This document shows, one piece after another, positions 1 to 64,000 of a stretch of 64,000 nt of DNA. The DNA is from Streptococcus sanguinis. GTDB taxonomy: Bacteria; Bacillota; Bacilli; Lactobacillales; Streptococcaceae. Position 1 is the first letter of the stretch; each line of letters starts with the position of its first letter. The notes under the pieces are model-generated. The model ran no database searches. It was not told the origin of the DNA and saw only the letters and a list, made by a program, of their open reading frames with translations. Location: positions 1,612,001 to 1,676,000 of the forward strand of contig NZ_LR134002.1 of the NCBI RefSeq assembly GCF_900635155.1. Direction: 5' to 3'. The translations under genes were made by a program, and so were the position numbers.

Positions 1-6
1 TTTCCT

Positions 7-1149
7 TTATTCATCTACTTGAGAAAACACTTCTTTTAAAGTAGCAATCCCCTGCTGGATTTCCTCCCTACCGATAGTCAATGGTGGCAGGAGACGGATA
101 ACATTTTCTCCGGCTGTCAGGATAATCAAGCCCTTCTGACGAGCGGCTTCAACAATCTTTGACAAACTGGCACTTGTTTCAATCCCAATCATCATGCCTA
201 GGCCTCGAACAGCAGAAATCTTTGGATGGTCCCGAAAAGCAAGCTGTAGCTGCTCCATCAAGATGGTACTCTTAGACCTGACTTCTTCCATAAAGCCCGC
301 CTCTTTCATGATATGCAAGGTCTCCAAGGCAGCTGCCATGGCTAATTTATTGCCACCAAAGGTAGAGCCATGACTGCCAGGTCCAAGAGCAGGAGCCAAG
401 CTGGATTTTCCTAATAGAGCACCAGCGGGCAGGCCATTGGCTAAACCCTTAGCCAGTGTCACAATATCCGGTATAATCCCATAATGCTCAAAGGAATAAA
501 GCTGACCCGTGCGCCCCATACCTGTCTGTACCTCATCAACAATCAGTAAAATCCCCTCTCGTTGGCAAAAATCTGCCAAGTCTTTGACAAAGGCTGCTTC
601 TGCTGGACGAACTCCTGATTCTCCTTGGACCAATTCCAGCATGACAGCTGCCGTATCCTGATTGACCAAGTCTTCTACGCTGGCCAGATCATTGTAAACC
701 GCATAGCTGAAATGAGGAACCCCATCACCAAATCCTTCCTTGATCTTATCCTGTCCTGTTGCGGCCATAGCGCCAAAGGTCCGACCGTGAAAGGATTGCT
801 GAAAAGTTATAATGCCTTGCTTGCCAGTAGCTTTGCGAGCTAGCTTAATAGCTGCTTCATTAGCTTCTGCTCCGCTATTGCAGAAAAAAGCCAAATAATC
901 ATAAGAACCTGCCAGTTCCTGAGCTACCTGCTCTTGCAGAGAGCTAAGATAGAGATTGGGACTGTGCCAGATGCGCCCTGCTTGCTGGATCAAAGCCTGC
1001 TGGACCTGCGGGTGAAAGCCAAGATTGGTTACGCCAATCCCCGATGAAAAGTCCAAATAAGCCTTTCCATCACTGTCAATCAGATAGGCGCCCTCTGCTT
1101 TAACAAACTCAATAGGTGCCCTCTTGTAGTTTTCAAATAAATAAGTCAT
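7..1149 (-). CDS. argD: Acetylornithine aminotransferase (ArgD)
   Basis: Class III PLP-dependent aminotransferase that makes N-acetylornithine from N-acetylglutamate semialdehyde in arginine biosynthesis. The 380 residues match the usual family length. The PLP lysine lies in TLAKGLANGLP (about residue 234), preceded by the cofactor-binding Asp in LLIVDEVQTGMGRTG. The ATG is preceded by GAGGG at suitable distance. It is the last gene of the argC-argJ-argB-argD series and starts 2 nt after argB ends, so it is probably co-transcribed from the argC promoter. No terminator is visible because the stop codon is at the window edge. Confidence 0.95.
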   Translation of the reverse strand: MTYLFENYKRAPIEFVKAEGAYLIDSDGKAYLDFSSGIGVTNLGFHPQVQQALIQQAGRIWHSPNLYLSSLQEQVAQELAGSYDYLAFFCNSGAEANEAAIKLARKATGKQGIITFQQSFHGRTFGAMAATGQDKIKEGFGDGVPHFSYAVYNDLASVEDLVNQDTAAVMLELVQGESGVRPAEAAFVKDLADFCQREGILLIVDEVQTGMGRTGQLYSFEHYGIIPDIVTLAKGLANGLPAGALLGKSSLAPALGPGSHGSTFGGNKLAMAAALETLHIMKEAGFMEEVRSKSTILMEQLQLAFRDHPKISAVRGLGMMIGIETSASLSKIVEAARQKGLIILTAGENVIRLLPPLTIGREEIQQGIATLKEVFSQVDE

Positions 1150-1151
1150 CG

Positions 1152-1889
1152 TTATCCCTCTGCTATCAAGGTGCCCGTCAAAAGATTATCACCTATCAAA
1201 ACCTGCCCGACACCGGAAAGCACAGTCTGAACAGCACTCTCGATCTTAGGAATCATGCCGCCCTTGATGACACCTGTCTGAATCTTCTTGGAAACCTGAC
1301 TGGTCAGAAGCTGGGGCAGGACTTTTTTGTCCTCTAGAACCCCTTCTATATCTGTCATCAGGATCAGCTTCTCTGCCTGTAAGCTACTGGCAACTGCCGC
1401 AGCCAAATAGTCTGCATTGATATTTAAGAGCTCGCCAGCTGTATTTTCCCCTAGCGAAGCCAGCACCGGGACCATGTCCGCAGCCAGCAGCTGCTCTAGA
1501 TAGGCAGTTTGAATCGCCTTCACCTGACCGACATAGCCATAGAGATCTTTATCGATAAAATCTGCCGAAACTGTCTTCCCCAAATGTGAAACCAGCTGAA
1601 GGCTTTCAATATCTGAGTCGTTCAGTTCTTGTGTCAGCGTCCGGCCGACTTGACCTAGCAAGGCTTGCTCAATGATAGGCAAGTCAGACTTAGCTGTTAC
1701 CCGCAACCCCTTAACCTTGCGAGTAGGCAGCTGGCGCTCTTTCATAAGTTGGTTAATGACCAGACCTCCTCCGTGAACGACTACGATTTTCTTACCAGCT
1801 GCTATCCACGCTTGCATTTGCTTGATAAACTTAGTAGACAGCTTTTGCGCAGCAACACCGCCAATTTTTATAACAATCACATCTTTCAT
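1152..1889 (-). CDS. argB: Acetylglutamate kinase (ArgB)
   Basis: Amino acid kinase family enzyme that phosphorylates N-acetylglutamate, the second step of ornithine synthesis. Visible motifs are the N-terminal KIGG phosphate-binding loop, VVHGGG (about residues 38-43) and NINADYLAAAVA near residue 157. At 245 residues it is the short form. I cannot judge from sequence alone whether it is arginine-sensitive. The start has a good AAGGAG site. It sits 11 nt after argJ and 2 nt before argD in the arginine operon. Confidence 0.95.
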   Translation of the reverse strand: MKDVIVIKIGGVAAQKLSTKFIKQMQAWIAAGKKIVVVHGGGLVINQLMKERQLPTRKVKGLRVTAKSDLPIIEQALLGQVGRTLTQELNDSDIESLQLVSHLGKTVSADFIDKDLYGYVGQVKAIQTAYLEQLLAADMVPVLASLGENTAGELLNINADYLAAAVASSLQAEKLILMTDIEGVLEDKKVLPQLLTSQVSKKIQTGVIKGGMIPKIESAVQTVLSGVGQVLIGDNLLTGTLIAEG

Positions 1890-1900
1890 TGCATTTCTCC

Positions 1901-3094
1901 TTAGGTTCTATAGAGGGCATTGATTTTCACATAATCATAGGACAAATCGCAGCCCCAGGCCTGAGCTTCAGCGTCCCCATCGTGTAGGTCAATCGTCAAG
2001 GTCAGCAGCTCCCCAGCCATGGCATCACTAGTCTCCTCGGGGTCAAAAGCCACAGGACTAGAAGCCTGCATAACTGGAATCCCCTCAATCCAAATATCAA
2101 TGTCATCAACCGAGACATCTGCTCCCGCATAGCCGATAGCTGCTAAGATTCGGCCCCAATTGGGATCTTGACCAAAAATAGCCGTTTTGACCAGGCTAGA
2201 TCCAACGACACTCTTAGCAATCATACGGCCGCTCTGTTCATCCTTGGCATGCCGCACATTAACTTCAATCAGCTTGGTCGCTCCCTCCCCATCCTTGGCA
2301 ATTTTCTTAGCCAAGTCAGCCATAAGATAGCGGAGCATCTTGGAAAATTTTTCAAATTCTTCCGTATCTGGCAGAATTTCTTCGTTTTGTCGGCAGCCGT
2401 TAGCCATGACTAGCACCATGTCATTGGTCGATGTATCTCCATCCACCGTGATTTGGTTGAAAGTCGTCTCCACATGCTGACTGAGAGCCGCTTGCAAGGT
2501 AGCGCTGGAAATATTGGCATCACAAGTGATAAAGGCCAGCATCGTCGCCATATTCGGATGAATCATGCCCGATCCCTTAGCCACCCCTGCCATAGTCACC
2601 AGGTCTGTTCCAAACTCTTCTGTGACTACACAGGTCTTGGTGCAAGTATCTGTCGTCAAGATAGCCTCAGCAAAATCTTCTGCCTTACCACTCACCAGAA
2701 TCCGAGAAAGACCATTTTTCAAAGCATCCATTGGAAGCTGCTCGCCGATGACTCCTGTAGAAGCCAGACCTACCAAGTCGGGCTCAATCTTCAGCTTTTG
2801 AGCAGTCAATCGCTGCATCTCACAGGCGGCGTCCAGTCCCTGCTGGCCTGTACAGGAATTTGCAACACCAGAATTTACAACTATTGCCTGCAATTTCTGG
2901 CTCTTTTGGATTGATGCTTTGGTCACTAGAAGCGGAGCAGCAATGACTTTATTAGTCGTATAGACTCCTGCCACACTGGCTGGTACTTCTGAGACAATCC
3001 AGCCAAAATCCAACTTCTTTTTCTTAAAGCCAGCATGTAAACCGTCAGCCGAAAAGCCTAGCGGACTGGCAATCGTTCCATCAATAATCTTCAT
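1901..3094 (-). CDS. argJ: Bifunctional glutamate N-acetyltransferase/N-acetylornithine transferase (ArgJ)
   Basis: Recycles the acetyl group from N-acetylornithine to glutamate and may also acetylate glutamate from acetyl-CoA. The 397-residue precursor carries the autoproteolysis site in KGSGMIHPNMATMLAF (about residues 172-187), where cleavage before Thr gives the alpha and beta chains and the nucleophile. The C-terminal part has the conserved GQDPNWGRILAAIGYAG. An ArgJ enzyme explains why no argE is needed in this operon. The Shine-Dalgarno site is weak (GAAAGGG). Confidence 0.95.
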   Translation of the reverse strand: MKIIDGTIASPLGFSADGLHAGFKKKKLDFGWIVSEVPASVAGVYTTNKVIAAPLLVTKASIQKSQKLQAIVVNSGVANSCTGQQGLDAACEMQRLTAQKLKIEPDLVGLASTGVIGEQLPMDALKNGLSRILVSGKAEDFAEAILTTDTCTKTCVVTEEFGTDLVTMAGVAKGSGMIHPNMATMLAFITCDANISSATLQAALSQHVETTFNQITVDGDTSTNDMVLVMANGCRQNEEILPDTEEFEKFSKMLRYLMADLAKKIAKDGEGATKLIEVNVRHAKDEQSGRMIAKSVVGSSLVKTAIFGQDPNWGRILAAIGYAGADVSVDDIDIWIEGIPVMQASSPVAFDPEETSDAMAGELLTLTIDLHDGDAEAQAWGCDLSYDYVKINALYRT

Positions 3095-3111
3095 ATCTAA
3101 CCCTTTCTCAT

Positions 3112-4134
3112 CTAGACATAGGAAGGTTGACTAAGCAGGCCATCTGTTTCAGGGAAGCTCAGCATCAGATTCATATTTTGAACCGCCTGACCAGCAGCCC
3201 CTTTAATCAAGTTATCCAGCACAGCCACGACAGTTAAAATATTTGTCACAGGATTATAGTCAAAACCAATATCTGTATAATTAGTACCGACAACCTGGTG
3301 CAGATTCGGCAGAGCAGCTTGGATACGGACAAATGGCTTGCCCTGATAGCATTCTTGGTAAATAGCAGCCAGTTCTTCCCGAGTCAAAGGTTCTTTCAAC
3401 TTGCTGTAAACCGTCGCCACGATGCCACGATTGAGCGGAATGAGGGAAGTTGAAAACTGAATCTGCTGCAATCCCTCATCAAAACGCTGCAACTGCTGCA
3501 CAATCTCAGGAATATGCTGATGCTGATTTAACTTGTAAGTCACATAGTTATCGTGCACATGAACAAAATGGCTAGATGCAGCTGGATTTTTCCCCGCCCC
3601 TGTCAAGCCACTCTTGGCATCAACAATAATGGAGTCCAGCTCAATAGCCTGAGCCTTCAGCAAGGGAATCAAGGCCAACTCTGTAGCTGTCGCATAACAG
3701 CCGGGATTAGCAATAAATCGCTTCCCTTTGACATCTGTAAACTCAGACAGCCCATAAATAAACGCTTTTTGAACATAGTCTTCTGCTGGCTCTTTCTGAT
3801 ACCATTTTTTATAAATATTCCCTGGTAAACGATGATCACCAGAAAGGTCAATAACCGGAAATCCTGCTTCCACAAAATCTTTTGACAAATCTTTAGCCAC
3901 TCCGCTTGACGTTGCAAAGAAAACAAGTTCTGCTCGTCGCATAATTTCCTGACTGTCAAAAGCTTCTATTTTCAGGTCGCAAATCCCCTTCAAATGAGGA
4001 TAAAGCTCTGACACAGGAGACTCCATATCTTGGCTGGCATGAAGGGAAACGACTTCCGCCTGCGGATGTTGCAGTAAAATACGGAGGAGTTCCATTCCTG
4101 AGTAACCAGTAATTCCTACAATCGAAATACGCAT
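3112..4134 (-). CDS. argC: N-acetyl-gamma-glutamyl-phosphate reductase (ArgC)
   Basis: NADPH-dependent reductase for the third step of ornithine synthesis. The protein begins [18 protein letters not shown], a Rossmann nucleotide-binding start, and has the catalytic cysteine in [19 protein letters not shown] longer reading frame extends 21 codons upstream, but the ATG at 4134 is chosen because GGAGGTG lies just before it and the Rossmann motif begins at once; the 21 upstream codons overlap the promoter. This gives 340 residues. First gene of the arginine operon. Confidence 0.93.
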
Positions 4135-4150
4135 ATTTTTAAAACACCTC

Positions 4151-4219
4151 CGTATAAATATGCGTTTTATTTTACTCGTATATTTTCCCTTTGTCAAGTA
4201 TTTTCTGTATTTTTATGCA
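4151..4219 (-). promoter_or_regulatory. argC promoter with two ARG-box-like operators
   Basis: A near-consensus promoter, TTGACA (4192-4197), 17-nt spacer, TAAAAT (4169-4174), reads towards argC. Just upstream, TGCATAAAAATACAG (minus strand, 4205-4219) resembles the ArgR/AhrC operator consensus of Bacillus. A second AT-rich palindrome, CGCATATTTATACG (4151-4164), lies between the -10 and the Shine-Dalgarno site. The placement fits repression by an ArgR-type protein when arginine is plentiful. The promoter is seen directly; operator identity is by similarity. Confidence 0.75.
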
Positions 4220-4325
4220 ATATTTTTGAAAATATCATTATTTATTCTAAAACAATTCATAATTTCTTGCCGAAAAGCGGCCTATTAACTTTTCATACAG
4301 AGAAGTAAGAGAGCTAAGGGCACAG

Positions 4326-4356
4326 AAAAAGGTCTGCCCAAAGAGCAGACCTTTTT
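4326..4356 (-). terminator. alaS terminator
   Basis: Stem GGTCTGC/GCAGACC with a 7-nt loop, flanked by A and T runs on both sides, 20 nt after the alaS stop codon. The symmetry would allow termination in both directions. Confidence 0.85.
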
Positions 4357-4375
4357 ATCTATCGTTTATCTAACA

Positions 4376-6994
4376 TTACAACTTCTCAGCAACTGCTGCT
4401 AGCAAGTCTGGAATAGCGGATTGCTTGCTGCCGCCGGCCATAGCCATGTCTGGCTTACCGCCGCCTCGACCATCTACAATCGGCGCCAATTCCTTAATCA
4501 GATTACCAGCATGGACCTCCTTGGTCTTGCTGGCTGCAAGGACGTTGACTTTGTCTCCAATTGCTGCGACCAGTATGAGAACATCTGAATAGTCCTTCTG
4601 CTTCCATGTGTCCGCAAAGGTACGCAGGGCACCTGCATCAGACACAGAGACCTGACTAGCGATAAAGCTATGTCCATTTGCCTCTTGAACATTCTTGAAG
4701 ACTTCACCAGAGGCCGCTGCTGCTGCCTTTTCCTTTAGCTCTGCATTCTCTTTTTGGAGTTGACGCAGCTGCTCCTGCAGTGCTTCAACCTTGTGAGGCA
4801 CTTCCTTGATTTGCGGTGCCTTGAGGGTCGCTGCAATAGCCTTAAGCGCCTCTTCTTCCTCACGGTAGCCTTCAAAAGCTTCCTTGCTGGTGACTGCCAA
4901 GATACGGCGAGTGCCAGATCCGATACCTTCTTCTTTGACAATCTTGAAAATACCGATTTCAGAAGTGTTGCCTACGTGAGTTCCTCCGCAAAGCTCGACA
5001 GAGTAGTCGCCGATGGTTACGACACGAACTTCTTTACCATATTTTTCGCCAAAGAGCGCCATTGCTCCCATTTCTTTAGCAGTGTCAATATCTGTCTCTA
5101 CTATCTCAATGGCAAGGGCTTCCCAGATTTTCTCATTGACTTCTTGCTCGATAGCGCGCAGCTCTTCAGCTGTCACCGCTTGGAAATGCGTAAAGTCAAA
5201 GCGCAGGAATTCTACTTCGTTCAGAGAGCCTGCTTGGGTTGCATGGTTACCAAGAACATTATGCAAAGCTGCATGCAAGAGGTGAGTCGCCGTGTGGTTT
5301 TTCATCACACGGTGGCGGCGGCTGTGGTCAATTTCCAGTTTATAGCTTTGACCCAGAGCCAGAGGAGCCAAAACTTCTACAGTATGCAGTGGTTGACCAT
5401 TTGGTGCTTTTTGCACATCCGTCACTTGCGCTACCAGATTGCCTGCTCCATCAAAGATTTGACCGTGGTCTGCCACCTGACCACCCATTTCTGCGTAGAA
5501 TGGTGTTTCTGCAAAGATAAGGGCAGCTGTTCCTGACTCAACAGATTCGACTGCTGCATCATCCGCCACGATAGCAAGGAGCTCAGCAGTCATCTCTTCT
5601 TTTTCGTAGTTAAAGACACTCTCTATTGTGATAGCCTGCAAGGTTTCATTTTGCATACCCATTGATCCGCCCTTGACGACAGACGCACGCGCCCGATCCT
5701 GCTGCTCTTTCATAGCCGCTTCAAAGCCAGCACGGTCTACAGTCATGCCTGCTTCTTCAGCAATTTCCTCAGTCAACTCCAGCGGGAAGCCGTAAGTATC
5801 GTAGAGTTTGAAGGCATCTTGACCAGAGATGATTGTCTGACCTTTTTCTTTCAGGACTGCTACGATGCCTTGGGCAAAGTGTTGACCAGAGTGCAGAGTA
5901 CGAGCAAAAGATTCTTCCTCACTCTTGATAATCTTTTCGATAAAGTCTTTCTTCTCAAGGACTTCTGGATAGTAGCTTTCCATAATCTTGCCCACAGTTG
6001 GAACCAGTTTGTAAAGGAATGGCTCGTTGATCCCCAATTTTTGACCATGCATTGAAGCACGACGAAGAAGACGGCGAAGGACATAGCCACGACCTTCATT
6101 TCCAGGAAGAGCCCCATCACCAATGGCAAAGGAGAGCGAGCGGATATGGTCTGCGATAACCTTGAAACTCATATTGTCGCCATCTTGGTCATAGACCTTG
6201 CCGGACAGTTTCTCTACTTCACGAATGATTGGCATAAAGAGGTCGGTCTCGAAGTTGGTCTTAGCCCCTTGGATAACAGCGACCAAACGCTCCAAACCTG
6301 CGCCCGTATCAATGTTCTTATGTGGCAATTCCTTGTACTCGCTACGCGGTACAGCAGGGTCAGCATTGAATTGTGACAAGACGATATTCCAGATTTCGAT
6401 ATAACGGTCATTTTCAATATCTTCTTCTAAGAGACGGACCCCAATATTTTCTGGATCAAAAGCCTCACCCCGGTCAAAGAAAATCTCTGTATCTGGTCCA
6501 GAAGGTCCCGCACCGATTTCCCAGAAGTTGTCCTCAATCGGAATCAAATGACTAGGCTCAACGCCCATAGCAATCCAGCGGTTGTAAGAGTCCTTGTCAT
6601 CTGGGTAGTAGGTCATGTAGAGCTTGTCTTTGGGAAAATCAAACCACTCAGGGCTAGTCAAAAGCTCGTAAGCCCACTCAATCGCTTCATCACGGAAATA
6701 ATCGCCGATAGAGAAATTACCCAGCATTTCAAACATAGTATGGTGGCGGGCAGTCTTTCCAACATTTTCAATATCGTTGGTACGAATGGCTTTTTGAGCA
6801 TTGGTAATCCGAGGATTTTCCGGGATAATGGTTCCGTCAAAGTATTTCTTGAGGGTCGCTACACCAGAGTTAATCCAGAGCAAGGTTGGATCATTGACTG
6901 GCACCAAGCTGACAGATGGTTCTACTGCATGACCTTTAGTTGCCCAAAAATCCAGCCACATTTGACGAACCTGAGCACTTGACATTTGTTTCAT
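4376..6994 (-). CDS. alaS: Alanyl-tRNA synthetase (AlaS)
   Basis: Class II synthetase charging tRNA-Ala. 872 residues, full length. The order is catalytic core ([17 protein letters not shown], about residues 65-81), editing domain with the zinc-type motif [10 protein letters not shown] (about 570-579) and [13 protein letters not shown] (about 669-681), a coiled-coil linker, and a C-terminal domain ending [12 protein letters not shown]. The ATG at 6994 has AAGGAG 9 nt upstream. It lies 37 nt after the LURP-one-related gene with no promoter or terminator between them, so it should be read from the T-box-controlled promoter at 7.7 kb. Confidence 0.97.
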
Positions 6995-7031
6995 TTGTTT
7001 TTTCTCCTTAAATTTTTTCTAAAAAATTGCA

Positions 7032-7517
7032 TTATGATGACGAACTTTCCAGCATTTCGACATAATCAATAGCGACACAGAGGGAAATCACCAAATCTGA
7101 ATAAGTCTCCTCATAGATATGAACCTGATAAGTAGAGGTCAGATGGAAAAGCTCCTTGGTAATCTCTGCAACGACTTGATTGCTGTCATCCAGCAGACGA
7201 AAGTTTAAATCCCAGATATTCCCTTCAACTCGTAGCCCCAAATTATCAAATTTATACTTATCACGCAAAATAGTGAATTTCTGACGGATATAAAAGCTAT
7301 GTCCGCTGCTGAGTTTGATTTCAAACTGGGGCAGGAAGGTTAGAACGGTCTTGGTAATCTGACTGACGATTTGGCCCTGACTATCATAGATCGTAAAGGT
7401 CTTAGGAATCTGGAAGAAAGAGCCTTCCACTTGATAATCCACATTTCCTCGATTGTCCTTGATATCAAAGCGTTCGCCGCCTAAGCGAAATTTCTGTTTG
7501 ACAAGATAGGTTTTCAT
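7032..7517 (-). CDS. LURP-one-related (YxjI/LOR) family protein
   Basis: A 161-residue protein with the LOR/tubby-like beta pattern: MKTYLVKQKFRLGGERFDIKD at the start, then repeated short strands. Molecular function in bacteria is not established. A longer frame upstream is only the translated T-box leader. The ATG at 7517 has GGAGG (7525-7529) and is the right start. It sits between the T-box leader and alaS, so its expression should follow tRNA-Ala charging. No membrane segment or signal peptide is seen, so it is probably cytoplasmic. Confidence 0.85.
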   Translation of the reverse strand: MKTYLVKQKFRLGGERFDIKDNRGNVDYQVEGSFFQIPKTFTIYDSQGQIVSQITKTVLTFLPQFEIKLSSGHSFYIRQKFTILRDKYKFDNLGLRVEGNIWDLNFRLLDDSNQVVAEITKELFHLTSTYQVHIYEETYSDLVISLCVAIDYVEMLESSSS

Positions 7518-7540
7518 TATGTTACCTCCACAGTCAACAT

Positions 7541-7716
7541 AAAAGACAAGTTCCTTGTCCGAAGGGCGAAAAACCGCGGTACCACCTTCATTCAATGAAC
7601 TTGTCATTCTCATTTCGTATTCTATTTTTCAAGATGAGTAGCATGATTCCCCGTCTCAGATGGCTCGCAGCACCGCCAATTCTCTGAACTAAGAACTTGA
7701 AAAATCAATTCTCACC
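7541..7716 (-). promoter_or_regulatory. T-box leader, alanine specifier
   Basis: On the minus strand the leader contains the T-box sequence AAGGTGGTACCGCGG (around 7574-7588), a Stem I closed by TTTTTCAAG/CTTGAAAAA, and a candidate specifier GCT (7640-7642) in the internal loop on the 3' side of Stem I. GCT is an alanine codon, which fits the downstream alaS. Competing pairings near the end use GACAAGTTC (7597-7605, minus strand) and the hairpin GACAAG-GAA-CTTGTC followed by TTTT (7541-7559). High uncharged tRNA-Ala should permit readthrough. Specifier assignment is my alignment by eye. Confidence 0.85.
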
Positions 7717-7722
7717 AGTCTT

Positions 7723-7751
7723 ATTATACTTGCTTATTGTCTTTTCGTCAA
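7723..7751 (-). promoter_or_regulatory. Promoter of the T-box/LURP/alaS operon
   Basis: TTGACG (7746-7751), 17-nt spacer, TATAAT (7723-7728), immediately after the prsA stop codon. Transcription would start near 7716. Confidence 0.85.
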
Positions 7752-7753
7752 CC

Positions 7754-8761
7754 TTATTCTGCGGCTGATGATGAAGCTTCTGCCGAACTGTTTTCAGCTG
7801 CTGAGCTGGACTCAGAAGTCTTTGAGCTGCTGGCAGCACTTGATGAAGAAGTTGAAGAGCCTGTCGTTTCAATATACTGAGCAAAGACAGATTGGAAAGC
7901 ACTGTCCTTAACCTTGATGTTGGCATCTTTCAGCTCTTTAGCGACAACGCTTTGGATAAAGCTAGTATCTTTTTCTTTTTGCGCAATGATAATCTTTTTC
8001 AGCTTATCTTTGTAGTCTTTCCAGTTAGAAGATTTCTCTGACTTTTTGACCAGCTTAACAATATAGTAGCTTGCTGAGTACTGTGAATCTGGCACAGTCA
8101 CAAGGTCTGAAACGCCATTTTCTTCCAAAGCAAAGGCAGCTTTTTTGACAGCATCTGGAACATCAGTAGAGCCAGAGTCAAACTTGATTTCTCCGCCTTT
8201 TTCCTTAGTGGCAGCATCGGTAGAGTTTTCCTTAGCGATTTGACTGAAGTCTGCTCCTTCTGCTTTAGCTTTTTCAAGAACTTCCTTACCTTTGTCTTCG
8301 CTGGCAACTTTGATGATTTGAGCTGTTACTTCTGGCGTGTAGTTTTCAAAGGCAGCCTTGTAGTTTTCGTCAGTCAGCTCTTTTTCAGCAGCCTTCTTAA
8401 CGGCATACTCTACCAGCATATTGGTGCGGATTTGCTCCTTGTAGGCATCTTCGGTCAATCCGTTTTGAGCCAAGACTTGAGCAAAAGCTGTACCGTAAGC
8501 AGTTTTAGACTTTTCAAAAGCTTCCTTGACGTCCTTGTCTTTGACGTCTTTGCCGTATTTTTCTTCAAAAATATCTTTGATGGTCATCTGCAGCAAGACC
8601 TGCTGAGCTGCACCATTGGTCTTCACTTGATCGTAAAATTCATTGACAGTAATCGTGTTTCCTTTCATGGTCACGATGTCCTTGCCTTCTGAGTTAGAAC
8701 ATGCTGCTAATACAGCGACTGACAAGAGTGTCACAGCTCCTGCAAATATTTTTTTCTTCAT
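7754..8761 (-). CDS. prsA: Foldase lipoprotein PrsA
   Basis: Surface peptidyl-prolyl isomerase that helps secreted proteins fold. Start MKKKIFAGAVTLLSVAVLAAC is a lipoprotein signal with lipobox LAAC; cysteine 21 would be lipidated. The central parvulin-like (PpiC) domain spans about residues 130-240. The tail from about residue 300 is Ser/Ala-rich and low complexity, probably a wall spacer. A frame 17 codons longer exists, but ATG 8761 has AAGGAG upstream and starts the signal peptide. 335 residues. A -10 (TACAAT) lies about 45 nt upstream. Confidence 0.92.
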   Translation of the reverse strand: MKKKIFAGAVTLLSVAVLAACSNSEGKDIVTMKGNTITVNEFYDQVKTNGAAQQVLLQMTIKDIFEEKYGKDVKDKDVKEAFEKSKTAYGTAFAQVLAQNGLTEDAYKEQIRTNMLVEYAVKKAAEKELTDENYKAAFENYTPEVTAQIIKVASEDKGKEVLEKAKAEGADFSQIAKENSTDAATKEKGGEIKFDSGSTDVPDAVKKAAFALEENGVSDLVTVPDSQYSASYYIVKLVKKSEKSSNWKDYKDKLKKIIIAQKEKDTSFIQSVVAKELKDANIKVKDSAFQSVFAQYIETTGSSTSSSSAASSSKTSESSSAAENSSAEASSSAAE

Positions 8762-8874
8762 TTTATATTGACTCCTTATTCTTAAAAGTTCACGTTTTCT
8801 ATTGTAGCACAAATTTGAATTGATATCTTAAATTTTACTAAAAATTTTTGGAAATTAGGAAAAAATCAGAGATG

Positions 8875-9558
8875 TCATTTTTTTCTAATCATAAGCAGTC
8901 CATCTCCCAAAGGAAGCAGACTCGCAGTCAAATCTGAACTGTCCAAAGTTGCGTCAAACAGGCTATGCAAACCGCGGTAAATGGCCCGTTGACCACGCTT
9001 AATTTCCTCAAAAGGCTTGGCAACATCGCCACCTTGAAAGACATCATCAATGAGAACCAGACCACCAGGATTGAGGCGCTTGAGGACCTGAGGCAAAAAG
9101 ACCACATACTTGGACTTGGCAGAGTCCATAAAGACAAGGTCGTAAGAATCCTCTAGTGTCTCAAGCAGATCCATTGCGTCACCTTCCAGCAGGGTGACCT
9201 GCTGACGGCTGTCATACTTAGCAAAATTAGCCTTAGCAAGCTCAATCATCTCTGGATTGCGGTCAATAGTCGTAATCTGAGCCTGAGGCGCATGTTCCGC
9301 CATCAAAAGAGCCGAAAAACCAATAGCAGTACCAATTTCTAAAATCTTCTCTGGCTGCAGACTTTCGAGTAGTAGGCGGAAGTAAGCCACTGTCTCATGG
9401 GGAATCACAGGTACATTTTCAGCTCTGGCAAAGTCTTCCAGCTCCTTGAGTCCACCAGTGACTGGCCGGAGACGCTGCCTCATAAAGTCTACGATTTCCT
9501 CTTTGACCACAGGACGGCGCATATTGGGATTAGAGTTTTGATTATAAGTCTCGACCAT
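8875..9558 (-). CDS. SAM-dependent O-methyltransferase (family 3, catechol/caffeoyl-CoA type)
   Basis: 227 residues with the SAM-binding core ILEIGTAIGFSALLMAEH (about 66-83), acidic residue in TTIDRNPEMIELAKANF, and the metal-binding stretch DLVFMDSAKSKYVVFL followed by LVLIDDVFQGG. The substrate is unknown. The start is 1 nt after the pepF stop, so translation is probably coupled. Order coiA-pepF-methyltransferase-prsA is a known streptococcal arrangement. Confidence 0.88.
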   Translation of the reverse strand: MVETYNQNSNPNMRRPVVKEEIVDFMRQRLRPVTGGLKELEDFARAENVPVIPHETVAYFRLLLESLQPEKILEIGTAIGFSALLMAEHAPQAQITTIDRNPEMIELAKANFAKYDSRQQVTLLEGDAMDLLETLEDSYDLVFMDSAKSKYVVFLPQVLKRLNPGGLVLIDDVFQGGDVAKPFEEIKRGQRAIYRGLHSLFDATLDSSDLTASLLPLGDGLLMIRKK

Positions 9559-9559
9559 C

Positions 9560-11362
9560 TTATACCAGTCCCAACTTTTCTACCAAGGCCTCGAATTCGT
9601 CTAGACGACGCTCAAAGACAGAAAAAGCAGCATTTAGGTAGTCTTCTTTTTCCATATCCACACCTGCTTTTTTGATGACATTGAGGGGATAGTCAGAGTT
9701 CCCAGCTTTGAGATAGTCCAGATATTTATCCTTGTCTTCCTGACTGCCATGGACAATCTTTTCAGCTAAGGCAGAAGCTGCTGAAAAGCCTGTCGAATAT
9801 TGGAAAACATAGTAGTCATAGTAGAAATGCGGAATCCGTGCCCATTCGTACTGAATCTGCGGATTGTCTTCTTTATTCAAACCATAGTATTTCTCGTTCA
9901 AATCAGCGTAGAGCTCATTGAGAAACTCGCTGGTCAAAACTTGACCTTCTTGGTCAGCCTTGTGGATAGCATGCTCAAACTCCGCAAACTGGGTTTGACG
10001 GAAGACTGTGCCCCGGAAGCCATCCAAGAAGTGATTGAGGATAGCAAAGCGAGTAGCATCGTCCTCTACTTCTTCCAAGAGCTTCTCTGTCAGGATATTT
10101 TCATTAGTCGTTGAAGCAATCTCAGCTAGGAAGATAGAATAGTCTCCATAGACATAAGGCTGGGTCTCACGAGTATAACTGGAGTGCATACTGTGGCCTG
10201 TCTCGTGCACCAAGGTAAAGAGATTATCCAGCGTGTCCTGCCAGTTGAGCAACATAAAGGCATTGGTATCATAAGACCCGCCTGAGTATGCTCCTGAGCG
10301 CTTGCCTTGATTTTCATAAACATCAATCCAGCGCTCTGAAAAAGCTGTCTTGACTCGGCTCAAATAATCCTCACCCAGAATAGCCAGAACTTCCTCAGAC
10401 TTAGCCAAGGCTTCCTCATAAGTGAACTTGTAGTCTGTCTCTGACAAAGGTGTGTACATATCATACATCTTCAAGTCAGAAATGCCTAAAATCTTCGCTC
10501 GCAAAGCAATATAACGCTGCAAAAGAGGCAAATGCTTATTGACAGCTGAAACTAAGCTGTCATAGACACTTTCTGGAATAAAGTCCGCTGACAAGGCCGC
10601 TTCACGGGCAGATGAGAACTTGCGGACTTTCGCATTGTAGTTGTGGACCTTGACATTGGTCTGCAGAGTCTTAGCGTAGGTATGCTGGTACTGCTCGTAG
10701 ACGCTGTAAAGAGCCTCGTAGGCTTCCTTACGGACTTCTCGGTTCTTAGACTCGACCAGGGTGATATAGTTACCGTGGGTAAGCTGAACTTCATTTCCAT
10801 CTTCATCATGCACCATCGGAAAGACAATATCTGCATTATCCAAAATAGCAAAGGTTTCGCCAGCTGCCCCAAAGATTTCACCAGCACCAGCCAGTAGCTC
10901 CTCTTCACGCTGTGTCAGGATGTGAGCTTTCTTTTTCAAAAGCTTGTCAAAATAATGCTGATACAGCTGTAAACCTGGCTGCTCAGCCAGGAAAGCTTGG
11001 TACTGCTCTTCTGTAATCGCCATAAATTCGGGCTCGTAGAAGGCAAAGCTTTGACCAAAATCGCTGTAAAGAGTCATGCCTTTAGCCTGATACTCTTGGT
11101 ACTTAGCCACACGTGTATCCTGGTCATTCTTCATGTGAGCATAAGAATAAAGCTTTTCAATACGACACATCAAGTCCAGCTGCACTTCAGTCGTTGTTAA
11201 GAGACTGTCCGCTGAATCCAGCAAATGTCCAGCCAGACTAGCTGCTTTCTTCACTTCTTCTGAAACCTGCGCCAATTCAGCTTCAAAGGCTTCATCTGTT
11301 GGGAAAATGGTGCTCAAATCCCAAGTATATTTTTCTTCAATTTCATTTCTTTGTTTTGCCAT
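9560..11362 (-). CDS. pepF: Oligoendopeptidase F (M3 family)
   Basis: Cytoplasmic zinc metallopeptidase that cuts short peptides after uptake. The HExxH motif is in [14 protein letters not shown] (about residues 380-393) with the downstream Glu in [15 protein letters not shown] 11362 ([17 protein letters not shown]) is chosen over one 13 codons upstream because GGAGG precedes it. 600 residues, normal length. Follows coiA by 35 nt and is likely in the same transcript. Confidence 0.93.
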
Positions 11363-11397
11363 AAAAAAATCCTCCGACTCCCCTATTCTATCACAAA

Positions 11398-12342
11398 TCA
11401 ATGCAAAATCCTTGTATAAAAAGCCGGTGAATAAACAATTTGCAGATTTTTTTGCTGGAGATTGGCGTAATAGTTCTCAAACTGCTGGTAATAGCCAGTC
11501 AAATCAGTAGTTATCTGACAGAAGGAAGCAGCTTGTATTGGTCGAATCTGTGGATAGAAATCCTCTGCAGTCTTAGTCAAGAGATTATCGCCATTCTGGT
11601 AGAGCTGGGCCTGCAGCCGCATCCATCTAGGCTGCTGGTAATAAAGCTGACGACGGATATAATTGCAGATCTGCGGATCTTGCTGGCCCAGAAAGCTGTT
11701 CATCTCCTGCTTTTGAAAGGGCAAGCGCAAAATATCCAAAAGCCGGCCGTGACCAAAGGGAAAGTTCTTGGTCTTGTGCTGGACTTTTCCATGCAGATCT
11801 TCGTGAATCAGGTATTTGAGACGCAGAACTCGCTTTTCTTGATCCAGCTCCCAAAGATGAAAGCCCATATTTTTACTAAAATAGAGAAAATCCTTCTGCA
11901 GACGGGTTAGGGAATCCTTGAGCCAAAGTTTTCGCCCCAAGAGCCAGAGAACCTGATAGCCATGCTGGCGGTAAGAAAGCGTCCGTTCCTGCAGCCGTTC
12001 TATACTTAGGGGGCTGCACTGGACTTCAAGAGCCAGTTTTTTATCAACTAGCAAATCAGCAATCTGCTGCAGTGCAGGCAAAAAAGCCTCCACCTCAACT
12101 TCTTCTGTCTGGGCAGCCCAGCGAAAAAGCTCTGCCTTGAGACTTAGATGTTCAGCACTCTCATTTTCCCTATAAAAACGACACTCTTCTAGCGAAATAT
12201 GCGCAAAATGCGGCTGCAGCACCTTCCCTTTTTTAAAACGGACTGCCCCTGAACAAGCGGGGCAGACGAAATCAGCCCCCTTCTCAATCTTCTCCTTCAG
12301 AGCATTACACAAAAGCCCCTTATGATTTCGCGCCACAAACAT
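11398..12342 (-). CDS. coiA: Competence protein CoiA
   Basis: Late competence protein involved in processing transforming DNA during recombination. The N terminus has [11 protein letters not shown] and a zinc-finger-like CPACSG, followed by [13 protein letters not shown] and a nuclease-like core with [11 protein letters not shown] (about residue 100). 314 residues. A cin-box at 12381-12388 places it in the ComX (SigX) regulon. Downstream pepF may be partly induced with it. Confidence 0.93.
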
Positions 12343-12380
12343 ATCCTAGCCCCCTCTAAAATTTCTCTCATTTACTAGAA

Positions 12381-12388
12381 TATTCGCA
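12381..12388 (-). promoter_or_regulatory. cin-box (ComX site) of coiA
   Basis: TGCGAATA on the minus strand, one mismatch from the TACGAATA late-competence consensus, about 40 nt before the coiA ATG. Confidence 0.75.
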
Positions 12389-12412
12389 AAAGAAAAGAGA
12401 AACTATCTAGAT

Positions 12413-12452
12413 AAAAAAACGAGTCGAGAGAACATCTCTCCGACTCGTTTTT
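12413..12452 (-). terminator. Terminator after the MFS gene
   Basis: Long stem ACGAGTCGgAGAG/CTCTCGACTCGT-type pairing with A and T runs on both sides, right after the MFS stop and just upstream of the coiA promoter. Confidence 0.85.
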
Positions 12453-12454
12453 CA

Positions 12455-13624
12455 TTATCCAAATAATTGATTTCCTTTTCGTTCTGGTAATTTCAGAAAG
12501 AGGGCCAGCAGACAGACTAGACAGATAATAGCTGCTAGAAATAGGTTCATTCCTTCATAACCCCAACTGTCCAGAAAATGGCCGGCCAGATTTTGAATGA
12601 GAATGGTACCCAGACTGCGGGCTGTCTGGACCAAAGCAATGGCAGTAACCAGGTATTTTTCATCAACCAGACTGGCTACGATTTTCAGGGTCACCATAAT
12701 CAAAACCATGCCTGTCACATGCTTGGAAAGGAGAGTCATCCCGATTTTCGAAATCAAACCTAGGTCCAAGGCATAAACGCTATACTGGAGAAAGATGATT
12801 CCCAGACAGATATAAAGAAGCTTTTTCATCGAAATCTTGTCCATAAAGAGATAGGAATAAAAGATAAAAGGCGCTTCAACCAGAACTGATAAGGCAACGA
12901 CAGTCGAGGCCATATCCACCTCTAAGCCACTATTTTGAAGCATGGCTGGGATATAGGTATGACCAGTATTCCCCACCCCTGAGTAGAGGGCGACCAAAAG
13001 CAGGTAAAAGAGATAGGTTTTGTTGGTCAAGAGCTTCCCCAGACCTGTCTGCTTGTGGATGTCCTTTTTATCTAGGGCTGCTCGGTCATGCTTGGGCTGG
13101 ATTCCCAAAAGTCCTAGGCTGCTGATAAGCATCATGCCAATAAAGACCGGGAAAATAGCCTGCGGTGCGACTCTTTGATAGATTAGTCTTGCTAGCTGAG
13201 AGCCTAAGGCATAGCCAATGGTTCCCCAAATCCGAATCTTGCCATAAGTATAAGGACTTTGAGCCGCCAGAACATCCATGACTGGATTGACCCCGTTGAT
13301 CAACATGAGGACCAGGCTATACCAGACCAGTAACTGCCAGAGCTGAGTTGCCTTCATAAAAAAGACAGCCCCAACCATCATGGCTAAAAAACTAAAGAGG
13401 AAAATCTTTTTAATTCCCAAAGCATCGCTGATTATTCCAAAGATTGGCTGAGCCAACATGGAGGCAAAGAAGGAAGACGACACTACTAGAGATACTTGGG
13501 CATTAGAATAGCCTAAGTCCTGCATATAGACTGATATCAGGGTCGAAAAAAGAGAGTAGGCTAGAAAGAAAAAATTAAAAAGTAAAAAATGAGCTAGATA
13601 GCTGTTGTGAAACTTTTTTTGCAT
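12455..13624 (-). CDS. MFS family transporter
   Basis: 389 residues with about 12 hydrophobic segments and a short basic C-terminal tail (KLPERKGNQLFG). The first loop has FGIISDALGIKK, the typical MFS loop 2-3 motif with Gly and Asp. Loop 8-9 motif is FMDKISMKK. Substrate cannot be told. It has its own ribosome site (AAGGAG) and a strong terminator. Located between dacA and coiA; nothing nearby suggests its substrate. Confidence 0.85.
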   Translation of the reverse strand: MQKKFHNSYLAHFLLFNFFFLAYSLFSTLISVYMQDLGYSNAQVSLVVSSSFFASMLAQPIFGIISDALGIKKIFLFSFLAMMVGAVFFMKATQLWQLLVWYSLVLMLINGVNPVMDVLAAQSPYTYGKIRIWGTIGYALGSQLARLIYQRVAPQAIFPVFIGMMLISSLGLLGIQPKHDRAALDKKDIHKQTGLGKLLTNKTYLFYLLLVALYSGVGNTGHTYIPAMLQNSGLEVDMASTVVALSVLVEAPFIFYSYLFMDKISMKKLLYICLGIIFLQYSVYALDLGLISKIGMTLLSKHVTGMVLIMVTLKIVASLVDEKYLVTAIALVQTARSLGTILIQNLAGHFLDSWGYEGMNLFLAAIICLVCLLALFLKLPERKGNQLFG

Positions 13625-13639
13625 CGAAATCTCCTTAAG

Positions 13640-13674
13640 ACAGAAAGAAAACTCAGCGAAAGAACTGAGTTTTA
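13640..13674 (-). terminator. dacA terminator
   Basis: AAAACTCAG/CTGAGTTTT hairpin followed by a T-rich stretch on the minus strand, between dacA and the MFS gene. Confidence 0.8.
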
Positions 13675-13718
13675 GCTTGGAAAGTCATTCCGTTCGTCTG
13701 TGACAGAGGACATTCCCT

Positions 13719-15074
13719 TTATTCAACATCTGTATTTCTACGACGTTCCTGTTTTGCAGCCTTGCGTTTTTGACGACTGCGATATTCAAAGTACAGAATG
13801 ATCAACAGGATGCCAACAGGCAACAGAATTAACATCTTATCGCTGAAGAACACGCCATACCAAGGCTTGCTTTCTGATTTGCTGCCAGTCACATTTTCAA
13901 TGGCCTGAGCAACTGGATTCTCAACTTTCTCGACTTTCATTTCATCAGAGATCTTACTAGACAAGGTCTTCAAGCCATTTTCAGCCTTGAGAACATTGTT
14001 TTCAACCTTGACTTTAGGCTCGGTTCCCTTTTTAACAGTAGCGTAGAAATCCTCAGGCAGCTTATATTTCTGTCCATCAATCTCCTGCTCACCCTTGGAT
14101 AAGAGTTTTTTGTACTCATAGTCCGCATAAGCCTTCTCAATCAAAGCATTACCAAAAGGATGGCGGTAATACTCACCGTCTTGGTCAGACCAGTCACCGA
14201 CTCCCATAATCACAGCAATCATGCGCTGATCTCCACGCTTAATGGTCGCGATATAGTTGAAAGCACCGTTAGGACTAGAGCCCGTCTTCATACCATCTAC
14301 GCCCTTGAGTGCGTATTTAGCACCCGGCAGGGAGTAATTATAGGTTTCAAAGGTTTCCTCGTAAGGAGTTCCGGCTTTAACCGTAACCTTGGCTTTATTA
14401 GTATAGTTTAGAATCTCAGGATGGTGGTTGACAAAGTTGTAGGCCAGAATCGCCAAATCACGGGCTGTTGTCTGATTGCTGAGAGTATTATCGTAATTCT
14501 GAGGATTGTAATATCCCTTGAAAGAAATCGCCGCTGCACCGCTGGCATTGAACCACTTGGTATTGGTCATGCCCAGCTCTTGAGCCTTGGCATTCATTCG
14601 ATCCAAGAAAGCATCTGGATCATTATCCGATAGATAATTGGCCAGCATGACGGTTGTCGCATTGGATGAAGGAACGATTGTCATGGTAATGAGCTCAGAT
14701 ACGGTATAGTCCACACCTGCGACAATCTTATTATTAGAAATTTCATAAATATTAGCGATGGCCTGATCCTGAGGTGTAGCTGTAATGACCGTCTTTTCGC
14801 TGATTTTTCCTTCCTTAATCGCTTCAAAGACCAAGTAAAGCGTCATGAGCTTACTCATACTGGCTGGGTCACGTACCTCATCGACATTATCCTCCCATAC
14901 AACATCACCTGTACTGCCGTCAATAACGAGAGAAGACTTGGGACGATTAATCGCCTGAACATTATCATGCGGATACATCTTTTTAGCCATATCCACCAAT
15001 TCATCAGACCTAGCAGCTAGTGGTACTAACGAGGTCAGGAACGCAATTCCCAATAACAAAAGCTTTTTCTTCAC
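13719..15074 (-). CDS. dacA: D-alanyl-D-alanine carboxypeptidase (low-molecular-weight PBP, DacA/PBP3)
   Basis: Trims the terminal D-Ala from peptidoglycan stem peptides outside the cell. Signal peptide at residues 1-23, then SMSK (nucleophile Ser, about residue 75), SSN (about 137) and KTG in GMKTGSSPNG. A beta-rich C-terminal domain is followed by a membrane anchor (ILLPVGILLIILYFEY) and a basic tail. The start is GTG at 15074, with GGAGG 5 nt away; a TTG four codons upstream overlaps that site. 451 residues. A candidate -35 TTGACT is at 15127-15132. Confidence 0.93.
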   Translation of the reverse strand: MKKKLLLLGIAFLTSLVPLAARSDELVDMAKKMYPHDNVQAINRPKSSLVIDGSTGDVVWEDNVDEVRDPASMSKLMTLYLVFEAIKEGKISEKTVITATPQDQAIANIYEISNNKIVAGVDYTVSELITMTIVPSSNATTVMLANYLSDNDPDAFLDRMNAKAQELGMTNTKWFNASGAAAISFKGYYNPQNYDNTLSNQTTARDLAILAYNFVNHHPEILNYTNKAKVTVKAGTPYEETFETYNYSLPGAKYALKGVDGMKTGSSPNGAFNYIATIKRGDQRMIAVIMGVGDWSDQDGEYYRHPFGNALIEKAYADYEYKKLLSKGEQEIDGQKYKLPEDFYATVKKGTEPKVKVENNVLKAENGLKTLSSKISDEMKVEKVENPVAQAIENVTGSKSESKPWYGVFFSDKMLILLPVGILLIILYFEYRSRQKRKAAKQERRRNTDVE

Positions 15075-15142
15075 AGGATCCTCCAAAGAACAATTATACC
15101 TATCTAGTATATCATATTTTACGCAAAGTCAACCATAAATCG

Positions 15143-15172
15143 AAAAAATCCTACCTAAAAAATAGATAGGAA
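15143..15172 (-). terminator. nagB terminator
   Basis: TCCTATCT/AGGTAGGA hairpin (one G-U pair) followed by TTTTTT on the minus strand. Confidence 0.8.
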
Positions 15173-15225
15173 ATTAAGAGACTTTTATCTGTCAAAGCCA
15201 GTTTTATAGCAACAATGTCAAAATC

Positions 15226-15933
15226 TTAGTGTTTTAACAAACTAAGAGCTTCCTTATCAGCAATAATTACAACATCCGGATGCTTCTGGAGAGCACTGCC
15301 TGGCAGTTCCTCCGTCACCTCACCCTCAACAGTCCCTGCTATAGCCTTGGCCTTAGCTGAACCATAAGCAAAGAGGATGATGGACTTAGCATTGAGAATA
15401 TTGCCAATTCCCATGGAAATAGCCTGAGTCGGAACATCTTCCATCTTGTCGAAGAATCGAGCATTGGACTGAATGGTGGACGGTGTCAGATCTACTAAAT
15501 GAGTCTGACTTTCAAAACTAGTCCCCGGCTCATTAAAACCGATATGACCATTCGTACCAATTCCCAAAATCTGCAAATCAGCCGGATGCTCCGCTAGAAG
15601 CTGATTGTACCGCGCCACTTCTGCTTCTAAGTCTGTCGCTGCACCATTAGGCAGGAAGCTTGCTTTAAAAGGCTTTTGGTTAAAGAGGTGCTGGTTCATG
15701 AAATAGCGATAAGACTGAGGATCGTCCTCCTGCAAACCAACATATTCATCCAGATTGACACTAATCATCTCTGAGAAATCAAGGTCGCTCTCAACGATCT
15801 GCTTGTAAAATTCTTCTGGGCTGCTGCCTGTAGCCAAGCCCAAAGTTTTTGCCCCCTGAGTCAGCTTTTCTTTGAGCAGTTCGAGAGCCACTTTGCCACC
15901 TTCTACTTGGTTTTCCACTTGAATAATTTTCAT
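15226..15933 (-). CDS. nagB: Glucosamine-6-phosphate deaminase (NagB)
   Basis: Converts glucosamine-6-phosphate to fructose-6-phosphate and ammonia. 235 residues, the short Gram-positive form. Motifs: [15 protein letters not shown] (about 33-47), VNLDEYVGL with the catalytic Asp, and [14 protein letters not shown] with the catalytic His. ATG 15933 is chosen because GGAGGTGG lies 3 nt before it. A monocistronic unit with its own promoter and terminator. The promoter carries a NagR-type operator. Confidence 0.95.
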
Positions 15934-15962
15934 TTTCCACCTCCACATCTTTTCTTAATTAT

Positions 15963-15991
15963 ATTATATGGTATAGACCAATTTTTGTCAA
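15963..15991 (-). promoter_or_regulatory. nagB promoter with NagR-type operator in the spacer
   Basis: TTGACA (15986-15991), 17 nt, TATAAT (15963-15968). The spacer holds the palindrome TGGTATAGACCA (15969-15980), which resembles the dre sites of GntR-family NagR/DasR regulators. Bound regulator would cover the promoter, so nagB should be derepressed by amino sugar phosphates. Confidence 0.82.
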
Positions 15992-16055
15992 GAAAAAGTC
16001 GGTGAAATGAAGAGATTTTTAAGTCATGCTCGCTTCCTTTTGCTACAAATCGTGT

Positions 16056-16061
16056 TATAAT
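16056..16061 (+). promoter_or_regulatory. Extended -10 of the small membrane gene
   Basis: TGTTATAAT gives a TGn-extended -10 with TATAAT at 16056-16061, six nucleotides before the ATG. The transcript is expected to start at or next to the ATG (leaderless). No Shine-Dalgarno sequence lies between. Confidence 0.65.
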
Positions 16062-16067
16062 AGAACC

Positions 16068-16247
16068 ATGTTTTTACTGAGTGTTTTATTGATTTTATTT
16101 TTAGTCGGAGTCTTGCTCTGCAGCCTGAGCTTCCTCATGAAAAAACAGCGAGGCTGGCAGATGCTAAGCTTGATTTTGGGCGGCTTACTTACAGCTAGTC
16201 CCTTCCTACTGGCAGCCTACCTACTCTGGCTGATGAAAACAATATAA
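16068..16247 (+). CDS. Small two-helix membrane protein, unknown function
   Basis: 59 residues beginning MFLLSVLLILFLVGVLLCSLSF, with a basic loop (MKKQRGWQ) and a second hydrophobic helix. An upstream in-frame ATG 14 codons earlier would overlap the promoter and is not preferred. Ends 9 nt before queA, which has its own AAGGAG site, so the two are probably co-transcribed. I do not recognise the family. Confidence 0.7.
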   Translation: MFLLSVLLILFLVGVLLCSLSFLMKKQRGWQMLSLILGGLLTASPFLLAAYLLWLMKTI

Positions 16248-16256
16248 GGAGATACG

Positions 16257-17285
16257 ATGAATACCGCTGATTTTGATTTTGACTTGCCCGAAGAGCTGAT
16301 TGCTCAGACGCCTTTAGAGAAAAGAGATGCTTCACGCTTGCTAGTGGTCGATAAAGAAACGGGGACCTTCTCGGACCAGCACTTTGACCAGATTATTGAT
16401 CAGCTCCAGCCCGGCGATGCCTTAGTTATGAATAATACGCGTGTCCTGCCTGCCCGCCTTTATGGTATCAAACCTGAGACAGGGGGCCATGTCGAGCTAC
16501 TGCTGCTGAAAAATGTCCAGGGTGATGACTGGGAAGTGCTAGCCAAGCCGGCCAAACGCCTCAGAGTAGGTGCTCAGATTTCCTTTGGCGATGGGCGCTT
16601 AACTGCCACTGTGGTAGATGAGCTTGATCACGGTGGCCGAATCGTGCGCTTTGGCTACGAAGGGATTTTCCTAGAGGTCTTGGAAAGTTTGGGAGAAATG
16701 CCGCTTCCGCCTTATATCCACGAAAAACTGGCAGACCGCGAACGCTACCAGACTGTCTACGCTAAAGAAAACGGCTCTGCCGCTGCGCCAACTGCTGGAC
16801 TTCATTTCACAGAAGAATTGCTGGAGCAGATTGCAGCCAAGGGAGTCGAGCTGGTCTATCTCACCCTTCATGTCGGACTGGGAACTTTCCGACCGGTTTC
16901 TGTGGACAGCTTAGATGATCACGAGATGCACTCCGAATTTTACAGCCTGTCCGAGGAAGCTGCCCAGACACTCCGTCAGGTCAAAGCTAAGGGAGGCCGT
17001 GTCATTGCAGTCGGCACGACATCTATCCGGACTCTGGAGACAATCGGAAGTAAATTCCAGGGGCAGATTCAAGCCGACTCTGGCTGGACCAATATTTTTA
17101 TCAAGCCGGGATACGATTGGAAGGTCGTTGATGCTTTTTCAACCAACTTTCACCTGCCCAAGTCAACTCTGGTCATGCTAGTCTCTGCTTTTGCCGGACG
17201 TTCCTTAACGCTTGAAGCTTATGAGCATGCTATTGCTGAGCGCTATCGCTTCTTCAGCTTTGGTGATGCTATGTTTATCAAATAA
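16257..17285 (+). CDS. queA: S-adenosylmethionine:tRNA ribosyltransferase-isomerase (QueA)
   Basis: Makes epoxyqueuosine from preQ1 in tRNA. 342 residues, standard length. Starts [28 protein letters not shown], with later [19 protein letters not shown] and [17 protein letters not shown], all family hallmarks. It is joined to arcR (16 nt apart) in the arrangement described for S. gordonii and S. sanguinis, where queA lies beside the arginine deiminase cluster. Confidence 0.96.
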
Positions 17286-17301
17286 CTATAGGTGAAAATT
17301 T

Positions 17302-17772
17302 ATGAATAAAATTGAAAGCAGACACCGTCTCATCCGCTCCTTAATCATGGAGAAAAAAATCCATACCCAGCAAGAACTTCAGGAGCATTTGGAAGCAAAC
17401 GGCGTCATTGTAACCCAGTCCACTCTTTCACGAGATATGAAAGCACTCAATCTGGTCAAGGTCAGTGAGAACGATACTTCCTACTATATTATCAACAGTA
17501 TTGCACCATCCCGTTGGGAAAAACGCCTTCGTTTCTATATGGAGGATGCTTTGGTCATGCTGCGGCCAGTTCAAAACCAAGTCGTCATGAAAACCCTGCC
17601 TGGTCTGGCCCAGTCTTTCGGTGCAATCTTAGACGCTCTAGAGCTGCCACAGATTGTTGCTACTGTCTGCGGTGATGACGTCTGTCTGATTATCTGCGAG
17701 GATAACCAAGGTGCCCTTGACTGCTTTGAGAAGCTCAAAGAATTCACCCCACCATTTTTCTTTAGTAAATAA
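17302..17772 (+). CDS. arcR: ArgR-family regulator of the arginine deiminase genes (ArcR)
   Basis: 156 residues: winged helix with [16 protein letters not shown] (about 39-54), the ArgR recognition helix, then a C-terminal domain with [31 protein letters not shown] that forms trimers and binds arginine. In S. gordonii the equivalent gene activates arcA when arginine is present. It may also act at the arg biosynthetic operators at 4.2 kb, though a separate paralogue could do this. Confidence 0.9.
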
Positions 17773-17803
17773 AAGCTGAGACAAAATTGCCTCAGCTTTT
17801 TCT
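17771..17803 (+). terminator. Terminator after arcR
   Basis: AAAAGCTGAG/CTCAGCTTTT hairpin followed by T's, overlapping the arcR stop. Symmetric, so it may also serve the convergent arcT. Confidence 0.85.
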
Positions 17804-17899
17804 ATTTACGATTTTTGTCTCAATGAAAGCTATTAGTAAATCAGCAAGCCATACTTGACCAGAGCAATGCAGTACAAATAAGATTTGAAGATGGTTCAT

Positions 17900-19237
17900 T
17901 TAAGGTGTTGTAGCCAAACGATAAATGGCCTCTGCGTAAATATCCATGGCCCGATACAGATCATCTAGGCGGAATCGTTCATTGACCTGATGCTCTGTCT
18001 GATCAGCTCCCGGAAAGAGGGCGCCAAAGGCAACACAGTTAGGCATAGTACGAGCAAAGGTCGCTCCGCCAGAAGACATAGCTGGACTGTTGTCTCCTGT
18101 TTTCTCCTGATAAATTTCCATCAGGGTGCTGACCAACTCGCTGTCCAAAGGTACGTAGAGCGGAGCCAAGTAGTCAAACTCCTGATATGTCAGCTCATAT
18201 TGACTGGCTATCTCTGCCAGCTTTTCAACCAACTTATCCTTGTCTGCCAAGACCGGAATTCGCATGTCAATCCGAATCTCAGAGCGGTCAGAGCTTAAAG
18301 TCAGACCGGCAACATTAAAGGAAAGAAAACCCGACGGTTCATCAGACACAGGACCAAAGAGATGGCTGCCTGTTGCATCTTCACCGACCGCCTGAGCCAG
18401 AAATGCAAGAGCCGGATGCGAATCCAAGGGCTGCAAGACCTTAGCTAGGCGAATAATGGCATTGATTCCTTGGGCGGCATCCTTGGCGTGCTTGGGCAAG
18501 CCGATAACCGTTACTTCTTCTGCCGTTCGCTCATATTCATAACCTAAATCTTCCAATCCTGCAACGACTGACTCTAGTAGGCTGCCCGAATAGGAAGCCT
18601 TGGCAGGAACGACATTAAAAGCTTGACCAGCTTCGAGCTCTAAAGTGTCAGAGCCCGGCCCTTCCAGCTTGAGCTGCAGAAGCCCTTTCTCAGCATAGGT
18701 CAAAGGGAAGGAAGAATCTGGTGCAAATCCAAGTGCAGCCTGCTCTTCAAGCTGATTATACCTAGCCATGCAGCGCCAAAGCGTCTCCTCATCTGTACCA
18801 AAGATAAAGCGAACCCGCTTTTTAAATTCCACTCTGCTATCCAGCAATGCTTTTACCGCATAAAGAGCGGCCATAGAAGGTCCCTTATCGTCCTGAACCC
18901 CACGGCCGAAAATCCAGCCATCCTTGACAGTAGCTTCAAAGGGAGGCGTCTGCCAGTCCGACTCATCACCTGATGGAACAACATCCAAATGACAGAGAAC
19001 GGCCAGGAGCTGAGCTCCATGACCGATTTCTGCATATCCGTAATAACCTTTAGGGTCGAGGTAGGTGGTAAAACCTAACTCTCGACAGATTTCTAAAGTT
19101 TTTTCTAGGACATCTTGGATAGCTTGTCCAAAAGGTGTTCCATTTTGACCTTCATTTAGCACTGAAGGATAAGAAACGATTGTTTTCAAAGATTCAAGAA
19201 AATCTTCTTTAATCTCTTCCGTTATAAAATTTTTCAT
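17900..19237 (-). CDS. arcT: M20 family dipeptidase of the ADI cluster (ArcT)
   Basis: 445 residues. Zinc-ligand motifs: LLAVLCHLDVVPSGDE (about 79-94), GRGVQDDKGP (about 112-121) and FGTDEETLW with the general base Glu. PepV-like architecture with a central lid domain. In S. gordonii and S. sanguinis a gene at this place is called arcT; a role in releasing arginine from peptides is an inference. Starts 21 nt after arcD. Confidence 0.88.
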   Translation of the reverse strand: MKNFITEEIKEDFLESLKTIVSYPSVLNEGQNGTPFGQAIQDVLEKTLEICRELGFTTYLDPKGYYGYAEIGHGAQLLAVLCHLDVVPSGDESDWQTPPFEATVKDGWIFGRGVQDDKGPSMAALYAVKALLDSRVEFKKRVRFIFGTDEETLWRCMARYNQLEEQAALGFAPDSSFPLTYAEKGLLQLKLEGPGSDTLELEAGQAFNVVPAKASYSGSLLESVVAGLEDLGYEYERTAEEVTVIGLPKHAKDAAQGINAIIRLAKVLQPLDSHPALAFLAQAVGEDATGSHLFGPVSDEPSGFLSFNVAGLTLSSDRSEIRIDMRIPVLADKDKLVEKLAEIASQYELTYQEFDYLAPLYVPLDSELVSTLMEIYQEKTGDNSPAMSSGGATFARTMPNCVAFGALFPGADQTEHQVNERFRLDDLYRAMDIYAEAIYRLATTP

Positions 19238-19258
19238 GGAATCACCTCAGCTTCTAGC

Positions 19259-20770
19259 TTATAGGAACGGTAAGAAAGTTCCTAGGAGTAAGAGACCAAT
19301 ACTGATAGCAATGATAGCTACAATCAGCTTGCCGATAAATTTCCACCAAGTACCGATATTGATACGTCCGAGTGCCAAAGCTCCCATAACGATACCAGAA
19401 GTTGGTGCAACCAGATTCAGCACACCTGAAGCAGACTGATAAGCTGTGATGATCAAGCTAGCCTTGACATTGACAAATTCTCCCATCGGAGCCATGATTC
19501 CCATAGTTGCACTAGCTAGACCAGATGATGATGGGATAAGGAAGGACATTGGCAGGTAGAAAATGTAAGTCAAGACGATAAATACTTGTGATGACAAACC
19601 GCTGAGTCCTTGTTTGCCCCAGTTGAGGATAGTGTCTGTAATCATACCATCGTTCATGATAACTTGGATACCACGGGCGATTGCTACGATCAGGGCTACG
19701 CTAAGCAAGTCAGCTGCACCGTTCATGAAGGCTGAGATAATCTTGTCTTCTTTCAGACCATACACAACACCAATCAGGATTCCCATGAAGGCAAAGAGCA
19801 TCGCTCCTTCTGGGAAATACCAAGTACCCAGTGCGGAAGTAGATGAACCAATAATCTGACCAAGAACTGGAAGTCCAGTCAGCCAAGTATTGAAGTCCTT
19901 AAAGATAGTAATACCGAGATCTGTCCAAGGAATGAAACTCAATACCATAAGGACAAATGTCATGATGAACAGGAATAGAACAATTCTTTGTTTCTTGCTC
20001 AGAGTTGACTCAACAGATGAAGAAGTTTCAACGTTAAAGTGTTTCAAATCTTCTTCTCGAGTGCTGTAAACCAATGACTTGGTCGGATCTTTTTGAATCT
20101 TATCCGCATAGCGGTACACAAACCAAGTACTGAGAGCAGTCAGAACAACCAAGAAGATGAGACGAAGGACAATCCCTTCACCAGTTCCGACACCAGCAGT
20201 CGCTGAAGCGATACCCGTTGCAAATGGATTTAGTGTAGAAGCCAAACATCCGATTTGCGAACCAAGCAAAATAATAGCCACCCCAGTCAGACTGTCAAAA
20301 CCAACCGCCATCATCACTGGTACCAAAAGCGGATAGAAGGCCATGGTTTCCTCACCCATACCATAGGTTGTACCACCAAGAGCAAAGAGAGGCATCAAGA
20401 CAACAATCAACATCTTTTCGCGCCCCTTGTATTTCTTAACAATAGAGGCAATTCCCACATCCAAAGCGCCAGTTTCATTGACGACGCCAAGGAAACCACC
20501 GACCATTAGGATGAAGAAGGCAACATCAATCGCAGCTGTAGTTTCCTTAATCAAGGATCCTTCCTCAGGATGCGTGCCCAGCATTGCACGAATCGGTGCC
20601 ATCAGGACATCCCAAATTCCTTGTGGATTTTGGGGCTGAGGCTGGTAAACACCTTTTACAAAAGCCCCGGCTGGGATAATCCAAGTCAAGATTGCCATAA
20701 GGGCAATGATGAGAAGCAATACGGTATAAGATGAAGGCATCTTAAACCCTTTTTTTGTTTTTTCACTCAT
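19259..20770 (-). CDS. arcD: Arginine/ornithine antiporter of the YfcC family (ArcD)
   Basis: 503 residues, about 12 hydrophobic segments. Starts with MSEKTKKGFKMPSSYTVLLLII, followed by conserved stretches such as FILMVGGFLGVVNETGALDVGI and SSSGLASATMGIMAPM typical of the YfcC (C4-dicarboxylate carrier-like) family. Streptococcal ADI clusters use this family instead of the APC-type ArcD. Position in the cluster supports arginine-ornithine exchange. It has its own promoter region with a cre-like site. Confidence 0.9.
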   Translation of the reverse strand: MSEKTKKGFKMPSSYTVLLLIIALMAILTWIIPAGAFVKGVYQPQPQNPQGIWDVLMAPIRAMLGTHPEEGSLIKETTAAIDVAFFILMVGGFLGVVNETGALDVGIASIVKKYKGREKMLIVVLMPLFALGGTTYGMGEETMAFYPLLVPVMMAVGFDSLTGVAIILLGSQIGCLASTLNPFATGIASATAGVGTGEGIVLRLIFLVVLTALSTWFVYRYADKIQKDPTKSLVYSTREEDLKHFNVETSSSVESTLSKKQRIVLFLFIMTFVLMVLSFIPWTDLGITIFKDFNTWLTGLPVLGQIIGSSTSALGTWYFPEGAMLFAFMGILIGVVYGLKEDKIISAFMNGAADLLSVALIVAIARGIQVIMNDGMITDTILNWGKQGLSGLSSQVFIVLTYIFYLPMSFLIPSSSGLASATMGIMAPMGEFVNVKASLIITAYQSASGVLNLVAPTSGIVMGALALGRINIGTWWKFIGKLIVAIIAISIGLLLLGTFLPFL

Positions 20771-20833
20771 TTGTTTTTCCTCCTAAACGTTTTTTACGAG
20801 GTTACGAACCTGCATTTTCCTGCATGAGTAAAC

Positions 20834-20850
20834 AAGAAAACGCTTACTTT
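20834..20850 (-). promoter_or_regulatory. cre-like site before arcD
   Basis: AAGTAAGCGTTTTCTT on the minus strand is close to the CcpA cre consensus. It lies just downstream of an extended -10 (TGGTAAAAT). Expected effect is glucose repression of arcD and arcT. Similarity only. Confidence 0.55.
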
Positions 20851-20971
20851 GTTTATATTTTACCATATTAACATTGAAAAAGCCAGTATTTTTGAAAATT
20901 ATAAATGATTTTCAAGAAAAGATTTCCAGCAAAGAAATGATATCTGCTATCAGCCTTCAATCAGTATTTTT

Positions 20972-21919
20972 TTAGCCTTTTTCGATAATTGTTCCGCTTT
21001 CAGACTCAATCAGAGCGCCTAGATTTTCCAGAGATGTGATAACTGCTTTTCCTTCTGGACGGCCGTTAACAAAGGCGATAGCCGCTTCTACTTTTGGAAG
21101 CATGCTGCCTGGTGCAAATTGTTCTTGCTTGATGTATTCTTCCAACTGAGCAACATTCACATGTTCCAGTTTTGCTTGATCTGGTTTGTTGTAGTTGACA
21201 AAGACATAGTCCACACCAGTCAGAACGATAAAGAGGTCCGCATCAACCAACTCTGCCAAGCGCTGAGAAGCAAAGTCCTTATCAATAACGGCTTCAACAC
21301 CAGTAAGATGGCCATTGTCTTCCTTGACGACAGGAATTCCGCCGCCACCCGCAGCTACTACTACTTGACCTTGATTCAAAAGGGTACGAATGGTTTCAAT
21401 TTCCTTGATATCCACTGGCTTTGGTGAAGCAACAACCTTACGCCAACCGCGGCCAGCATCTTCTTTGAAAGTCGCTCCGCTCTTTTCAGCTTCCGCTTTT
21501 GCTTCTTCTTCTGAGTAGAAAGGACCGATTGGCTTGCTGAGGTTGACAAAAGCTGGATCGTTCTTATCAACTACTACTTGAGTCACAACAGAAGCGACAT
21601 TCTTTTCGATGCCTTCATCCAAGAGAGCATTTTGCAAGGCATTTTGCAGCCAGAAGCCAATGCTGCCTTCTGTCATAGCCACAAGAGAGTCTAGCGGGAA
21701 GGCAGGATTCTTTTCAGAATCAGCTGCCAAGTGTTGCAGCAGCAAGTTTCCTACTTGCGGACCATTCCCATGGGTGATGATAAGGTCATCCCCGTTTTTA
21801 ATCAATTTCACCAAGTGTTTAGCAGTTTCCACCAAGGCTTCCTGCTGTGCTTTCGCTGATGGGTCAGATGAAAGGATGGCGTTTCCTCCCAAAGCTACAA
21901 CGATTTTACGATTTGCCAT
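20972..21919 (-). CDS. arcC: Carbamate kinase (ArcC)
   Basis: Third ADI enzyme; makes ATP from carbamoyl phosphate and ADP. 315 residues of the amino acid kinase fold: [11 protein letters not shown] at the start, [18 protein letters not shown] (about 48-65), [11 protein letters not shown] (about 213-223) and [14 protein letters not shown] near the C terminus. A strong terminator lies between arcB and arcC, so its level probably differs from that of arcA-arcB. Confidence 0.96.
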
Positions 21920-22015
21920 TTAATTCTCCTTTATTGCACTCCAAAGAATGCGCTTCCAATTTATTTTGGTAGATTTTCAAATTTTCAATAAGTAAATAAG
22001 CATTCCTTATCATAT

Positions 22016-22054
22016 AAAAGAGGGCCGGACTAAAGCTATTAGTCGCAGCCCTCA
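22016..22054 (-). terminator. Terminator between arcB and arcC
   Basis: GAGGGC...GACTAA/TTAGTC...GCCCTC hairpin followed by TTTT on the minus strand, 30 nt after arcB. It should be partial if arcC is expressed from the arcA promoter. Confidence 0.78.
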
Positions 22055-22085
22055 TAGCTGTTGGTAGACGGTTTCTTATGTAAAA

Positions 22086-23102
22086 TTATACTTTTGGAAT
22101 GTAGAGGTTTCCAAGAGTTGCAGCCATAACCGCTTTAATTGTGTGCATACGGTTTTCTGCTTGGTCGAAATGACGAGCATATTTGCTGCGGAAGACTTCG
22201 TCTGTTACTTCCATTTCCTCTACGCCGAATTTTTCAGCGACATCTTTACCGTAAACAGTATTTGTATCATGGAATGCTGGTAAGCAGTGCAAGAAAATCA
22301 AGTTTTCATTATCAGCTTTCTTCACCAAATCCATGTTAACTTGGTAAGGTTTGAGGAGGGCAACGCGTTCTGCAAACTTGTCTTCTTCACCCATTGATAC
22401 CCAAACGTCTGTGTAAAGAACATCAGCGCCTTTAACTGCTTCGTCAGCATCTTCAGTGATTAGCACACGAGCGCCGCTTTCTTTAGCAAATCCTTCTGCC
22501 AATTCAACGATTTCTTTTTCTGGGAAGAGTTCTTTTGGCGAGAAGATGTGAACGTTGACGCCAAGGATAGCTCCTGTTACCAGCAAGCTGTTGGCAACGT
22601 TGTTACGTCCATCACCACAGTATACCAATGTCAAGCCTTCCAGACGGCCAAAGTTTTCTTGAACTGTCAAGTAGTCAGCCAACATTTGAGTTGGGTGCCA
22701 TTCGTCAGTCAAACCATTCCATACTGGAACACCTGAGAATTCTGCCAGTTCTTCCACCATGCGTTGGCTGAAGCCGCGGAATTCAATCCCGTCAAACATA
22801 CGACCCAAAACTTTAGCAGTGTCTTCTGTAGATTCTTTCTTGCCAAGTTGGATATCGTTAGCACCAAGGTATTCTGGATGTGCTCCCAAATCAATAGCCG
22901 CTGTTGTAAAAGCTGCACGAGTACGAGTAGATGTTTTTTCAAACAAGAGAGCGATATTCTTACCAGCAAGATAGTGGTGTTGAATATTGCGTTTTTTCAA
23001 ATCTTTCAAGTGAGCTGAAAGACCAATAAGGTATTCTAACTCAGCACGGCTAAAGTCTTTTTCTGCTAAGAAGCTACGTCCTTGGAATACTGAATGTGTC
23101 AT
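22086..23102 (-). CDS. arcB: Catabolic ornithine carbamoyltransferase (ArcB)
   Basis: Splits citrulline with phosphate into ornithine and carbamoyl phosphate. 338 residues. Carbamoyl phosphate site [12 protein letters not shown] (about 54-65), then [12 protein letters not shown], and ornithine site [16 protein letters not shown] (about 271-286). Second gene of the ADI operon, 50 nt after arcA. Because the arg biosynthetic operon lacks argF here, this enzyme could be shared, which I cannot test from the window. Confidence 0.96.
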
Positions 23103-23152
23103 TCTATTATTTCCTCTTTCTATTCTTTGAGTATCAGTAAAATACTGGATTC

Positions 23153-24382
23153 CTAAATTTCTTCACGTTCAAATGGCATAGACATACAGCGTGGTCCACC
23201 ACGACCGCGAACCAATTCACTTCCGCGGATCTTAATCAAACGCAAGCCGTATTCTTCCAAAATCTTGTTAGTAACTGTATTGCGATCATACACTACTACC
23301 ACACCAGGTGCGATAGTCAAGGTGTTAGAACCGTCATTCCACTGCTCACGCGCAGCAGCTACGATATTGCCACCGCCACAGCGAATCAGGTGAACTTTTT
23401 CCACACCAAGGTTTTCTGCCAAGATTTCTGCCAAATCACCTTTTTCTTCAACAATCTTAAGTTTGTCATCAACATAAGTCACAGAGTAAACGTGAAGATC
23501 GCCTTCGATTTCTGGGTGAATCGTAAACTTGTCGTAGTCAACCATAGTGAAGACAGTGTCTAAGTGCATGAACTTACGATTGTTGGCAAATTCAAAGGCC
23601 AAAACTTTCTTGAAGCCAACATTTTTCTTGAAGATATTGACCAAGAGTTTTTCGATAGAAGCTGCGTCTGTACGTTGTGAAATACCAACCGCCAGCACAT
23701 CTTTTGAAAGAACCAGTTCGTCCCCACCTTCGATACGTGTATCTTCTTCACGATTGTATACCAAATCTACTTTTCCACCATATACTGGGTGGTATTTGAA
23801 GATGTATTTACCGTAGAGAGTTTCACGATTACGAGTATCCGCATACATGTGGTTAAGCGATACTGCATTACCAATCGTAGCAAATGGGTCACGTGTGAAG
23901 TAAAGGTTTGGCATTGGATCAATAGCGAATGGATAATCAGATTCTACCAAGTCCGTCAAGCCTTTTGCTTCTTCAGGAATTTCTGGTAATTCAACTTTTT
24001 GAACCCCTGCCATTGTTTTTTCAACCAACTCTCGGTTATCTTTGATACCACGGAGCAGTTCGCGAATAGCCTTCTTGGTTTCACGGCCACGAATATTGGC
24101 CTCTTCCAGATATTCTTCGATGAATTGCTCGCGGATTTCTGGAGAAGTCAGTGACTCAGCAGCCAGCTGCTCAAGATAGAGCACCTCAACTCCTTCATTG
24201 CGAAGCGCTTGAGCAAAGTTGTCATGTTCTTTTTGTGCATCTTCCAAGAAAGGAATATCGTCAAAAAGAAGACGTTCCAAATAGTCCGGCTGCAAGTTTT
24301 CCAACTCCTTGCCAGGACGGTGCAACATAACTTTTTTCAGTTTTCCAATTTCTGAGAAAACATGAATTGGATGTGTAGACAT
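23153..24382 (-). CDS. arcA: Arginine deiminase (ArcA)
   Basis: Hydrolyses arginine to citrulline and ammonia; ammonia protects oral streptococci from acid. 409 residues. Catalytic parts seen: [36 protein letters not shown] with Glu and Asp, [10 protein letters not shown] with the catalytic His, and C-terminal [14 protein letters not shown] with the nucleophile Cys. Strong AAGGAGG site. First gene of the cluster behind a cre-bearing promoter. Confidence 0.97.
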
Positions 24383-24439
24383 CTACTATCCTCCTTTTTC
24401 TTTGCGGTTTAGGTTTTCCTAAGCCCGTTTACATGTACT

Positions 24440-24567
24440 ATTCTAGCATTTAATGCTACCGCTTTCAAGAAAAAGCCTACATTGCAACTGCCAAATCCTT
24501 TGCTTTTTTCTATTTCTATTTTTATAATATTCTTCTTTAAAGCGTTTTCTTTGAATATTTTATCCAT
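24440..24567 (-). promoter_or_regulatory. arcA promoter with cre and ARG-like sites
   Basis: TTGAAA (24463-24468), 17 nt, TAGAAT (24440-24445). TTGAAAGCGGTAGCA (24454-24468) matches the degenerate CcpA cre consensus at every constrained position and overlaps the -35, fitting glucose repression. Upstream, TGGATAAAATATTCAAAG (minus strand, 24550-24567) resembles an ARG box and may be the ArcR/ArgR target. A second cre-like AAAACGCTTT lies next to it. ADI promoters of this kind are known in S. gordonii; the upstream sites are by similarity. Confidence 0.75.
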
Positions 24568-24649
24568 TATATTATTTTTGTGAATATTTATTTTTTAAAA
24601 CAAAATCAGTACATGGTTAATATTAGAATATTTTGAATTTATTTAACAA

Positions 24650-24679
24650 AAAAGAAGCTAATCAAAATAGATCAGCTTC
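24650..24679 (-). terminator. flp terminator
   Basis: GAAGCTGATC/GATTAGCTTC hairpin followed by TTTTTT. The flp stop codon lies inside the hairpin. Confidence 0.8.
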
Positions 24680-25358
24680 CAGCAAGGTATTTCATGAAAT
24701 ATTCTTTATCCTTAAAAGTTAATTTTTTATGATCATATTCAATCCGACCTTCATCCAAGAGCTTTTTCAGAACTTGATTGACCGTTTCCCGGGTCGTAGC
24801 TCCTAGCTTTGCCAACTCTTTCATACTAATAGGAAATGGCAGACCGTCTCCCTCCTTGCACAAATCCATGCAGAGCAGTGATAGAGACTGGATAACACGC
24901 TCACTGGCACTGGCCGCTACGACATTTCGCAATCTCAATTCCTGAAATTCCAAGATTTGCGATAGCCGCTTGGTAATGAACAACAGCTGGTCCACACTCT
25001 TCTTAGAATATTCTTCAAACAAATCGATAGGAATAGAGAAATATTCGACATTGGTGACAGCGCTGGCAGTGTAATGATAGCGTTCATCAAAAAACATTCC
25101 TCCATATGGGAAAACACTGTTTTTCTTGACATAATCCATATAAGAAAATGTGTCTGTCGAATCATACTGCTCAATCCGCACATAGCCTTGAGACAAGAGG
25201 AAAAGACGCTCACGACGATCCCCCGCAAAAAAGATAATTTGTCCTTTAGGAATCTTACGATACTGAATCTCTACAGCCAATTTATCGAAAAGCTCCACTG
25301 GCAGATTGACAAAGGCAGGATGCTGCCGGATATACTGATAATGCTCCTTGGTAATCAT
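24672..25358 (-). CDS. flp: CRP/FNR-like regulator of the ADI operon (Flp)
   Basis: 228 residues with an N-terminal cyclic-nucleotide-type beta barrel (GQIIFFAGDRRERLFLLSQGYVRIEQ) and a C-terminal HTH (SMKELAKLGATTRETVNQVLKKLLDEGRIEY). No cysteine cluster for an iron-sulfur centre is visible at the N terminus. Its place before arcA is as in S. gordonii, where Flp activates arc genes under low oxygen. An extended -10 (TGGTATAAT, 25388-25393) overlaps the end of the neighbouring sdpI-like unit. Confidence 0.88.
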   Translation of the reverse strand: MITKEHYQYIRQHPAFVNLPVELFDKLAVEIQYRKIPKGQIIFFAGDRRERLFLLSQGYVRIEQYDSTDTFSYMDYVKKNSVFPYGGMFFDERYHYTASAVTNVEYFSIPIDLFEEYSKKSVDQLLFITKRLSQILEFQELRLRNVVAASASERVIQSLSLLCMDLCKEGDGLPFPISMKELAKLGATTRETVNQVLKKLLDEGRIEYDHKKLTFKDKEYFMKYLAGS

Positions 25359-25405
25359 GATAGTCCTTTGATTTGATACTTGATACCATTATACCATAAA
25401 TCCGC

Positions 25406-25903
25406 TTACAGGCAGAAAACAGCCATTATAAAAATAAGAAAGCCTAGCAAAACTAAAAGATGTGCCCACTTTCTATTCATGGGTTTTCTATCCGCCTGGA
25501 CTTTTTTCGGCAGATAATTTCCCATAATTATAAAAACCACACCAACGATCACAGTTGCTATTTTACGGATATCAAAGTCCTCGTCTAAGCCCCCATAGAT
25601 AGTCGCCATATAGAGTAAGACAAAGCTAAAGGGGAAGACCCAGCGAATAAGGTGTTTAAAAGTGGGATTTAAGATATCTTTAGCAACAGTAGACCAATAA
25701 ATCATAACTTCTAGCAGCATCATGACAATTGGAAAAGCAGATATTATTAGAAACTTAGGTAAAAAAGCATTTCCTTTTCCAGATAAGTCAAAGTGAATAG
25801 ACAAGTTTTCTGGTAATGTTTGATAGACCCATACGGCATATAAAACTGGCAAGAGCATGACGCCAAGCGCCCAACCTAATTCTTGTAAACTATTTTTTTT
25901 CAT
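25406..25903 (-). CDS. SdpI-like membrane protein 1 (DUF1648 type)
   Basis: 165 residues with about four to five membrane helices. It begins with a short polar N terminus, then the DUF1648-like pattern LLPVLYAVWVYQTLPENLSIHFDLSGKGN (the LPxxIxxHFdxxG motif) and ends NYLPKKVQADRKPMNRKWAHLL. SdpI of Bacillus is both immunity protein and signal receptor for the SdpC toxin; this one is shorter. ATG 25903 is used (MKKNSLQ), which overlaps the end of sdpR1 by 14 nt, so the two are translationally coupled. Confidence 0.82.
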   Translation of the reverse strand: MKKNSLQELGWALGVMLLPVLYAVWVYQTLPENLSIHFDLSGKGNAFLPKFLIISAFPIVMMLLEVMIYWSTVAKDILNPTFKHLIRWVFPFSFVLLYMATIYGGLDEDFDIRKIATVIVGVVFIIMGNYLPKKVQADRKPMNRKWAHLLVLLGFLIFIMAVFCL

Positions 25904-26171
25904 TTTCGTTTCCTCCTCCAAGAGATTGAAACCAGGCAAGAATTTCTTCAAAAACAGTGACATCTAAGCTGTAATAAATAAAGTTCTTCTGCTTTTCTTC
26001 TATGAGCAGACCGGCTTTCTTTAGCTGAGAGAGGTGGTAGGATACCGTCGCAGGAGTCAGCTCAAAAGCTTGAGCAATCTCCCCAGCAGACTTCGGACCA
26101 TGCTTGAGCATTTCCAGAATCCCCCTTCGAACTGGGTCAGCTAGGGCTTTAAGCGTTTGACTGATGCCCAT
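25890..26171 (-). CDS. SdpR-like ArsR-family repressor 1
   Basis: 93 residues: a winged helix with LADPVRRGILEMLKHGPKSAGEIAQ and recognition helix TPATVSYHLSQLKKAGL. No cysteines, so not a classical metal sensor. In Bacillus SdpR represses sdpRI until SdpI holds it at the membrane. It shares most residues with the repressor at 27919. It overlaps the yhfC-like gene by 23 nt and sdpI1 by 14 nt. The 20-bp inverted repeats upstream are the likely operators. Confidence 0.88.
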   Translation of the reverse strand: MGISQTLKALADPVRRGILEMLKHGPKSAGEIAQAFELTPATVSYHLSQLKKAGLLIEEKQKNFIYYSLDVTVFEEILAWFQSLGGGNENEKK

Positions 26172-26937
26172 GATTGAACCTTTCCTTCAGGTAAACTTTC
26201 AAAATTTTCTTGGTCAGAAAGACTAGTGCCACTACTTCTACTAAGAGCAGAGCCTCAACAGCCAGTGGCGGAAGAAAGCCTACCTGAGCCAGAGCAGGCG
26301 CTAGGTCAATCAGGGCGTGAAGTCCCAGAGCAGCTAAAAAATACACTGGAGCCTTCTCCTTGACCGCCTTCCAAACCCAGAAGGTCAGAAGGATTTGAAT
26401 GAGAATAGCCAAGATCCGCTCAAGAGCCAAAAGATAGATGCTGCCAGCGCTCATGGAACGGACATTGTCAATAACTGCTTGAGGAATTTGAGCCAGCGTC
26501 TGAGCATTCCCCTGAGTCACTACTTGAGCTATAACCCAAAAGTTTAAGAGACTGACAATACCAACAAACAAAGCCTCAATACCACCATGACCCAAGCCAT
26601 AGGCCACACCATCCCTAAAGGTCAGTGGACGCTTCTTTTGCAACCAGTAAAAGATGACCCAGCGGGCTGTTTCTTCAAAGATAGCTGCCGCAGCAATACC
26701 ATAAAGAACATATAGCCAAGGTTTTTCCGTCTGCAAAGCGATAGTTCCATCAGCCTGAGGCTGTAAAACGATACGATGCAAAATATTTTCCAGAACTTGA
26801 CTCGATAAATAAAAACCGACTCCCCCTAAAAGAAAGACTAATAGAGAAATGTGCTTGGTCTTTTTAAAATAAACCAAAGGAACAAGGACTGTCCCTAAAA
26901 TCAGCAGCATAGCAATCAAGATATGAATGGAAATCAT
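26149..26937 (-). CDS. YhfC-family intramembrane metalloprotease
   Basis: 262 residues, about eight membrane helices. Glutamate pair in AIFEETARWVIFYWLQKK (about residue 93) and the second motif YGLGHGGIEALFVG (about 118-131) match the YhfC family related to CAAX proteases. Start ATG 26937 has AGGAG upstream; an earlier in-frame start overlaps the promoter. First gene of a coupled yhfC-sdpR-sdpI operon, where it could process or degrade a membrane peptide. Substrate unknown. Confidence 0.8.
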   Translation of the reverse strand: MISIHILIAMLLILGTVLVPLVYFKKTKHISLLVFLLGGVGFYLSSQVLENILHRIVLQPQADGTIALQTEKPWLYVLYGIAAAAIFEETARWVIFYWLQKKRPLTFRDGVAYGLGHGGIEALFVGIVSLLNFWVIAQVVTQGNAQTLAQIPQAVIDNVRSMSAGSIYLLALERILAILIQILLTFWVWKAVKEKAPVYFLAALGLHALIDLAPALAQVGFLPPLAVEALLLVEVVALVFLTKKILKVYLKERFNHGHQSNA

Positions 26938-26955
26938 CGTTTTTTCTCCTAAACT

Positions 26956-27030
26956 GTTTTGGTTTTTTTCTAAATAGATTATACATCTTTCCTTTCTTTC
27001 TGTCAAATCTATTTCGAGTTTTTTCTAAAT
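26956..27030 (-). promoter_or_regulatory. Promoter of the yhfC-sdpR-sdpI operon flanked by two operators
   Basis: TTGACA (27001-27006), 17 nt, TATAAT (26978-26983). One inverted repeat (27011-27030, arms ATTTAGA and TCGAAAT read on the minus strand) ends 4 bp upstream of the -35. The other (26956-26975, arms ATTTAGA and CCAAAAC) begins 2 bp after the -10. Both have 7-6-7 spacing. The arrangement suggests repression, perhaps with a loop between sites 55 bp apart. Confidence 0.8.
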
Positions 27031-27073
27031 AACTTCAATCTAAAAATCATCAAGCTCTACTGCAATAAAAAAC

Positions 27074-27379
27074 GGCTCTATAATTTCTGTAGTGGGTAAA
27101 ACCACTGTAGGAATGATGGAGCCTATTTGTTGTAGAAAAAAAGTCCCATAAGACCTATAATGAAAAGCGACAAAACCATCATTAGAAAGACTCTTATGGA
27201 ACAGTTCAATTTTATCACAAACTTACTGGGAATAAAAGACCCTAACATCATAATCTTGGATGTTCTAGATGCTGGAACTCATAAAGAAATCATCGCTTTG
27301 AACATCAAAAAGGAGAGGACTGATTTAGTCCTCTCCAGATTATAACTTCTCATCAACCCACTACAGTTGACAAAGAGTC
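27074..27379 (+). mobile_element. Internally deleted ISL3-family element (IS1167-like), 306 bp
   Basis: Ends are 24-bp imperfect inverted repeats (27074-27097 and 27356-27379), sharing CTGTAGTGGGT at the inner side and GNCTCT at the outer side. Inside is only the first part of an ISL3-type transposase, closed by a perfect GGAGAGGACT/AGTCCTCTCC hairpin (27312-27336). No 8-bp target duplication could be seen. It separates the two sdpR-sdpI units. Confidence 0.75.
27196..27345 (+). pseudogene. ISL3-family transposase, N-terminal fragment
   Basis: 49 codons reading MEQFNFITNLLGIKDPNIII and THKEIIALNIKKE, matching the start of IS1167/ISL3 transposases. The zinc-finger and catalytic parts (over 350 residues) are missing. 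Not functional alone. Confidence 0.8.
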
Positions 27380-27390
27380 AGAATGAGACT

Positions 27391-27424
27391 AAACAAAAGC
27401 GCACAATCTGTGCACTTTGTTTTC
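27391..27424 (-). terminator. Terminator after sdpI2
   Basis: AAAGTGCACA/TGTGCGCTTT hairpin (one G-U) followed by TGTTT on the minus strand, just after the sdpI2 stop. Confidence 0.7.
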
Positions 27425-27431
27425 ACTTAAT

Positions 27432-27941
27432 TTACAAAAGAAAGAGTCCCACTAGTACGGCTGTCAATCCGACCAGGATAAAGAGGTAGGCTAGCCAACG
27501 CGGCGCTGGTTTTTCTTCCACCACCATTTTCTTAGGCATATAATTTCCAGAAATTAGAAACATTACCCCCGAAAAAATCGCTACAATTTTATTAATGTTG
27601 AAGTGGGAATCAAGAGCATAGAACAGAATGGAAAGATAGACAGCAATATGGTTCAAAGGAACAATCCAAAGGACGAAGCGGGCAAAAGCGGGCTTGGTGA
27701 TTTCTCGGTAAGCCGTTGCCCCATAAACAATCAGCTGTATCAAAGTCATAAAGATTGGCAGACCCCAGATAAAGAGAAATTTGGGTGCATACTCAAATGT
27801 CGGGCTAATCAGCGACACGAAATTGATCCTAATATTCTCTGGCAAACTAGGATAAATCCATAAGGCATAAGCAAGTGGCAGCCAAATAACCAAGAAAGTC
27901 AGCAGCAATTCCCTAAGGTTATTTCTCAGTTTCGTTTTCAT
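27432..27941 (-). CDS. SdpI-like membrane protein 2
   Basis: 169 residues, about four to five helices. Shares with SdpI-like 1 the start pattern VIWLPLAYALWIYPSLPENIRINF, the middle ITKPAFARFVLWIVPLNH, and the end SGNYMPKKMVVEEKPAPRWLAYL. The ATG overlaps the end of sdpR2 by 23 nt. A regulator-immunity pair equivalent to the 25.4-26.2 kb pair but without a yhfC-like gene in front. Confidence 0.82.
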   Translation of the reverse strand: MKTKLRNNLRELLLTFLVIWLPLAYALWIYPSLPENIRINFVSLISPTFEYAPKFLFIWGLPIFMTLIQLIVYGATAYREITKPAFARFVLWIVPLNHIAVYLSILFYALDSHFNINKIVAIFSGVMFLISGNYMPKKMVVEEKPAPRWLAYLFILVGLTAVLVGLFLL

Positions 27942-28206
27942 TATTTTTCCCTCCTAGCGAGGCAATCCAGACCAAAATTTCCTCAAAAACCGTGGCATCT
28001 AAATGGTAGTAAATGTAATTTTTCTGCCGTTCTTCATAGATGAGCCCCGCTTTTTTCAACTGGGACAAATGGTAGGATACCGTCGCTCCCGTCAAATCGA
28101 AGACTTGAGCGATTTCACCAGCCGACTTAGGACCTTTTTTTAATATTTCTAATATTTCCCGCCGAACTGGATCAGCTAGGGCTTTCATGGTTTCACTAAT
28201 TCCCAA
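27919..28206 (-). CDS. SdpR-like ArsR-family repressor 2
   Basis: 95 residues, very similar to the repressor at 25890 (for example LADPVRREILEILKKGPKSAGEIAQ and ATVSYHLSQLKKAGL). The recognition helices differ by one residue (TGATVSYH versus TPATVSYH), so both probably read the same operator. The start is TTG at 28206, with AAGAGGT upstream. No cysteines. Confidence 0.87.
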   Translation of the reverse strand: MGISETMKALADPVRREILEILKKGPKSAGEIAQVFDLTGATVSYHLSQLKKAGLIYEERQKNYIYYHLDATVFEEILVWIASLGGKNNENETEK

Positions 28207-28231
28207 TTTTGATACCTCTTAAAATTGATTT

Positions 28232-28330
28232 CTAGCTAAGGACAAACAAAGCAACTAGCTCTAGATAAGTCATGGCTCCTACAAATGTAAGCAAGGCGCT
28301 ACTCAAACGGACAAGATTTTCTGCCAGCAA
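28232..28330 (-). CDS. Possible leader peptide before sdpR2
   Basis: A 32-codon frame starting TTG, hydrophobic with one positive and few acidic residues (core RLSSALLTFVGAMTYLELVALFVL). An AGGAGG stands only 1 nt before this TTG, too close for normal initiation; an internal ATG preceded by TAGGAGCC would give 13 residues. It lies between the sdpR2 promoter and sdpR2. It could be a peptide gene, a relic, or chance. Confidence 0.3.
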   Translation of the reverse strand: MLAENLVRLSSALLTFVGAMTYLELVALFVLS

Positions 28331-28343
28331 TCCTCCTAAAACT

Positions 28344-28401
28344 ATTTAGAGAACTTTCAAATTCTTTTCTCCATTATACTGTTTTTGAGGATAAAAGACA
28401 A
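28344..28401 (-). promoter_or_regulatory. sdpR2-sdpI2 promoter and operator
   Basis: TTGTCT (28396-28401), 17 nt, TATAAT (28373-28378). A related inverted repeat follows at 28344-28363 (clear arm TCTAAAT on the minus strand, weaker partner AATTTGA), about 10 bp after the -10 and before an AGGAGG. Confidence 0.7.
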
Positions 28402-28408
28402 GGAGGGC

Positions 28409-29317
28409 TTAGCTAAACACTTGCTTTTTCTTGGCTAGATAGGCGGTGAGAAGAGCAGCCAGCGCCATAACGATGACTGCTATCAGCCCGCCTGATAGAG
28501 GTTCGCTTGGCGTTCCTGCTAAGAAACTGTTGGCTTGACTGGTCAAAGTCGTCTGTAAGAAACTACCGTGCTGGAGATTGTTGCCCGTCCCAATCACTCC
28601 AAAGACACCTAGATAAATCATGTTATTAGCCGCATGCAGCGCTATGACCAGCCAGAGATTGTCCGTCAGTGCAAAAAGGAGGGAAAGGAAAATCCCGGTC
28701 AGAAAGACATTGAGGATATAAAGGACGGGCGTTCCACCTTTAAAAATGTGGATAACCGCAAAGAGCAGGGAGTTGAGCAGGACAGCCGGTAGCAAGTCCA
28801 GCTTGGTGCGGAGTTTGTTCATGACAAAGCCGCGGTAAATCATCTCTTCAGCCAGCGCCTGAAAGAAGAAATTGACCAGGAAAAAGAGCCAAATTCCTAG
28901 ATTGAACTGCTTTTCGACTTGAATGTGGAGCTGTCCGCCGAGCAGATTGAAGCCCACAGCCAGAAGGACTAAGAAGAAACCCAGTGCTGTACCAAGCAGC
29001 AGATTGAACCCTAATTTTTCCTTCCAAAGTCCAAAACTGGCAAGGCTGCGCCGCTCCCAAAATTTAGCGACGAAGAGAATGATGAGTAAACTGCTACCTA
29101 AAAAGACGGATAAAGAAACGATGCCTATCAGTAAGCGATTGGCGTCCGTCATGCTCGGCAGCAAGAGCCATTGGGACAAAGCTCCGCTGATGAGGCTTCC
29201 CGCAGCAATCGCAAGAAAAGCCAGCGGCAGGCTCAGCCACCAATTTTTTGCCCCTGCTTCTTCTTGCAAGATTTCCAGACTAGAGCGATGGGCTGTCTTT
29301 TGATAAGTATGTGTCAT
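28409..29317 (-). CDS. CPBP-family intramembrane metalloprotease 1 (Abi/CAAX type)
   Basis: 302 residues, about eight helices. Catalytic motifs: EEMIYRGFVMNKLR (EExxxR, about 159) and LLFAVIHIFKGG (FxxxH), then ALHAANNMIYLG. Such proteins are common beside bacteriocin genes, where some give immunity. ATG 29317 has GGAGG. It lies just upstream of sdpR2, but its own promoter region carries a LytTR-like direct repeat instead of the ATTTAGA repeat. Confidence 0.87.
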   Translation of the reverse strand: MTHTYQKTAHRSSLEILQEEAGAKNWWLSLPLAFLAIAAGSLISGALSQWLLLPSMTDANRLLIGIVSLSVFLGSSLLIILFVAKFWERRSLASFGLWKEKLGFNLLLGTALGFFLVLLAVGFNLLGGQLHIQVEKQFNLGIWLFFLVNFFFQALAEEMIYRGFVMNKLRTKLDLLPAVLLNSLLFAVIHIFKGGTPVLYILNVFLTGIFLSLLFALTDNLWLVIALHAANNMIYLGVFGVIGTGNNLQHGSFLQTTLTSQANSFLAGTPSEPLSGGLIAVIVMALAALLTAYLAKKKQVFS

Positions 29318-29394
29318 GTGTGACCTCCTTAAGGTGTATTTTCCCCTACACCCTTATCCTAACAAAAGAAGTACACCAAATCTAGCTCTTTTTG

Positions 29395-29424
29395 GTAAGT
29401 GGTTAGATTGCGCTAGTAAGTGGT
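29395..29424 (-). promoter_or_regulatory. LytTR-like direct repeat before CPBP gene 1
   Basis: ACCACTTAC-N12-ACCACTTAC on the minus strand; perfect 9-bp repeats with a 21-bp period, two helical turns. LytTR regulators (ComE, BlpR, HdrR, BrsR types) bind direct repeats with 12-bp spacing of about this size. No LytTR gene is in the window. Confidence 0.55.
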
Positions 29425-29445
29425 AGAAAAATCACCTAAAAAAGA

Positions 29446-30270
29446 TTAAGAAATCCCCTGCTGACTTTCTCTCTCTTCGCGCTTGGTCAGCCAAACGGCA
29501 ATGACAAGAGCAATGAGAGCGCTAAAAAGTCCAGTTGGACCAGGACCAAGGAATTTAAACGTTTCTACCCCACTAACAGTGAAAACGGTAGTTATCATGG
29601 CAACGGCATCAATGACCCCATGTCCAAAGGCTGGCAGCCAAATGGTTTTGCTACGTACATAGTAAATATCAAGGATAATCCCAAAAGAAATAGCCATGAT
29701 ATAATAGGGAATTAAATTTAAGAAACGCTCACCCAGCGTCCCCGCTCCAATCATATTGACAGGAAAATGCCAAATAGCCCAGATGAGACCACCAATGATT
29801 CGTCCCTTAGTCCGTCCGTAGCGCTCTTTCAAATAAGGATAGAGAATACCCCGCCAGCCGACTTCCTCGCCCAAGCCAGAAAGACTGATGACTAGAGTTA
29901 AGACCGTAAAAATCATTAAAATTTGAAGGGCGACTTGTGGGTTCAGGGCAAAAGCCAAATGCTGCGGAAAGGCAGCAAAATAGACAAGTGCGCCGCCAAG
30001 TATAATGCTACAAATGGCTAACCAGCAGGCTAGGTAATCGCGCCATTTACTGGCGAGCTTCAATTTCCAGCCGATAGACTTTACAGGAGCTTTAGCCAAA
30101 AAAGCAGCCACCATAGGGGCGAACATTACCACACTTGCGGATAAAATGTTACCGACAAGTTTCTGATTGTTAGCATAAAAGTAAGCTATGGCTAGCATAC
30201 CTGGCCAAGCGATCCCAAACGCCCAAGCTAGAAACCTTTTAATGGTTGAAGTTGAAATTGTGTTTTGCAT
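29446..30270 (-). CDS. CPBP-family intramembrane metalloprotease 2
   Basis: 274 residues, about eight helices. Motifs: GEEVGWRGILYPYLKERYG (EExxxR) and GLIWAIWHFPVNMIG (H-containing), plus PAFGHGVIDAVAM. Differs from CPBP 1 in sequence and fits the subgroup of larger CAAX-like proteases. Starts 30 nt after the AmpC-like gene with AAAGGAG, so likely the last gene of the peptide-ABC-SdpI transcript. Confidence 0.87.
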   Translation of the reverse strand: MQNTISTSTIKRFLAWAFGIAWPGMLAIAYFYANNQKLVGNILSASVVMFAPMVAAFLAKAPVKSIGWKLKLASKWRDYLACWLAICSIILGGALVYFAAFPQHLAFALNPQVALQILMIFTVLTLVISLSGLGEEVGWRGILYPYLKERYGRTKGRIIGGLIWAIWHFPVNMIGAGTLGERFLNLIPYYIMAISFGIILDIYYVRSKTIWLPAFGHGVIDAVAMITTVFTVSGVETFKFLGPGPTGLFSALIALVIAVWLTKREERESQQGIS

Positions 30271-30300
30271 ATAAAATGCTCCTTTCTGTCATTTGTAAAA

Positions 30301-32100
30301 TTATAAAGTCCACCATTGGTATAGCGACCAATAGAAAATATTAAAAGCGATGATAAAAGCGACGGAGCTAGTTGCTAGCGTGAGGTACTTATTCCCTTGC
30401 TTCAACCTCGCTTTGAAGAAGGGCAGATAGGGAAGAAAAGCACTAATCAGCAAGACCACAGCAAGCAAGGCAAACAGTTGGAAATGCCCCGTCAAACCAG
30501 CGAGATCGAAAGAATTTTTCGCGAGAATAATTGAGAAAAATGAGAACAAATTACGAAAAGCCCAAAGAATAAGGAAGCCAGTCAGATAATGCCAACTAGA
30601 CCAGACAACCGAACCTGTTCCCTTGTTTTTCCTAGTGAGCAAACGATACAATTTTGCCAAAATACCGCTGAGATAGCAAAGGGCGACATACAGTGCGGCA
30701 AGCCCAGCGAGTAATAAACTACCATAATCTTTGATAACATCCAACAAGGGCAGCTTTGTCCTATCTGAAATAGGCAGGTTCAGAATATAGTGCCCTCCTC
30801 TTTCTCCTGCCGTCCAAAAACCAAAATAGTCTTTGATAGCCGCATTTTCAGAAGGGTTAGTTAGATAGCTAGTCGACTTGAAAACCCTAAATATAGATAG
30901 GGGACCTCCACTATAAATACGCGCTTCGCGGTAAAAACCAGCTTGAAAGTCCTTTTGAGCTGCCTTTGAGGCTTCTTTTTTCTTACCGTAAATGAGGTCA
31001 GGCATGCTAAGAGCGAAATGAAACTCATTTCTTTGATTGACTGTAACGACTGAGCCAATCCCTGACTTCAAATCAAGCAAGAGGCTGGTCGTAAAGCCTG
31101 GTGAGTTTCCCCCGTGCCCAAAAGTTCTGGTGTTTTCAAACTCCGTCACCCAAAGTCCGTGAGCATTGACGGGAATATCTGTACCCGGATAAGTATGGCT
31201 AGCGCTGTAAAAATTCTCCCAAGTCTCTGCCCTTTTAAAGAGCTTCTCCTTTTGCAGGAGGGCTTGGGCAAATTTCTTGATGTCGGCAAATGTTCCTGTT
31301 GCCCGCCCCGCTGGATATTCTCCAAGAACAAAGGGTTGGTCGCCTTTTAGTAAGTCTCCATTTGTATCATAAGTTTTCTCCTTCTCCCGCTGTTTTTGTA
31401 CAAATACATTATCTGATAAATCAGGTTTGAGTGCGGTGTGTTTCATACCCAAGGGCTGGAAAATATGCTCGTGGACATAGTCGGCAAAGGATTGCCCGCT
31501 AATGCGCTCCACGATATAGCCCGCCAGCGCTGTTCCATAGTTTGAATAGGATGTCACCGTCCCCGGCTCATAAATCTGAGACGGAGTTTTTTTCATCAAT
31601 GCTCCTAAATCCTTGTCGGAGCCTATATACAAAGGGTAATCTTCAAAGCCCGCTTGGTGGTTCATGAGGTCCAGCATGGTAATGGGCTTGTCGTATTTGA
31701 GATTTTTTAGGAGATTTTGGGGCAGATACTCCCTGATGTCCGTTTTCAGGTCAATCTTGCCCTCCTCCCAAAGCTGCATGACGCTGACCCAGACGGTGAT
31801 TTTGGTGGTTGAACCCCACTCGAAGACCGACTTGTCATCCACCGCTAGCTTCTTTTCCTTGTCCGTATAGCCGAAGTTCTTTTGATAGAGAGTATTGCCG
31901 TCTTTGTCAAAGACCGTTGTTGCCAGTCCTGCGCTGGTTTTTTCGTGTTCTTGGTAGTAATTTTCAATCTTCTGACCGATTTGGTCGTAAGACGTGCCTG
32001 ACGGCAATTTTTGCTGGTCGGCGTAAGCGTGGGCTGCTCCAAAAGCTAGCAAGCCACACGTTACCAGCGCCACAGTGCTTTTCAAAAATGATGATTTCAT
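30301..32100 (-). CDS. Membrane-bound serine hydrolase, class C beta-lactamase (AmpC/Pbp4*) fold
   Basis: 599 residues. Signal peptide (MKSSFLKSTVALVTCGLLAFGAA) and then a beta-lactamase-like domain: STTK nucleophile motif (about residue 96), YSNYG (YxN) and HGGNSPGF (HxG). The last 150 residues hold four membrane helices. ATG 32100 is used as it has TGGAG and starts the signal peptide. Related proteins act as esterases or D-stereospecific peptidases, so a role in peptide trimming or envelope change is possible but not shown. Confidence 0.85.
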   Translation of the reverse strand: MKSSFLKSTVALVTCGLLAFGAAHAYADQQKLPSGTSYDQIGQKIENYYQEHEKTSAGLATTVFDKDGNTLYQKNFGYTDKEKKLAVDDKSVFEWGSTTKITVWVSVMQLWEEGKIDLKTDIREYLPQNLLKNLKYDKPITMLDLMNHQAGFEDYPLYIGSDKDLGALMKKTPSQIYEPGTVTSYSNYGTALAGYIVERISGQSFADYVHEHIFQPLGMKHTALKPDLSDNVFVQKQREKEKTYDTNGDLLKGDQPFVLGEYPAGRATGTFADIKKFAQALLQKEKLFKRAETWENFYSASHTYPGTDIPVNAHGLWVTEFENTRTFGHGGNSPGFTTSLLLDLKSGIGSVVTVNQRNEFHFALSMPDLIYGKKKEASKAAQKDFQAGFYREARIYSGGPLSIFRVFKSTSYLTNPSENAAIKDYFGFWTAGERGGHYILNLPISDRTKLPLLDVIKDYGSLLLAGLAALYVALCYLSGILAKLYRLLTRKNKGTGSVVWSSWHYLTGFLILWAFRNLFSFFSIILAKNSFDLAGLTGHFQLFALLAVVLLISAFLPYLPFFKARLKQGNKYLTLATSSVAFIIAFNIFYWSLYQWWTL

Positions 32101-32137
32101 GATGATCTCCAATCATTATTTTCTATATTTCCTTCAC

Positions 32138-32242
32138 TTAAAAAGGAAAAAGAAAGAGCAAACTGAGTAGACCGAGAAGGAGCCAGATCCAGCCAAAGAT
32201 AAAGAATAAAAGCATTTTAACAAAAGTAAAAATATGAAACAT
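32138..32242 (-). CDS. 34-residue hydrophobic peptide
   Basis: Short gene with a strong AAAGGAG 7 nt before ATG. Peptide starts MFHIFTFVKMLLFFIFGW and continues as one Leu/Phe-rich helix ending FPF, with a single Lys. It lies 30 nt after sdpI3 and 37 nt before the AmpC-like gene, so it is inside the operon. Could be a structural or toxic membrane peptide, or a small subunit of a neighbour. Family not recognised. Confidence 0.6.
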   Translation of the reverse strand: MFHIFTFVKMLLFFIFGWIWLLLGLLSLLFLFPF

Positions 32243-32272
32243 GATTTTCTCCTTTCCTATCAGATTGCTATT

Positions 32273-32758
32273 TTAAAAGAGGAAGAGGCTGACCAGAAAC
32301 AGGATTGAGCCAACTCCTCCGAAGATATAAGCTAAAACGCGTGGAGCCGGCTCTTGGTCTGCCACTATTTTTCTCGTGAGGAAGTAGCTGACAGCATTAA
32401 GGATGATTGCAGACATAATCCCATTGACCTTAAATACCGGAAAAGCCGGATTGAGCCCATAAAGAAGAACGCTGATATAAACTACGGCATTGATAAAGGG
32501 AACCAGCCAGTAAAGGAAATGGACAAATTGCTTGTCGATAATCTCTTTAATAGTCGTCGTGTAGCAAACAATCAGTTGAATTACACTCAATAGAACTGGC
32601 AGAAACCAGATAAAGACTTGCTTGGGCATGCCTAGACCGCTATAGGGCAAATGCCCTCTGATTAGCTGAGATAGGTCTGCATAGATTGACAAAGCGTAGA
32701 TAAGCGGTAGCCAAATAACGATTAGGCTTGCCACTAATTCTTTCCATTTTAATTTCAT
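32273..32758 (-). CDS. SdpI-like membrane protein 3 (without its own SdpR)
   Basis: 161 residues, clearly a paralogue of the other two: VIWLPLIYALSIYADLSQLIRGHLPYSG at the start and RKIVADQEPAPRVLAYIFGG at the end. Most like SdpI-like 2. Strong GAAGGAGG site. It follows the ABC transporter by 14 nt. No repressor gene is attached, so it probably serves as immunity protein of the peptide-export operon. Confidence 0.8.
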   Translation of the reverse strand: MKLKWKELVASLIVIWLPLIYALSIYADLSQLIRGHLPYSGLGMPKQVFIWFLPVLLSVIQLIVCYTTTIKEIIDKQFVHFLYWLVPFINAVVYISVLLYGLNPAFPVFKVNGIMSAIILNAVSYFLTRKIVADQEPAPRVLAYIFGGVGSILFLVSLFLF

Positions 32759-32772
32759 TTTCTTTCCTCCTT

Positions 32773-34353
32773 TTATAATTCCAGACAGTCATCAAAGCGG
32801 TCTAAGAGTGCCCTGCCTTGATTATGAGTAATAACGATAACAATGCGGTCCTTGATGGACAAGATATAGTCCATGACTTCAGCCGCCAAGCTCGGGTCAA
32901 GATTACTGGTCGGCTCATCAAAAATCAGCACATCATAATCCTTAACCAAGAAACGCGCCAAATCAATCCGCTGCTTTTCACCATAGGAAACTTCCTGCCG
33001 CTCCAAATCCAGCTTCTTGCTCAAGAAAGCCTCATTAAAATGCAGACTTTGGTACAAGAAAGTTTGGTCAGGTGCATTTATATCTCTGTATAGCGCGATA
33101 TTGTCCGCCACACTTCCCTCGATAAAAAAGTCATTCTTTTGGATAAAGGCGATTTTCTGATAGAGACTGTCGCTTGCTAGCTGGCTGACCGCTTGACCAT
33201 TGACCATGATTTGACCAGCGTAGTCCTTGCTATCAAAATAATTGAGCAAGAGCTTCATCAAGGTCGACTTGCCCCGACCAGACTCGCCGATAATAGCATA
33301 GTGCTTGTCCTTGGCAAACTGATAAGAAAAATCCTGAAAGAGAGCCTTGTCGCCCAACTCCAGACCGAGATGTTCAAAATCAATCCGATCAATCGTTTCG
33401 GTCAGATTTTGAGCGGGCTCCGCTTCTTTCTTAGCCAACTTAGAATCAAAATCATTCTCAATATCCTTGACCGTGCTCATGAGATTTTTGTTATTGATAA
33501 AAAGCTGCAAAGGAGTGAAGACAAAGTTCAAAAGCTGAACACTGGCAATCAAAGCCCCAATGGTCAGAGACCCTTGGCTGACAAACCAAATCCCCAGAGA
33601 CATACAAAATATCTGAGACAGAAAGCTAAAGAACATCATCAGAGTCACAGCGCCCTCCTTAGCCGCATTATAGCTTTTTCTGGCTTGCTCAAAGTCGCTG
33701 TTGCTGCTAGACAGGTGCTCAACCACCCTTTTTTGGATTTGCAAAAGTTTGATTTGCTCAAAGCCTTCCAAAAAATTGGTGACTTGCTTCAAAAAGTAAT
33801 TGCTTTTCTGAGTGAAATTCGCTGTCGCCTTGCGCATCAATATCCCTGGAATTTGTGACGCAGCCATGGTCAAAAAAGAAATGAGAATAAAGCCCAGAGC
33901 CATGCGCCATTCAATCCAAAAAATAGCCAGTGTACTGATAAAAACTGAAGAAAAGGCAGCCACAATATCACAGCGCGGGGTCAAGTAATTCTCTTGGTAA
34001 ATATCCATATTCTTGGTCGTTGTGTTGAGATAGCTATTTTCCTGCTCGGAAGCCTTGTCATGCAAATTCTTGTCATAAAAAGAATGGAAAAGCCTCGTTT
34101 TGACTTCTTCCAAGACTTGCTTATTATGATTGTTCTTGAACCAAATAGCCAGCAAGCTGCAAAGAGACCAAGCACAAGTGCAAAAAAGGCAGATAAAGAA
34201 TTGTCCAAGCAAGTTAGAATGAGCCTTCTGCGCACTGTCCACAACAACTCCCAGCTGCAAAGAAAACAAAGTGATAAAAATCGTTGCTCCAATGCTAAAG
34301 ATAGTCGCACCCAGATAAGAAGCGCGGTATTTCCGTAAAATTTCTTTCAACAT
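32773..34353 (-). CDS. ABC transporter, fused membrane and ATPase domains
   Basis: 526 residues. Six membrane helices in residues 1-280, then ATPase: Walker A GESGRGKST (about 356), signature VSYGEKQRIDLARF in place of LSGGQ, Walker B DVLIFDEPTS and H-loop VIVITHNQGR. Shorter than most exporters and lacks a C39 peptidase domain, so it would not cleave a leader. Probably a homodimer. Its start overlaps the 40-residue peptide gene by 7 nt, tying the two together. Confidence 0.88.
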   Translation of the reverse strand: MLKEILRKYRASYLGATIFSIGATIFITLFSLQLGVVVDSAQKAHSNLLGQFFICLFCTCAWSLCSLLAIWFKNNHNKQVLEEVKTRLFHSFYDKNLHDKASEQENSYLNTTTKNMDIYQENYLTPRCDIVAAFSSVFISTLAIFWIEWRMALGFILISFLTMAASQIPGILMRKATANFTQKSNYFLKQVTNFLEGFEQIKLLQIQKRVVEHLSSSNSDFEQARKSYNAAKEGAVTLMMFFSFLSQIFCMSLGIWFVSQGSLTIGALIASVQLLNFVFTPLQLFINNKNLMSTVKDIENDFDSKLAKKEAEPAQNLTETIDRIDFEHLGLELGDKALFQDFSYQFAKDKHYAIIGESGRGKSTLMKLLLNYFDSKDYAGQIMVNGQAVSQLASDSLYQKIAFIQKNDFFIEGSVADNIALYRDINAPDQTFLYQSLHFNEAFLSKKLDLERQEVSYGEKQRIDLARFLVKDYDVLIFDEPTSNLDPSLAAEVMDYILSIKDRIVIVITHNQGRALLDRFDDCLEL

Positions 34354-34469
34354 TTAATTTTTCCTTCCAATTTTCGTCTATTTTTGAAAACGATCCAAGA
34401 CGGGATTGCCCAGCAGACGGATAAAACCGTGAGCAAGCCTATAAGCAATAAAAGTAATCCTCTTTTCAT
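34347..34469 (-). CDS. 40-residue membrane peptide, paralogue of the 46-residue peptide
   Basis: Strong AAAGGAG before ATG. Starts MKRGLLLLLIGLLTVLSVCW and ends FKNRRKLEGKIKC: one helix followed by a basic tail. Aligned with the next peptide it shares the pattern IGLxTxLSxxWAxxSW then (F/Y)KN. Overlaps the ABC gene start by 7 nt, implying coupled translation. Could be the exported peptide or an accessory subunit. Confidence 0.7.
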   Translation of the reverse strand: MKRGLLLLLIGLLTVLSVCWAIPSWIVFKNRRKLEGKIKC

Positions 34470-34489
34470 CTTTTCTCCTTTATCTATCT

Positions 34490-34567
34490 ATTTAGAAAAT
34501 TTTCTAAATAAAGAGTACGAAACGAAGCAATCTAATCCTTCTTAGGTATTTCGATTTGTTTCTAAAT
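34490..34567 (-). promoter_or_regulatory. Two operators before the 40-residue peptide gene
   Basis: 34490-34509 is a perfect 20-bp palindrome, ATTTAGAAAATTTTCTAAAT. 34548-34567 has arms ATTTCGA and TCTAAAT. Between them is a poor promoter (TACTCT at 34512-34517, 2 bp before the first operator; no good -35). The layout is the same as at the 46-residue peptide gene, but the promoter has decayed. Confidence 0.75.
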
Positions 34568-34578
34568 ACTCTGGATTA

Positions 34579-34607
34579 AAAAATCTAGTCTAGAAAAACT
34601 AGATTGC
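34579..34607 (-). terminator. Terminator after the 46-residue peptide gene
   Basis: AATCTAGT/ACTAGATT hairpin followed by TTTTTT on the minus strand. It closely resembles the terminator at 34936-34965. Confidence 0.8.
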
Positions 34608-34618
34608 CTATTTTGTAT

Positions 34619-34759
34619 TTAAAAATGTTTTTGATTGGATATTTTTTGCAGGTCGTCCTTATTTTTATAGAGCACCCAGGAAAAAACAGCCAGCCAAATG
34701 GATAGACCCGTCACTAGACCTACTACGGTTAGTAGGATTGAGTTTCTTGCTTTCTTCAT
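34619..34759 (-). CDS. 46-residue membrane peptide
   Basis: Strong AAGGAGG before ATG. Starts MKKARNSILLTVVGLVTGLS and continues IWLAVFSWVLYKNKDD, with a basic tail ending KHF. One membrane helix with positive N terminus, no double-glycine leader and no signal peptidase site I can defend. It has its own promoter, three operators and a terminator, so it can be made in excess over the downstream operon. A toxin or signal role is inference. Confidence 0.7.
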   Translation of the reverse strand: MKKARNSILLTVVGLVTGLSIWLAVFSWVLYKNKDDLQKISNQKHF

Positions 34760-34783
34760 TTTTCCTCCTTTTTGAGTAGAGAA

Positions 34784-34930
34784 ATTTAGAATTTTTTCTA
34801 AATAGCTTTTATAAAAAATTGCTCAGTGACTAATTAAACAGAGCAGAATGAAGTAATTAGAACATCTTCTAAATAGATTGTAACACTTCTCTTTCAAAAA
34901 AGCAAGAGGTATTTTGGTTTTTTTCTAAAT
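34784..34930 (-). promoter_or_regulatory. Promoter of the 46-residue peptide gene with three operators
   Basis: TTGCTT (34900-34905), 17 nt, TACAAT (34877-34882). Operators: 34911-34930 (arms ATTTTGG, TCTAAAT) 5 bp upstream of the -35; 34855-34874 (AATTAGA, TCTAAAT) 2 bp after the -10; 34784-34803 (ATTTAGA, TCTAAAT, perfect) in the 5' leader. The first two match the yhfC promoter layout almost exactly. Confidence 0.8.
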
Positions 34931-34935
34931 AGCTA

Positions 34936-34965
34936 TCAAAAAATCTAGCCTGTCTAGACTAGATT
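34936..34965 (-). terminator. Terminator after the class A beta-lactamase-like gene
   Basis: AATCTAGTC/GGCTAGATT hairpin followed by TTTTTT, directly after the stop codon at 34970. Confidence 0.8.
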
Positions 34966-34969
34966 GCTC

Positions 34970-36049
34970 TTAGTTCATATTAACCCGATGCCATTCATTG
35001 ATGACGTATGCTAACTGACCAACTTGCTCAATTCCGACACCACTGATCTCATCACTGGCCTCGGTGCTACCACCTAAATAAGCCGTATAGAGAGCTATAA
35101 TATAGGGCTTCTCTTCCATAACTAATGCATCCACATTGAGCGCCTCACGAACATATCCAGGCTTTTGATAGATGGTAATGTCACGCAGATAGCGCTTATA
35201 GTATTCACCTGGGAAGGATTCGCCTATATAATAAAGGATGTCCTTGTACTTTTCCTGATTTTTAGACAAATACTCAAGGACCTGAATATAGTAGTCCGTC
35301 GTGGTCTTATTATTCTCACGGCTGATCGTCTTAATATCAGCCTTGGACTGACCGTAGCGACTAAACATATCATAGGCCTTTTCCATGCCGCCTAGACGCT
35401 CTGCTAAAGCGTAGGCTGGAGTATTTTCAGAATAAACCAAGGAATATTCCTGCATGTCTGATATTCTCATAGCACCGTTGAAAGCACCGACATAGTTATC
35501 ATGCTCGCCCCTATATTCATAGTTAGTATTGGTAATATCAAACCGCTCGTCCATAGAAAGTTTGCCAGCAGCAACCTCATCTACTACCAGCATATTGAGA
35601 GGGAGCTTGTAGGTCGATCCCGCAGTCATAGGCTGGGTATCATTCATGGCAAAGGTCTTACCGGTCGTCAAATCCTTATAGGAAAATGCAACCTGGGAGG
35701 GTTCAATTCCCATTTCGGTCATATAAGCCTGAATGACCTGAGTCAAATCCAAATTTGCATAGTCAAATCGCAGCCCTAAAGCATCCATAGTCGGGCCGTC
35801 CGCTTCCATGACCTTCTGCTTCTCCTCTGGACTTTTCTCAACAGGCTTGGGCGTTTCTTCAACTGGTTTGGAATCAGGCTTGACTTTCTCTGTTCCCTGT
35901 TCTTGCTCGCCAGACTTTGCAAGTTGGGCAGCCTCTTGTGCTTTCTTTTCAATGGCCTTATTTCGTTCGGTTATAAAAAGGAAGATGAAGCCCAGCAGAC
36001 AAAGACAAGAAAGGATAGCTACGATAATCGTTACAATTTTTTTACTCAA
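34970..36049 (-). CDS. Membrane-anchored class A beta-lactamase-like serine hydrolase
   Basis: 359 residues. An N-terminal anchor helix (VTIIVAILSCLCLLGFIFLFI) and an acidic/Lys/Pro-rich linker precede a beta-lactamase-2 type domain. STYK (nucleophile) is in AGSTYKLPLNML, and SEN (SDN equivalent) is in YSENTPAYAL. The start is TTG at 36049 with AGGAGA upstream; the upstream frame reads through non-coding DNA. Such surface proteins in streptococci have unknown substrates. It is separated by a terminator from the peptide cluster. Confidence 0.82.
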   Translation of the reverse strand: MSKKIVTIIVAILSCLCLLGFIFLFITERNKAIEKKAQEAAQLAKSGEQEQGTEKVKPDSKPVEETPKPVEKSPEEKQKVMEADGPTMDALGLRFDYANLDLTQVIQAYMTEMGIEPSQVAFSYKDLTTGKTFAMNDTQPMTAGSTYKLPLNMLVVDEVAAGKLSMDERFDITNTNYEYRGEHDNYVGAFNGAMRISDMQEYSLVYSENTPAYALAERLGGMEKAYDMFSRYGQSKADIKTISRENNKTTTDYYIQVLEYLSKNQEKYKDILYYIGESFPGEYYKRYLRDITIYQKPGYVREALNVDALVMEEKPYIIALYTAYLGGSTEASDEISGVGIEQVGQLAYVINEWHRVNMN

Positions 36050-36131
36050 AACATTTCTCCTAGCATTTGTATTATAAAAAATTATGAGGAAAATAACAAG
36101 TGAAATCCAGAAAATAGGTATTTTAAGCATT

Positions 36132-36166
36132 AAAAAAGGCAAATCTTTAATCGATTCGCCTTTTTA
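36132..36166 (-). terminator. sodA terminator
   Basis: AAAAGGCgAATC/GATTtGCCTTTT hairpin followed by TT on the minus strand, 20 nt after sodA. Confidence 0.85.
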
Positions 36167-36184
36167 TATATTGAAACTGCCTGT

Positions 36185-36790
36185 TTATTTCGCAGCAGCG
36201 TAAAGTTGGTCCACCTTTTTCCAGTTAATAACTGAGAAGAAAGCTTGAATGTAATTCGGACGAAGATTGCGGTATTTCACATAGTAAGCATGTTCCCAAA
36301 CATCCAGTCCTAAGATTGGAGTTTTACCTTCTGAAATAGGAGTATCCTGATTTGCTGTTGAGGTCACTTCCAACTTGCCTTCTTTATTGACAACCAACCA
36401 AGCCCAGCCAGAACCAAAACGAGTTGTAGCCGCTGCAGTGAAAGCCGCTTTAAAGTCTTCAAATGATCCAAAAGTAGCTTCAATATCTGCTGCCAATTCT
36501 GCAGATGGTGATGTTTCTGCTGGTGTCATCAATTCCCAGAAAAGAGCGTGGTTAAGATGACCACCACCGTTGTTGATGACTGCTTGGCGGATATCAGCTG
36601 GGATAGACTCCACATCGGCCAATAATTTTTCCAAGTCTTCACCGATTTCAGGATGTTTTTCAAGCGCAGCATTAACATTCGTTACATAGGTATTGTGGTG
36701 CTTGTCATGATGCAAGTGCATTGTTTCTTCATCAATGTAAGGCTCCAAAGCATCGTAAGCGTAAGGAAGATCAGGTAAGATAATTGCCAT
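36185..36790 (-). CDS. sodA: Superoxide dismutase, Mn/Fe type (SodA)
   Basis: 201 residues. Metal ligands are seen in [10 protein letters not shown] (His), [14 protein letters not shown] (His), [14 protein letters not shown] (Asp, His). Start ATG 36790 ([17 protein letters not shown]) has AAAGAGG; the longer frame is not used. Streptococci use manganese for this enzyme. The promoter region has an AATGAT/ATCATT inverted repeat around 36813-36830 that could be a regulator site. Confidence 0.96.
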
Positions 36791-36852
36791 TTGATAGACC
36801 TCTTTTTCTATATGATTATAAAAATGATAACGCAATCATTAGAATTTTTCAA

Positions 36853-37899
36853 CTATTTTGCTTGTAGCTCACCCGTCGCAATCTTGAGCAGAGCCAAATC
36901 AAACAGGTAATCTTTATCATACAGCCCCGACTTAATCTGAAAATCCGTTTCAATCAAACAGGCCATAGTCTTTTTAAGAAAGGCTAAACTCAGTGAGCGA
37001 GCATCCTTTAAGGCAAACTTGACTTGATAAGGATTGACCTTGCGGCCTAGATAGTCGGACAAATCAGACACAATCTGACTCTCAGCTCTGCCATTTTCCG
37101 CTAAAACCTTAACCTGCGTAAAGATACGAAACTGCCCCAGCATAATGGCAATAAGCTTGATTTCATCCTCACCTTGAAGAGTCAAATCTCGGACCAAGCT
37201 TCTGGCCTCATCAATCTTCTGCTGCAAAATAAGCTGGGTCAGGTCAAAAATATTGTCCTGAAGAGTCTTGGGAATGGCCTCGGCAATGTCTTCTAAACCA
37301 ATCTGACCAGACTCTTTATATCCTTTCAGAAAGGCTAAATTTTTACTGATTTCACTGAACTGAAAACCTGATTTCAGCAGCAACTGATCGAAAGCTGCCG
37401 GAGCAAATTGTAATCCTTCTGCCTGCACTTCCTTGCTGAAATAAGCCCTTAGATCTGCTTCCTTGAGTTCTTCAGCCTCAAAAATTCTCCCATCCCGTTT
37501 CAGCAGTTTGACCAGACGGCGCTTGCTATCCAGTTTGCCTTCTGCAAAGATAACCAGACGAGTCGTATCCGCTGGATTTTCCAGATAATTTTCGAAAGAT
37601 TTGAGTTCTTCATCAGTCAGATAGCGCTTCTTGGCTGTTGTCAAATCAGCAAAATGGTCCAAAATTACGATTTTTTCATCCGCAAAAAAAGGCAGACTGA
37701 CCAAGTCCAACTCCACGTCCTGATAGTTTGCTTCTTTCATATCGAAAATAGCAGTGTTCAAATCGCCCGGTTGAAACTGAATCTGGCGGAGAAACTGCTC
37801 TTTCAACAACTCAAACTGCCCCAAGTCATCCCCAGCCAAAATGGTCAAAGCAGGAAGATTGCTTGGCGTGATTTTTTTAATTTCCTCAATAGCTAACAC
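36853..37899 (-). CDS. holA: DNA polymerase III subunit delta (HolA)
   Basis: Clamp-loader subunit. 348 residues from GTG 37899 (LAIEEIKKITPSNLPALTILAGDDLGQFELL), preferred to an upstream codon because GGGGAG stands before it and the conserved family start follows. Later motifs: LVIFAEGKLDSKRRLVKLLKRDGRIFE and LQDNIFDLTQLILQQK. In many streptococci holA follows comEC and precedes sodA; here a DUF805 gene is inserted between comEC and holA. Confidence 0.92.
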   Translation of the reverse strand: MLAIEEIKKITPSNLPALTILAGDDLGQFELLKEQFLRQIQFQPGDLNTAIFDMKEANYQDVELDLVSLPFFADEKIVILDHFADLTTAKKRYLTDEELKSFENYLENPADTTRLVIFAEGKLDSKRRLVKLLKRDGRIFEAEELKEADLRAYFSKEVQAEGLQFAPAAFDQLLLKSGFQFSEISKNLAFLKGYKESGQIGLEDIAEAIPKTLQDNIFDLTQLILQQKIDEARSLVRDLTLQGEDEIKLIAIMLGQFRIFTQVKVLAENGRAESQIVSDLSDYLGRKVNPYQVKFALKDARSLSLAFLKKTMACLIETDFQIKSGLYDKDYLFDLALLKIATGELQAK

Positions 37900-38117
37900 A
37901 GAAAGTCTCCCCTGCTTTATATTTCTTGTCAATTTTTTTCATGTATTGATTGTAACAAAAAAGAGTCAGAAAGTCTGTTATTTTCTTTGTAAACAAAATC
38001 TAATTTTTGAATAGATCTGCTATATAAATAGAAACTGTTACTAGCTTCATTTTTATTTGTTCTAAAAAACTATCAATGTCCAGTTCTGTTCAAGATTTTC
38101 TGCGAGCGATAGAACAA

Positions 38118-38146
38118 AAAGAGCTGGAAAAATTCCAACTCTTCTT
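38118..38146 (-). terminator. Terminator after the DUF805 gene
   Basis: AAGAGTTGGAA/TTCCAGCTCTT hairpin and T-rich tail on the minus strand, immediately after the stop. Confidence 0.8.
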
Positions 38147-38149
38147 TGT

Positions 38150-39289
38150 TTATTCTTGATTTTCAGTTGTATCCTCTACACTGTTTTCAGCTGGAGTAGA
38201 AGCCCGCTCCTCTTGAACCGATGAAACAAAAGGATTATCTTGAACAGGTGCTTGAGTTCCAAAATCCTGAGGTGTTGACTGCTCAGGTGTTTCAGCAGTA
38301 AATGGATTTTGGACTGGTTCTGTTTGCTCCACCGCTTGACTTTGATCAGAAACAGGTTGTTGTGGCTGTTGACCAAACTGCTGTTCTTGGAAGCCACCTT
38401 GCTGTGGCTGTTGGTCAAATGGTTGGTTTTGGACAGGTTGCTGTGGTTGCTGACCAAATTGCTGACCTTGGAAACCACCTTGTTGCGGCTGTTGACCAAA
38501 CTGCTGTTCTTGGAAGCCACCTTGCTGCGGCTGTTGGCCAAATGGTTGGTTTTGGACAGGTTGCTGTGGTTGTTGACCAAATTGCTGACCTTGGAAACCA
38601 CCTTGTTGCGGCTGTTGGCCAAATGGTTGATTTTGAACTGGTTGTTGTGATTGACCAAACTGTTGTCCTTGGAAACCACCTTGCTGTGGTTGTTGGCCAA
38701 ACTGTTGTCCTTGGAAACCGCCTTGTTGCGGTTGCTTTTCATAGTTCAAGCCTTGATTGTAAGACTGTTGACCAAACTGCTGACCTTGGAAGTTTTGCTG
38801 ACCAAATTGCTGACCGTATGAATTCCCAACCATTTCAGGCTTAGATCCTTGACAAAGTAAAACAATCAAAGCAATACTACATGGAAGAGATACTAATCCT
38901 GCAATAATATTCAGAACCGGAATAAATGATAGTAAAAAAGGACCAACATACAGGAAAAGAAAAGCCCAATGATAACCAGCATCACGTAAACGACGGACAA
39001 TGATAGCCAAATTAGGCACAAAAGTCGCCAGAGCATAGAGAATTAAGATGAAAATAAAGATTACAGCGAATCCTGCTCCAGCAAAGATTGCTGATGGATC
39101 TGGTTCATACCCATAAGTTGTGTCTTGAGCTGCTGAAAGAATACTTCCCACAGCAGATACCCAAAAAATGATAATTAGCGGTGCAGTAACAATAACATGA
39201 CACAATACTACCCACCAGTAGTCTGAACGACTGGAACGGCCTGAAAAATCGGCATAGTGTGTCCAGAATTTTTTATATGCAGCAAACAT
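38150..39289 (-). CDS. DUF805 membrane protein with long Gln-rich repeat tail
   Basis: 379 residues. N-terminal 155 residues are a DUF805 domain: FWTHYADFSGRSSRSDYWW, then four helices and RRLRDAGYHWAFLFLYVGPF. Residues about 157-330 are tandem 13-15-residue repeats built on QQPQQGGFQGQQFG and QQPVQNQPFG; the last 50 are acidic and Pro/Thr-rich. The tail is on one side of the membrane and has no wall-sorting signal. Function unknown. Repeat number is likely to vary between strains. Confidence 0.85.
   Translation of the reverse strand: MFAAYKKFWTHYADFSGRSSRSDYWWVVLCHVIVTAPLIIIFWVSAVGSILSAAQDTTYGYEPDPSAIFAGAGFAVIFIFILILYALATFVPNLAIIVRRLRDAGYHWAFLFLYVGPFLLSFIPVLNIIAGLVSLPCSIALIVLLCQGSKPEMVGNSYGQQFGQQNFQGQQFGQQSYNQGLNYEKQPQQGGFQGQQFGQQPQQGGFQGQQFGQSQQPVQNQPFGQQPQQGGFQGQQFGQQPQQPVQNQPFGQQPQQGGFQEQQFGQQPQQGGFQGQQFGQQPQQPVQNQPFDQQPQQGGFQEQQFGQQPQQPVSDQSQAVEQTEPVQNPFTAETPEQSTPQDFGTQAPVQDNPFVSSVQEERASTPAENSVEDTTENQE
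38355..38790 (-). repeat. Tandem coding repeat in the DUF805 gene
   Basis: Units of about 42 nt coding for Gln/Gly/Phe/Pro-rich repeats, roughly ten copies in two alternating types. They give the false long frames on the opposite strand. Confidence 0.85.
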
Positions 39290-39413
39290 AGAATTCTCCT
39301 CTATAATTTTTTATACCCATTATCTTATCACAAATGCATAAATAAATCAATATGACTTCCTGACTGAAGCTAAGCAGTCTACAAAGTATGAGTTGGCATC
39401 TTTAGCGCTGCTA

Positions 39414-41654
39414 TCAACGAACCGTTTCAATCCTCCAGGAATTCCAACCAGTAAACCGAATGGCCCCCTGCTGGTCAGTTCGATAGATGGCTGTATTAAA
39501 CTTCTCAAATCTTTCCAAGGTTTCCTGATGGGGATGACGATAACGATTATTCTGTCCAGCTGATATCAAGGCCAGTTTCGGCTGAATTTGCTCTAAAAAC
39601 TCTGGACTGGAAGAGCCTTTGGATCCATGGTGACCTGCTTTTAAGACATCTGCTTTCAGCTGAGGAAATCGCTGCAGCAGTTCAGTTTCTCCTCGCCTTT
39701 CCAAATCACCTGTAAACAAAAATTTTGTCTGAAAGAACTCCCCGTAGAGTACAATCGAATCATCATTTCCACCATCGCCTGTCCCGCTGGGATAGAGAAC
39801 CTGCAAAACTGAGTCAAACACCGGAATCTCATCTCCTACTTCTACGACATGGACAGAAGTTTCTATCTGCTCCAGTTTTTGAACAAAATCAAGCTGAGTC
39901 AGACTTCCTTTAGAAACATAGATTTCCTTGATGGAAAAATGCTTAGCTACCTCCAGCATATCTCCCATGTGATCGGTATCGGTATGAGTCAGGACCAATA
40001 CATCCAGACTAGCAACGCCACGACTTTTGAGATAGGGAATTAAGGTCTTTTCTGCATTGGATGAAGTCTGTCGCTCCTGCCAAGCCTCTTTCTTTCCTAT
40101 CTCGACTCGTCCTCCTACATCAATCAAAACCGTCCTGCCTCGCCAGTCCCTGAGAAAAATGCTATCTCCCTGACCAATATCCACTACTGTGATCTCGTTT
40201 TGCAGCGGATGCCTTGTTAGAAAAAATAAGAGAAGAGTAAGCAAACTAAAAGATAAAAGCCAGCTTTTCTTTCTCCGAAAGTCATAGATTAAAGCCAAAA
40301 CCAAAAGCAGAGCAAACAGTAACCAGAGGTTGGGCTTCCCAAAAATCAAAGGACGCGGAGTAAAATCAGCTACCCAACGAATCACATCTTCGAGTAACTC
40401 AAAGAAAAAATTGGCCTGAGAAATTTTTACAAGTGGTGACAAAATAAAAATGAGGGTTAACCCCGGTAGCATCAGCAGGTCAAAGAATAGTGAAAATAGA
40501 AAAGTTAAAATCACAGACCAAGGCTGAAATTCAGAAAAATAGTAGATTAGTATAGGCAAAATCCCCAATGAAATAGTCAGACTTTCCGCTAAAAGCTTAC
40601 GAATCGGCGGTAACTTTTCAAAATCCATCATAGAAATCAAAAAGGCATAGGCGCAGGACAAGACACCGCCTGCTGTCAGAAGAAAATTGGGCATGATGAT
40701 AAAGAGAACCATCAGTGTCAGAGCAAAGTTATCTAATCTGGTCAGTCCTTGCTGGGCCAACAACTTCTGAACTAAGCTTCTGACGACAGAAACAGAAAAG
40801 CCTGTCAGTCCAGCGTAGATAAATGAAAAAGGTAGCTGCAAGGCGTTTACTGTCTCCCTCTTCATCCCCAAACGTAGAAGAATCCTGCGAAAACCATCCA
40901 AAAAGAAACCTACCTGCATACCAGACAAGGCAAACAAGTGGATGATACCCAAGCTAGAATACAGATTGCTCATTTCCGCAAACTCCGTATCCAAGTCACC
41001 AAACAAGAGTCCAGTCATATAATGACTCATCGGGCTGGGAAAATTACTTCGAATATAGACCAGCGCTTTTCTCCGCCAAACAGACAGCCAATCCAGTGGA
41101 TTTAAGCTGGAAATTGGTCTTAGTGACTGAATCTTATTGATTTTTAAGGTACGGTAAATCCCCTGACTCTTTAAATAAGCCTGATAGTCAAAGCCCGAAA
41201 AATTTCGTTGCTGCTGGGCCTGTTCAAACTCTGCTTCCATATCAAGGACGACCAAATCTGTCAGTTGCTGAAAAGCTTTCTTTTCACTGGCTGATTTGAT
41301 TTTGTAGAAGACCTGATAAAGTCGACCGTCCGTTCGCCCTCGAAAGGATAGGGAGTCTCCATTGACTTTGATTGTATCTGGCAAGACCTGAACCGAGCTA
41401 GCTGAAGGAGGTTCCTGCCTAAATGCCTGCTCTGCTATTTCCCGACGAAGTAAGAAAAAGAGGACAAAAAGGGACAGAAATGCCAAGGCAGCTAGACTTT
41501 TTTTGAGAGGATAGCTGAAAAAGAGACGAAGCAAAAGGACACCCAGCCCAAAATAGGCCAAGGAACTGCCAGCATAGACGGCAAAATAGGCCCAGACAAG
41601 GATGAAAGCCAGATAGATAGGTGCGAGGGGTAACTTTTTAATCCACTGTGACAT
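39414..41654 (-). CDS. comEC: DNA-uptake channel protein ComEC
   Basis: 746 residues. N-terminal helices and a soluble domain with LPDTIKVNGDSLSFRGRTDG, a central competence domain of about eight helices (HLFALSGMQVGFFLDGFRRIL), and a C-terminal metallo-beta-lactamase domain with DIGQGDSIFLRDWRGRTVLID and HTDTDHMGD. Forms the membrane pore for single-stranded DNA. Start overlaps comEA by 17 nt; both are read from the comEA cin-box. Confidence 0.95.
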   Translation of the reverse strand: MSQWIKKLPLAPIYLAFILVWAYFAVYAGSSLAYFGLGVLLLRLFFSYPLKKSLAALAFLSLFVLFFLLRREIAEQAFRQEPPSASSVQVLPDTIKVNGDSLSFRGRTDGRLYQVFYKIKSASEKKAFQQLTDLVVLDMEAEFEQAQQQRNFSGFDYQAYLKSQGIYRTLKINKIQSLRPISSLNPLDWLSVWRRKALVYIRSNFPSPMSHYMTGLLFGDLDTEFAEMSNLYSSLGIIHLFALSGMQVGFFLDGFRRILLRLGMKRETVNALQLPFSFIYAGLTGFSVSVVRSLVQKLLAQQGLTRLDNFALTLMVLFIIMPNFLLTAGGVLSCAYAFLISMMDFEKLPPIRKLLAESLTISLGILPILIYYFSEFQPWSVILTFLFSLFFDLLMLPGLTLIFILSPLVKISQANFFFELLEDVIRWVADFTPRPLIFGKPNLWLLFALLLVLALIYDFRRKKSWLLSFSLLTLLLFFLTRHPLQNEITVVDIGQGDSIFLRDWRGRTVLIDVGGRVEIGKKEAWQERQTSSNAEKTLIPYLKSRGVASLDVLVLTHTDTDHMGDMLEVAKHFSIKEIYVSKGSLTQLDFVQKLEQIETSVHVVEVGDEIPVFDSVLQVLYPSGTGDGGNDDSIVLYGEFFQTKFLFTGDLERRGETELLQRFPQLKADVLKAGHHGSKGSSSPEFLEQIQPKLALISAGQNNRYRHPHQETLERFEKFNTAIYRTDQQGAIRFTGWNSWRIETVR

Positions 41655-42318
41655 ATTCTTTCAGCTTTTCTAAGGTCTTATCTCCAATACCTGACACCTT
41701 TTTCAGATCATCTACTGACTTAAAGCGGCCACTGCTTTCTCGGTAGGCGATGATGTCAGAAGCCCGCTTCTGTCCGATGCCTGAAATAGTCTGCAGTTCA
41801 GCCTCTGTCGCCGTATTTAGATTGACCTTGTCTGACTTTCCGCCACTGGCACCGGCAGAATCAGAAGCTCCTGCTTGATGCTGACCAGTCTGTGTGACAT
41901 CGGCTCCTTCTTCACCAATCTTTGCCACATAGATTACTGCTTCATCCGTTAATTTTTGTGCCTGATTGATGGACTTAGCCTCGGCGTCTGCTGTCAATCC
42001 GCCAGCTTTTTGGATGGCTTCATGGACTCTCGCTCCTGCTCTTAGCTCATAGACACCAGGATTCTTGACTGCTCCCTTTATATCCACAGTGACTTGCTCA
42101 CTCTCTTCTTCGTCCGCCTTGACCTTAGAGACAATCTTTTCGCTTTCTTCATCAGCTGAGCTGGATGAGGAAGTTATTTCTTGACTCAAGACAGCGACCT
42201 GATTTTGCGGTTGATGATTTCCTTTGATAAGGAAAAAACAACCTAGAACAGCGCCAACCACTGCCAGACCGACAAAGAGCTTGTATTCTTTCAGCTTTTC
42301 AATGATTTCTTCAAGCAT
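41638..42318 (-). CDS. comEA: DNA receptor ComEA
   Basis: 226 residues. Membrane helix near the start (LFVGLAVVGAVLGCFFLI), then a Ser/Glu-rich linker, an SLBB domain (VDIKGAVKNPGVYELRAGARVHEAI) and a C-terminal double helix-hairpin-helix (VNLNTATEAELQTISGIG, FKSVDDLKKVSGIG). Binds double-stranded DNA outside the membrane. ATG 42318 is used because AAGGAG precedes it and the cin-box is 20 nt upstream; the longer frame overlaps the promoter. Confidence 0.95.
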   Translation of the reverse strand: MLEEIIEKLKEYKLFVGLAVVGAVLGCFFLIKGNHQPQNQVAVLSQEITSSSSSADEESEKIVSKVKADEEESEQVTVDIKGAVKNPGVYELRAGARVHEAIQKAGGLTADAEAKSINQAQKLTDEAVIYVAKIGEEGADVTQTGQHQAGASDSAGASGGKSDKVNLNTATEAELQTISGIGQKRASDIIAYRESSGRFKSVDDLKKVSGIGDKTLEKLKEYVTVD

Positions 42319-42338
42319 ATTTTTCTCCTTTGTCTTTT

Positions 42339-42346
42339 TATTCGTA
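42339..42346 (-). promoter_or_regulatory. cin-box (ComX site) of comEA-comEC
   Basis: Perfect TACGAATA on the minus strand, about 20 nt before the comEA ATG. Confidence 0.9.
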
Positions 42347-42355
42347 AAACATTTC

Positions 42356-42393
42356 AAAAAAATAAGACAAGCCGAGAGAATTTTCAGCTTGTC
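42356..42393 (-). terminator. Terminator before the comEA promoter
   Basis: GACAAGC/GCTTGTC hairpin with a T-rich tail, after the HXXEE gene. It insulates comEA from upstream transcription. Confidence 0.75.
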
Positions 42394-42466
42394 ATATTTT
42401 AAAATTCTTATTTTGCAAGAAGTCGTATAGATAGAAGGGGCATTGATGAAAATAGGAGCTGTAATA

Positions 42467-42994
42467 TCAATTTGCTTTGCTTATCCTGTATATCCAAGCT
42501 TCTAACTTATGAGCTCTGCTATGTAAAAAAGCCAGATTTGCCAAAAGAAAAGCCATCACTAGCACACTTAGAATCAGAAGCAGCGGCCAAGAAACTGAAT
42601 GCTGACTCAGATAAAGGACCAAGACTAAGATGAGCATAGGAAACGTCGTCAAAGCTGTGAAGCCGCCCGGTACCCAGCGACGAAAGCAAAATACTTGCAT
42701 AATATGGCCCAGCAGATGGAGGGTATGACAGAAGCCAATAGCTAAAACTAGCTCGGGAATACGAAATAGAATCGCAAGCAACAAAAGAATAAATGCCAGC
42801 AGAAATTCCTCTGCAATCATCAGAGCAATACTTTCAGCAGAAAGATAACTTCCTCTCCTAGCAATGAACATCTCCTTTTGATAGCCTTGATGGTCTTGAT
42901 TCTGAGAAATCCAAGGCCGAATCAGGATAATCTCATCAAACTCGTGCAGCATAAACAGTGATAAGGTTACAAAAGATAAAAATGCAAGAGACAT
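42467..42994 (-). CDS. HXXEE-domain membrane protein
   Basis: 175 residues, about five helices. The name motif is seen as LHEFDE near the start, with further conserved His in CHTLHLLGHIMQVF. Function unknown; the family resembles intramembrane metal proteins. ATG 42994 has AAGGAGG. It stands alone between two terminators. Confidence 0.75.
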   Translation of the reverse strand: MSLAFLSFVTLSLFMLHEFDEIILIRPWISQNQDHQGYQKEMFIARRGSYLSAESIALMIAEEFLLAFILLLLAILFRIPELVLAIGFCHTLHLLGHIMQVFCFRRWVPGGFTALTTFPMLILVLVLYLSQHSVSWPLLLILSVLVMAFLLANLAFLHSRAHKLEAWIYRISKAN

Positions 42995-43040
42995 AGCATC
43001 CTCCTTATAAAACATACCAACATTATAACTCACTTACACA

Positions 43041-43081
43041 CAAAAATCAGCTCCCAAGCAAGATTGCTCAGCAAGCTGATT
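43041..43081 (-). terminator. plsC terminator
   Basis: AATCAGCT/AGCTGATT hairpin with a large loop followed by TTTT on the minus strand. Confidence 0.6.
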
Positions 43082-43087
43082 AGTATC

Positions 43088-43828
43088 TTATTTTCTATGC
43101 TTATCCGGATCCCAGACAAAGCTAGCAAAAAAGCTGAAAATGATGGTCAAAATCCCAATCAAAATAGCAGGAATAAAGACAAAGGCACGTAAAATCCGCA
43201 AGAAAATATTGCCTTTCTTTTGTGTCTGGTAAGGGGCTACTTCAGCATCCAGACGGTCAAACTCAGCATGAACACGGCGAGCCACTTCTTCAACTCCCTC
43301 ATCATTCATCTTCTTAATGTCTGAAATATCAATTGGATTACCAAAATTCATGTCCACACGCTCTCCAGCTGCCAAGCCTTTGAGGCTCATGGGACCAGCG
43401 TAGACTACTGGCATGATACGGACCTTAGCCATCTTAGCAATCACTGCCACTCCTCCCTTGACATCCGTAGAATGGCGGCTGCCGCTTGGGAACATAATCA
43501 GGGAACGATTGCTCTTTTTCAGCATATTGACAGGGTACTTGATAGCTGACGGACCAGGATTTTCTCGGTCAATAGGAAAGGCTCCACACATGCGAATCCA
43601 CCAGCCGAATACGCGATTTTCAAAAAGCTGTTTCTTGGCCATGAAAATGAACTGCTTGGGCTTGGTCGCAAAAGCCATGTAAACTGGATCCCACCATGTC
43701 CGGTGAGGGGCAACCAAGATATAATTTTCATCTTTTGAAGGAATCTTTTCTTTATTGTGGTAATGCGCATTGCCGTTCAAGGTCCACAGGATAAAAATCA
43801 CTAAACCTCGCAAATAAGTATAAAACAT
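43088..43828 (-). CDS. plsC: 1-acyl-sn-glycerol-3-phosphate acyltransferase (PlsC)
   Basis: 246 residues. Acyltransferase blocks: APHRTWWDPV (HX4D, about 39-48), GAFPIDRENPG, MFPSGSRHS and VYAGPM. A C-terminal membrane helix (IFLRILRAFVFIPAILIGIL). Makes phosphatidic acid for membrane lipids. Starts after GGAG, divergent from the P-type ATPase gene. Confidence 0.92.
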   Translation of the reverse strand: MFYTYLRGLVIFILWTLNGNAHYHNKEKIPSKDENYILVAPHRTWWDPVYMAFATKPKQFIFMAKKQLFENRVFGWWIRMCGAFPIDRENPGPSAIKYPVNMLKKSNRSLIMFPSGSRHSTDVKGGVAVIAKMAKVRIMPVVYAGPMSLKGLAAGERVDMNFGNPIDISDIKKMNDEGVEEVARRVHAEFDRLDAEVAPYQTQKKGNIFLRILRAFVFIPAILIGILTIIFSFFASFVWDPDKHRK

Positions 43829-43972
43829 AAACTCTCCTTATTTCAAACCAAAATTATACTTGAAATTTATTACATCCTTTCCCATTATACCCTATCCCAT
43901 TATAGTCTGCAATATTTTTCCAAACTTTGCCTGTAACAGCTGATTCGGATAGCTATTTCCATAAAAAAATGG

Positions 43973-43978
43973 TATCAT
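43973..43978 (+). promoter_or_regulatory. Extended -10 of the P-type ATPase gene
   Basis: TGGTATCAT, a TGn-extended -10 with its hexamer at 43973-43978, 7 nt before the ATG. No Shine-Dalgarno sequence is present, so the mRNA is probably leaderless. Confidence 0.6.
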
Positions 43979-43985
43979 TATTCTC

Positions 43986-46325
43986 ATGAACAAGAAAGAA
44001 TTAATTGGTTTAAACCAAACCCAAGTAGATGAAAAGATTTCGCAGGGCTTGACCAACGATTTTACAAGTGACACCAGTACTAGTAACTGGCAAATCGTTA
44101 AGCGGAATGTTTTCACCCTTTTTAATGCCCTTAACTTTGTTATTGCTGTTGCCTTGGTCTCTGTCCAAGCTTGGAGCAATCTGGTCTTTTTCGCAGTCAT
44201 CAGCTTTAACGCCGTTACTGGTATTATTACAGAGCTGCGAGCCAAACGTATGATTGACAAGCTCAATCTGGTCAGCCGAGAGCTGGTCACAGTCATCCGC
44301 GACGGCCAGGAAGTCAAGATTCAGCCAGAAGAAATTGTACTGGGTGACCTAATCAAGCTGTCAGCCGGCGAGCAAATTCCCAGTGATGCTCGTGTGGTAG
44401 AGGGTGTTGCCGAGGCCAATGAAGCCATGCTGACAGGGGAGAGTGACTTGGTTCTCAAGGAAGAAGGCGCTGAGCTGCTGTCTGGTAGCTTTCTGGCCAG
44501 TGGGCAGATCTATGCTGAGGTGCATCATGTCGGTGCAGACAACTATGCCAACAAGCTTATGACTGAGGCTAAAACCCTCAAGCCTATCAACTCGCGCATT
44601 CTTTACAATCTTGGGAAAATTTCCCGCTTTACCGGAAAAATTATCATTCCTTTCGGATTGGCTCTCTTCTTTGAAGCACTGATGATAAAGGGACTGCCTG
44701 TCAAGAACTCTGTCATTACTAGCTCGACAGCTCTTTTGGGTATGCTGCCTAAGGGAATCGCCCTGCTGACAGTTACGTCACTTCTGACAGCTGTCATCAA
44801 GCTAGGTATGCGCAAGGTTCTTGTTCAGGAAATGTATTCTGTTGAGACCTTGGCTCGTGTGGATACTCTCTGTCTGGACAAGACTGGGACAATTACCCAA
44901 GGTAAGATGACTGTTGAAGCCTTGCATAGTTTGTCAGATAAGTTTTCTGATGAGACCGTCGGTCAAATTTTAGCAGCTTATATCCAAACCAGCGAGGATA
45001 ATAACCCAACTGCCCAGGCTATCCGCAAGGGATACGGCCACCTGAAGCACACCTATACCAGCGACAATGTTATCCCATTTTCTAGTGACCGAAAATGGGG
45101 CGCTATGCATTTATCAAGTGTCGGAACCATCTTTCTGGGAGCGCCCGAAATGCTGCTGGACAGCAATCCTGCAGCGGTTGGAGAGGCTCAAAAACGCGGA
45201 TCGCGGGTTTTGGTACTGGCTCACAGCGACCAAGTGCTAGATAAACACAGTATCCAACTGCCTGAAGATATGACCGCTTTAGCTGTTCTGGAAATCACTG
45301 ATCCTATTCGTGAGGGAGCGGCCGAGACCTTGGATTATCTACGCTCTCAGGATGTTGATCTGAAAATCATCTCTGGTGACAATCCAGTGACCGTTTCGCA
45401 TATCGCGAGCCAGGCTGGATTTGCCAACTACGACAGCTACATCGACTGCTCTAAAATCAGTGATCAAGAACTGGTTGAGCAAGCAGAAGAAACAGCCATC
45501 TTCGGCCGTGTTTCTCCTCATCAGAAGAAGCTGCTGATCCAGACTCTAAAGGCCGCCGGTCGGACAACAGCCATGACGGGAGATGGTGTTAATGATATTT
45601 TAGCCTTGCGTGAAGCAGACTGTTCCATCGTCATGGCCGAGGGCGACCCCGCAACTCGGCAAATTGCCAACTTGGTTCTTCTTAACTCCGACTTTAACGA
45701 TGTACCTGAGATTCTTTTTGAAGGCCGCCGAGTCGTTAACAACATCGGCCGGATTGCTCCGATTTTCTTCATCAAGACCATTTATTCTTTCATCCTGGCT
45801 ATCATCTGTATCGCCAGTATCCTGCTAGGAAAATCTGAATACCTCTTGATTTTCCCATTTATTCCGATTCAAATCACCCTGATTGACCAGTTTGTCGAAG
45901 GTTTCCCACCCTTTGTCCTCACCTTTGAACGCAATATTAAGCCGGTTGAAAAGCACTTCCTCAAACGCTCCCTGCAGCTGGCTCTGCCAAGCTCCCTCAT
46001 GATTGTCTTTAGCGTCCTATTTGTTCGTATCTGGGGCAGCAGCCACGGCTGGAGCGACATAGAAATGGCAACCCTGACCTATTACTTGCTAGGCAGCATC
46101 AGCTTCCTGTCAGTCATTCGGGCCTGTCTGCCACTCAACCTTTGGCGCAGTCTGCTTATTATCTTCTCTGTCTTTGGCTTTTATCTATCAGCCTTTGTCC
46201 TGCAGCACCTTTTAGAAATTGCAACGCTGACAGCTGCAACTTTGCCTGTCTATCTGATTCTCATGGTCATTTTCGGAATTATCTTCGTTGTCTGCACCAT
46301 CAAGCAGAAATACAGATTTGATTAA
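43986..46325 (+). CDS. P-type cation-transporting ATPase
   Basis: 779 residues. Actuator LTGESDLVL (about 143), phosphorylation site LCLDKTGTITQGKM (about 295), and TAMTGDGVNDILALREADCSIVM (hinge) are all present. About ten helices. It lacks heavy-metal CPx and N-terminal CXXC motifs; the helix next to the hinge has no clear ligand set I can read. Family resembles the E1-E2 ATPases of streptococci of unclear ion (Ca, Mg or Mn). Followed by a strong terminator. Confidence 0.88.
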   Translation: MNKKELIGLNQTQVDEKISQGLTNDFTSDTSTSNWQIVKRNVFTLFNALNFVIAVALVSVQAWSNLVFFAVISFNAVTGIITELRAKRMIDKLNLVSRELVTVIRDGQEVKIQPEEIVLGDLIKLSAGEQIPSDARVVEGVAEANEAMLTGESDLVLKEEGAELLSGSFLASGQIYAEVHHVGADNYANKLMTEAKTLKPINSRILYNLGKISRFTGKIIIPFGLALFFEALMIKGLPVKNSVITSSTALLGMLPKGIALLTVTSLLTAVIKLGMRKVLVQEMYSVETLARVDTLCLDKTGTITQGKMTVEALHSLSDKFSDETVGQILAAYIQTSEDNNPTAQAIRKGYGHLKHTYTSDNVIPFSSDRKWGAMHLSSVGTIFLGAPEMLLDSNPAAVGEAQKRGSRVLVLAHSDQVLDKHSIQLPEDMTALAVLEITDPIREGAAETLDYLRSQDVDLKIISGDNPVTVSHIASQAGFANYDSYIDCSKISDQELVEQAEETAIFGRVSPHQKKLLIQTLKAAGRTTAMTGDGVNDILALREADCSIVMAEGDPATRQIANLVLLNSDFNDVPEILFEGRRVVNNIGRIAPIFFIKTIYSFILAIICIASILLGKSEYLLIFPFIPIQITLIDQFVEGFPPFVLTFERNIKPVEKHFLKRSLQLALPSSLMIVFSVLFVRIWGSSHGWSDIEMATLTYYLLGSISFLSVIRACLPLNLWRSLLIIFSVFGFYLSAFVLQHLLEIATLTAATLPVYLILMVIFGIIFVVCTIKQKYRFD

Positions 46326-46363
46326 GGGCTAACTAAAAAAGAATTGTCATTTAAACTCATGGA

Positions 46364-46392
46364 AACATGCGAGAGCCCTCGCATGTTTTTTT
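46364..46392 (+). terminator. Terminator after the P-type ATPase gene
   Basis: ACATGCGAG/CTCGCATGT hairpin with 4-nt loop followed by seven T's. Confidence 0.92.
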
Positions 46393-46442
46393 GATTGTGC
46401 AAAAACTTCCCATATCCCTTTGGAATCCTTGCTAAATCATGC

Positions 46443-46448
46443 TATAAT
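46443..46448 (+). promoter_or_regulatory. Promoter of the trmN6-like operon
   Basis: TTGGAA, 17 nt, TATAAT (46443-46448) with TGC extension, ending 6 nt before the ATG. Transcription start should coincide with the start codon; no Shine-Dalgarno sequence. Confidence 0.7.
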
Positions 46449-46454
46449 TGACTT

Positions 46455-47201
46455 ATGAACGAAGCAAAACTAAAAGACGGAGAGCGCGTCAACCAGCTCT
46501 TTTCAACGGATGTCAAGATTATTCAAAATAGTGAGGTCTTCAGCTATTCGGTAGACAGCGTGCTGCTTTCCCGCTTTCCTAAGCTGCCTCAGCGGGGGTT
46601 GATTGTCGATCTCTGTGCTGGGAATGGCGCTGTTGGACTTTTTGCAAGCACTCGCACCAAGGCCAAGATCCTGGCAGTCGAGATTCAGGAACGTCTGGCA
46701 GATATGGCCGAGCGCTCCATTGAGCTCAATGATTTAACCCAGCAAATGCAAGTTATTCAGGACGATCTGAAAAACCTAGGACGCTATATCACTGGCAGCA
46801 AGGTTGATATGATTCTCTGCAATCCCCCGTATTTCAAAGTGGACAAGCAATCCAATCTCAATGAAAGCCAGCACTACCTATTAGCCCGCCATGAAATCTC
46901 AACAAATCTGGAAGAGATTTGCAAGATTGCCCAGCGAGTCCTCAAATCCAATGGTCGGTTGGCTATGGTTCATCGACCAGAACGCTTTTTAGATATTTTA
47001 GACACCATGCAAACCCACAACCTGGCTCCCAAGCGCATCCAGTTTGTCTATCCAAAGCTAGGCAAGGATGCCAATATGTTGCTCATTGAAGCCATTAAAG
47101 ATGGTTCGCGCGACGGACTCAAAATTTTGCCCCCTCTCTTTATTCACAATCAGGACGGCAGCTACACTCCGGAGATTCACGAGATTTACTATGGAAAATA
47201 A
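46455..47201 (+). CDS. tRNA1(Val) adenine-N6 methyltransferase-like protein (TrmN6 family)
   Basis: 248 residues. SAM-binding [15 protein letters not shown] (about 49-63) and the adenine-N6 motif NPPY in [16 protein letters not shown]. 'tRNA1(Val)' specificity is family knowledge from E. coli. First gene of a three-gene operon with overlapping ends. Confidence 0.85.
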
Positions 47202-47454
47202 AGCCTATATGTACGTACTTGAATGCGGGGACGGCTCCCTCTACACGGGCTACACAACGGATGTTCAAGCCCGACTCAAAAAGCATCAAGCTGGCAAAGG
47301 AGCCAAATACACCCGTGCTCGACTGCCAGTTGCCTTACTTTACCAAGAAGAGCACCCTAGCAAGCCGGCTGCCATGTCAGCTGAAGCACTCTTTAAAAAG
47401 AAAACTAGACAAGCCAAACTGGCTTACATCAAAGAAAGGACTCAACATGCCTGA
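47191..47454 (+). CDS. GIY-YIG nuclease-superfamily protein (UPF0213 type)
   Basis: 87 residues. [32 protein letters not shown] is the GIY-YIG core (here YMYVLE...LYTGYT), followed by [15 protein letters not shown]. Single-domain members have an unknown role. Overlaps the methyltransferase by 11 nt and the next gene by 8 nt, so all three are coupled. The order methyltransferase-GIY-YIG is frequent in Firmicutes. Confidence 0.88.
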
Positions 47455-48313
47455 AATCCAGTTTAAAGGCGACTTTCATCATATCGAAATTTCCCCAGAT
47501 AGCCAGCTTGATATCGGTCAAGATGTCGTCTTCCAATCTTTTACCAGCCTCAGTGTAGCCAGCAGAGCACAACTCAAACTAGGAAACCGGGTTTTCTTTA
47601 ACGATCACTGCACTGTCCGCTGTCAGCACTCTATCGAAATCGGGAAAGACACTATGTTTGGCGATGGGGTCCGCATTTTTGACCATAATCATCAGTATTC
47701 TAATTACCATATTGAGAAGATTGATTTTACTGTTGCGCCGGTTAAGATTGGAGCAAACTGCTGGATTGGGGCTAATACTGTGATTCTCAAAGGTGTGACC
47801 ATTGGTGATAATGTCATCATTGGAGCCAACAGCTTGATTTTCCAGGATATTCCCAGTAACTCTATCGCTATGAGCAAGGAAGAGCTTATCATCAAGGAGC
47901 GGCCGCAGGGCAATTTCCATGCCTTCACCTTGACAGCTTCTGATACCTTGGAACAATTGGCCTATTTAGCAGAAAATCTGCCAGACTTGGAATTTCACAT
48001 TGCTGCTAAGACCAATATTTCTCCTTACTTGGCCAGCTTTAAGGACTATCCTAATATCAACCTCTACACCAATATCCACCAGGATGACTTTATTGAGGAT
48101 TTGCTTGATAGGGCGGATATTTACTTGGATATCAATCACTGGGGAGAAGTCGACCAGATTGTCCAAAGGGCTATCAGCAAGGGGAAGCCAGTTTTGGCTT
48201 TCAGCCAAACTGCCCACCAGCCTGAAGAAAATACTTTACTTTTTGAAGCGAACCTACCCCAGCAAATGGCTGATGAAATACGAAAATTCATGCAAGAAAA
48301 GGCTAGGACATAA
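47447..48313 (+). CDS. Hexapeptide-repeat acyltransferase fused to a glycosyltransferase-like C-terminal part
   Basis: 288 residues from ATG 47447 ([16 protein letters not shown]). A longer frame upstream is the shifted GIY-YIG gene. Residues 1-150 are a left-handed beta-helix acetyltransferase with DHNHQYSNY and [31 protein letters not shown]. Residues about 160-285 are different: [22 protein letters not shown] and [33 protein letters not shown] resemble the C-terminal half of GT-B glycosyltransferases of accessory Sec/adhesin glycosylation. Combined role unknown. Confidence 0.8.
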
Positions 48314-48334
48314 ACGTCCTAGCCTTTATTTTGC
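48297..48334 (+). terminator. Terminator of the trmN6-like operon
   Basis: AAAGGCTAGGAC/GTCCTAGCCTTT hairpin, 6-nt loop, T-rich tail. The stop codon of the acyltransferase lies inside the hairpin. Confidence 0.9.
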
Positions 48335-48357
48335 AGTCGATATGCATTTTATTAACT

Positions 48358-48891
48358 TTATTCACCAGCAATTCCATTTGGAATGATGACTTCCTTGAGC
48401 AGCTGCTCTTCTTCCTTGATACGGACATAGAGGGTGATACAGTAGAGCGGGAAGAGAATGAAAAGAGCAAAGTAAGCATGACTGAGCAGTGCCAAGCCCA
48501 CCAATTCTGGTACAACATTCAGGAAATAATTAGGATGTTTGACATTGCGAAAGAGCCAGTGGTCAACAAACTTATGATCCTTAACCAGCATAAGCTTGAT
48601 AGTCCAAACTGGTCCTAAAAGCTTGGCAACAAGGTAGAGCATAAACATAGAAAAGAGCAACAACACAGCTCCCAGTAGGCTCACAAAGTCAAAAGCTGGC
48701 TTCTTCAGCAGCAATTCCAGAAAGCAAACCGCATAAAAAAGCATGTGCAGATACTTCATGATAGTTGAGTTTTTCACCCCGTACTCCATGCCACCCTTGG
48801 CCAGAATATCCTGCTCATTCTGAGAGGATTTCCTCAAAAACACCAAACGAAAAAGCGACACAGCCACAAAAATCACTATATTGATTGTCAT
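48358..48891 (-). CDS. Isoprenylcysteine carboxyl methyltransferase (ICMT)-like membrane protein
   Basis: 177 residues, five helices. The family motif is at the end: FRNVKHPNYFLNVVPELVGLAL then RIKEEEQLL. In bacteria such proteins methylate unknown targets. Single gene. Confidence 0.75.
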   Translation of the reverse strand: MTINIVIFVAVSLFRLVFLRKSSQNEQDILAKGGMEYGVKNSTIMKYLHMLFYAVCFLELLLKKPAFDFVSLLGAVLLLFSMFMLYLVAKLLGPVWTIKLMLVKDHKFVDHWLFRNVKHPNYFLNVVPELVGLALLSHAYFALFILFPLYCITLYVRIKEEEQLLKEVIIPNGIAGE

Positions 48892-48982
48892 AAGACCTCC
48901 TAAAATTTAATAATACATTTTATTATATAAGGAATTCCGCGGCAAAGTCAAGACTGTTGTTTACAAAATCGACCAAGATATA

Positions 48983-49026
48983 AAAAAGCTGCGACTAGAA
49001 TTCCTAGACAAAATCCCAGTCACAGC
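48983..49026 (-). terminator. Terminator after the DeoR gene
   Basis: GCTGTGACT/AGTCGCAGC hairpin (one G-U) with TTTTTT tail on the minus strand. Confidence 0.8.
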
Positions 49027-49073
49027 CTCTATAAATTATTCATTTGAAACAAGCTTTTCTCACCGGTCAGACA

Positions 49074-49820
49074 TCACAAAATTTCAACATAGGTGCTGTA
49101 TTTTTCCTTGACTTTCGGAGCGATATTATCATCCGTCACAACTGCACTGAGATTGTCCAGCCGGTAAAAAGAGTAGAAAGAATAGCTGTCAAACTTGCTG
49201 TTATCGGCTACAATGTATTTGCTGATGGCATTGTTAAGGATAATCGCATCTCCATTGCCTTCCTCTTCATTGCTGGTGGTAACATTATGACCGTCAATGC
49301 CATTCGCCCCGATAAAGGCCTTAGAAACCTTGATTTCTTTCAAAAGATTATTGGCAAACTGACCGACAAAGGTTTGAGTCTTAGCCCGATAACGGCCGCC
49401 AATCAGAATTAAATCTAAATTGGCTCTTTCTTTTAACTTTTCAAAAATTGGCAGCGAATTGGTGACAATGCTGATATTCTTGCCATCCAAATAGTCTCCT
49501 ATAAAATCGGTTGTGGTGCCTGACCCAATAAAGACCGCATCCCCGTCAGCAATCAAATCCGCACATTTACGGGCAATCTGCTTCTTCTCCTCAACATTCA
49601 GCATTTGCTTTTCTGAGTGGGAAATCTCGTTGAGAGCATTCTTGACCTTCTTATGGGCTCCGCCATGAACGCGGGTCAGCATGCCCTGCTTCTCCAAATC
49701 AATCAAATCCCGACGGATGGTCATATCCGTGACGCCCAGCATTTCTTTGAGGTTTTTAACAGCAACCACACCTGTTTGATCCAGTTCTTGCAGAATGATT
49801 CTATGTCTACTTTCTTTCAT
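49074..49820 (-). CDS. DeoR-family transcriptional regulator
   Basis: 248 residues. HTH with VKNLKEMLGVTDMTIRRDLIDLEKQGMLTRVHGG (about 20-52), then a sugar-phosphate-sensing domain with FIGSGTTTDFIGDYL and IGANGIDGHNVTT. Lac/Fru-type regulators of this size sense phosphorylated sugars. No sugar gene lies beside it, so the target is elsewhere or only itself. Promoter TTGTTT-17-TATAAT is near 49870-49900. Confidence 0.87.
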   Translation of the reverse strand: MKESRHRIILQELDQTGVVAVKNLKEMLGVTDMTIRRDLIDLEKQGMLTRVHGGAHKKVKNALNEISHSEKQMLNVEEKKQIARKCADLIADGDAVFIGSGTTTDFIGDYLDGKNISIVTNSLPIFEKLKERANLDLILIGGRYRAKTQTFVGQFANNLLKEIKVSKAFIGANGIDGHNVTTSNEEEGNGDAIILNNAISKYIVADNSKFDSYSFYSFYRLDNLSAVVTDDNIAPKVKEKYSTYVEIL

Positions 49821-50140
49821 TTTACATTCTCCTTTTGCTCCTGAATTTCTTACAGACTCACCTTCACCTTATTATACAACAGTTCCAGCATATAAACAAA
49901 GATTTGTGAATTTTTTTATTTTAAATGGCTGATATGTTGAATTTTGATGTCGAAATTAGTTGAAATACTTCGAATCCTATTCTATAGCAAGAAGATTAAG
50001 AACTGTTCACAGCAGAAATAAGGGGGCTATAATTTACTTTGAAAAACAGGACTGCTTCAATCAGCACGCTTAAGAAAACTACATTGACTCAGACTTATAG
50101 TTCTGTAGGACAGACGATAAGGGGAGCCATCAAACAAATA
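49821..50140. other. Intergenic stretch between the DeoR and DEAD-box genes
   Basis: About 320 bases. The DeoR-gene promoter occupies the left 80 bases. The rest is AT-rich and has no convincing gene, hairpin or repeat on either strand. Confidence 0.5.
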
Positions 50141-50167
50141 AAAAAGAGAGAACTTGCATTCTCTCTC
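50141..50167 (-). terminator. DEAD-box gene terminator
   Basis: GAGAGAA/TTCTCTC hairpin followed by TTTTT on the minus strand, about 40 nt after the stop. Confidence 0.85.
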
Positions 50168-50206
50168 GACGCTAAAATTGCCGCCAACTCCAGTTAGCTA
50201 TCTGCC

Positions 50207-51778
50207 TTATTTATCACCCTTGTTACGGATGACAAAGCCGGTTTTCTTTTCGCTAGAAGTATTGCGTGGCTTCTTGTGGTCCTTGCGGTAGCGATTTTCT
50301 TTGTCAAAACGCTCGTCTTTGCGACCTTTCTTAAATTGATTGCGACGGCCGCCTCGGTCACGTCGGTTGTCATTGCTGCGACGGTTATTATTTCCGCCAC
50401 GACTGCCCTTGCCTTTTCCGCCAAAGCCTCCGCCAGACGGTTTGAATGGCAATGGTTTTTCACGGGCAATTTCTACTTCAGGAAGGGCATCTGGATCCTG
50501 CACCGTCAGGCTGAGGATATACATAGCCAGCTCTTCTGGGCTGAATTCTGCTGCTAGCTTGCGGGCATCCTTGCCAAATTTCTCAAAGTTAGAACGGATG
50601 CTTTCGTCAGCAAAATCGCGTTCAATCTTCTTAAGGGCAACTTTTTTCTTAGCTTGGAAAGCTTCCTCTGCAGTCGCTGGCTTAAGGCCTTTCATACGCT
50701 TCTTGGTCAGATTTTCGATAACCTGCAGATAGCCCATTTCATTTGGCGCTACGAAAGTGATAGACTGACCTGACTTACCGGCACGACCTGTCCGGCCAAT
50801 CCGGTGAACATAGCTTTCTGGATCCTGCGGAATATCATAGTTGTAGACGTGGGTCACACCAGAAATGTCCAAGCCACGCGCGGCTACATCTGTCGCCACC
50901 AAGACATCCAAATTGCCGTTTTTAAAGTCGCGCAGAACGCGGAGACGCTTGCCTTGGTCCAAATCACCATGGATACCCTCTGCTCGGAAACCGCGTATTT
51001 TCAGGCCACGAGTCAGCTCATCCACTCGGCGCTTGGTCCGACCAAAGACGATAGACAGCTCTGGCTGCTCCACGTCCATCAGGCGGGTCATGGTATCAAA
51101 TTTTTCATTTTCTTTGACACGGATATAATACTGATCTACCAGCTCCGTCGTCAGCTCTTTAGCAGCAATCTTGACATGCTCAGGCTCCTTCATGAACTTG
51201 ACACCGATACGCTTGATAGCATCCGGCATGGTCGCTGAAAAGAGCAAGGTCTGACGTTCTTCTGGTACACGGGAAATGATAGACTCAATATCTTCCAAAA
51301 AGCCCATGTTAAGCATTTCATCCGCTTCGTCCAAGATTAAGGTTTCAATCTGATTCAGCTTAAGCGCCTTGCGTTTGATCAAATCCAAGAGACGGCCAGG
51401 TGTTCCTACGACGATATGGGCACCTGATTTGAGGGCCTTTATTTGCTTTTCGATGCTGGAGCCACCGTAGACAGAACGCACCTTGACACCCTTGCTGCGG
51501 CCAAAACGGAAAAGCTCTTCCTGACTCTGCACAGCCAATTCACGGGTCGGAGCGATAATCAATGCCTGCACAGCAGGATTATCTGTATCAATCTTCTCCA
51601 AAGTTGGGAAGCCAAAGGCTGCTGTCTTTCCTGTCCCTGTCTGAGCCTGACCAATGACATCCTTACCTGCCATAGCAAGTGGAATCGTCTGCTCTTGAAT
51701 AGGGCTTGCTTCTACAAAGCCAGCTTTTTCAATCTCTGCTAGTAATTCAGCAGATAAATGTAATTCATTAAATTTCAA
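50207..51778 (-). CDS. cshA: DEAD-box RNA helicase (CshA-type)
   Basis: 523 residues. Q motif (GFVEASPIQEQTIP), Walker A AQTGTGKTA, DEAD in LILDEADEML, SAT in LLFSATMP, and C-terminal HRIGRTGRAG. After about residue 430 the tail is Arg/Gly/Asn-rich with repeats (GGNNNRRSNDNRRDRGG), an RNA-binding tail. The start is TTG at 51778, as in pneumococcal homologues. Belongs with RNA decay and cold adaptation. The leader has a terminator (next entry). Confidence 0.94.
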   Translation of the reverse strand: MKFNELHLSAELLAEIEKAGFVEASPIQEQTIPLAMAGKDVIGQAQTGTGKTAAFGFPTLEKIDTDNPAVQALIIAPTRELAVQSQEELFRFGRSKGVKVRSVYGGSSIEKQIKALKSGAHIVVGTPGRLLDLIKRKALKLNQIETLILDEADEMLNMGFLEDIESIISRVPEERQTLLFSATMPDAIKRIGVKFMKEPEHVKIAAKELTTELVDQYYIRVKENEKFDTMTRLMDVEQPELSIVFGRTKRRVDELTRGLKIRGFRAEGIHGDLDQGKRLRVLRDFKNGNLDVLVATDVAARGLDISGVTHVYNYDIPQDPESYVHRIGRTGRAGKSGQSITFVAPNEMGYLQVIENLTKKRMKGLKPATAEEAFQAKKKVALKKIERDFADESIRSNFEKFGKDARKLAAEFSPEELAMYILSLTVQDPDALPEVEIAREKPLPFKPSGGGFGGKGKGSRGGNNNRRSNDNRRDRGGRRNQFKKGRKDERFDKENRYRKDHKKPRNTSSEKKTGFVIRNKGDK

Positions 51779-52006
51779 TGTTCTTCTTCTTTCTAAAGGC
51801 GGTGCGAAGCCACCTTATAAGGCTTTTGATACTCACCTATCGAAACATGCCAAGTTCTTTTCCCTTGCTAAATCTCGATTTTCTGAGAGTATTCGCTCTT
51901 CTCTTCATAAATATGGGCTCTCAAGTCCAGGCACTAAAAAAGCGCCGACTCGGTCGCTAGCTCCCACTGAATAGAAAAACTGTATTTCTGCAACTAATCT
52001 AGTATA
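51779..52006 (-). promoter_or_regulatory. Long structured leader of the DEAD-box gene with internal terminator
   Basis: Promoter: extended -10 TGGTATACT (hexamer 52001-52006), start near 51994. A terminator-like hairpin AGCG-CCG/CGG-CGCT followed by TTTTTT lies at 51936-51958, about 40 nt into the transcript. Then 157 nt remain to the TTG start, including a GGTG/CACC hairpin near it and a sequence bounded by ATACTC/GAGTAT (51828-51895). A 60-nt terminated RNA or an attenuator is expected. Function not known. Confidence 0.55.
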
Positions 52007-52135
52007 CCACAAAAGAGCCTAAAAAGATAGGACTTGCCTGTAAAATATTTTATTAGAGCTTTCTTTTGTAAAAAATGAAAACTTGAAAATCACTTTCAAA
52101 AACATTATAATCTACAAAGAAGAAAGGAGACAGGT

Positions 52136-52486
52136 ATGAATAAATTTTTACGAGTGGCTTTCATTTTACTGATCTTAGCTATGCTGGGCGCGGCTATGAT
52201 CCAGATTTTCCAGCCCCAGCTCTTGGGCAATGAGTCCATCTATGGTCTAGCTCCCTACTGGCAACGGGAAATTGGTTTCTGGAATCTGGCTATTCTACCT
52301 TTAGTCATTGCAGCCAACATAAAGTATGATTGGTTCTATCTGCGTATGACCTTGCTAGCACTGATTCTGGGTGGGCTGGGCTTTGGCACCAACCATCTGC
52401 TAGGCTATCTGGAAAAGGCCAATCAAGCAAACTTTCTGGGCTGGATTGAAAATTATCTGCTAGTCTTCTGCTGGATCATCGGCTGA
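52136..52486 (+). CDS. Small membrane protein, probable C-terminal truncation
   Basis: 116 residues, four hydrophobic segments, start MNKFLRVAFILLILAMLGAAM with AAAGGAG upstream. The frame ends at TGA 52484-52486 in the sequence CWIIG-stop. The same frame stays open after it for 15 codons (GLEYRKRQKSDEEIV, stop at 52532-52534), a typical basic membrane-protein tail. A TGG-to-TGA change would explain this. Function unknown. Confidence 0.7.
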   Translation: MNKFLRVAFILLILAMLGAAMIQIFQPQLLGNESIYGLAPYWQREIGFWNLAILPLVIAANIKYDWFYLRMTLLALILGGLGFGTNHLLGYLEKANQANFLGWIENYLLVFCWIIG

Positions 52487-52512
52487 GGACTGGAATATCG
52501 AAAAAGACAAAA

Positions 52513-52560
52513 AAGTGATGAAGAGATTGTCTAGATAGGCAGATTCTTCACCGCTTTTTT
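52513..52560. terminator. Shared terminator between the small membrane gene and icd
   Basis: TGAAGA/TCTTCA pairing with a long loop and T runs on both strands, between two converging genes. Confidence 0.65.
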
Positions 52561-52565
52561 CTTCA

Positions 52566-53762
52566 TTATGGATACTTCTCTATATTAGCCAGCAGCTCCT
52601 CAGCAAATTGACTAGTAGTCAAAGCTGCTACTCCTTCCAGCTGACTGGCAAAATCACCTGTCACTTTTTGCTCAAAGAGAGCCTTCTCAATGGCCTTAGT
52701 CAGGAGATGAGAGACATCCGACCAACCAATGTAATCAAAGAGCATGGCCCCTGATAAGAGAAGAGAACAAGGATTAGCCCTATTTTGACCCGCTATATCT
52801 GGCGCCGTTCCATGAGTTGCTTCAAAAATAGCATGACCAGTCTCGTAATTGATATTGGCCCCTGGTGCAATACCGATTCCTCCCACCTGAGCAGCTAAGG
52901 CATCGCTGGCATAGTCACCATTTAGATTGGTCAAGGCGACAACATCAAATTTCTCTGGATAGAGCAAAATCTGCTGCAAAAAGTTATCAGCAATGACATC
53001 CTGGATGATTAGTTTTTCAGAAGCTAGATCGTCCGCATACTCTCTTTGAGCTAGTTCATAGCCCCATTTCCGAAAACCGCCCTCTGTAAATTTCTGGATA
53101 TTGCCCTTGTGGACCAGAGTTACCCGGCTCAGACCTTTGGCTAGTGCATAGTCAATAGCCGCTCGTATCAGCCGCTCGCTTCCTTGCTTAGAGATAGGCT
53201 TAATCCCAATAGCAGAGCTTTCTGGAAAGCGAATCTTGTCAACCTGCATATCCTCCTGCAGGAAATCGATAACTTTTTTGACTGCATCCGTTCCACTCTC
53301 CCACTCAATCCCTGCATAGATGTCTTCTGTATTTTCCCGAAAAATCGTGATGTCAGTCTTCTCTGGGTGCTTGAGCGGACTGGGAACTCCCTTGAAATAA
53401 CGAACCGGCCGCAGACAAGCATAGAGATCCAATTCCTGTCTCAGGGCCACATTCAAGGAACGAATCCCTTCTCCGACTGGGGTTTCTAGCGGGCCCTTAA
53501 TGGCCACTAGATGGCTCTTAATCGTTGTCAGCGTTTCATCCGGCAGCCAGTCACCCGTCAGGTCTGCTGCTTTTTTCCCAGCCAAAACTTCCTTCCAAAC
53601 AACCTTTTTCTGGCCACCATAAGCCTTTTCTACTGCCTTATCAAAGACTAGCTGGGCATTTTTCCAGATATCAACCCCAATCCCGTCACCTTGGATGTAA
53701 GGAATAATAGGAGCATCCGGCACTTGCAACCGCCCTTTCTCAAACAAAATCTTATCTGCCAT
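52566..53762 (-). CDS. icd: Isocitrate dehydrogenase (NADP)
   Basis: 398 residues. Motifs: [17 protein letters not shown], substrate stretch [15 protein letters not shown], and [16 protein letters not shown]. Makes 2-oxoglutarate for glutamate. Last gene of acnA-citZ-icd, 1 nt after citZ. With no other TCA genes the operon supplies glutamate and not energy. Confidence 0.95.
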
Positions 53763-53763
53763 T

Positions 53764-54882
53764 TTATCTCCTTCCTATGGGAAGATACTCCAAACCTTGA
53801 GCACCAATATAGTTAGAACGCGGCCGAATCAGCTTATTGTTCTTGCGCTGTTCCTGAATATGGGCAATCCAGCCAGCCACCCGACTCATAGCAAAAATCA
53901 GGGTGTAAATACTGCTGTCAATGCCCAATACATGGTAAACCGTAGCCGAATAGAAATCGACATTCGGTATCAGGTGCTTGGTATGCTTCATATAGGCTTC
54001 AATTTCCTCTGAAAGCTGATACCAGACCTCGTCCTTGGTTCCCTGTGTCAAGTCCTTAGCCATTTGACGCAGGTATTTTTCACGCGGATCTTGAGTCTTG
54101 TAAACTCGATGACCAAAGCCCATAATCTTCTCATGAGAGGCCAACTTGCGGTCTAGGTTGGCCTGGCAATCCCCTTCCTCTCTGATCTCTTTCAGCATAT
54201 CAAAGACACATTCATTAGCACCGCCATGAAGGGAGCCCTTGAGTGCTCCAACTGCTGCTGTCACGCAGGAATAAATATCAGTCAAGGTTGAGGCGCAGAC
54301 TCGAGCCGCAAAGGTTGAAGCATTGAGTTCATGGTCGGCATGGAGCACCAAGGCACAGTTGAAAGCTTTGACTTCAAGCTCACTCGCCTCTTTCCCTTTG
54401 AGCATATAGAGGAAATTAGCCGCGAATCCCAAATCATCTCTAGGCTCTATTGGAGTCTGACCCGACCTCAGTCTGGCAAAAGCCGCAATAATGGTCGGCA
54501 TCTTTGCCATAAGCTGGATGCTCTGCTCATAGGTCGCTTCTAGAGACGCTTCCTCAGCATGGACATTATAAACACCCAAAAGACTGACCGTTGAGCGCAA
54601 GACACTCATGGGATGAAGGTGCTTGCGGGACTGGATGAGAATACACTGCTCCACCGCATCGCTAATGGCATAATTAGCTCGCAAATCTTCTTCAAAATGC
54701 TTGAGCTCAATCTGAGTCGGCAAATGCAAATGCCACAGCAGATAAATTACCTCTTCAAAACTTGCATGGTGCTCTACTAATTCAGAAATATTGTAGCCCG
54801 CATAAGACAAAGAATCATCCACAATCTGGCTAATTCTGGTATCACAGGCAATGGTATCTTTCAAACCGTCCGTCCGACTCAT
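53764..54882 (-). CDS. citZ: Citrate synthase
   Basis: 372 residues from ATG 54882, which has GGAGG 7 nt upstream; a GTG two codons earlier is too close to it. Motifs: [18 protein letters not shown] (His), [13 protein letters not shown] (His), and [14 protein letters not shown] (Asp). Joins acetyl-CoA to oxaloacetate. Middle gene of the operon, 2 nt after the acnA stop. Confidence 0.95.
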
Positions 54883-54884
54883 GC

Positions 54885-57548
54885 TCACACCTCCTCTAAT
54901 TTCTTTCTAACGACCATGGGTAAAATTCCTCCATTTTCGTAGTAACGGATATCCGCCTCTGCATCAAAACGCAGCCGAGCTTTAAAAGCTATTTCTTCAG
55001 CACCTTTTCGAGCTACTACATCAACTAGCTGACCAACTTGCGGGTCCTGTGGCAGATTGATGTCGAAAGTCTCTTTGCCTGTTAAACCCAGACTAGCCGC
55101 ATTTTCACCCTCTAGATACTGCAGAGGAAGAATACCCATCATGACCAGATTAGACCGGTGGATACGCTCAAAACTCTCTGCCAGCACCACCTTGACACCC
55201 AAAAGATTTGCTCCCTTAGCTGCCCAATCACGGCTGGACCCCATACCATAGTCTTTGCCAGCTAGGACAATGGTATCAATTTGCTCTTCCTTGTAGCGCA
55301 TGGCCGCCTCATAAATAGACAGCAACTCTCCTTTATAATCTGTGTAACCACCAATTTTCCCATCCGCCAATTCATTTTTAATCCGAATATTGGCAAAAGT
55401 CCCCCGCATCATGACCTCATGATTCCCCCGACGGCTGCCATAGGAATTAAACTCTTGGTAATCCACTCCGTGCTCCATTAAATAGGAAGCTGCTGGGCTG
55501 TTTCTGGCAATATTTCCTGCTGGGGAGATATGGTCTGTCGTGACCGTATCCCCAAATTTTGCCAGCACAGCAAGATTTTTCAGTGGCTGAATGGCTAAAT
55601 CATCAGCCAAGCCATCAAAGTAAGGTGGATTTTGAATATAGGTCGAAGCCTGGTTCCACTGATAATTTTGAGAAGAGGCTGTCGGAATCTGATTCCATTT
55701 TTCATTATCGTCAAACACATGGGCATATTCTTTTTCAAAAAGCTGGTGCGTCACATATTTTTGAACATAGTCTGCAACCAAGTCGTGCTCCGGCATCAAA
55801 TCCATCAAATAAACTGGCTGCCCCTTTTGATCATAACCCAAGGGCTCACTGGTCAGATCAATATTGGTATTTCCAGCCAGAGCATAGGCGACCACCAAGG
55901 GCGGACTAGCTAGGAAATTAGCCTTGACTAATGGATTAATCCGTCCTTCAAAATTCCGATTTCCTGAAAGAACAGCACTAGCTACCAAGTCAGTATCCGT
56001 AATCGCCTGAGCCACTTCCGGTCGGAGATCGCCTGAATTTCCAATACAAGTAGTGCAGCCATAGCCAACAAGATTGAAACCAAGCTGATCCAGATAGGTC
56101 TGAAGACCGCTCTTCTTGAGATAGCCTGTGACCACCTTGCTGCCAGGAGCCAAAGAAGTCTTGACAGTCTTTGAAACCCGTAAGCCTTTTTCTACTGCTT
56201 TCTTGGCCAAAAGCCCCGCCGCCATCAGGACATAGGGATTAGATGTATTGGTACAGCTAGTAATGGCCGCGATAGCCACATGACCGGTCTTAATCGTCTC
56301 CTCGTGGTCAGAAAATTGGACCACTGCAGACTTTTCCAGCTCGCTCTCATCTAATCCAAAGCCTCGGACCCCCGCTTCCCTGACTAGACTAGCTTGAAAT
56401 TCTTCTTTAGCAGCTGTTAGTTCAATCAAATCTTGGGGCCGCTTGGGTCCTGAGATGCTCGGCACAATGCTGGACAAATCAATTTCGACTACCTTGGTAT
56501 AGTTCGGCTCAACCTTTTCATTATAGAAGAGGTGATTTTTTTGAGCATAGAGACGGGTCAGCTCGATATGATCTTCTGATCGATTAGTCAGGCGCATATA
56601 ATTGAGCGTTTCCTCATCTATCGGAAAATAACCACAGGTAGCTCCGTATTCTGGAGCCATATTAGCCACCGTTGCTCGGTCAGCCAGACTTAGATTAGAC
56701 AAACCAGGCCCAAAGAACTCGACAAATTTACCAACAACATTTTCCTGCCGCAAGATTTGCGTGACCTTTAAAGCCAAATCCGTCGCTGTCGCAATCTTAG
56801 GCAGCTTGCCCAAGAGACGAACACCAATCACCTCAGGAACTGGGAAATAAGAAGCCTCACCTAGCATGGCAGCCTCAGCCTCAATCCCACCGACTCCCCA
56901 GCCCAGAACACCGATCCCATTAATCATGGTCGTATGACTGTCCGTTCCAAACATGCTGTCCGGATAGAGTTGGCCATCCTTTTCAATGATGACATCACTG
57001 AGAAACTCGATATTGACCTGATGGATAATTCCTGTAGCCGGAGGAACTGCCCGATAATTATCAAATGATTTTTCTGCCCACTTGAGAAATTCGTAGCGCT
57101 CATTATTGCGGACAAATTCCTGGGTCATATTGGCCTCTAGAGCTGTGTCACAGCCATAAAAGTCCACCTGAACACTGTGATCAATAACTAAATCAACCGG
57201 AATTTCTGGATTAATCAGATCCGCCCGACCACCCTGACCGACAATGGCATCGCGCATACTAGCCAAATCTACTACGACAGGAACACCCGTAAAATCCTGG
57301 AGAATAACTCGGCTTGGTTTAAAAGGAACTTCTCCACTTGGTGATTTAGCTTGATAATGCATCAAAGACCTAATGTTATCTTTTGTTACGTCAATACCAT
57401 CTTCCTTACGAAGAACACTTTCTAATAATATGCGAATAGAATAAGGAAGTCCTTCTATATCTCCTCCTAGTAGAGCTGAAGCTTTCCCAAGTTCTGTGTA
57501 TTGGTATATTTTGCCTTTATAATTTAAATCGCTTAGGTATTCTGCCAT
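54885..57548 (-). CDS. acnA: Aconitate hydratase
   Basis: 887 residues. Iron-sulfur cysteines are in [11 protein letters not shown] (about 433) and [12 protein letters not shown] (about 499). Other conserved parts are [22 protein letters not shown] and [14 protein letters not shown] near the end. ATG 57548 ([13 protein letters not shown]) has GAGGGG; five codons upstream are dropped. First gene of acnA-citZ-icd. Confidence 0.96.
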
Positions 57549-57582
57549 ATTTCTACCCCTCACTTATTTTAAATTGTTTTAT

Positions 57583-57649
57583 ATTATACTTTATTATGAA
57601 ATTTTATGCAATAAAAATTATAATTTTTATGTTATATTTTATAACATAA
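57583..57649 (-). promoter_or_regulatory. acnA promoter with upstream palindrome
   Basis: TTGCAT (57606-57611), 17 nt, TATAAT (57583-57588). A perfect 10-bp-arm palindrome with 3-nt centre, TTATGTTATA-N3-TATAACATAA (57627-57649), sits 15 bp upstream of the -35. It suggests a dimeric regulator, possibly CcpC-like or nitrogen/glutamate-linked. Confidence 0.7.
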
Positions 57650-57708
57650 AATAACAGTTTTTTAAATATAGGCAAACTGTACTAATGATTATTTTTCCCA
57701 AGCACGAA

Positions 57709-57735
57709 AAAACAAGCACCATTCTCGGTACTTGT
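57709..57735 (-). terminator. corA terminator
   Basis: ACAAGtACC/GGTgCTTGT hairpin followed by TTTTTT on the minus strand. Confidence 0.85.
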
Positions 57736-57759
57736 TATAGTAAAAATAATTTCAAATTC

Positions 57760-58668
57760 TTACTTCTTATTGGCCAGCCATTTAAGAAGCTTAGTCAGGA
57801 GTCCCCAGATGATTAGACTAATAACAACAATATAAATCCAGGCATTTTTATCATTAGACAAAGGCAGAGGAACATTCATACCAAAGAAACCAGTGATAAC
57901 TGCAAGCACTGCCAGAAGGACCGAAATAATGGTCAAAACCGTCAAATTATCATTCAGATTGTTGTTCAGGATGTTATTGTAGGAGCCAGAAAGCTGGCTG
58001 AGAACTTGAGCAATCAGATCAGTCATCGAAACGAGCTGACGAGCTTCAATCATGGCATCCTCAAACTGCTCGGTTTCTAACTCATCAAAACGGCGGTAAA
58101 TGCCGTGGCTTTTGATATGTTCTAGGAGCATATGATTCTGCTTTGCAGCTGCAAGCAGGTAGACCATAGATGTTTCCAAGTCGGACAGAGCAAAAAGATG
58201 CTTTTTGGTAGTTGTCTGACGCAGGAGAGCATTAATCTCATCCTTGCGCTTGTCCATCCGCTCAACGACTGGATAGTAAGAATTGGAGACCAACTCCAGA
58301 CTAGCGAAGAGAAACTTATAGACCGATACTGGCTCATGATGCTCGGTATAGGCTTTCATCATGTCCACAACATAGGCATTGTCTTGGTTACTAATAGTGA
58401 TGAGCCGCCTCTGCTGCACCACAAAGGTCATGGGAATCGTCTCATAATGTTCCTTATCTGTCGCTAGATTAAGGACATTGTAGATAAAGACAACTGTTCC
58501 ATTCTCACGATTGTAGTCCATGTGAGCCCGCTCGTTCTTATCGAGTGCATACTCGATGGTCTCTTTATCAATTTCATAATCCTGATAAATCCGGGCATTC
58601 TTTTTGAAACTATCTGAGTCAATGTTGATCCAGACAGATTGATCTTTTAATTTTCTTTCCAGAAACAT
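57760..58668 (-). CDS. corA: CorA-family divalent metal transporter
   Basis: 302 residues. Long cytoplasmic helical part, then two C-terminal helices with GFFGMNVPLPLSN (the GMN signature) between them. Probable magnesium channel. ATG 58668 has AAAGGAG. Single gene. Confidence 0.9.
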   Translation of the reverse strand: MFLERKLKDQSVWINIDSDSFKKNARIYQDYEIDKETIEYALDKNERAHMDYNRENGTVVFIYNVLNLATDKEHYETIPMTFVVQQRRLITISNQDNAYVVDMMKAYTEHHEPVSVYKFLFASLELVSNSYYPVVERMDKRKDEINALLRQTTTKKHLFALSDLETSMVYLLAAAKQNHMLLEHIKSHGIYRRFDELETEQFEDAMIEARQLVSMTDLIAQVLSQLSGSYNNILNNNLNDNLTVLTIISVLLAVLAVITGFFGMNVPLPLSNDKNAWIYIVVISLIIWGLLTKLLKWLANKK

Positions 58669-58753
58669 GGAGCTCCTTTCTATGAGGTAGAATGATTCTC
58701 TAATAAACTAGCACCAAACTTCATAAACTCTTCCTGCAAGTAAATATGCGATG

Positions 58754-59000
58754 TCGAAGCACAAAACCAATCAAATTAACTACTTCGCCTGATGAAATTA
58801 GTCAAGTAGCTAGCAAGGGTCCAACAGAGCTCAGCGTTAATAACTTTAGTTTGTTATACAATCATAACAATCCCATTCACTACGACACGAAGAGGCGAAA
58901 ACGATTATTTTTTCGCCGATGAGTTAGTAAGGCAGTTAGCTAGTCCGTACAATAGCGGCTAGCGTCCAACGATTAGGAACTTTAGTTCCAATTGTTGGTA
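58754..59000. repeat. Two diverged copies of an intergenic repeat
   Basis: Copy 1 is about 58754-58858, copy 2 about 58883-59000. Both have TTCGCC(T)GATGA, TTAGT, AG(T)TAGCTAG, TCCAAC and AACTTTAGTT in the same order, with a period of about 129. Copy 2 ends in a CCAAC...GTTGG hairpin beside the prfC stop without a T run. No gene is seen in this 337-base gap. Confidence 0.65.
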
Positions 59001-59005
59001 CTGAG

Positions 59006-60550
59006 TTACATCTTCTCTTCCAATTTAACATCCGGATACTTGTCCGCGAACCAGCGTAGGGCGAAGTCATTCTCAAAGAGGAAGACAGGCTGGTCAAAGC
59101 GGTCTTTGGCTAGGATATTACGGCTAGAAGACATACGCTCGTCCAGGTCATCTGGCGAAATCCAACGGACGGTCTTTTTGCCCATAGGATTCATAACCAC
59201 TTCAGCATTGTATTCATTTTCCATACGGTGCTTGAAGACCTCAAACTGGAGCTGACCAACAGCCCCCAGCATGTACTCACCAGTCTGGTAATTAGTATAC
59301 AGCTGAATAGCTCCCTCTTGCACCAGCTGCTCAATGCCCTTATGGAAGGACTTTTGCTTCATAACATTCTTGGCCGAAACCTTCATGAAAATCTCTGGAG
59401 TAAAGGTTGGCAGAGGCTCAAATTCAAATTTATTTTTTCCAACGGTCAGGGTATCACCGACCTGATAAGTCCCAGTATCGTAAACCCCGATAATATCTCC
59501 AGCCACGGCATTGGTCACATTTTCCCGACTTTCAGCCATAAACTGAGTGACATTAGACAGTTTGGCAGACTTACCTGTGCGAGGCAGGTTAACACTCATG
59601 CCACGCTCAAACTCACCGGACACAATACGGACAAAGGCGATACGGTCTCGGTGGCGCGGGTCCATATTGGCCTGAATTTTAAAGACAAAGCCTGAAAAAT
59701 CTGGGCTGAGTGGCTCAACTACCTCGCCATCTGTCTTCTTATGGCCATGCGGTTCTGGGGCAAACTTGAGGAAGGTTTCCAGAAAAGTCTGGACGCCAAA
59801 GTTGGTCAGGGCTGAACCAAAGAAAATAGGAGTCAGCTTACCGTCCAAAATGGCTTCTTCTGAAAATTCATTCCCAGCTTCACTCAAGAGTTCAATATCT
59901 TCCTTGACCTGCTCATAGAAAGGATTGGAAGCAAAAAGCTGGTCGCCTTCTGCCAGAGTTGCAAAGCGCTCCTCACCCTTATAAAGTTCCAGACGCTCAT
60001 TGTAGAGGTCATAAAGACCTTCAAAGCTCTTCCCCATGCCAATCGGCCAATTCATCGGGTAGCTAGCAATGCCCAAAATCTCTTCCAGTTCTTCCAACAA
60101 ATCTAAAGGCTCGCGACCATCACGGTCCAGCTTATTCATAAAGGTAAAGACTGGAATATTCCGGTGCTTGACAACCTCAAAGAGCTTCTTGGTCTGAGCC
60201 TCAATACCCTTGGCCGAGTCAATAACCATGACCGCAGCATCCACTGCCATCAAGGTCCGGTAAGTATCTTCGGAGAAGTCCTCGTGCCCTGGCGTATCCA
60301 GGATATTGACCCGCTTGCCATCGTAGTCAAACTGCATGACAGAGGAAGTCACTGAAATCCCCCGCTGCTTCTCAATATCCATCCAGTCCGACTTGGCAAA
60401 GTTACCAGTTTTTTTCCCCTTGACTGTCCCAGCCTCACGAATCTCGCCCCCGAAGTAGAGCAACTGCTCTGTGATGGTCGTTTTCCCCGCGTCCGGGTGG
60501 GAGATAATGGCAAAGGTCCGGCGTTTCTTAATTTCTTCTTGTAAAGTCAT
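59006..60550 (-). CDS. prfC: Peptide chain release factor 3
   Basis: 514 residues. GTPase with [17 protein letters not shown] (G1), [14 protein letters not shown] (G3) and [13 protein letters not shown] (G4), then EF-G-like domains. Releases RF1/RF2 from the ribosome. Single gene with a short leader. Confidence 0.95.
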
Positions 60551-60685
60551 CTTCTTCTCTTTCTTTCATTTAGGATAATGGTGAATGTTAGTAGAACTTT
60601 TTTTATTTTACATCGGAGTATTTCAATCCTTTCAACCTACCTATTATAGCGGATTTAGAGCTTTTTTTCAATTATCTTAGAAAGA

Positions 60686-60710
60686 TAAAAAATCGCCCTT
60701 CCGAGCGATT
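60686..60710 (-). terminator. Terminator after the decayed small gene
   Basis: AATCGC/GCGATT-type hairpin followed by TTTTTT on the minus strand. A terminator here with no intact gene before it supports the pseudogene call. Confidence 0.8.
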
Positions 60711-60738
60711 CTATTCTCCTATGTCAATAAAATTTCCT

Positions 60739-60952
60739 TTAAAATCTGACAATGACACTGTTAAGGAGGAAAATTGCAAAGATGAAAATTGAAATCAGTA
60801 AATAGAGCAGGCGTTTTTTCTGGTTTCCAGTTCTTCTTTCTCTTCAGCTGTCATGGAAAAAATGGCTTTATTCCGTTTCAAGAGATAGAGGTTCAAGCCT
60901 TCTCCCCTTTGTCCGCCCGCCTTAAGAAAGCCCAAAATTTGGGGTGTTTTAT
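60739..60952 (-). pseudogene. Decayed small membrane-protein gene, about 71 codons originally
   Basis: Reading the minus strand, three frame segments join: (M)KHPKFWAFLRRADKGE from an ATA at the normal start, then LNLYLLKRNKAIFSMTAEEKEEL, then RLLYLLISIFIFAIFLLN and NSVIVRF. Two single-base deletions (at about 60898-60904, in GGGGAGAAGG, and at about 60811-60816, in an A run) and an ATG-to-ATA start change explain all breaks; adding two bases gives exactly 72 codons. A terminator follows. Upstream of it, 60953-61050 holds nothing else that I recognise. Confidence 0.65.
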
Positions 60953-61053
60953 TCCGTCAACAGAAGCGTCTAGTTGAACTAGCTTAAAGATTTGATAGAC
61001 AAACCGTCCATTTGTTACTAGAAGCAAAGCAAGTCATAATTAAGCTTTCTAAT

Positions 61054-61083
61054 TAAAAAAACCTGCCACATTAACTTGACAGG
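61054..61083 (-). terminator. Terminator after YwaF-like gene 1
   Basis: CCTGtCA/TGgCAGG hairpin followed by seven T's on the minus strand. Confidence 0.85.
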
Positions 61084-61103
61084 ACTTGTAAACTTGAGAT
61101 GAA

Positions 61104-61790
61104 TTAACTTCGGACCAGACTTAACTGCTTTTTCCACCGTTTCTTAAACAAGATATCAAAAAGAACCAGTGCCAGAGAAAGGATGACCGACACAAGAAGG
61201 TACTTTATCCATAGAGGGGCATCAGGGATAAAAGGCGGACTTTTTAGCAAACCGTAATTACCTCCTGTCACTTGGTTAACGCCGACTAGGAAAAGATTGA
61301 GGCCAAAGGTGTAAGCTACAATCATGTATTTCTTGAGCAGGCTCTTGTCGTAGTGATTCATCAGATAAATCAAGGAATTAACCAAAAGGGCATAGTGGCC
61401 AATCAAGAAAGAAAAGCTGGTAATATGCGGGAAATCATAGGGATCAAAAACTGGGTAGCCCAAGGCAAAGACCGCTCCGCTGGCTCCTAAAAGAGCAAAA
61501 TACTGCTTACTGCGCCATTTGTCTGGCAGAAAGACCACCGCAAACATAGCCAGGCGGCAATGATAAAAAGGTAAGCTATTGGTAAAGGGAATCCGAAAAC
61601 CAAAATACCAGCTATAAAGCATCAGCAGCTGGACAATCTGAATCCACTTAAAAGCCTTGACAAAACGCGGATTATCATGGTATTTGAGCGAGCTCCAAAT
61701 AGACAGCAAGACCAGAGCAATCATCGCAGCATACCATAAAATCGAGATAGGCGGTGCCACCGTTTTTGTCGTTGTTAAAAAGTCTTTCAT
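61104..61790 (-). CDS. YwaF-like (TIGR02206 type) membrane protein 1
   Basis: 228 residues, about seven helices. Motifs: LPFYHCRLAMFAVVFLPDKWRSKQYFALLGASG and PVFDPYDFPHITSFSFLIGHYALL. No known role. Follows its paralogue by 18 nt in one transcript. Confidence 0.8.
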   Translation of the reverse strand: MKDFLTTTKTVAPPISILWYAAMIALVLLSIWSSLKYHDNPRFVKAFKWIQIVQLLMLYSWYFGFRIPFTNSLPFYHCRLAMFAVVFLPDKWRSKQYFALLGASGAVFALGYPVFDPYDFPHITSFSFLIGHYALLVNSLIYLMNHYDKSLLKKYMIVAYTFGLNLFLVGVNQVTGGNYGLLKSPPFIPDAPLWIKYLLVSVILSLALVLFDILFKKRWKKQLSLVRS

Positions 61791-61808
61791 AAATCCTCCA
61801 TGAGATAA

Positions 61809-62495
61809 TTAAGTTAGCGAAACTGTCTTGGTCTGCTCCACGCGCTTAAAAATTTCAGAAACCAAGCAAACTGCTGCACTTAAGACGATTGAGACAAGCA
61901 GATAATTGAGCAAGAGCCCGTGATTGCCAACAAGCGGCGGATCTGTAAGAAATCCATAAGAACCCTTTGTCAACATATTGATAACAAGCAAAAAAGCATT
62001 CATCATAAAGGTCGTCCACACCACTCGCTGCCAGCTCATAGAGAAAGTATGATAATATCTGAAAAGATAAATCAAACAATTTCCCAAGAGCGCTAAATGG
62101 CCAATGATAAAGGACAAAATAGTGATATGGGGAAAAGGGTAGGGATCGAAAATCGGATAAATGAAAGCTACAATCGAGCCAAAAGTCCCCAAAAGTGCAA
62201 AATAAAATTTATACACTGAGCGATTAGGCAGAAACATCAAGGCAAACATAGCCATTCTGCAATGATAAAAAGGCAGACTCTCAGACAAAGGGGCAGCAGT
62301 CAGCATATACCAAGAGTAGAGGCCTATCAGCTGAAAAGCTTGCATCCCAACAAATAACCGCTGGTAAGGCTTCCGATTGTAGTAGCGATAGGAAAGCCAG
62401 ATAATCGCAAAGACCAGCCCCAAAAGAACAAAATACCAAAGTCCCAGTTGAGGCGGTTCGGTTTTATAGGTTGTAAACATATCTCTTATTCCCAT
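61809..62495 (-). CDS. YwaF-like (TIGR02206 type) membrane protein 2
   Basis: 228 residues, same helix order and motifs as the neighbour (LPFYHCRMAMFALMFLPNRS and YPIFDPYPFPHITILSFIIGHLALL). The pair looks like a tandem duplication that has diverged widely. ATG 62495 has AGGAG 8 nt upstream. Confidence 0.8.
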   Translation of the reverse strand: MGIRDMFTTYKTEPPQLGLWYFVLLGLVFAIIWLSYRYYNRKPYQRLFVGMQAFQLIGLYSWYMLTAAPLSESLPFYHCRMAMFALMFLPNRSVYKFYFALLGTFGSIVAFIYPIFDPYPFPHITILSFIIGHLALLGNCLIYLFRYYHTFSMSWQRVVWTTFMMNAFLLVINMLTKGSYGFLTDPPLVGNHGLLLNYLLVSIVLSAAVCLVSEIFKRVEQTKTVSLT

Positions 62496-62604
62496 CTCCT
62501 AGGCTCCTATTCTAATATAAGTTTTGAACAAGGCTGAGTTTGCCTGTTGTTGCAATAATTTCTAGCTTTTCCAGACAAAAAGCATCCCCCAGAAACTTAC
62601 TTCA

Positions 62605-63216
62605 CTAATCCAAATACTGTTCTCTATCTCCTTGATAAATCTCCCAAAGGATTTCCAACTGTTCTTTTGTCGTCCGCTTAGAAGATAATTCTGGTAAAGA
62701 TTGGATATCAAAGAAGGCTAACTCTTCTATTTCTGTATTAGGCTGAAAGTTTCCATCCTCTATCTGACACTCGAAGACCAGTTTAGCATATTGCTTACTC
62801 TGAAATTGAAATTTATTAGTATCAAAAATTGCAAGCAGACGAGAAACTGAAACATTAAATCCCGTTTCTTCTTGGACTTCCTTGACGATATTTTCCTTAG
62901 GAGATAGGCCGACTTCACAAAAGCCGCCAGGTAAAGCCCAAGTTTTCTCATTTTTACCCTTGACTAAACAGACTTTTCCGTCTCGAACCAGTACAGCTCG
63001 GACATCAATCAAAGGAGTGGAATAAAAATCCGTTGGGCGCAACAGCTCTGCCAATTCTTTCCCATCCAAATCTGACCAATCAGCCAGGAGGTGTCCCAAA
63101 AGCTGACGTAGTTCTAAGTAACGCTCTCGATCAAATTCATCACGAGTAAATGCCAGTCCTGTCTCTGTAATAGAAAGGAGACGTTGAATGATTTTTGCAG
63201 TTTCTTTAGTTTCCAT
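62605..63216 (-). CDS. NUDIX hydrolase with N-terminal helical domain
   Basis: 203 residues. An N-terminal helical part (residues 1-65) precedes the NUDIX domain: WALPGGFCEVGLSPKENIVKEVQEETGF. The Glu usually placed after GxxxxG is Leu here (GLS in place of GES), while the essential KEVQEE part is intact. Substrate unknown; ADP-ribose or nucleotide type. Overlaps the murF stop by 11 nt, so translation is coupled. Confidence 0.85.
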   Translation of the reverse strand: METKETAKIIQRLLSITETGLAFTRDEFDRERYLELRQLLGHLLADWSDLDGKELAELLRPTDFYSTPLIDVRAVLVRDGKVCLVKGKNEKTWALPGGFCEVGLSPKENIVKEVQEETGFNVSVSRLLAIFDTNKFQFQSKQYAKLVFECQIEDGNFQPNTEIEELAFFDIQSLPELSSKRTTKEQLEILWEIYQGDREQYLD

Positions 63217-64000
63217 CTTCTAAGTCCTCTACCAGCTTAGCCAGATTCATGGAATTGCTGCCTTTGAGAAGAATTTGGTCAGTAGGAGTCAGCTTCTCTC
63301 TGACAGCTTTAGTCAGCTGTTCAAACTGGTCTTTCTCGTCATTTTTGATAAAGTAATGCACCTTGCCTGGCGGGTAGATTTCCTTGGCATAGTCATAGAG
63401 GGATTCCATATCCTGTCCATAGAGGAAAAGGTCGGTCACAATTTCTGGATTGAGGCTGGTAATCATCGAGCCGTGCATGGACTTAGAGTCCGCTCCCAGC
63501 TCTTTCATATCCGCCAGCACCGCCAATTTTCGTCCGCCTGGATTGGCCGGAATGGTCGAGAAAGTCTCAAGAATCAAGCGCATGGCTGTTGGATTGGCAT
63601 TGTAGACATCCGATAGGATATCCGCGCCATTAGCAGCTTTCTTCCACTCCGTTCGATTGCGGGTCAGCTCCAGCTCAGAAAAGGCTTGAGCAATAGCCGC
63701 CTCAGATACACCCTCCTGCAGAGCCGCATAAGCTGCAATCATGGCGTTGGTTGCATTATACTTGCCGGTCACAGGCAGGTCGATCCTTTGCTCTAAAAAG
63801 TTACATTCAAAGCTCAAGCTGTCCTTGCGCTCTTCCAGACGCGTCAGGAAGATATCCGCATCAGGACCAAAGCGAACCAGTTTGCAGTCTGCTGGCAGAA
63901 ATTCATTGACAATCTTATCCGCCGGCACGATCAAGAGACCATCTTTTCTGAGGCCATCCGCAATCTGCATCTTGCCTTGGGCAATCTCAGCTCGACTGCC
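63206..64000 (-). CDS. murF: UDP-N-acetylmuramoyl-tripeptide:D-Ala-D-Ala ligase, C-terminal part (MurF)
   Basis: The gene runs off the right edge; 265 C-terminal residues are here. ATP-dependent addition of D-Ala-D-Ala in peptidoglycan synthesis. Central-domain sequence PVTGKYNATNAMIAAYAALQEG, then ELTRNRTEWKKAANGADILSDVYNANPTAM and KLAVLADMKELGADSKSMH are typical MurF. The ATG at 63970 is internal; the frame is open to the edge. Confidence 0.93.
   Translation of the reverse strand, partial: GSRAEIAQGKMQIADGLRKDGLLIVPADKIVNEFLPADCKLVRFGPDADIFLTRLEERKDSLSFECNFLEQRIDLPVTGKYNATNAMIAAYAALQEGVSEAAIAQAFSELELTRNRTEWKKAANGADILSDVYNANPTAMRLILETFSTIPANPGGRKLAVLADMKELGADSKSMHGSMITSLNPEIVTDLFLYGQDMESLYDYAKEIYPPGKVHYFIKNDEKDQFEQLTKAVREKLTPTDQILLKGSNSMNLAKLVEDLEDGN

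Follow-up and report, generated by a model that had tools for sequence, protein, structure and literature searches.

Eight inverted repeats at a resident operon and an accessory island of Streptococcus sanguinis as predicted SdpR operators

Eight 20-bp inverted repeats in S. sanguinis are predicted operators of SdpR-family repressors. The best explanation of the whole, which we consider probable, is that these SdpR boxes tie a resident operon and an accessory island to one repressor switch. The repeats lie in a window of 64,000 nucleotides (NCBI RefSeq assembly GCF_900635155.1, contig NZ_LR134002.1, positions 1,612,001 to 1,676,000), and a pattern scan recovered 8/8 exactly where the first-pass annotation had placed them, upstream of four units: yhfC-sdpR1-sdpI1, sdpR2-sdpI2 and two peptide genes (Table 1). 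That annotation had called the region a local regulon. The shared boxes agree with this, but the idea of a single unit gives way to two components, an accessory island and a resident operon whose type also occurs in other streptococci. A literature search of titles and abstracts returned no paper on this box or this island.

Table 1. Features of the resident operon and the accessory island, in window coordinates.
Feature	Position	Strand	Basis or remark
sdpI1, SdpI-like membrane protein (DUF1648)	25406..25921	-	DUF1648 38 bits, cut-off 28.7; overlaps sdpR1
sdpR1, resident SdpR-family repressor	25890..26171	-	NF033789 113.5 bits, cut-off 100
yhfC, YhfC-type intramembrane metalloprotease	26149..26937	-	PF10086, 208.4 bits; ATG chosen from sequence
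SdpR box, downstream half of yhfC-sdpR1-sdpI1 twin operator	26956..26975	-	Pattern scan; 2 bp past -10
Promoter TTGACA-N17-TATAAT between two yhfC boxes	26978..27006	-	12/12 consensus positions
SdpR box, upstream half of yhfC twin operator	27011..27030	-	Pattern scan, 1 mismatch
Accessory island, ~7.9 kb	27072..34969	.	Absent from 5/5 related loci compared
Remnant related to ISL3-family elements, island border	27074..27297	+	Plasmid-record matches
sdpI2, SdpI-like membrane protein	27432..27941	-	37% to SdpI1 over 152 aa, E 3e-38
sdpR2, island SdpR-family repressor	27919..28206	-	NF033789 116.9 bits, cut-off 100
SdpR box, single, downstream of -10 of candidate sdpR2-sdpI2 promoter	28344..28363	-	Pattern scan
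Candidate sdpR2-sdpI2 promoter TTGTCT-N17-TATAAT	28401-28373	-	Promoter scan
cpbp1, CPBP/Rce1-like membrane protein	28409..29317	-	PF02517; not found in G118 island copy
LytTR-type direct repeat ACCACTTAC-N12-ACCACTTAC upstream of cpbp1, not SdpR box	29395..29424	-	9-bp repeat, 12-bp spacer
cpbp2, CPBP/Rce1-like membrane protein	29446..30270	-	PF02517; not found in G118 island copy
Serine hydrolase, beta-lactamase family, extra C-terminal part	30301..32100	-	Pfam (PF00144)
mp34, 34-residue hydrophobic peptide	32138..32242	-	ORF; 91% in G118
sdpI3, SdpI2 paralogue	32273..32758	-	40% over 154 aa, E 2e-32; no Pfam match
ABC exporter, fused permease and ATPase	32773..34353	-	PF00664, PF00005, overlapping PF13304
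mpA40, 40-residue single-TM cationic micropeptide	34347..34469	-	TM call by eye
SdpR box, perfect, 20 bp upstream of mpA40 start codon	34490..34509	-	Pattern scan
SdpR box, upstream half of mpA40 pair	34548..34567	-	Pattern scan; 58 bp spacing
mpB46, 46-residue single-TM cationic micropeptide, mpA40 paralogue	34619..34759	-	TM call by eye
SdpR box, perfect, upstream of mpB46 ribosome site	34784..34803	-	Pattern scan
SdpR box, downstream half of mpB46 twin operator	34855..34874	-	Pattern scan
Candidate mpB46 promoter TTGCTT-N17-TACAAT between boxes	34877..34905	-	By eye, 9/12 positions
SdpR box, upstream half of mpB46 twin operator	34911..34930	-	Pattern scan; 56 bp spacing

The reference pattern, ATTTAGA-N6-TCTAAAT (7-6-7), was read off these same eight sites. 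The repeats at 34490 and 34784 match it without mismatch, those at 27011, 34548 and 34855 with one mismatch each, those at 28344 and 34911 with two each, and that at 26956 with three. With up to three mismatches allowed, the window contains 13 matches against 6.4 expected, a count reached by 1 of 100 shuffles, and this raw count is modest evidence for the repeat set. With up to two mismatches the genome contains 28 matches, seven of them in the 8-kb stretch, and the reversed pattern gives 26, which marks the background level. Clustering of the closest matches is strong evidence, as the entire 2.36-Mb genome contains five matches with no more than one mismatch, all of them inside this 8-kb stretch. 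At that stringency, the many copies at unrelated genes that would have spoken against the first-pass proposal were not seen. When each site was scored with a matrix derived from the remaining seven, six of the eight sites beat every non-site position of the window, while the sites at 26956 and 28344 were each equalled by one other position. A chance origin was considered and rejected; raw counts at two to three mismatches are near background, and cross-genome tests were used as evidence instead. Since the pattern derives from the same eight sites, the independent test lies in other genomes, where the pattern holds.

An SdpR homologue is present in 87 of 197 Streptococcus genomes. The motif ATTTAGA-N6-TCNAAAT occurs in 80 of these 87 and in 25 of the 110 genomes lacking SdpR (Fisher P 4e-24), and its 295 matches, counted on both strands, compare with 20 for the reversed pattern; nine of the 25 exceptions have at least two strand-matches. 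At the best sdpR locus of each SdpR-positive genome, with a box score threshold of 14, we found twin boxes in 69 genomes, a single box in 17 and none in one (G175), giving 155 upstream boxes versus 2 in reversed sequence. The sole box of G016 and G119 is weak (14.6) and lies 709 bp upstream. Beyond the order, a box stands no more than 200 bp upstream of sdpR at 30/30 loci of other Bacilli and at 0/30 in reversed sequence or the rest of the locus; these are the best-scoring class-level loci outside Lactobacillales, with SdpR identity of 39-48%, and the B. subtilis sdpR promoter is not among them. The weakest of these 30 boxes scores 13.02 at a threshold of 13, and both thresholds were fixed after earlier scans had been seen. 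Among other Lactobacillales a box precedes sdpR at only 7 of 14 loci, and the other seven are without one at a matrix score of 12.

Collectively, this conservation across genomes identifies the repeats as predicted SdpR operators. It agrees with the first-pass proposal that they serve SdpR-family proteins, since by their co-occurrence with sdpR elsewhere they behave as such operators would. The repeats might instead belong to another regulator, such as the CRP/FNR-type protein encoded at 24672-25358, or be RNA or terminator features; the CRP-family gene adjoins sdpI1, and the repeats are palindromic and close to T/A tracts. However, the box tracks sdpR across Streptococcus and other Bacilli and flanks the promoter on both sides at sdpR operons, and we regard these alternative assignments as scarcely credible.

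Both ArsR-type proteins belong to the SdpR family, scoring above the cut-off of its model (Table 1). They had been described as nearly identical, which overstates a match of 73 of 92 residues (79%). Both also exceed the cut-off of 55 of a general ArsR/SmtB subfamily model (79 and 78.4 bits), as would be expected if SdpR were an ordinary metal-sensing ArsR/SmtB repressor with membrane proteins as incidental neighbors. That is very unlikely given the scores with the SdpR-specific model, the absence of Cys and presence of only two His in either protein, and the sdpI gene that overlaps sdpR in both operons. A further alternative is that SdpR2 controls only the island and SdpR1 only the resident operon, with no joint regulon; the two proteins are 79% identical rather than identical, and inner positions vary among the boxes. 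Against this, a single residue differs across their recognition-helix segment (LTxATVSYHLSQLKKAGL), the variants of resident and island boxes overlap to the point that 26956 and 34911 are one base apart, and this core recurs upstream of SdpR genes with about 40% identity. Such separate circuits appear unlikely.

Sequence conservation places a predicted operator at the promoter of each sdpR gene itself (boxes 26956 and 27011 for sdpR1, 28344 for sdpR2). Twin operators at streptococcal sdpR bracket a promoter, with 60 of 65 distinct pairs spaced 55-57 bp apart; in 61 of the pairs the best -35 lies at offset 24-25. Although the 26956 box has three mismatches, a box occupies the corresponding site in twin operators from other Streptococcus genomes. 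Taken as a whole, promoter-like matches do not exceed chance in this region (18 found versus 16.0 expected). The gene of the CRP/FNR-type protein (24672-25358) lies next to this operon, on the sdpI1 side.

We infer that winged-helix dimers of SdpR1 (resident) and SdpR2 (island) would bind the 20-bp palindromic boxes. At the common streptococcal sdpR promoter the upstream box abuts the -35 and the downstream box should cover the start point, and two dimers on twin boxes would together exclude RNA polymerase. The same twin-box arrangement appears to have been placed at the island peptide promoters. The candidate mpB46 promoter ties with another pick in the box-interval scan and is absent from the promoter-scan list for the region, and the scan of the interval between the mpA40 boxes found no convincing consensus promoter. 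If the operons extend as we infer, the micropeptides, ABC exporter, SdpI3, serine hydrolase and probably cpbp2 would obey the same repressor as yhfC-sdpR1-sdpI1.

Six of the eight boxes lie on the accessory island, whose cargo comprises two paralogous micropeptides, the ABC exporter, SdpI2 and SdpI3, the hydrolase and the CPBP proteins. The island is missing in 5/5 related loci compared (L035, L036, L037, L039 and L087), and in related strains the flanks at 27071 and 34970 are about 50-60 bp apart, or closer. The ISL3-related remnant at its border matches 17 plasmid records; of the 10 listed, 2 are annotated as ISL3 family transposase and 8 are without annotation. A plasmid search gave no match for the island. 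Of nine proteins searched for defence-system identity only the ABC protein matched, and we read these as generic ATPase matches. The island is likely an incoming element that plugs into the resident switch, an accessory cluster using the same operator code. S. gordonii DD07 carries an extra twin-box promoter that may be the resident yhfC promoter, split from its gene by the island, although it matches the yhfC and mpB46 promoters of the window about equally (76% each).

In another copy of the island (genome G118), the 28344 box is conserved and sdpR2 differs by 15 synonymous and 2 non-synonymous codon changes. Both mpA40 and mp34 differ by 3 synonymous and 3 non-synonymous changes, too few in mpA40 to prove selection. 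The ORF at 28232-28330 has a different sequence in that copy. Its reading as a leftover of a second yhfC was unsupported, as 214 of 500 shuffled peptides do equally well and the DNA match of 22 is below the shuffle maximum of 27. SdpI1, SdpI2 and SdpI3 are homologous by BLAST, and DUF1648 is above cut-off only in SdpI1; SdpI2 reaches it at E 0.019, below cut-off, and shows 29% to the SdpI of locus L091. A profile search with the Pfam SdpI family (PF13630) matched none of the three.

In B. subtilis, SdpI binds SdpR at the membrane when the toxin is present. By analogy, an SdpI-like protein that meets a membrane-active peptide may hold SdpR at the membrane and so cause derepression, and the derepressed island would supply more export and immunity proteins together with two small cationic peptides. 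B. subtilis sdpRI and the streptococcal system have in common an SdpR-family repressor gene followed by sdpI and an operator at its own promoter. They differ in that SdpC was undetected here, yhfC is extra, the boxes are twinned and several units stand behind a box. The search for SdpC (TIGR04032, E 0.001) was positive in 0/197 Streptococcus genomes, the window's own included, with a positive B. subtilis control, so the B. subtilis trigger cannot simply be carried over. Excerpts of PMC6818787 describe immunity by SdpI and YitQ as toxin-specific. A Nocardia terpenica protein called SdpR, according to excerpts of PMC12185567, gives a DNase I footprint over two sites in its own promoter and binds other promoters. 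Its 'SdpR box' is actinobacterial, 14 nt long and part of a biosynthetic cluster, with no SdpI link seen in those excerpts.

The two cationic peptides (38% over 34 aa, E 4e-9) are candidates for bacteriocins or signals, or for small exporter partners. A pure immunity island would have SdpR operators as well, with micropeptides that act as ABC subunits or regulators rather than toxins or signals, and would only guard against the membrane-active peptides of others. The mpA40 stop overlaps the start codon of the ABC gene, consistent with this function, as are the three SdpI-like and two CPBP genes of immunity type. CPBP proteins have an immunity-type role. The exporter is without a C39 peptidase domain (Pfam lists PF00664, PF00005, PF13304 and a weak PF01935), neither micropeptide matched any known bacteriocin family model, and three of seven streptococcal neighborhoods of ABC relatives (L080, L081, L083) have no visible ThiF or M16 gene. 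However, mpB46 is a separate gene preceded by three boxes, and the other four loci (L079, L082, L084, L085; transporter 40-46% identical) place the transporter next to genes for ThiF-like proteins and M16 peptidases, as in a peptide-maturation setting. We regard the pure immunity function as a serious contender with somewhat less than an even chance. In the family-model search mp34, like the two micropeptides, hit no bacteriocin model, and none of the three peptides reached the cut-off of any model. The streptosactin exporter GggC is likewise a fused ABC exporter, and the island protein, at 130.7 bits to the GggC model, is far below the cut-off of 750; unlike the GggC-type RiPP exporter context, the island proteins scanned contain no radical SAM domain. 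The serine hydrolase scores far below the cut-off of every beta-lactamase model among the 25 listed.

A bolder and rather doubtful proposal makes the island a self-amplifying, SdpC-free counterpart of SDP. Without a toxin precursor, mpA40 and mpB46 would be exported by the ABC protein and sensed by the SdpI-like proteins, the exported peptide would release SdpR from every box simultaneously, and SdpI2, SdpI3 and the CPBP proteins would give immunity; YhfC or CPBP proteins would perhaps trim the peptides. If this were true, a few producers could switch on their neighbors in a peptide alarm or quorum-like loop, and acquisition of the island would rewire the recipient's resident SdpR1 circuit. 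Returning to the shared SdpR switch that we favor, the SdpR/SdpI pair is known for sensing, and conferring immunity to, a single B. subtilis toxin, which was undetected in the 87 Streptococcus genomes that have SdpR. With a fixed operator code any gene behind a box can be nominated as part of the response, and twin-operator reporters could help to identify the signal that SdpI perceives without SdpC.

Joint SdpR control of all membrane proteases, as originally suggested, does not extend to cpbp1, which has its own LytTR-type repeat and no SdpR box and is, judged from its upstream sequence, outside the SdpR scheme. This direct repeat has three exact copies in the genome, one of them at a LytTR/LiaF-TM operon, and the -10 positions align; the S. 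sanguinis genome itself thus has a LytTR and LiaF-TM pair behind the same repeat. A LytTR gene with its membrane partner at about 387.9 kb of the genome is a candidate controller of cpbp1. Excerpts of PMC6193735 give ACCACTTAC-12-ACCACTTAC for the LytTR regulatory system of S. anginosus, so that cpbp1 shares its repeat with streptococcal LytTR systems of the HdrRM/BrsRM type, a likeness limited to cpbp1 and not found for the SdpR boxes. By repeat and position cpbp1 is a predicted target of a LytTR regulatory system, with putative activation by a LytTR protein, which would put sites of both SdpR and LytTR type into a single cluster.

All eight 20-bp repeats that the first-pass annotation had placed at 26956-34930 are present at its positions; two are perfect copies of ATTTAGA-N6-TCTAAAT, and the others depart from it by one mismatch (three repeats), two mismatches (two repeats) or three mismatches (one repeat). 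Its view of this repeat (the SdpR box, a predicted SdpR operator) as local to the region stands, as 5/5 matches with at most one mismatch in the genome (2,360,223 bases, one contig) fall inside the locus. Allowing two mismatches gives 28 sites genome-wide, 7 at the locus, a count that is background since the reversed pattern yields 26. With a leave-one-out matrix, 6/8 sites outscore all non-site window positions, and those at 26956 and 28344 are each matched in score by one other position. Across 200 first-order Markov windows modelled on the window, the score attained by all eight sites was reached 10 times in total. Because these own-genome tests use a pattern built from the same sites, other genomes were examined.

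A homologue of SdpR (E 1e-12 or better) was found in 87 of the 197 Streptococcus genomes searched. The pattern ATTTAGA-N6-TCNAAAT is present in 80/87 of these versus 25/110 of the others (Fisher P 4e-24), with 295 matches in total against 20 for the reversed pattern (both strands counted). The best sdpR locus of each of the 87 genomes was scanned up to 1200 bp upstream at a matrix score of 14, revealing two boxes 50-66 bp apart in 69, a single box in 17 and none in 1; the upstream boxes number 155, compared with 2 in the same DNA reversed. The six carriers of the island that holds sdpR2 were scored as single-box because sdpR2 is their best sdpR match, and in two of the 17 single-box genomes (G016 and G119) the box is weak and far upstream. 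A wider set of 108 sdpR loci, with some genomes represented twice and 14 loci from other Lactobacillales, was scored at 12 and gave 78 twins, 22 loci with unpaired boxes only and 8 with none. Among the 65 sequence-distinct twins, spacing is 55-57 bp in 60, and in 61 the start of the best -35 has an offset of 24 or 25 relative to the upstream box. The common layout, read from the 108-locus comparison, is box, 4-5 bp, TTGACA-N17-TATAAT, 2-3 bp, box, and the yhfC promoter of the window is a perfect example.

Because the box accompanies sdpR in Streptococcus and also in class-level loci, we conclude that it probably serves as an SdpR-family operator in much of the class. Outside the order, 81 genomes carry SdpR at E 1e-28. 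In the 30 best-scoring loci, mostly with a single box, a box of score 13 or more lies within 200 bp upstream of sdpR in 30/30, with 0/30 in the reversed sequence and 0/30 elsewhere in the 3-kb locus; their SdpRs share only 39-48% identity with SdpR2 across the aligned region. B. subtilis itself lies outside these loci. Within other Lactobacillales, 7/14 sdpR loci have no box at score 12. Separately, four Lactobacillales sdpR promoters (L106, L109, L111, L114) hold a variant palindrome with TTAGCTAAAT near the standard box place, three loci of Bacilli outside the order (L227, L231, L234) have tandem boxes ~40 bp apart, and a TATCTAA-like extension follows the box in many of the class-level loci outside the order.

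The two repressors of the window are 79% identical, with a single-residue difference within the segment LTxATVSYHLSQLKKAGL, which, going by the ArsR fold, presumably carries the recognition helix. We expect that SdpR1 and SdpR2 would have boxes in common. Neither contains a cysteine, and therefore a thiol metal site is absent. Of the codon changes that separate sdpR2 from its copy in G118, another Streptococcus genome, 15 are synonymous and 2 non-synonymous.

Features of the locus, with candidate transcription units as read from sequence
Feature	Location	Remarks
SdpR1	25890-26171	above SdpR model cut-off
SdpR2	27919-28206	above SdpR model cut-off
ISL3-family element remnant	27074-27297	left island border; plasmid-record matches
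Candidate unit (a) yhfC-sdpR1-sdpI1		twin boxes
Candidate unit (b) sdpR2-sdpI2		single box downstream of -10
Candidate unit (c) mpB46 alone		twin boxes around TTGCTT-N17-TACAAT (by eye); third box upstream of ribosome site
Candidate unit (d) mpA40-abc-sdpI3-mp34-hydrolase-cpbp2		box pair at 58 bp spacing
Candidate unit (e) cpbp1	29395-29424 (repeat)	without SdpR box; direct repeat ACCACTTAC-N12-ACCACTTAC, LytTR-type
LytTR-type repeat copy	L249:1501-1530	before operon of LytTR protein and LiaF-TM membrane protein
LytTR-type repeat copy	L251:1501-1530	at second cpbp/hydrolase locus

No convincing promoter was found between the boxes of the mpA40 pair, and promoter-like matches over the whole region are at chance level (18 versus 16.0). 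Joint SdpR control of all membrane proteases, also put forward in the first-pass annotation, is not supported, because cpbp1, a CPBP/Rce1-like gene, has the LytTR-type repeat in place of a box. The genome holds three exact copies of this repeat, which occurs with at most one mismatch in 97/147 Streptococcus genomes. An account of LytTR regulatory systems lists an identical repeat for S. anginosus (PMC6193735); since the words CPBP and CAAX are absent from the searched text of that paper, CPBP genes may be new as targets of such systems.

DNA from five island-less loci (L035, L036, L037, L039, L087) follows the window as far as 27048-27073 and resumes alignment at 34867-34970, with 49-60 bp unaligned between the flanks in four and overlapping alignments in L039. 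Because the flanks nearly adjoin in all five, 27072-34969 is an insertion of about 7.9 kb. The remnant at its left border matches 17 plasmid records and is annotated as ISL3-type in 2 of the 10 matches listed. The micropeptide gene mpB46 was found in 6/284 Streptococcus genomes, namely the window's own, those matching S. sanguinis SK355, KO16 and SK49 and S. gordonii DD07, and G118; S. oricebi has relatives of mpB46 and SdpI3. In DD07, identity with the window is 92-99.5% over most of the island but 79% on the yhfC side, a pattern that fits recent transfer. The G118 island (L075, G118:C1:634000-650000), at a different chromosomal site flanked by other genes, is decaying; stops interrupt mpB46 and the ABC gene, the hydrolase is truncated, and cpbp1, cpbp2 and the LytTR-type repeat were not found in it. 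It retains six boxes, each with a matrix score of at least 20. In DD07 we also observed a twin-box promoter, TTGACA/TATAAT (L076:5623-5698), with no evident gene ahead of the next boxes and about equal match to the yhfC and mpB46 promoters of the window.

The predicted operators, the promoter geometry of the sdpR operons, the link to SdpR and the island are borne out at the level of sequence. In the mechanism we propose, SdpR dimers on two boxes would block the promoter. In B. subtilis, SdpI relieves SdpR repression upon a membrane-active peptide, and by analogy an SdpI-like protein here would lift repression on meeting such a peptide. SdpC is described as inducing the sdpI and sdpR genes (PMC6963621). 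An SdpC model matched its B. subtilis positive control and 0/197 Streptococcus genomes; in place of SdpC, the trigger would be either peptides of foreign origin, with the island serving as immunity, or the micropeptides that the island itself encodes. The SdpR/SdpI pair and its autorepression are already known, and the pairing of sites is in itself no novelty, since a Nocardia protein named SdpR is reported to protect two sites in the promoter of its own gene (PMC12185567). For the box, the streptococcal twin layout and the island, no published account was found in the openly accessible portions of the literature, including those of PMC6818787, PMC6963621 and PMC12185567.

SdpI2 is 37% identical to SdpI1 and 40% to SdpI3, and neither SdpI2 nor SdpI3 has a Pfam match at cut-off. 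The peptides mpA40 and mpB46 are paralogues of each other (38% across 34 residues), each with one hydrophobic stretch and cationic ends by eye, and reached no family model's cut-off in the model search; S-W..K-N..L positions are invariant across 13 aligned sequences. The 3 synonymous and 3 non-synonymous changes between mpA40 and its G118 counterpart are too few to judge. The mpA40 stop overlaps the start of the ABC gene, whose product is without a C39 domain. Neighbourhoods were read at seven streptococcal loci of the 13 ABC relatives listed outside island carriers. ThiF-like and M16-peptidase genes lie beside the transporter in four (L079, L082, L084, L085) and were not seen in three, which hints that peptide export may be the trade of this exporter family. 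These four loci possibly represent an uncharacterised modified-peptide cluster in streptococci. Rgg-type regulators were confirmed at L080, L083 and L085. At L079:11137-15245, the ABC relative, ThiF-like protein and M16 peptidase are accompanied by a 30-residue ORF.
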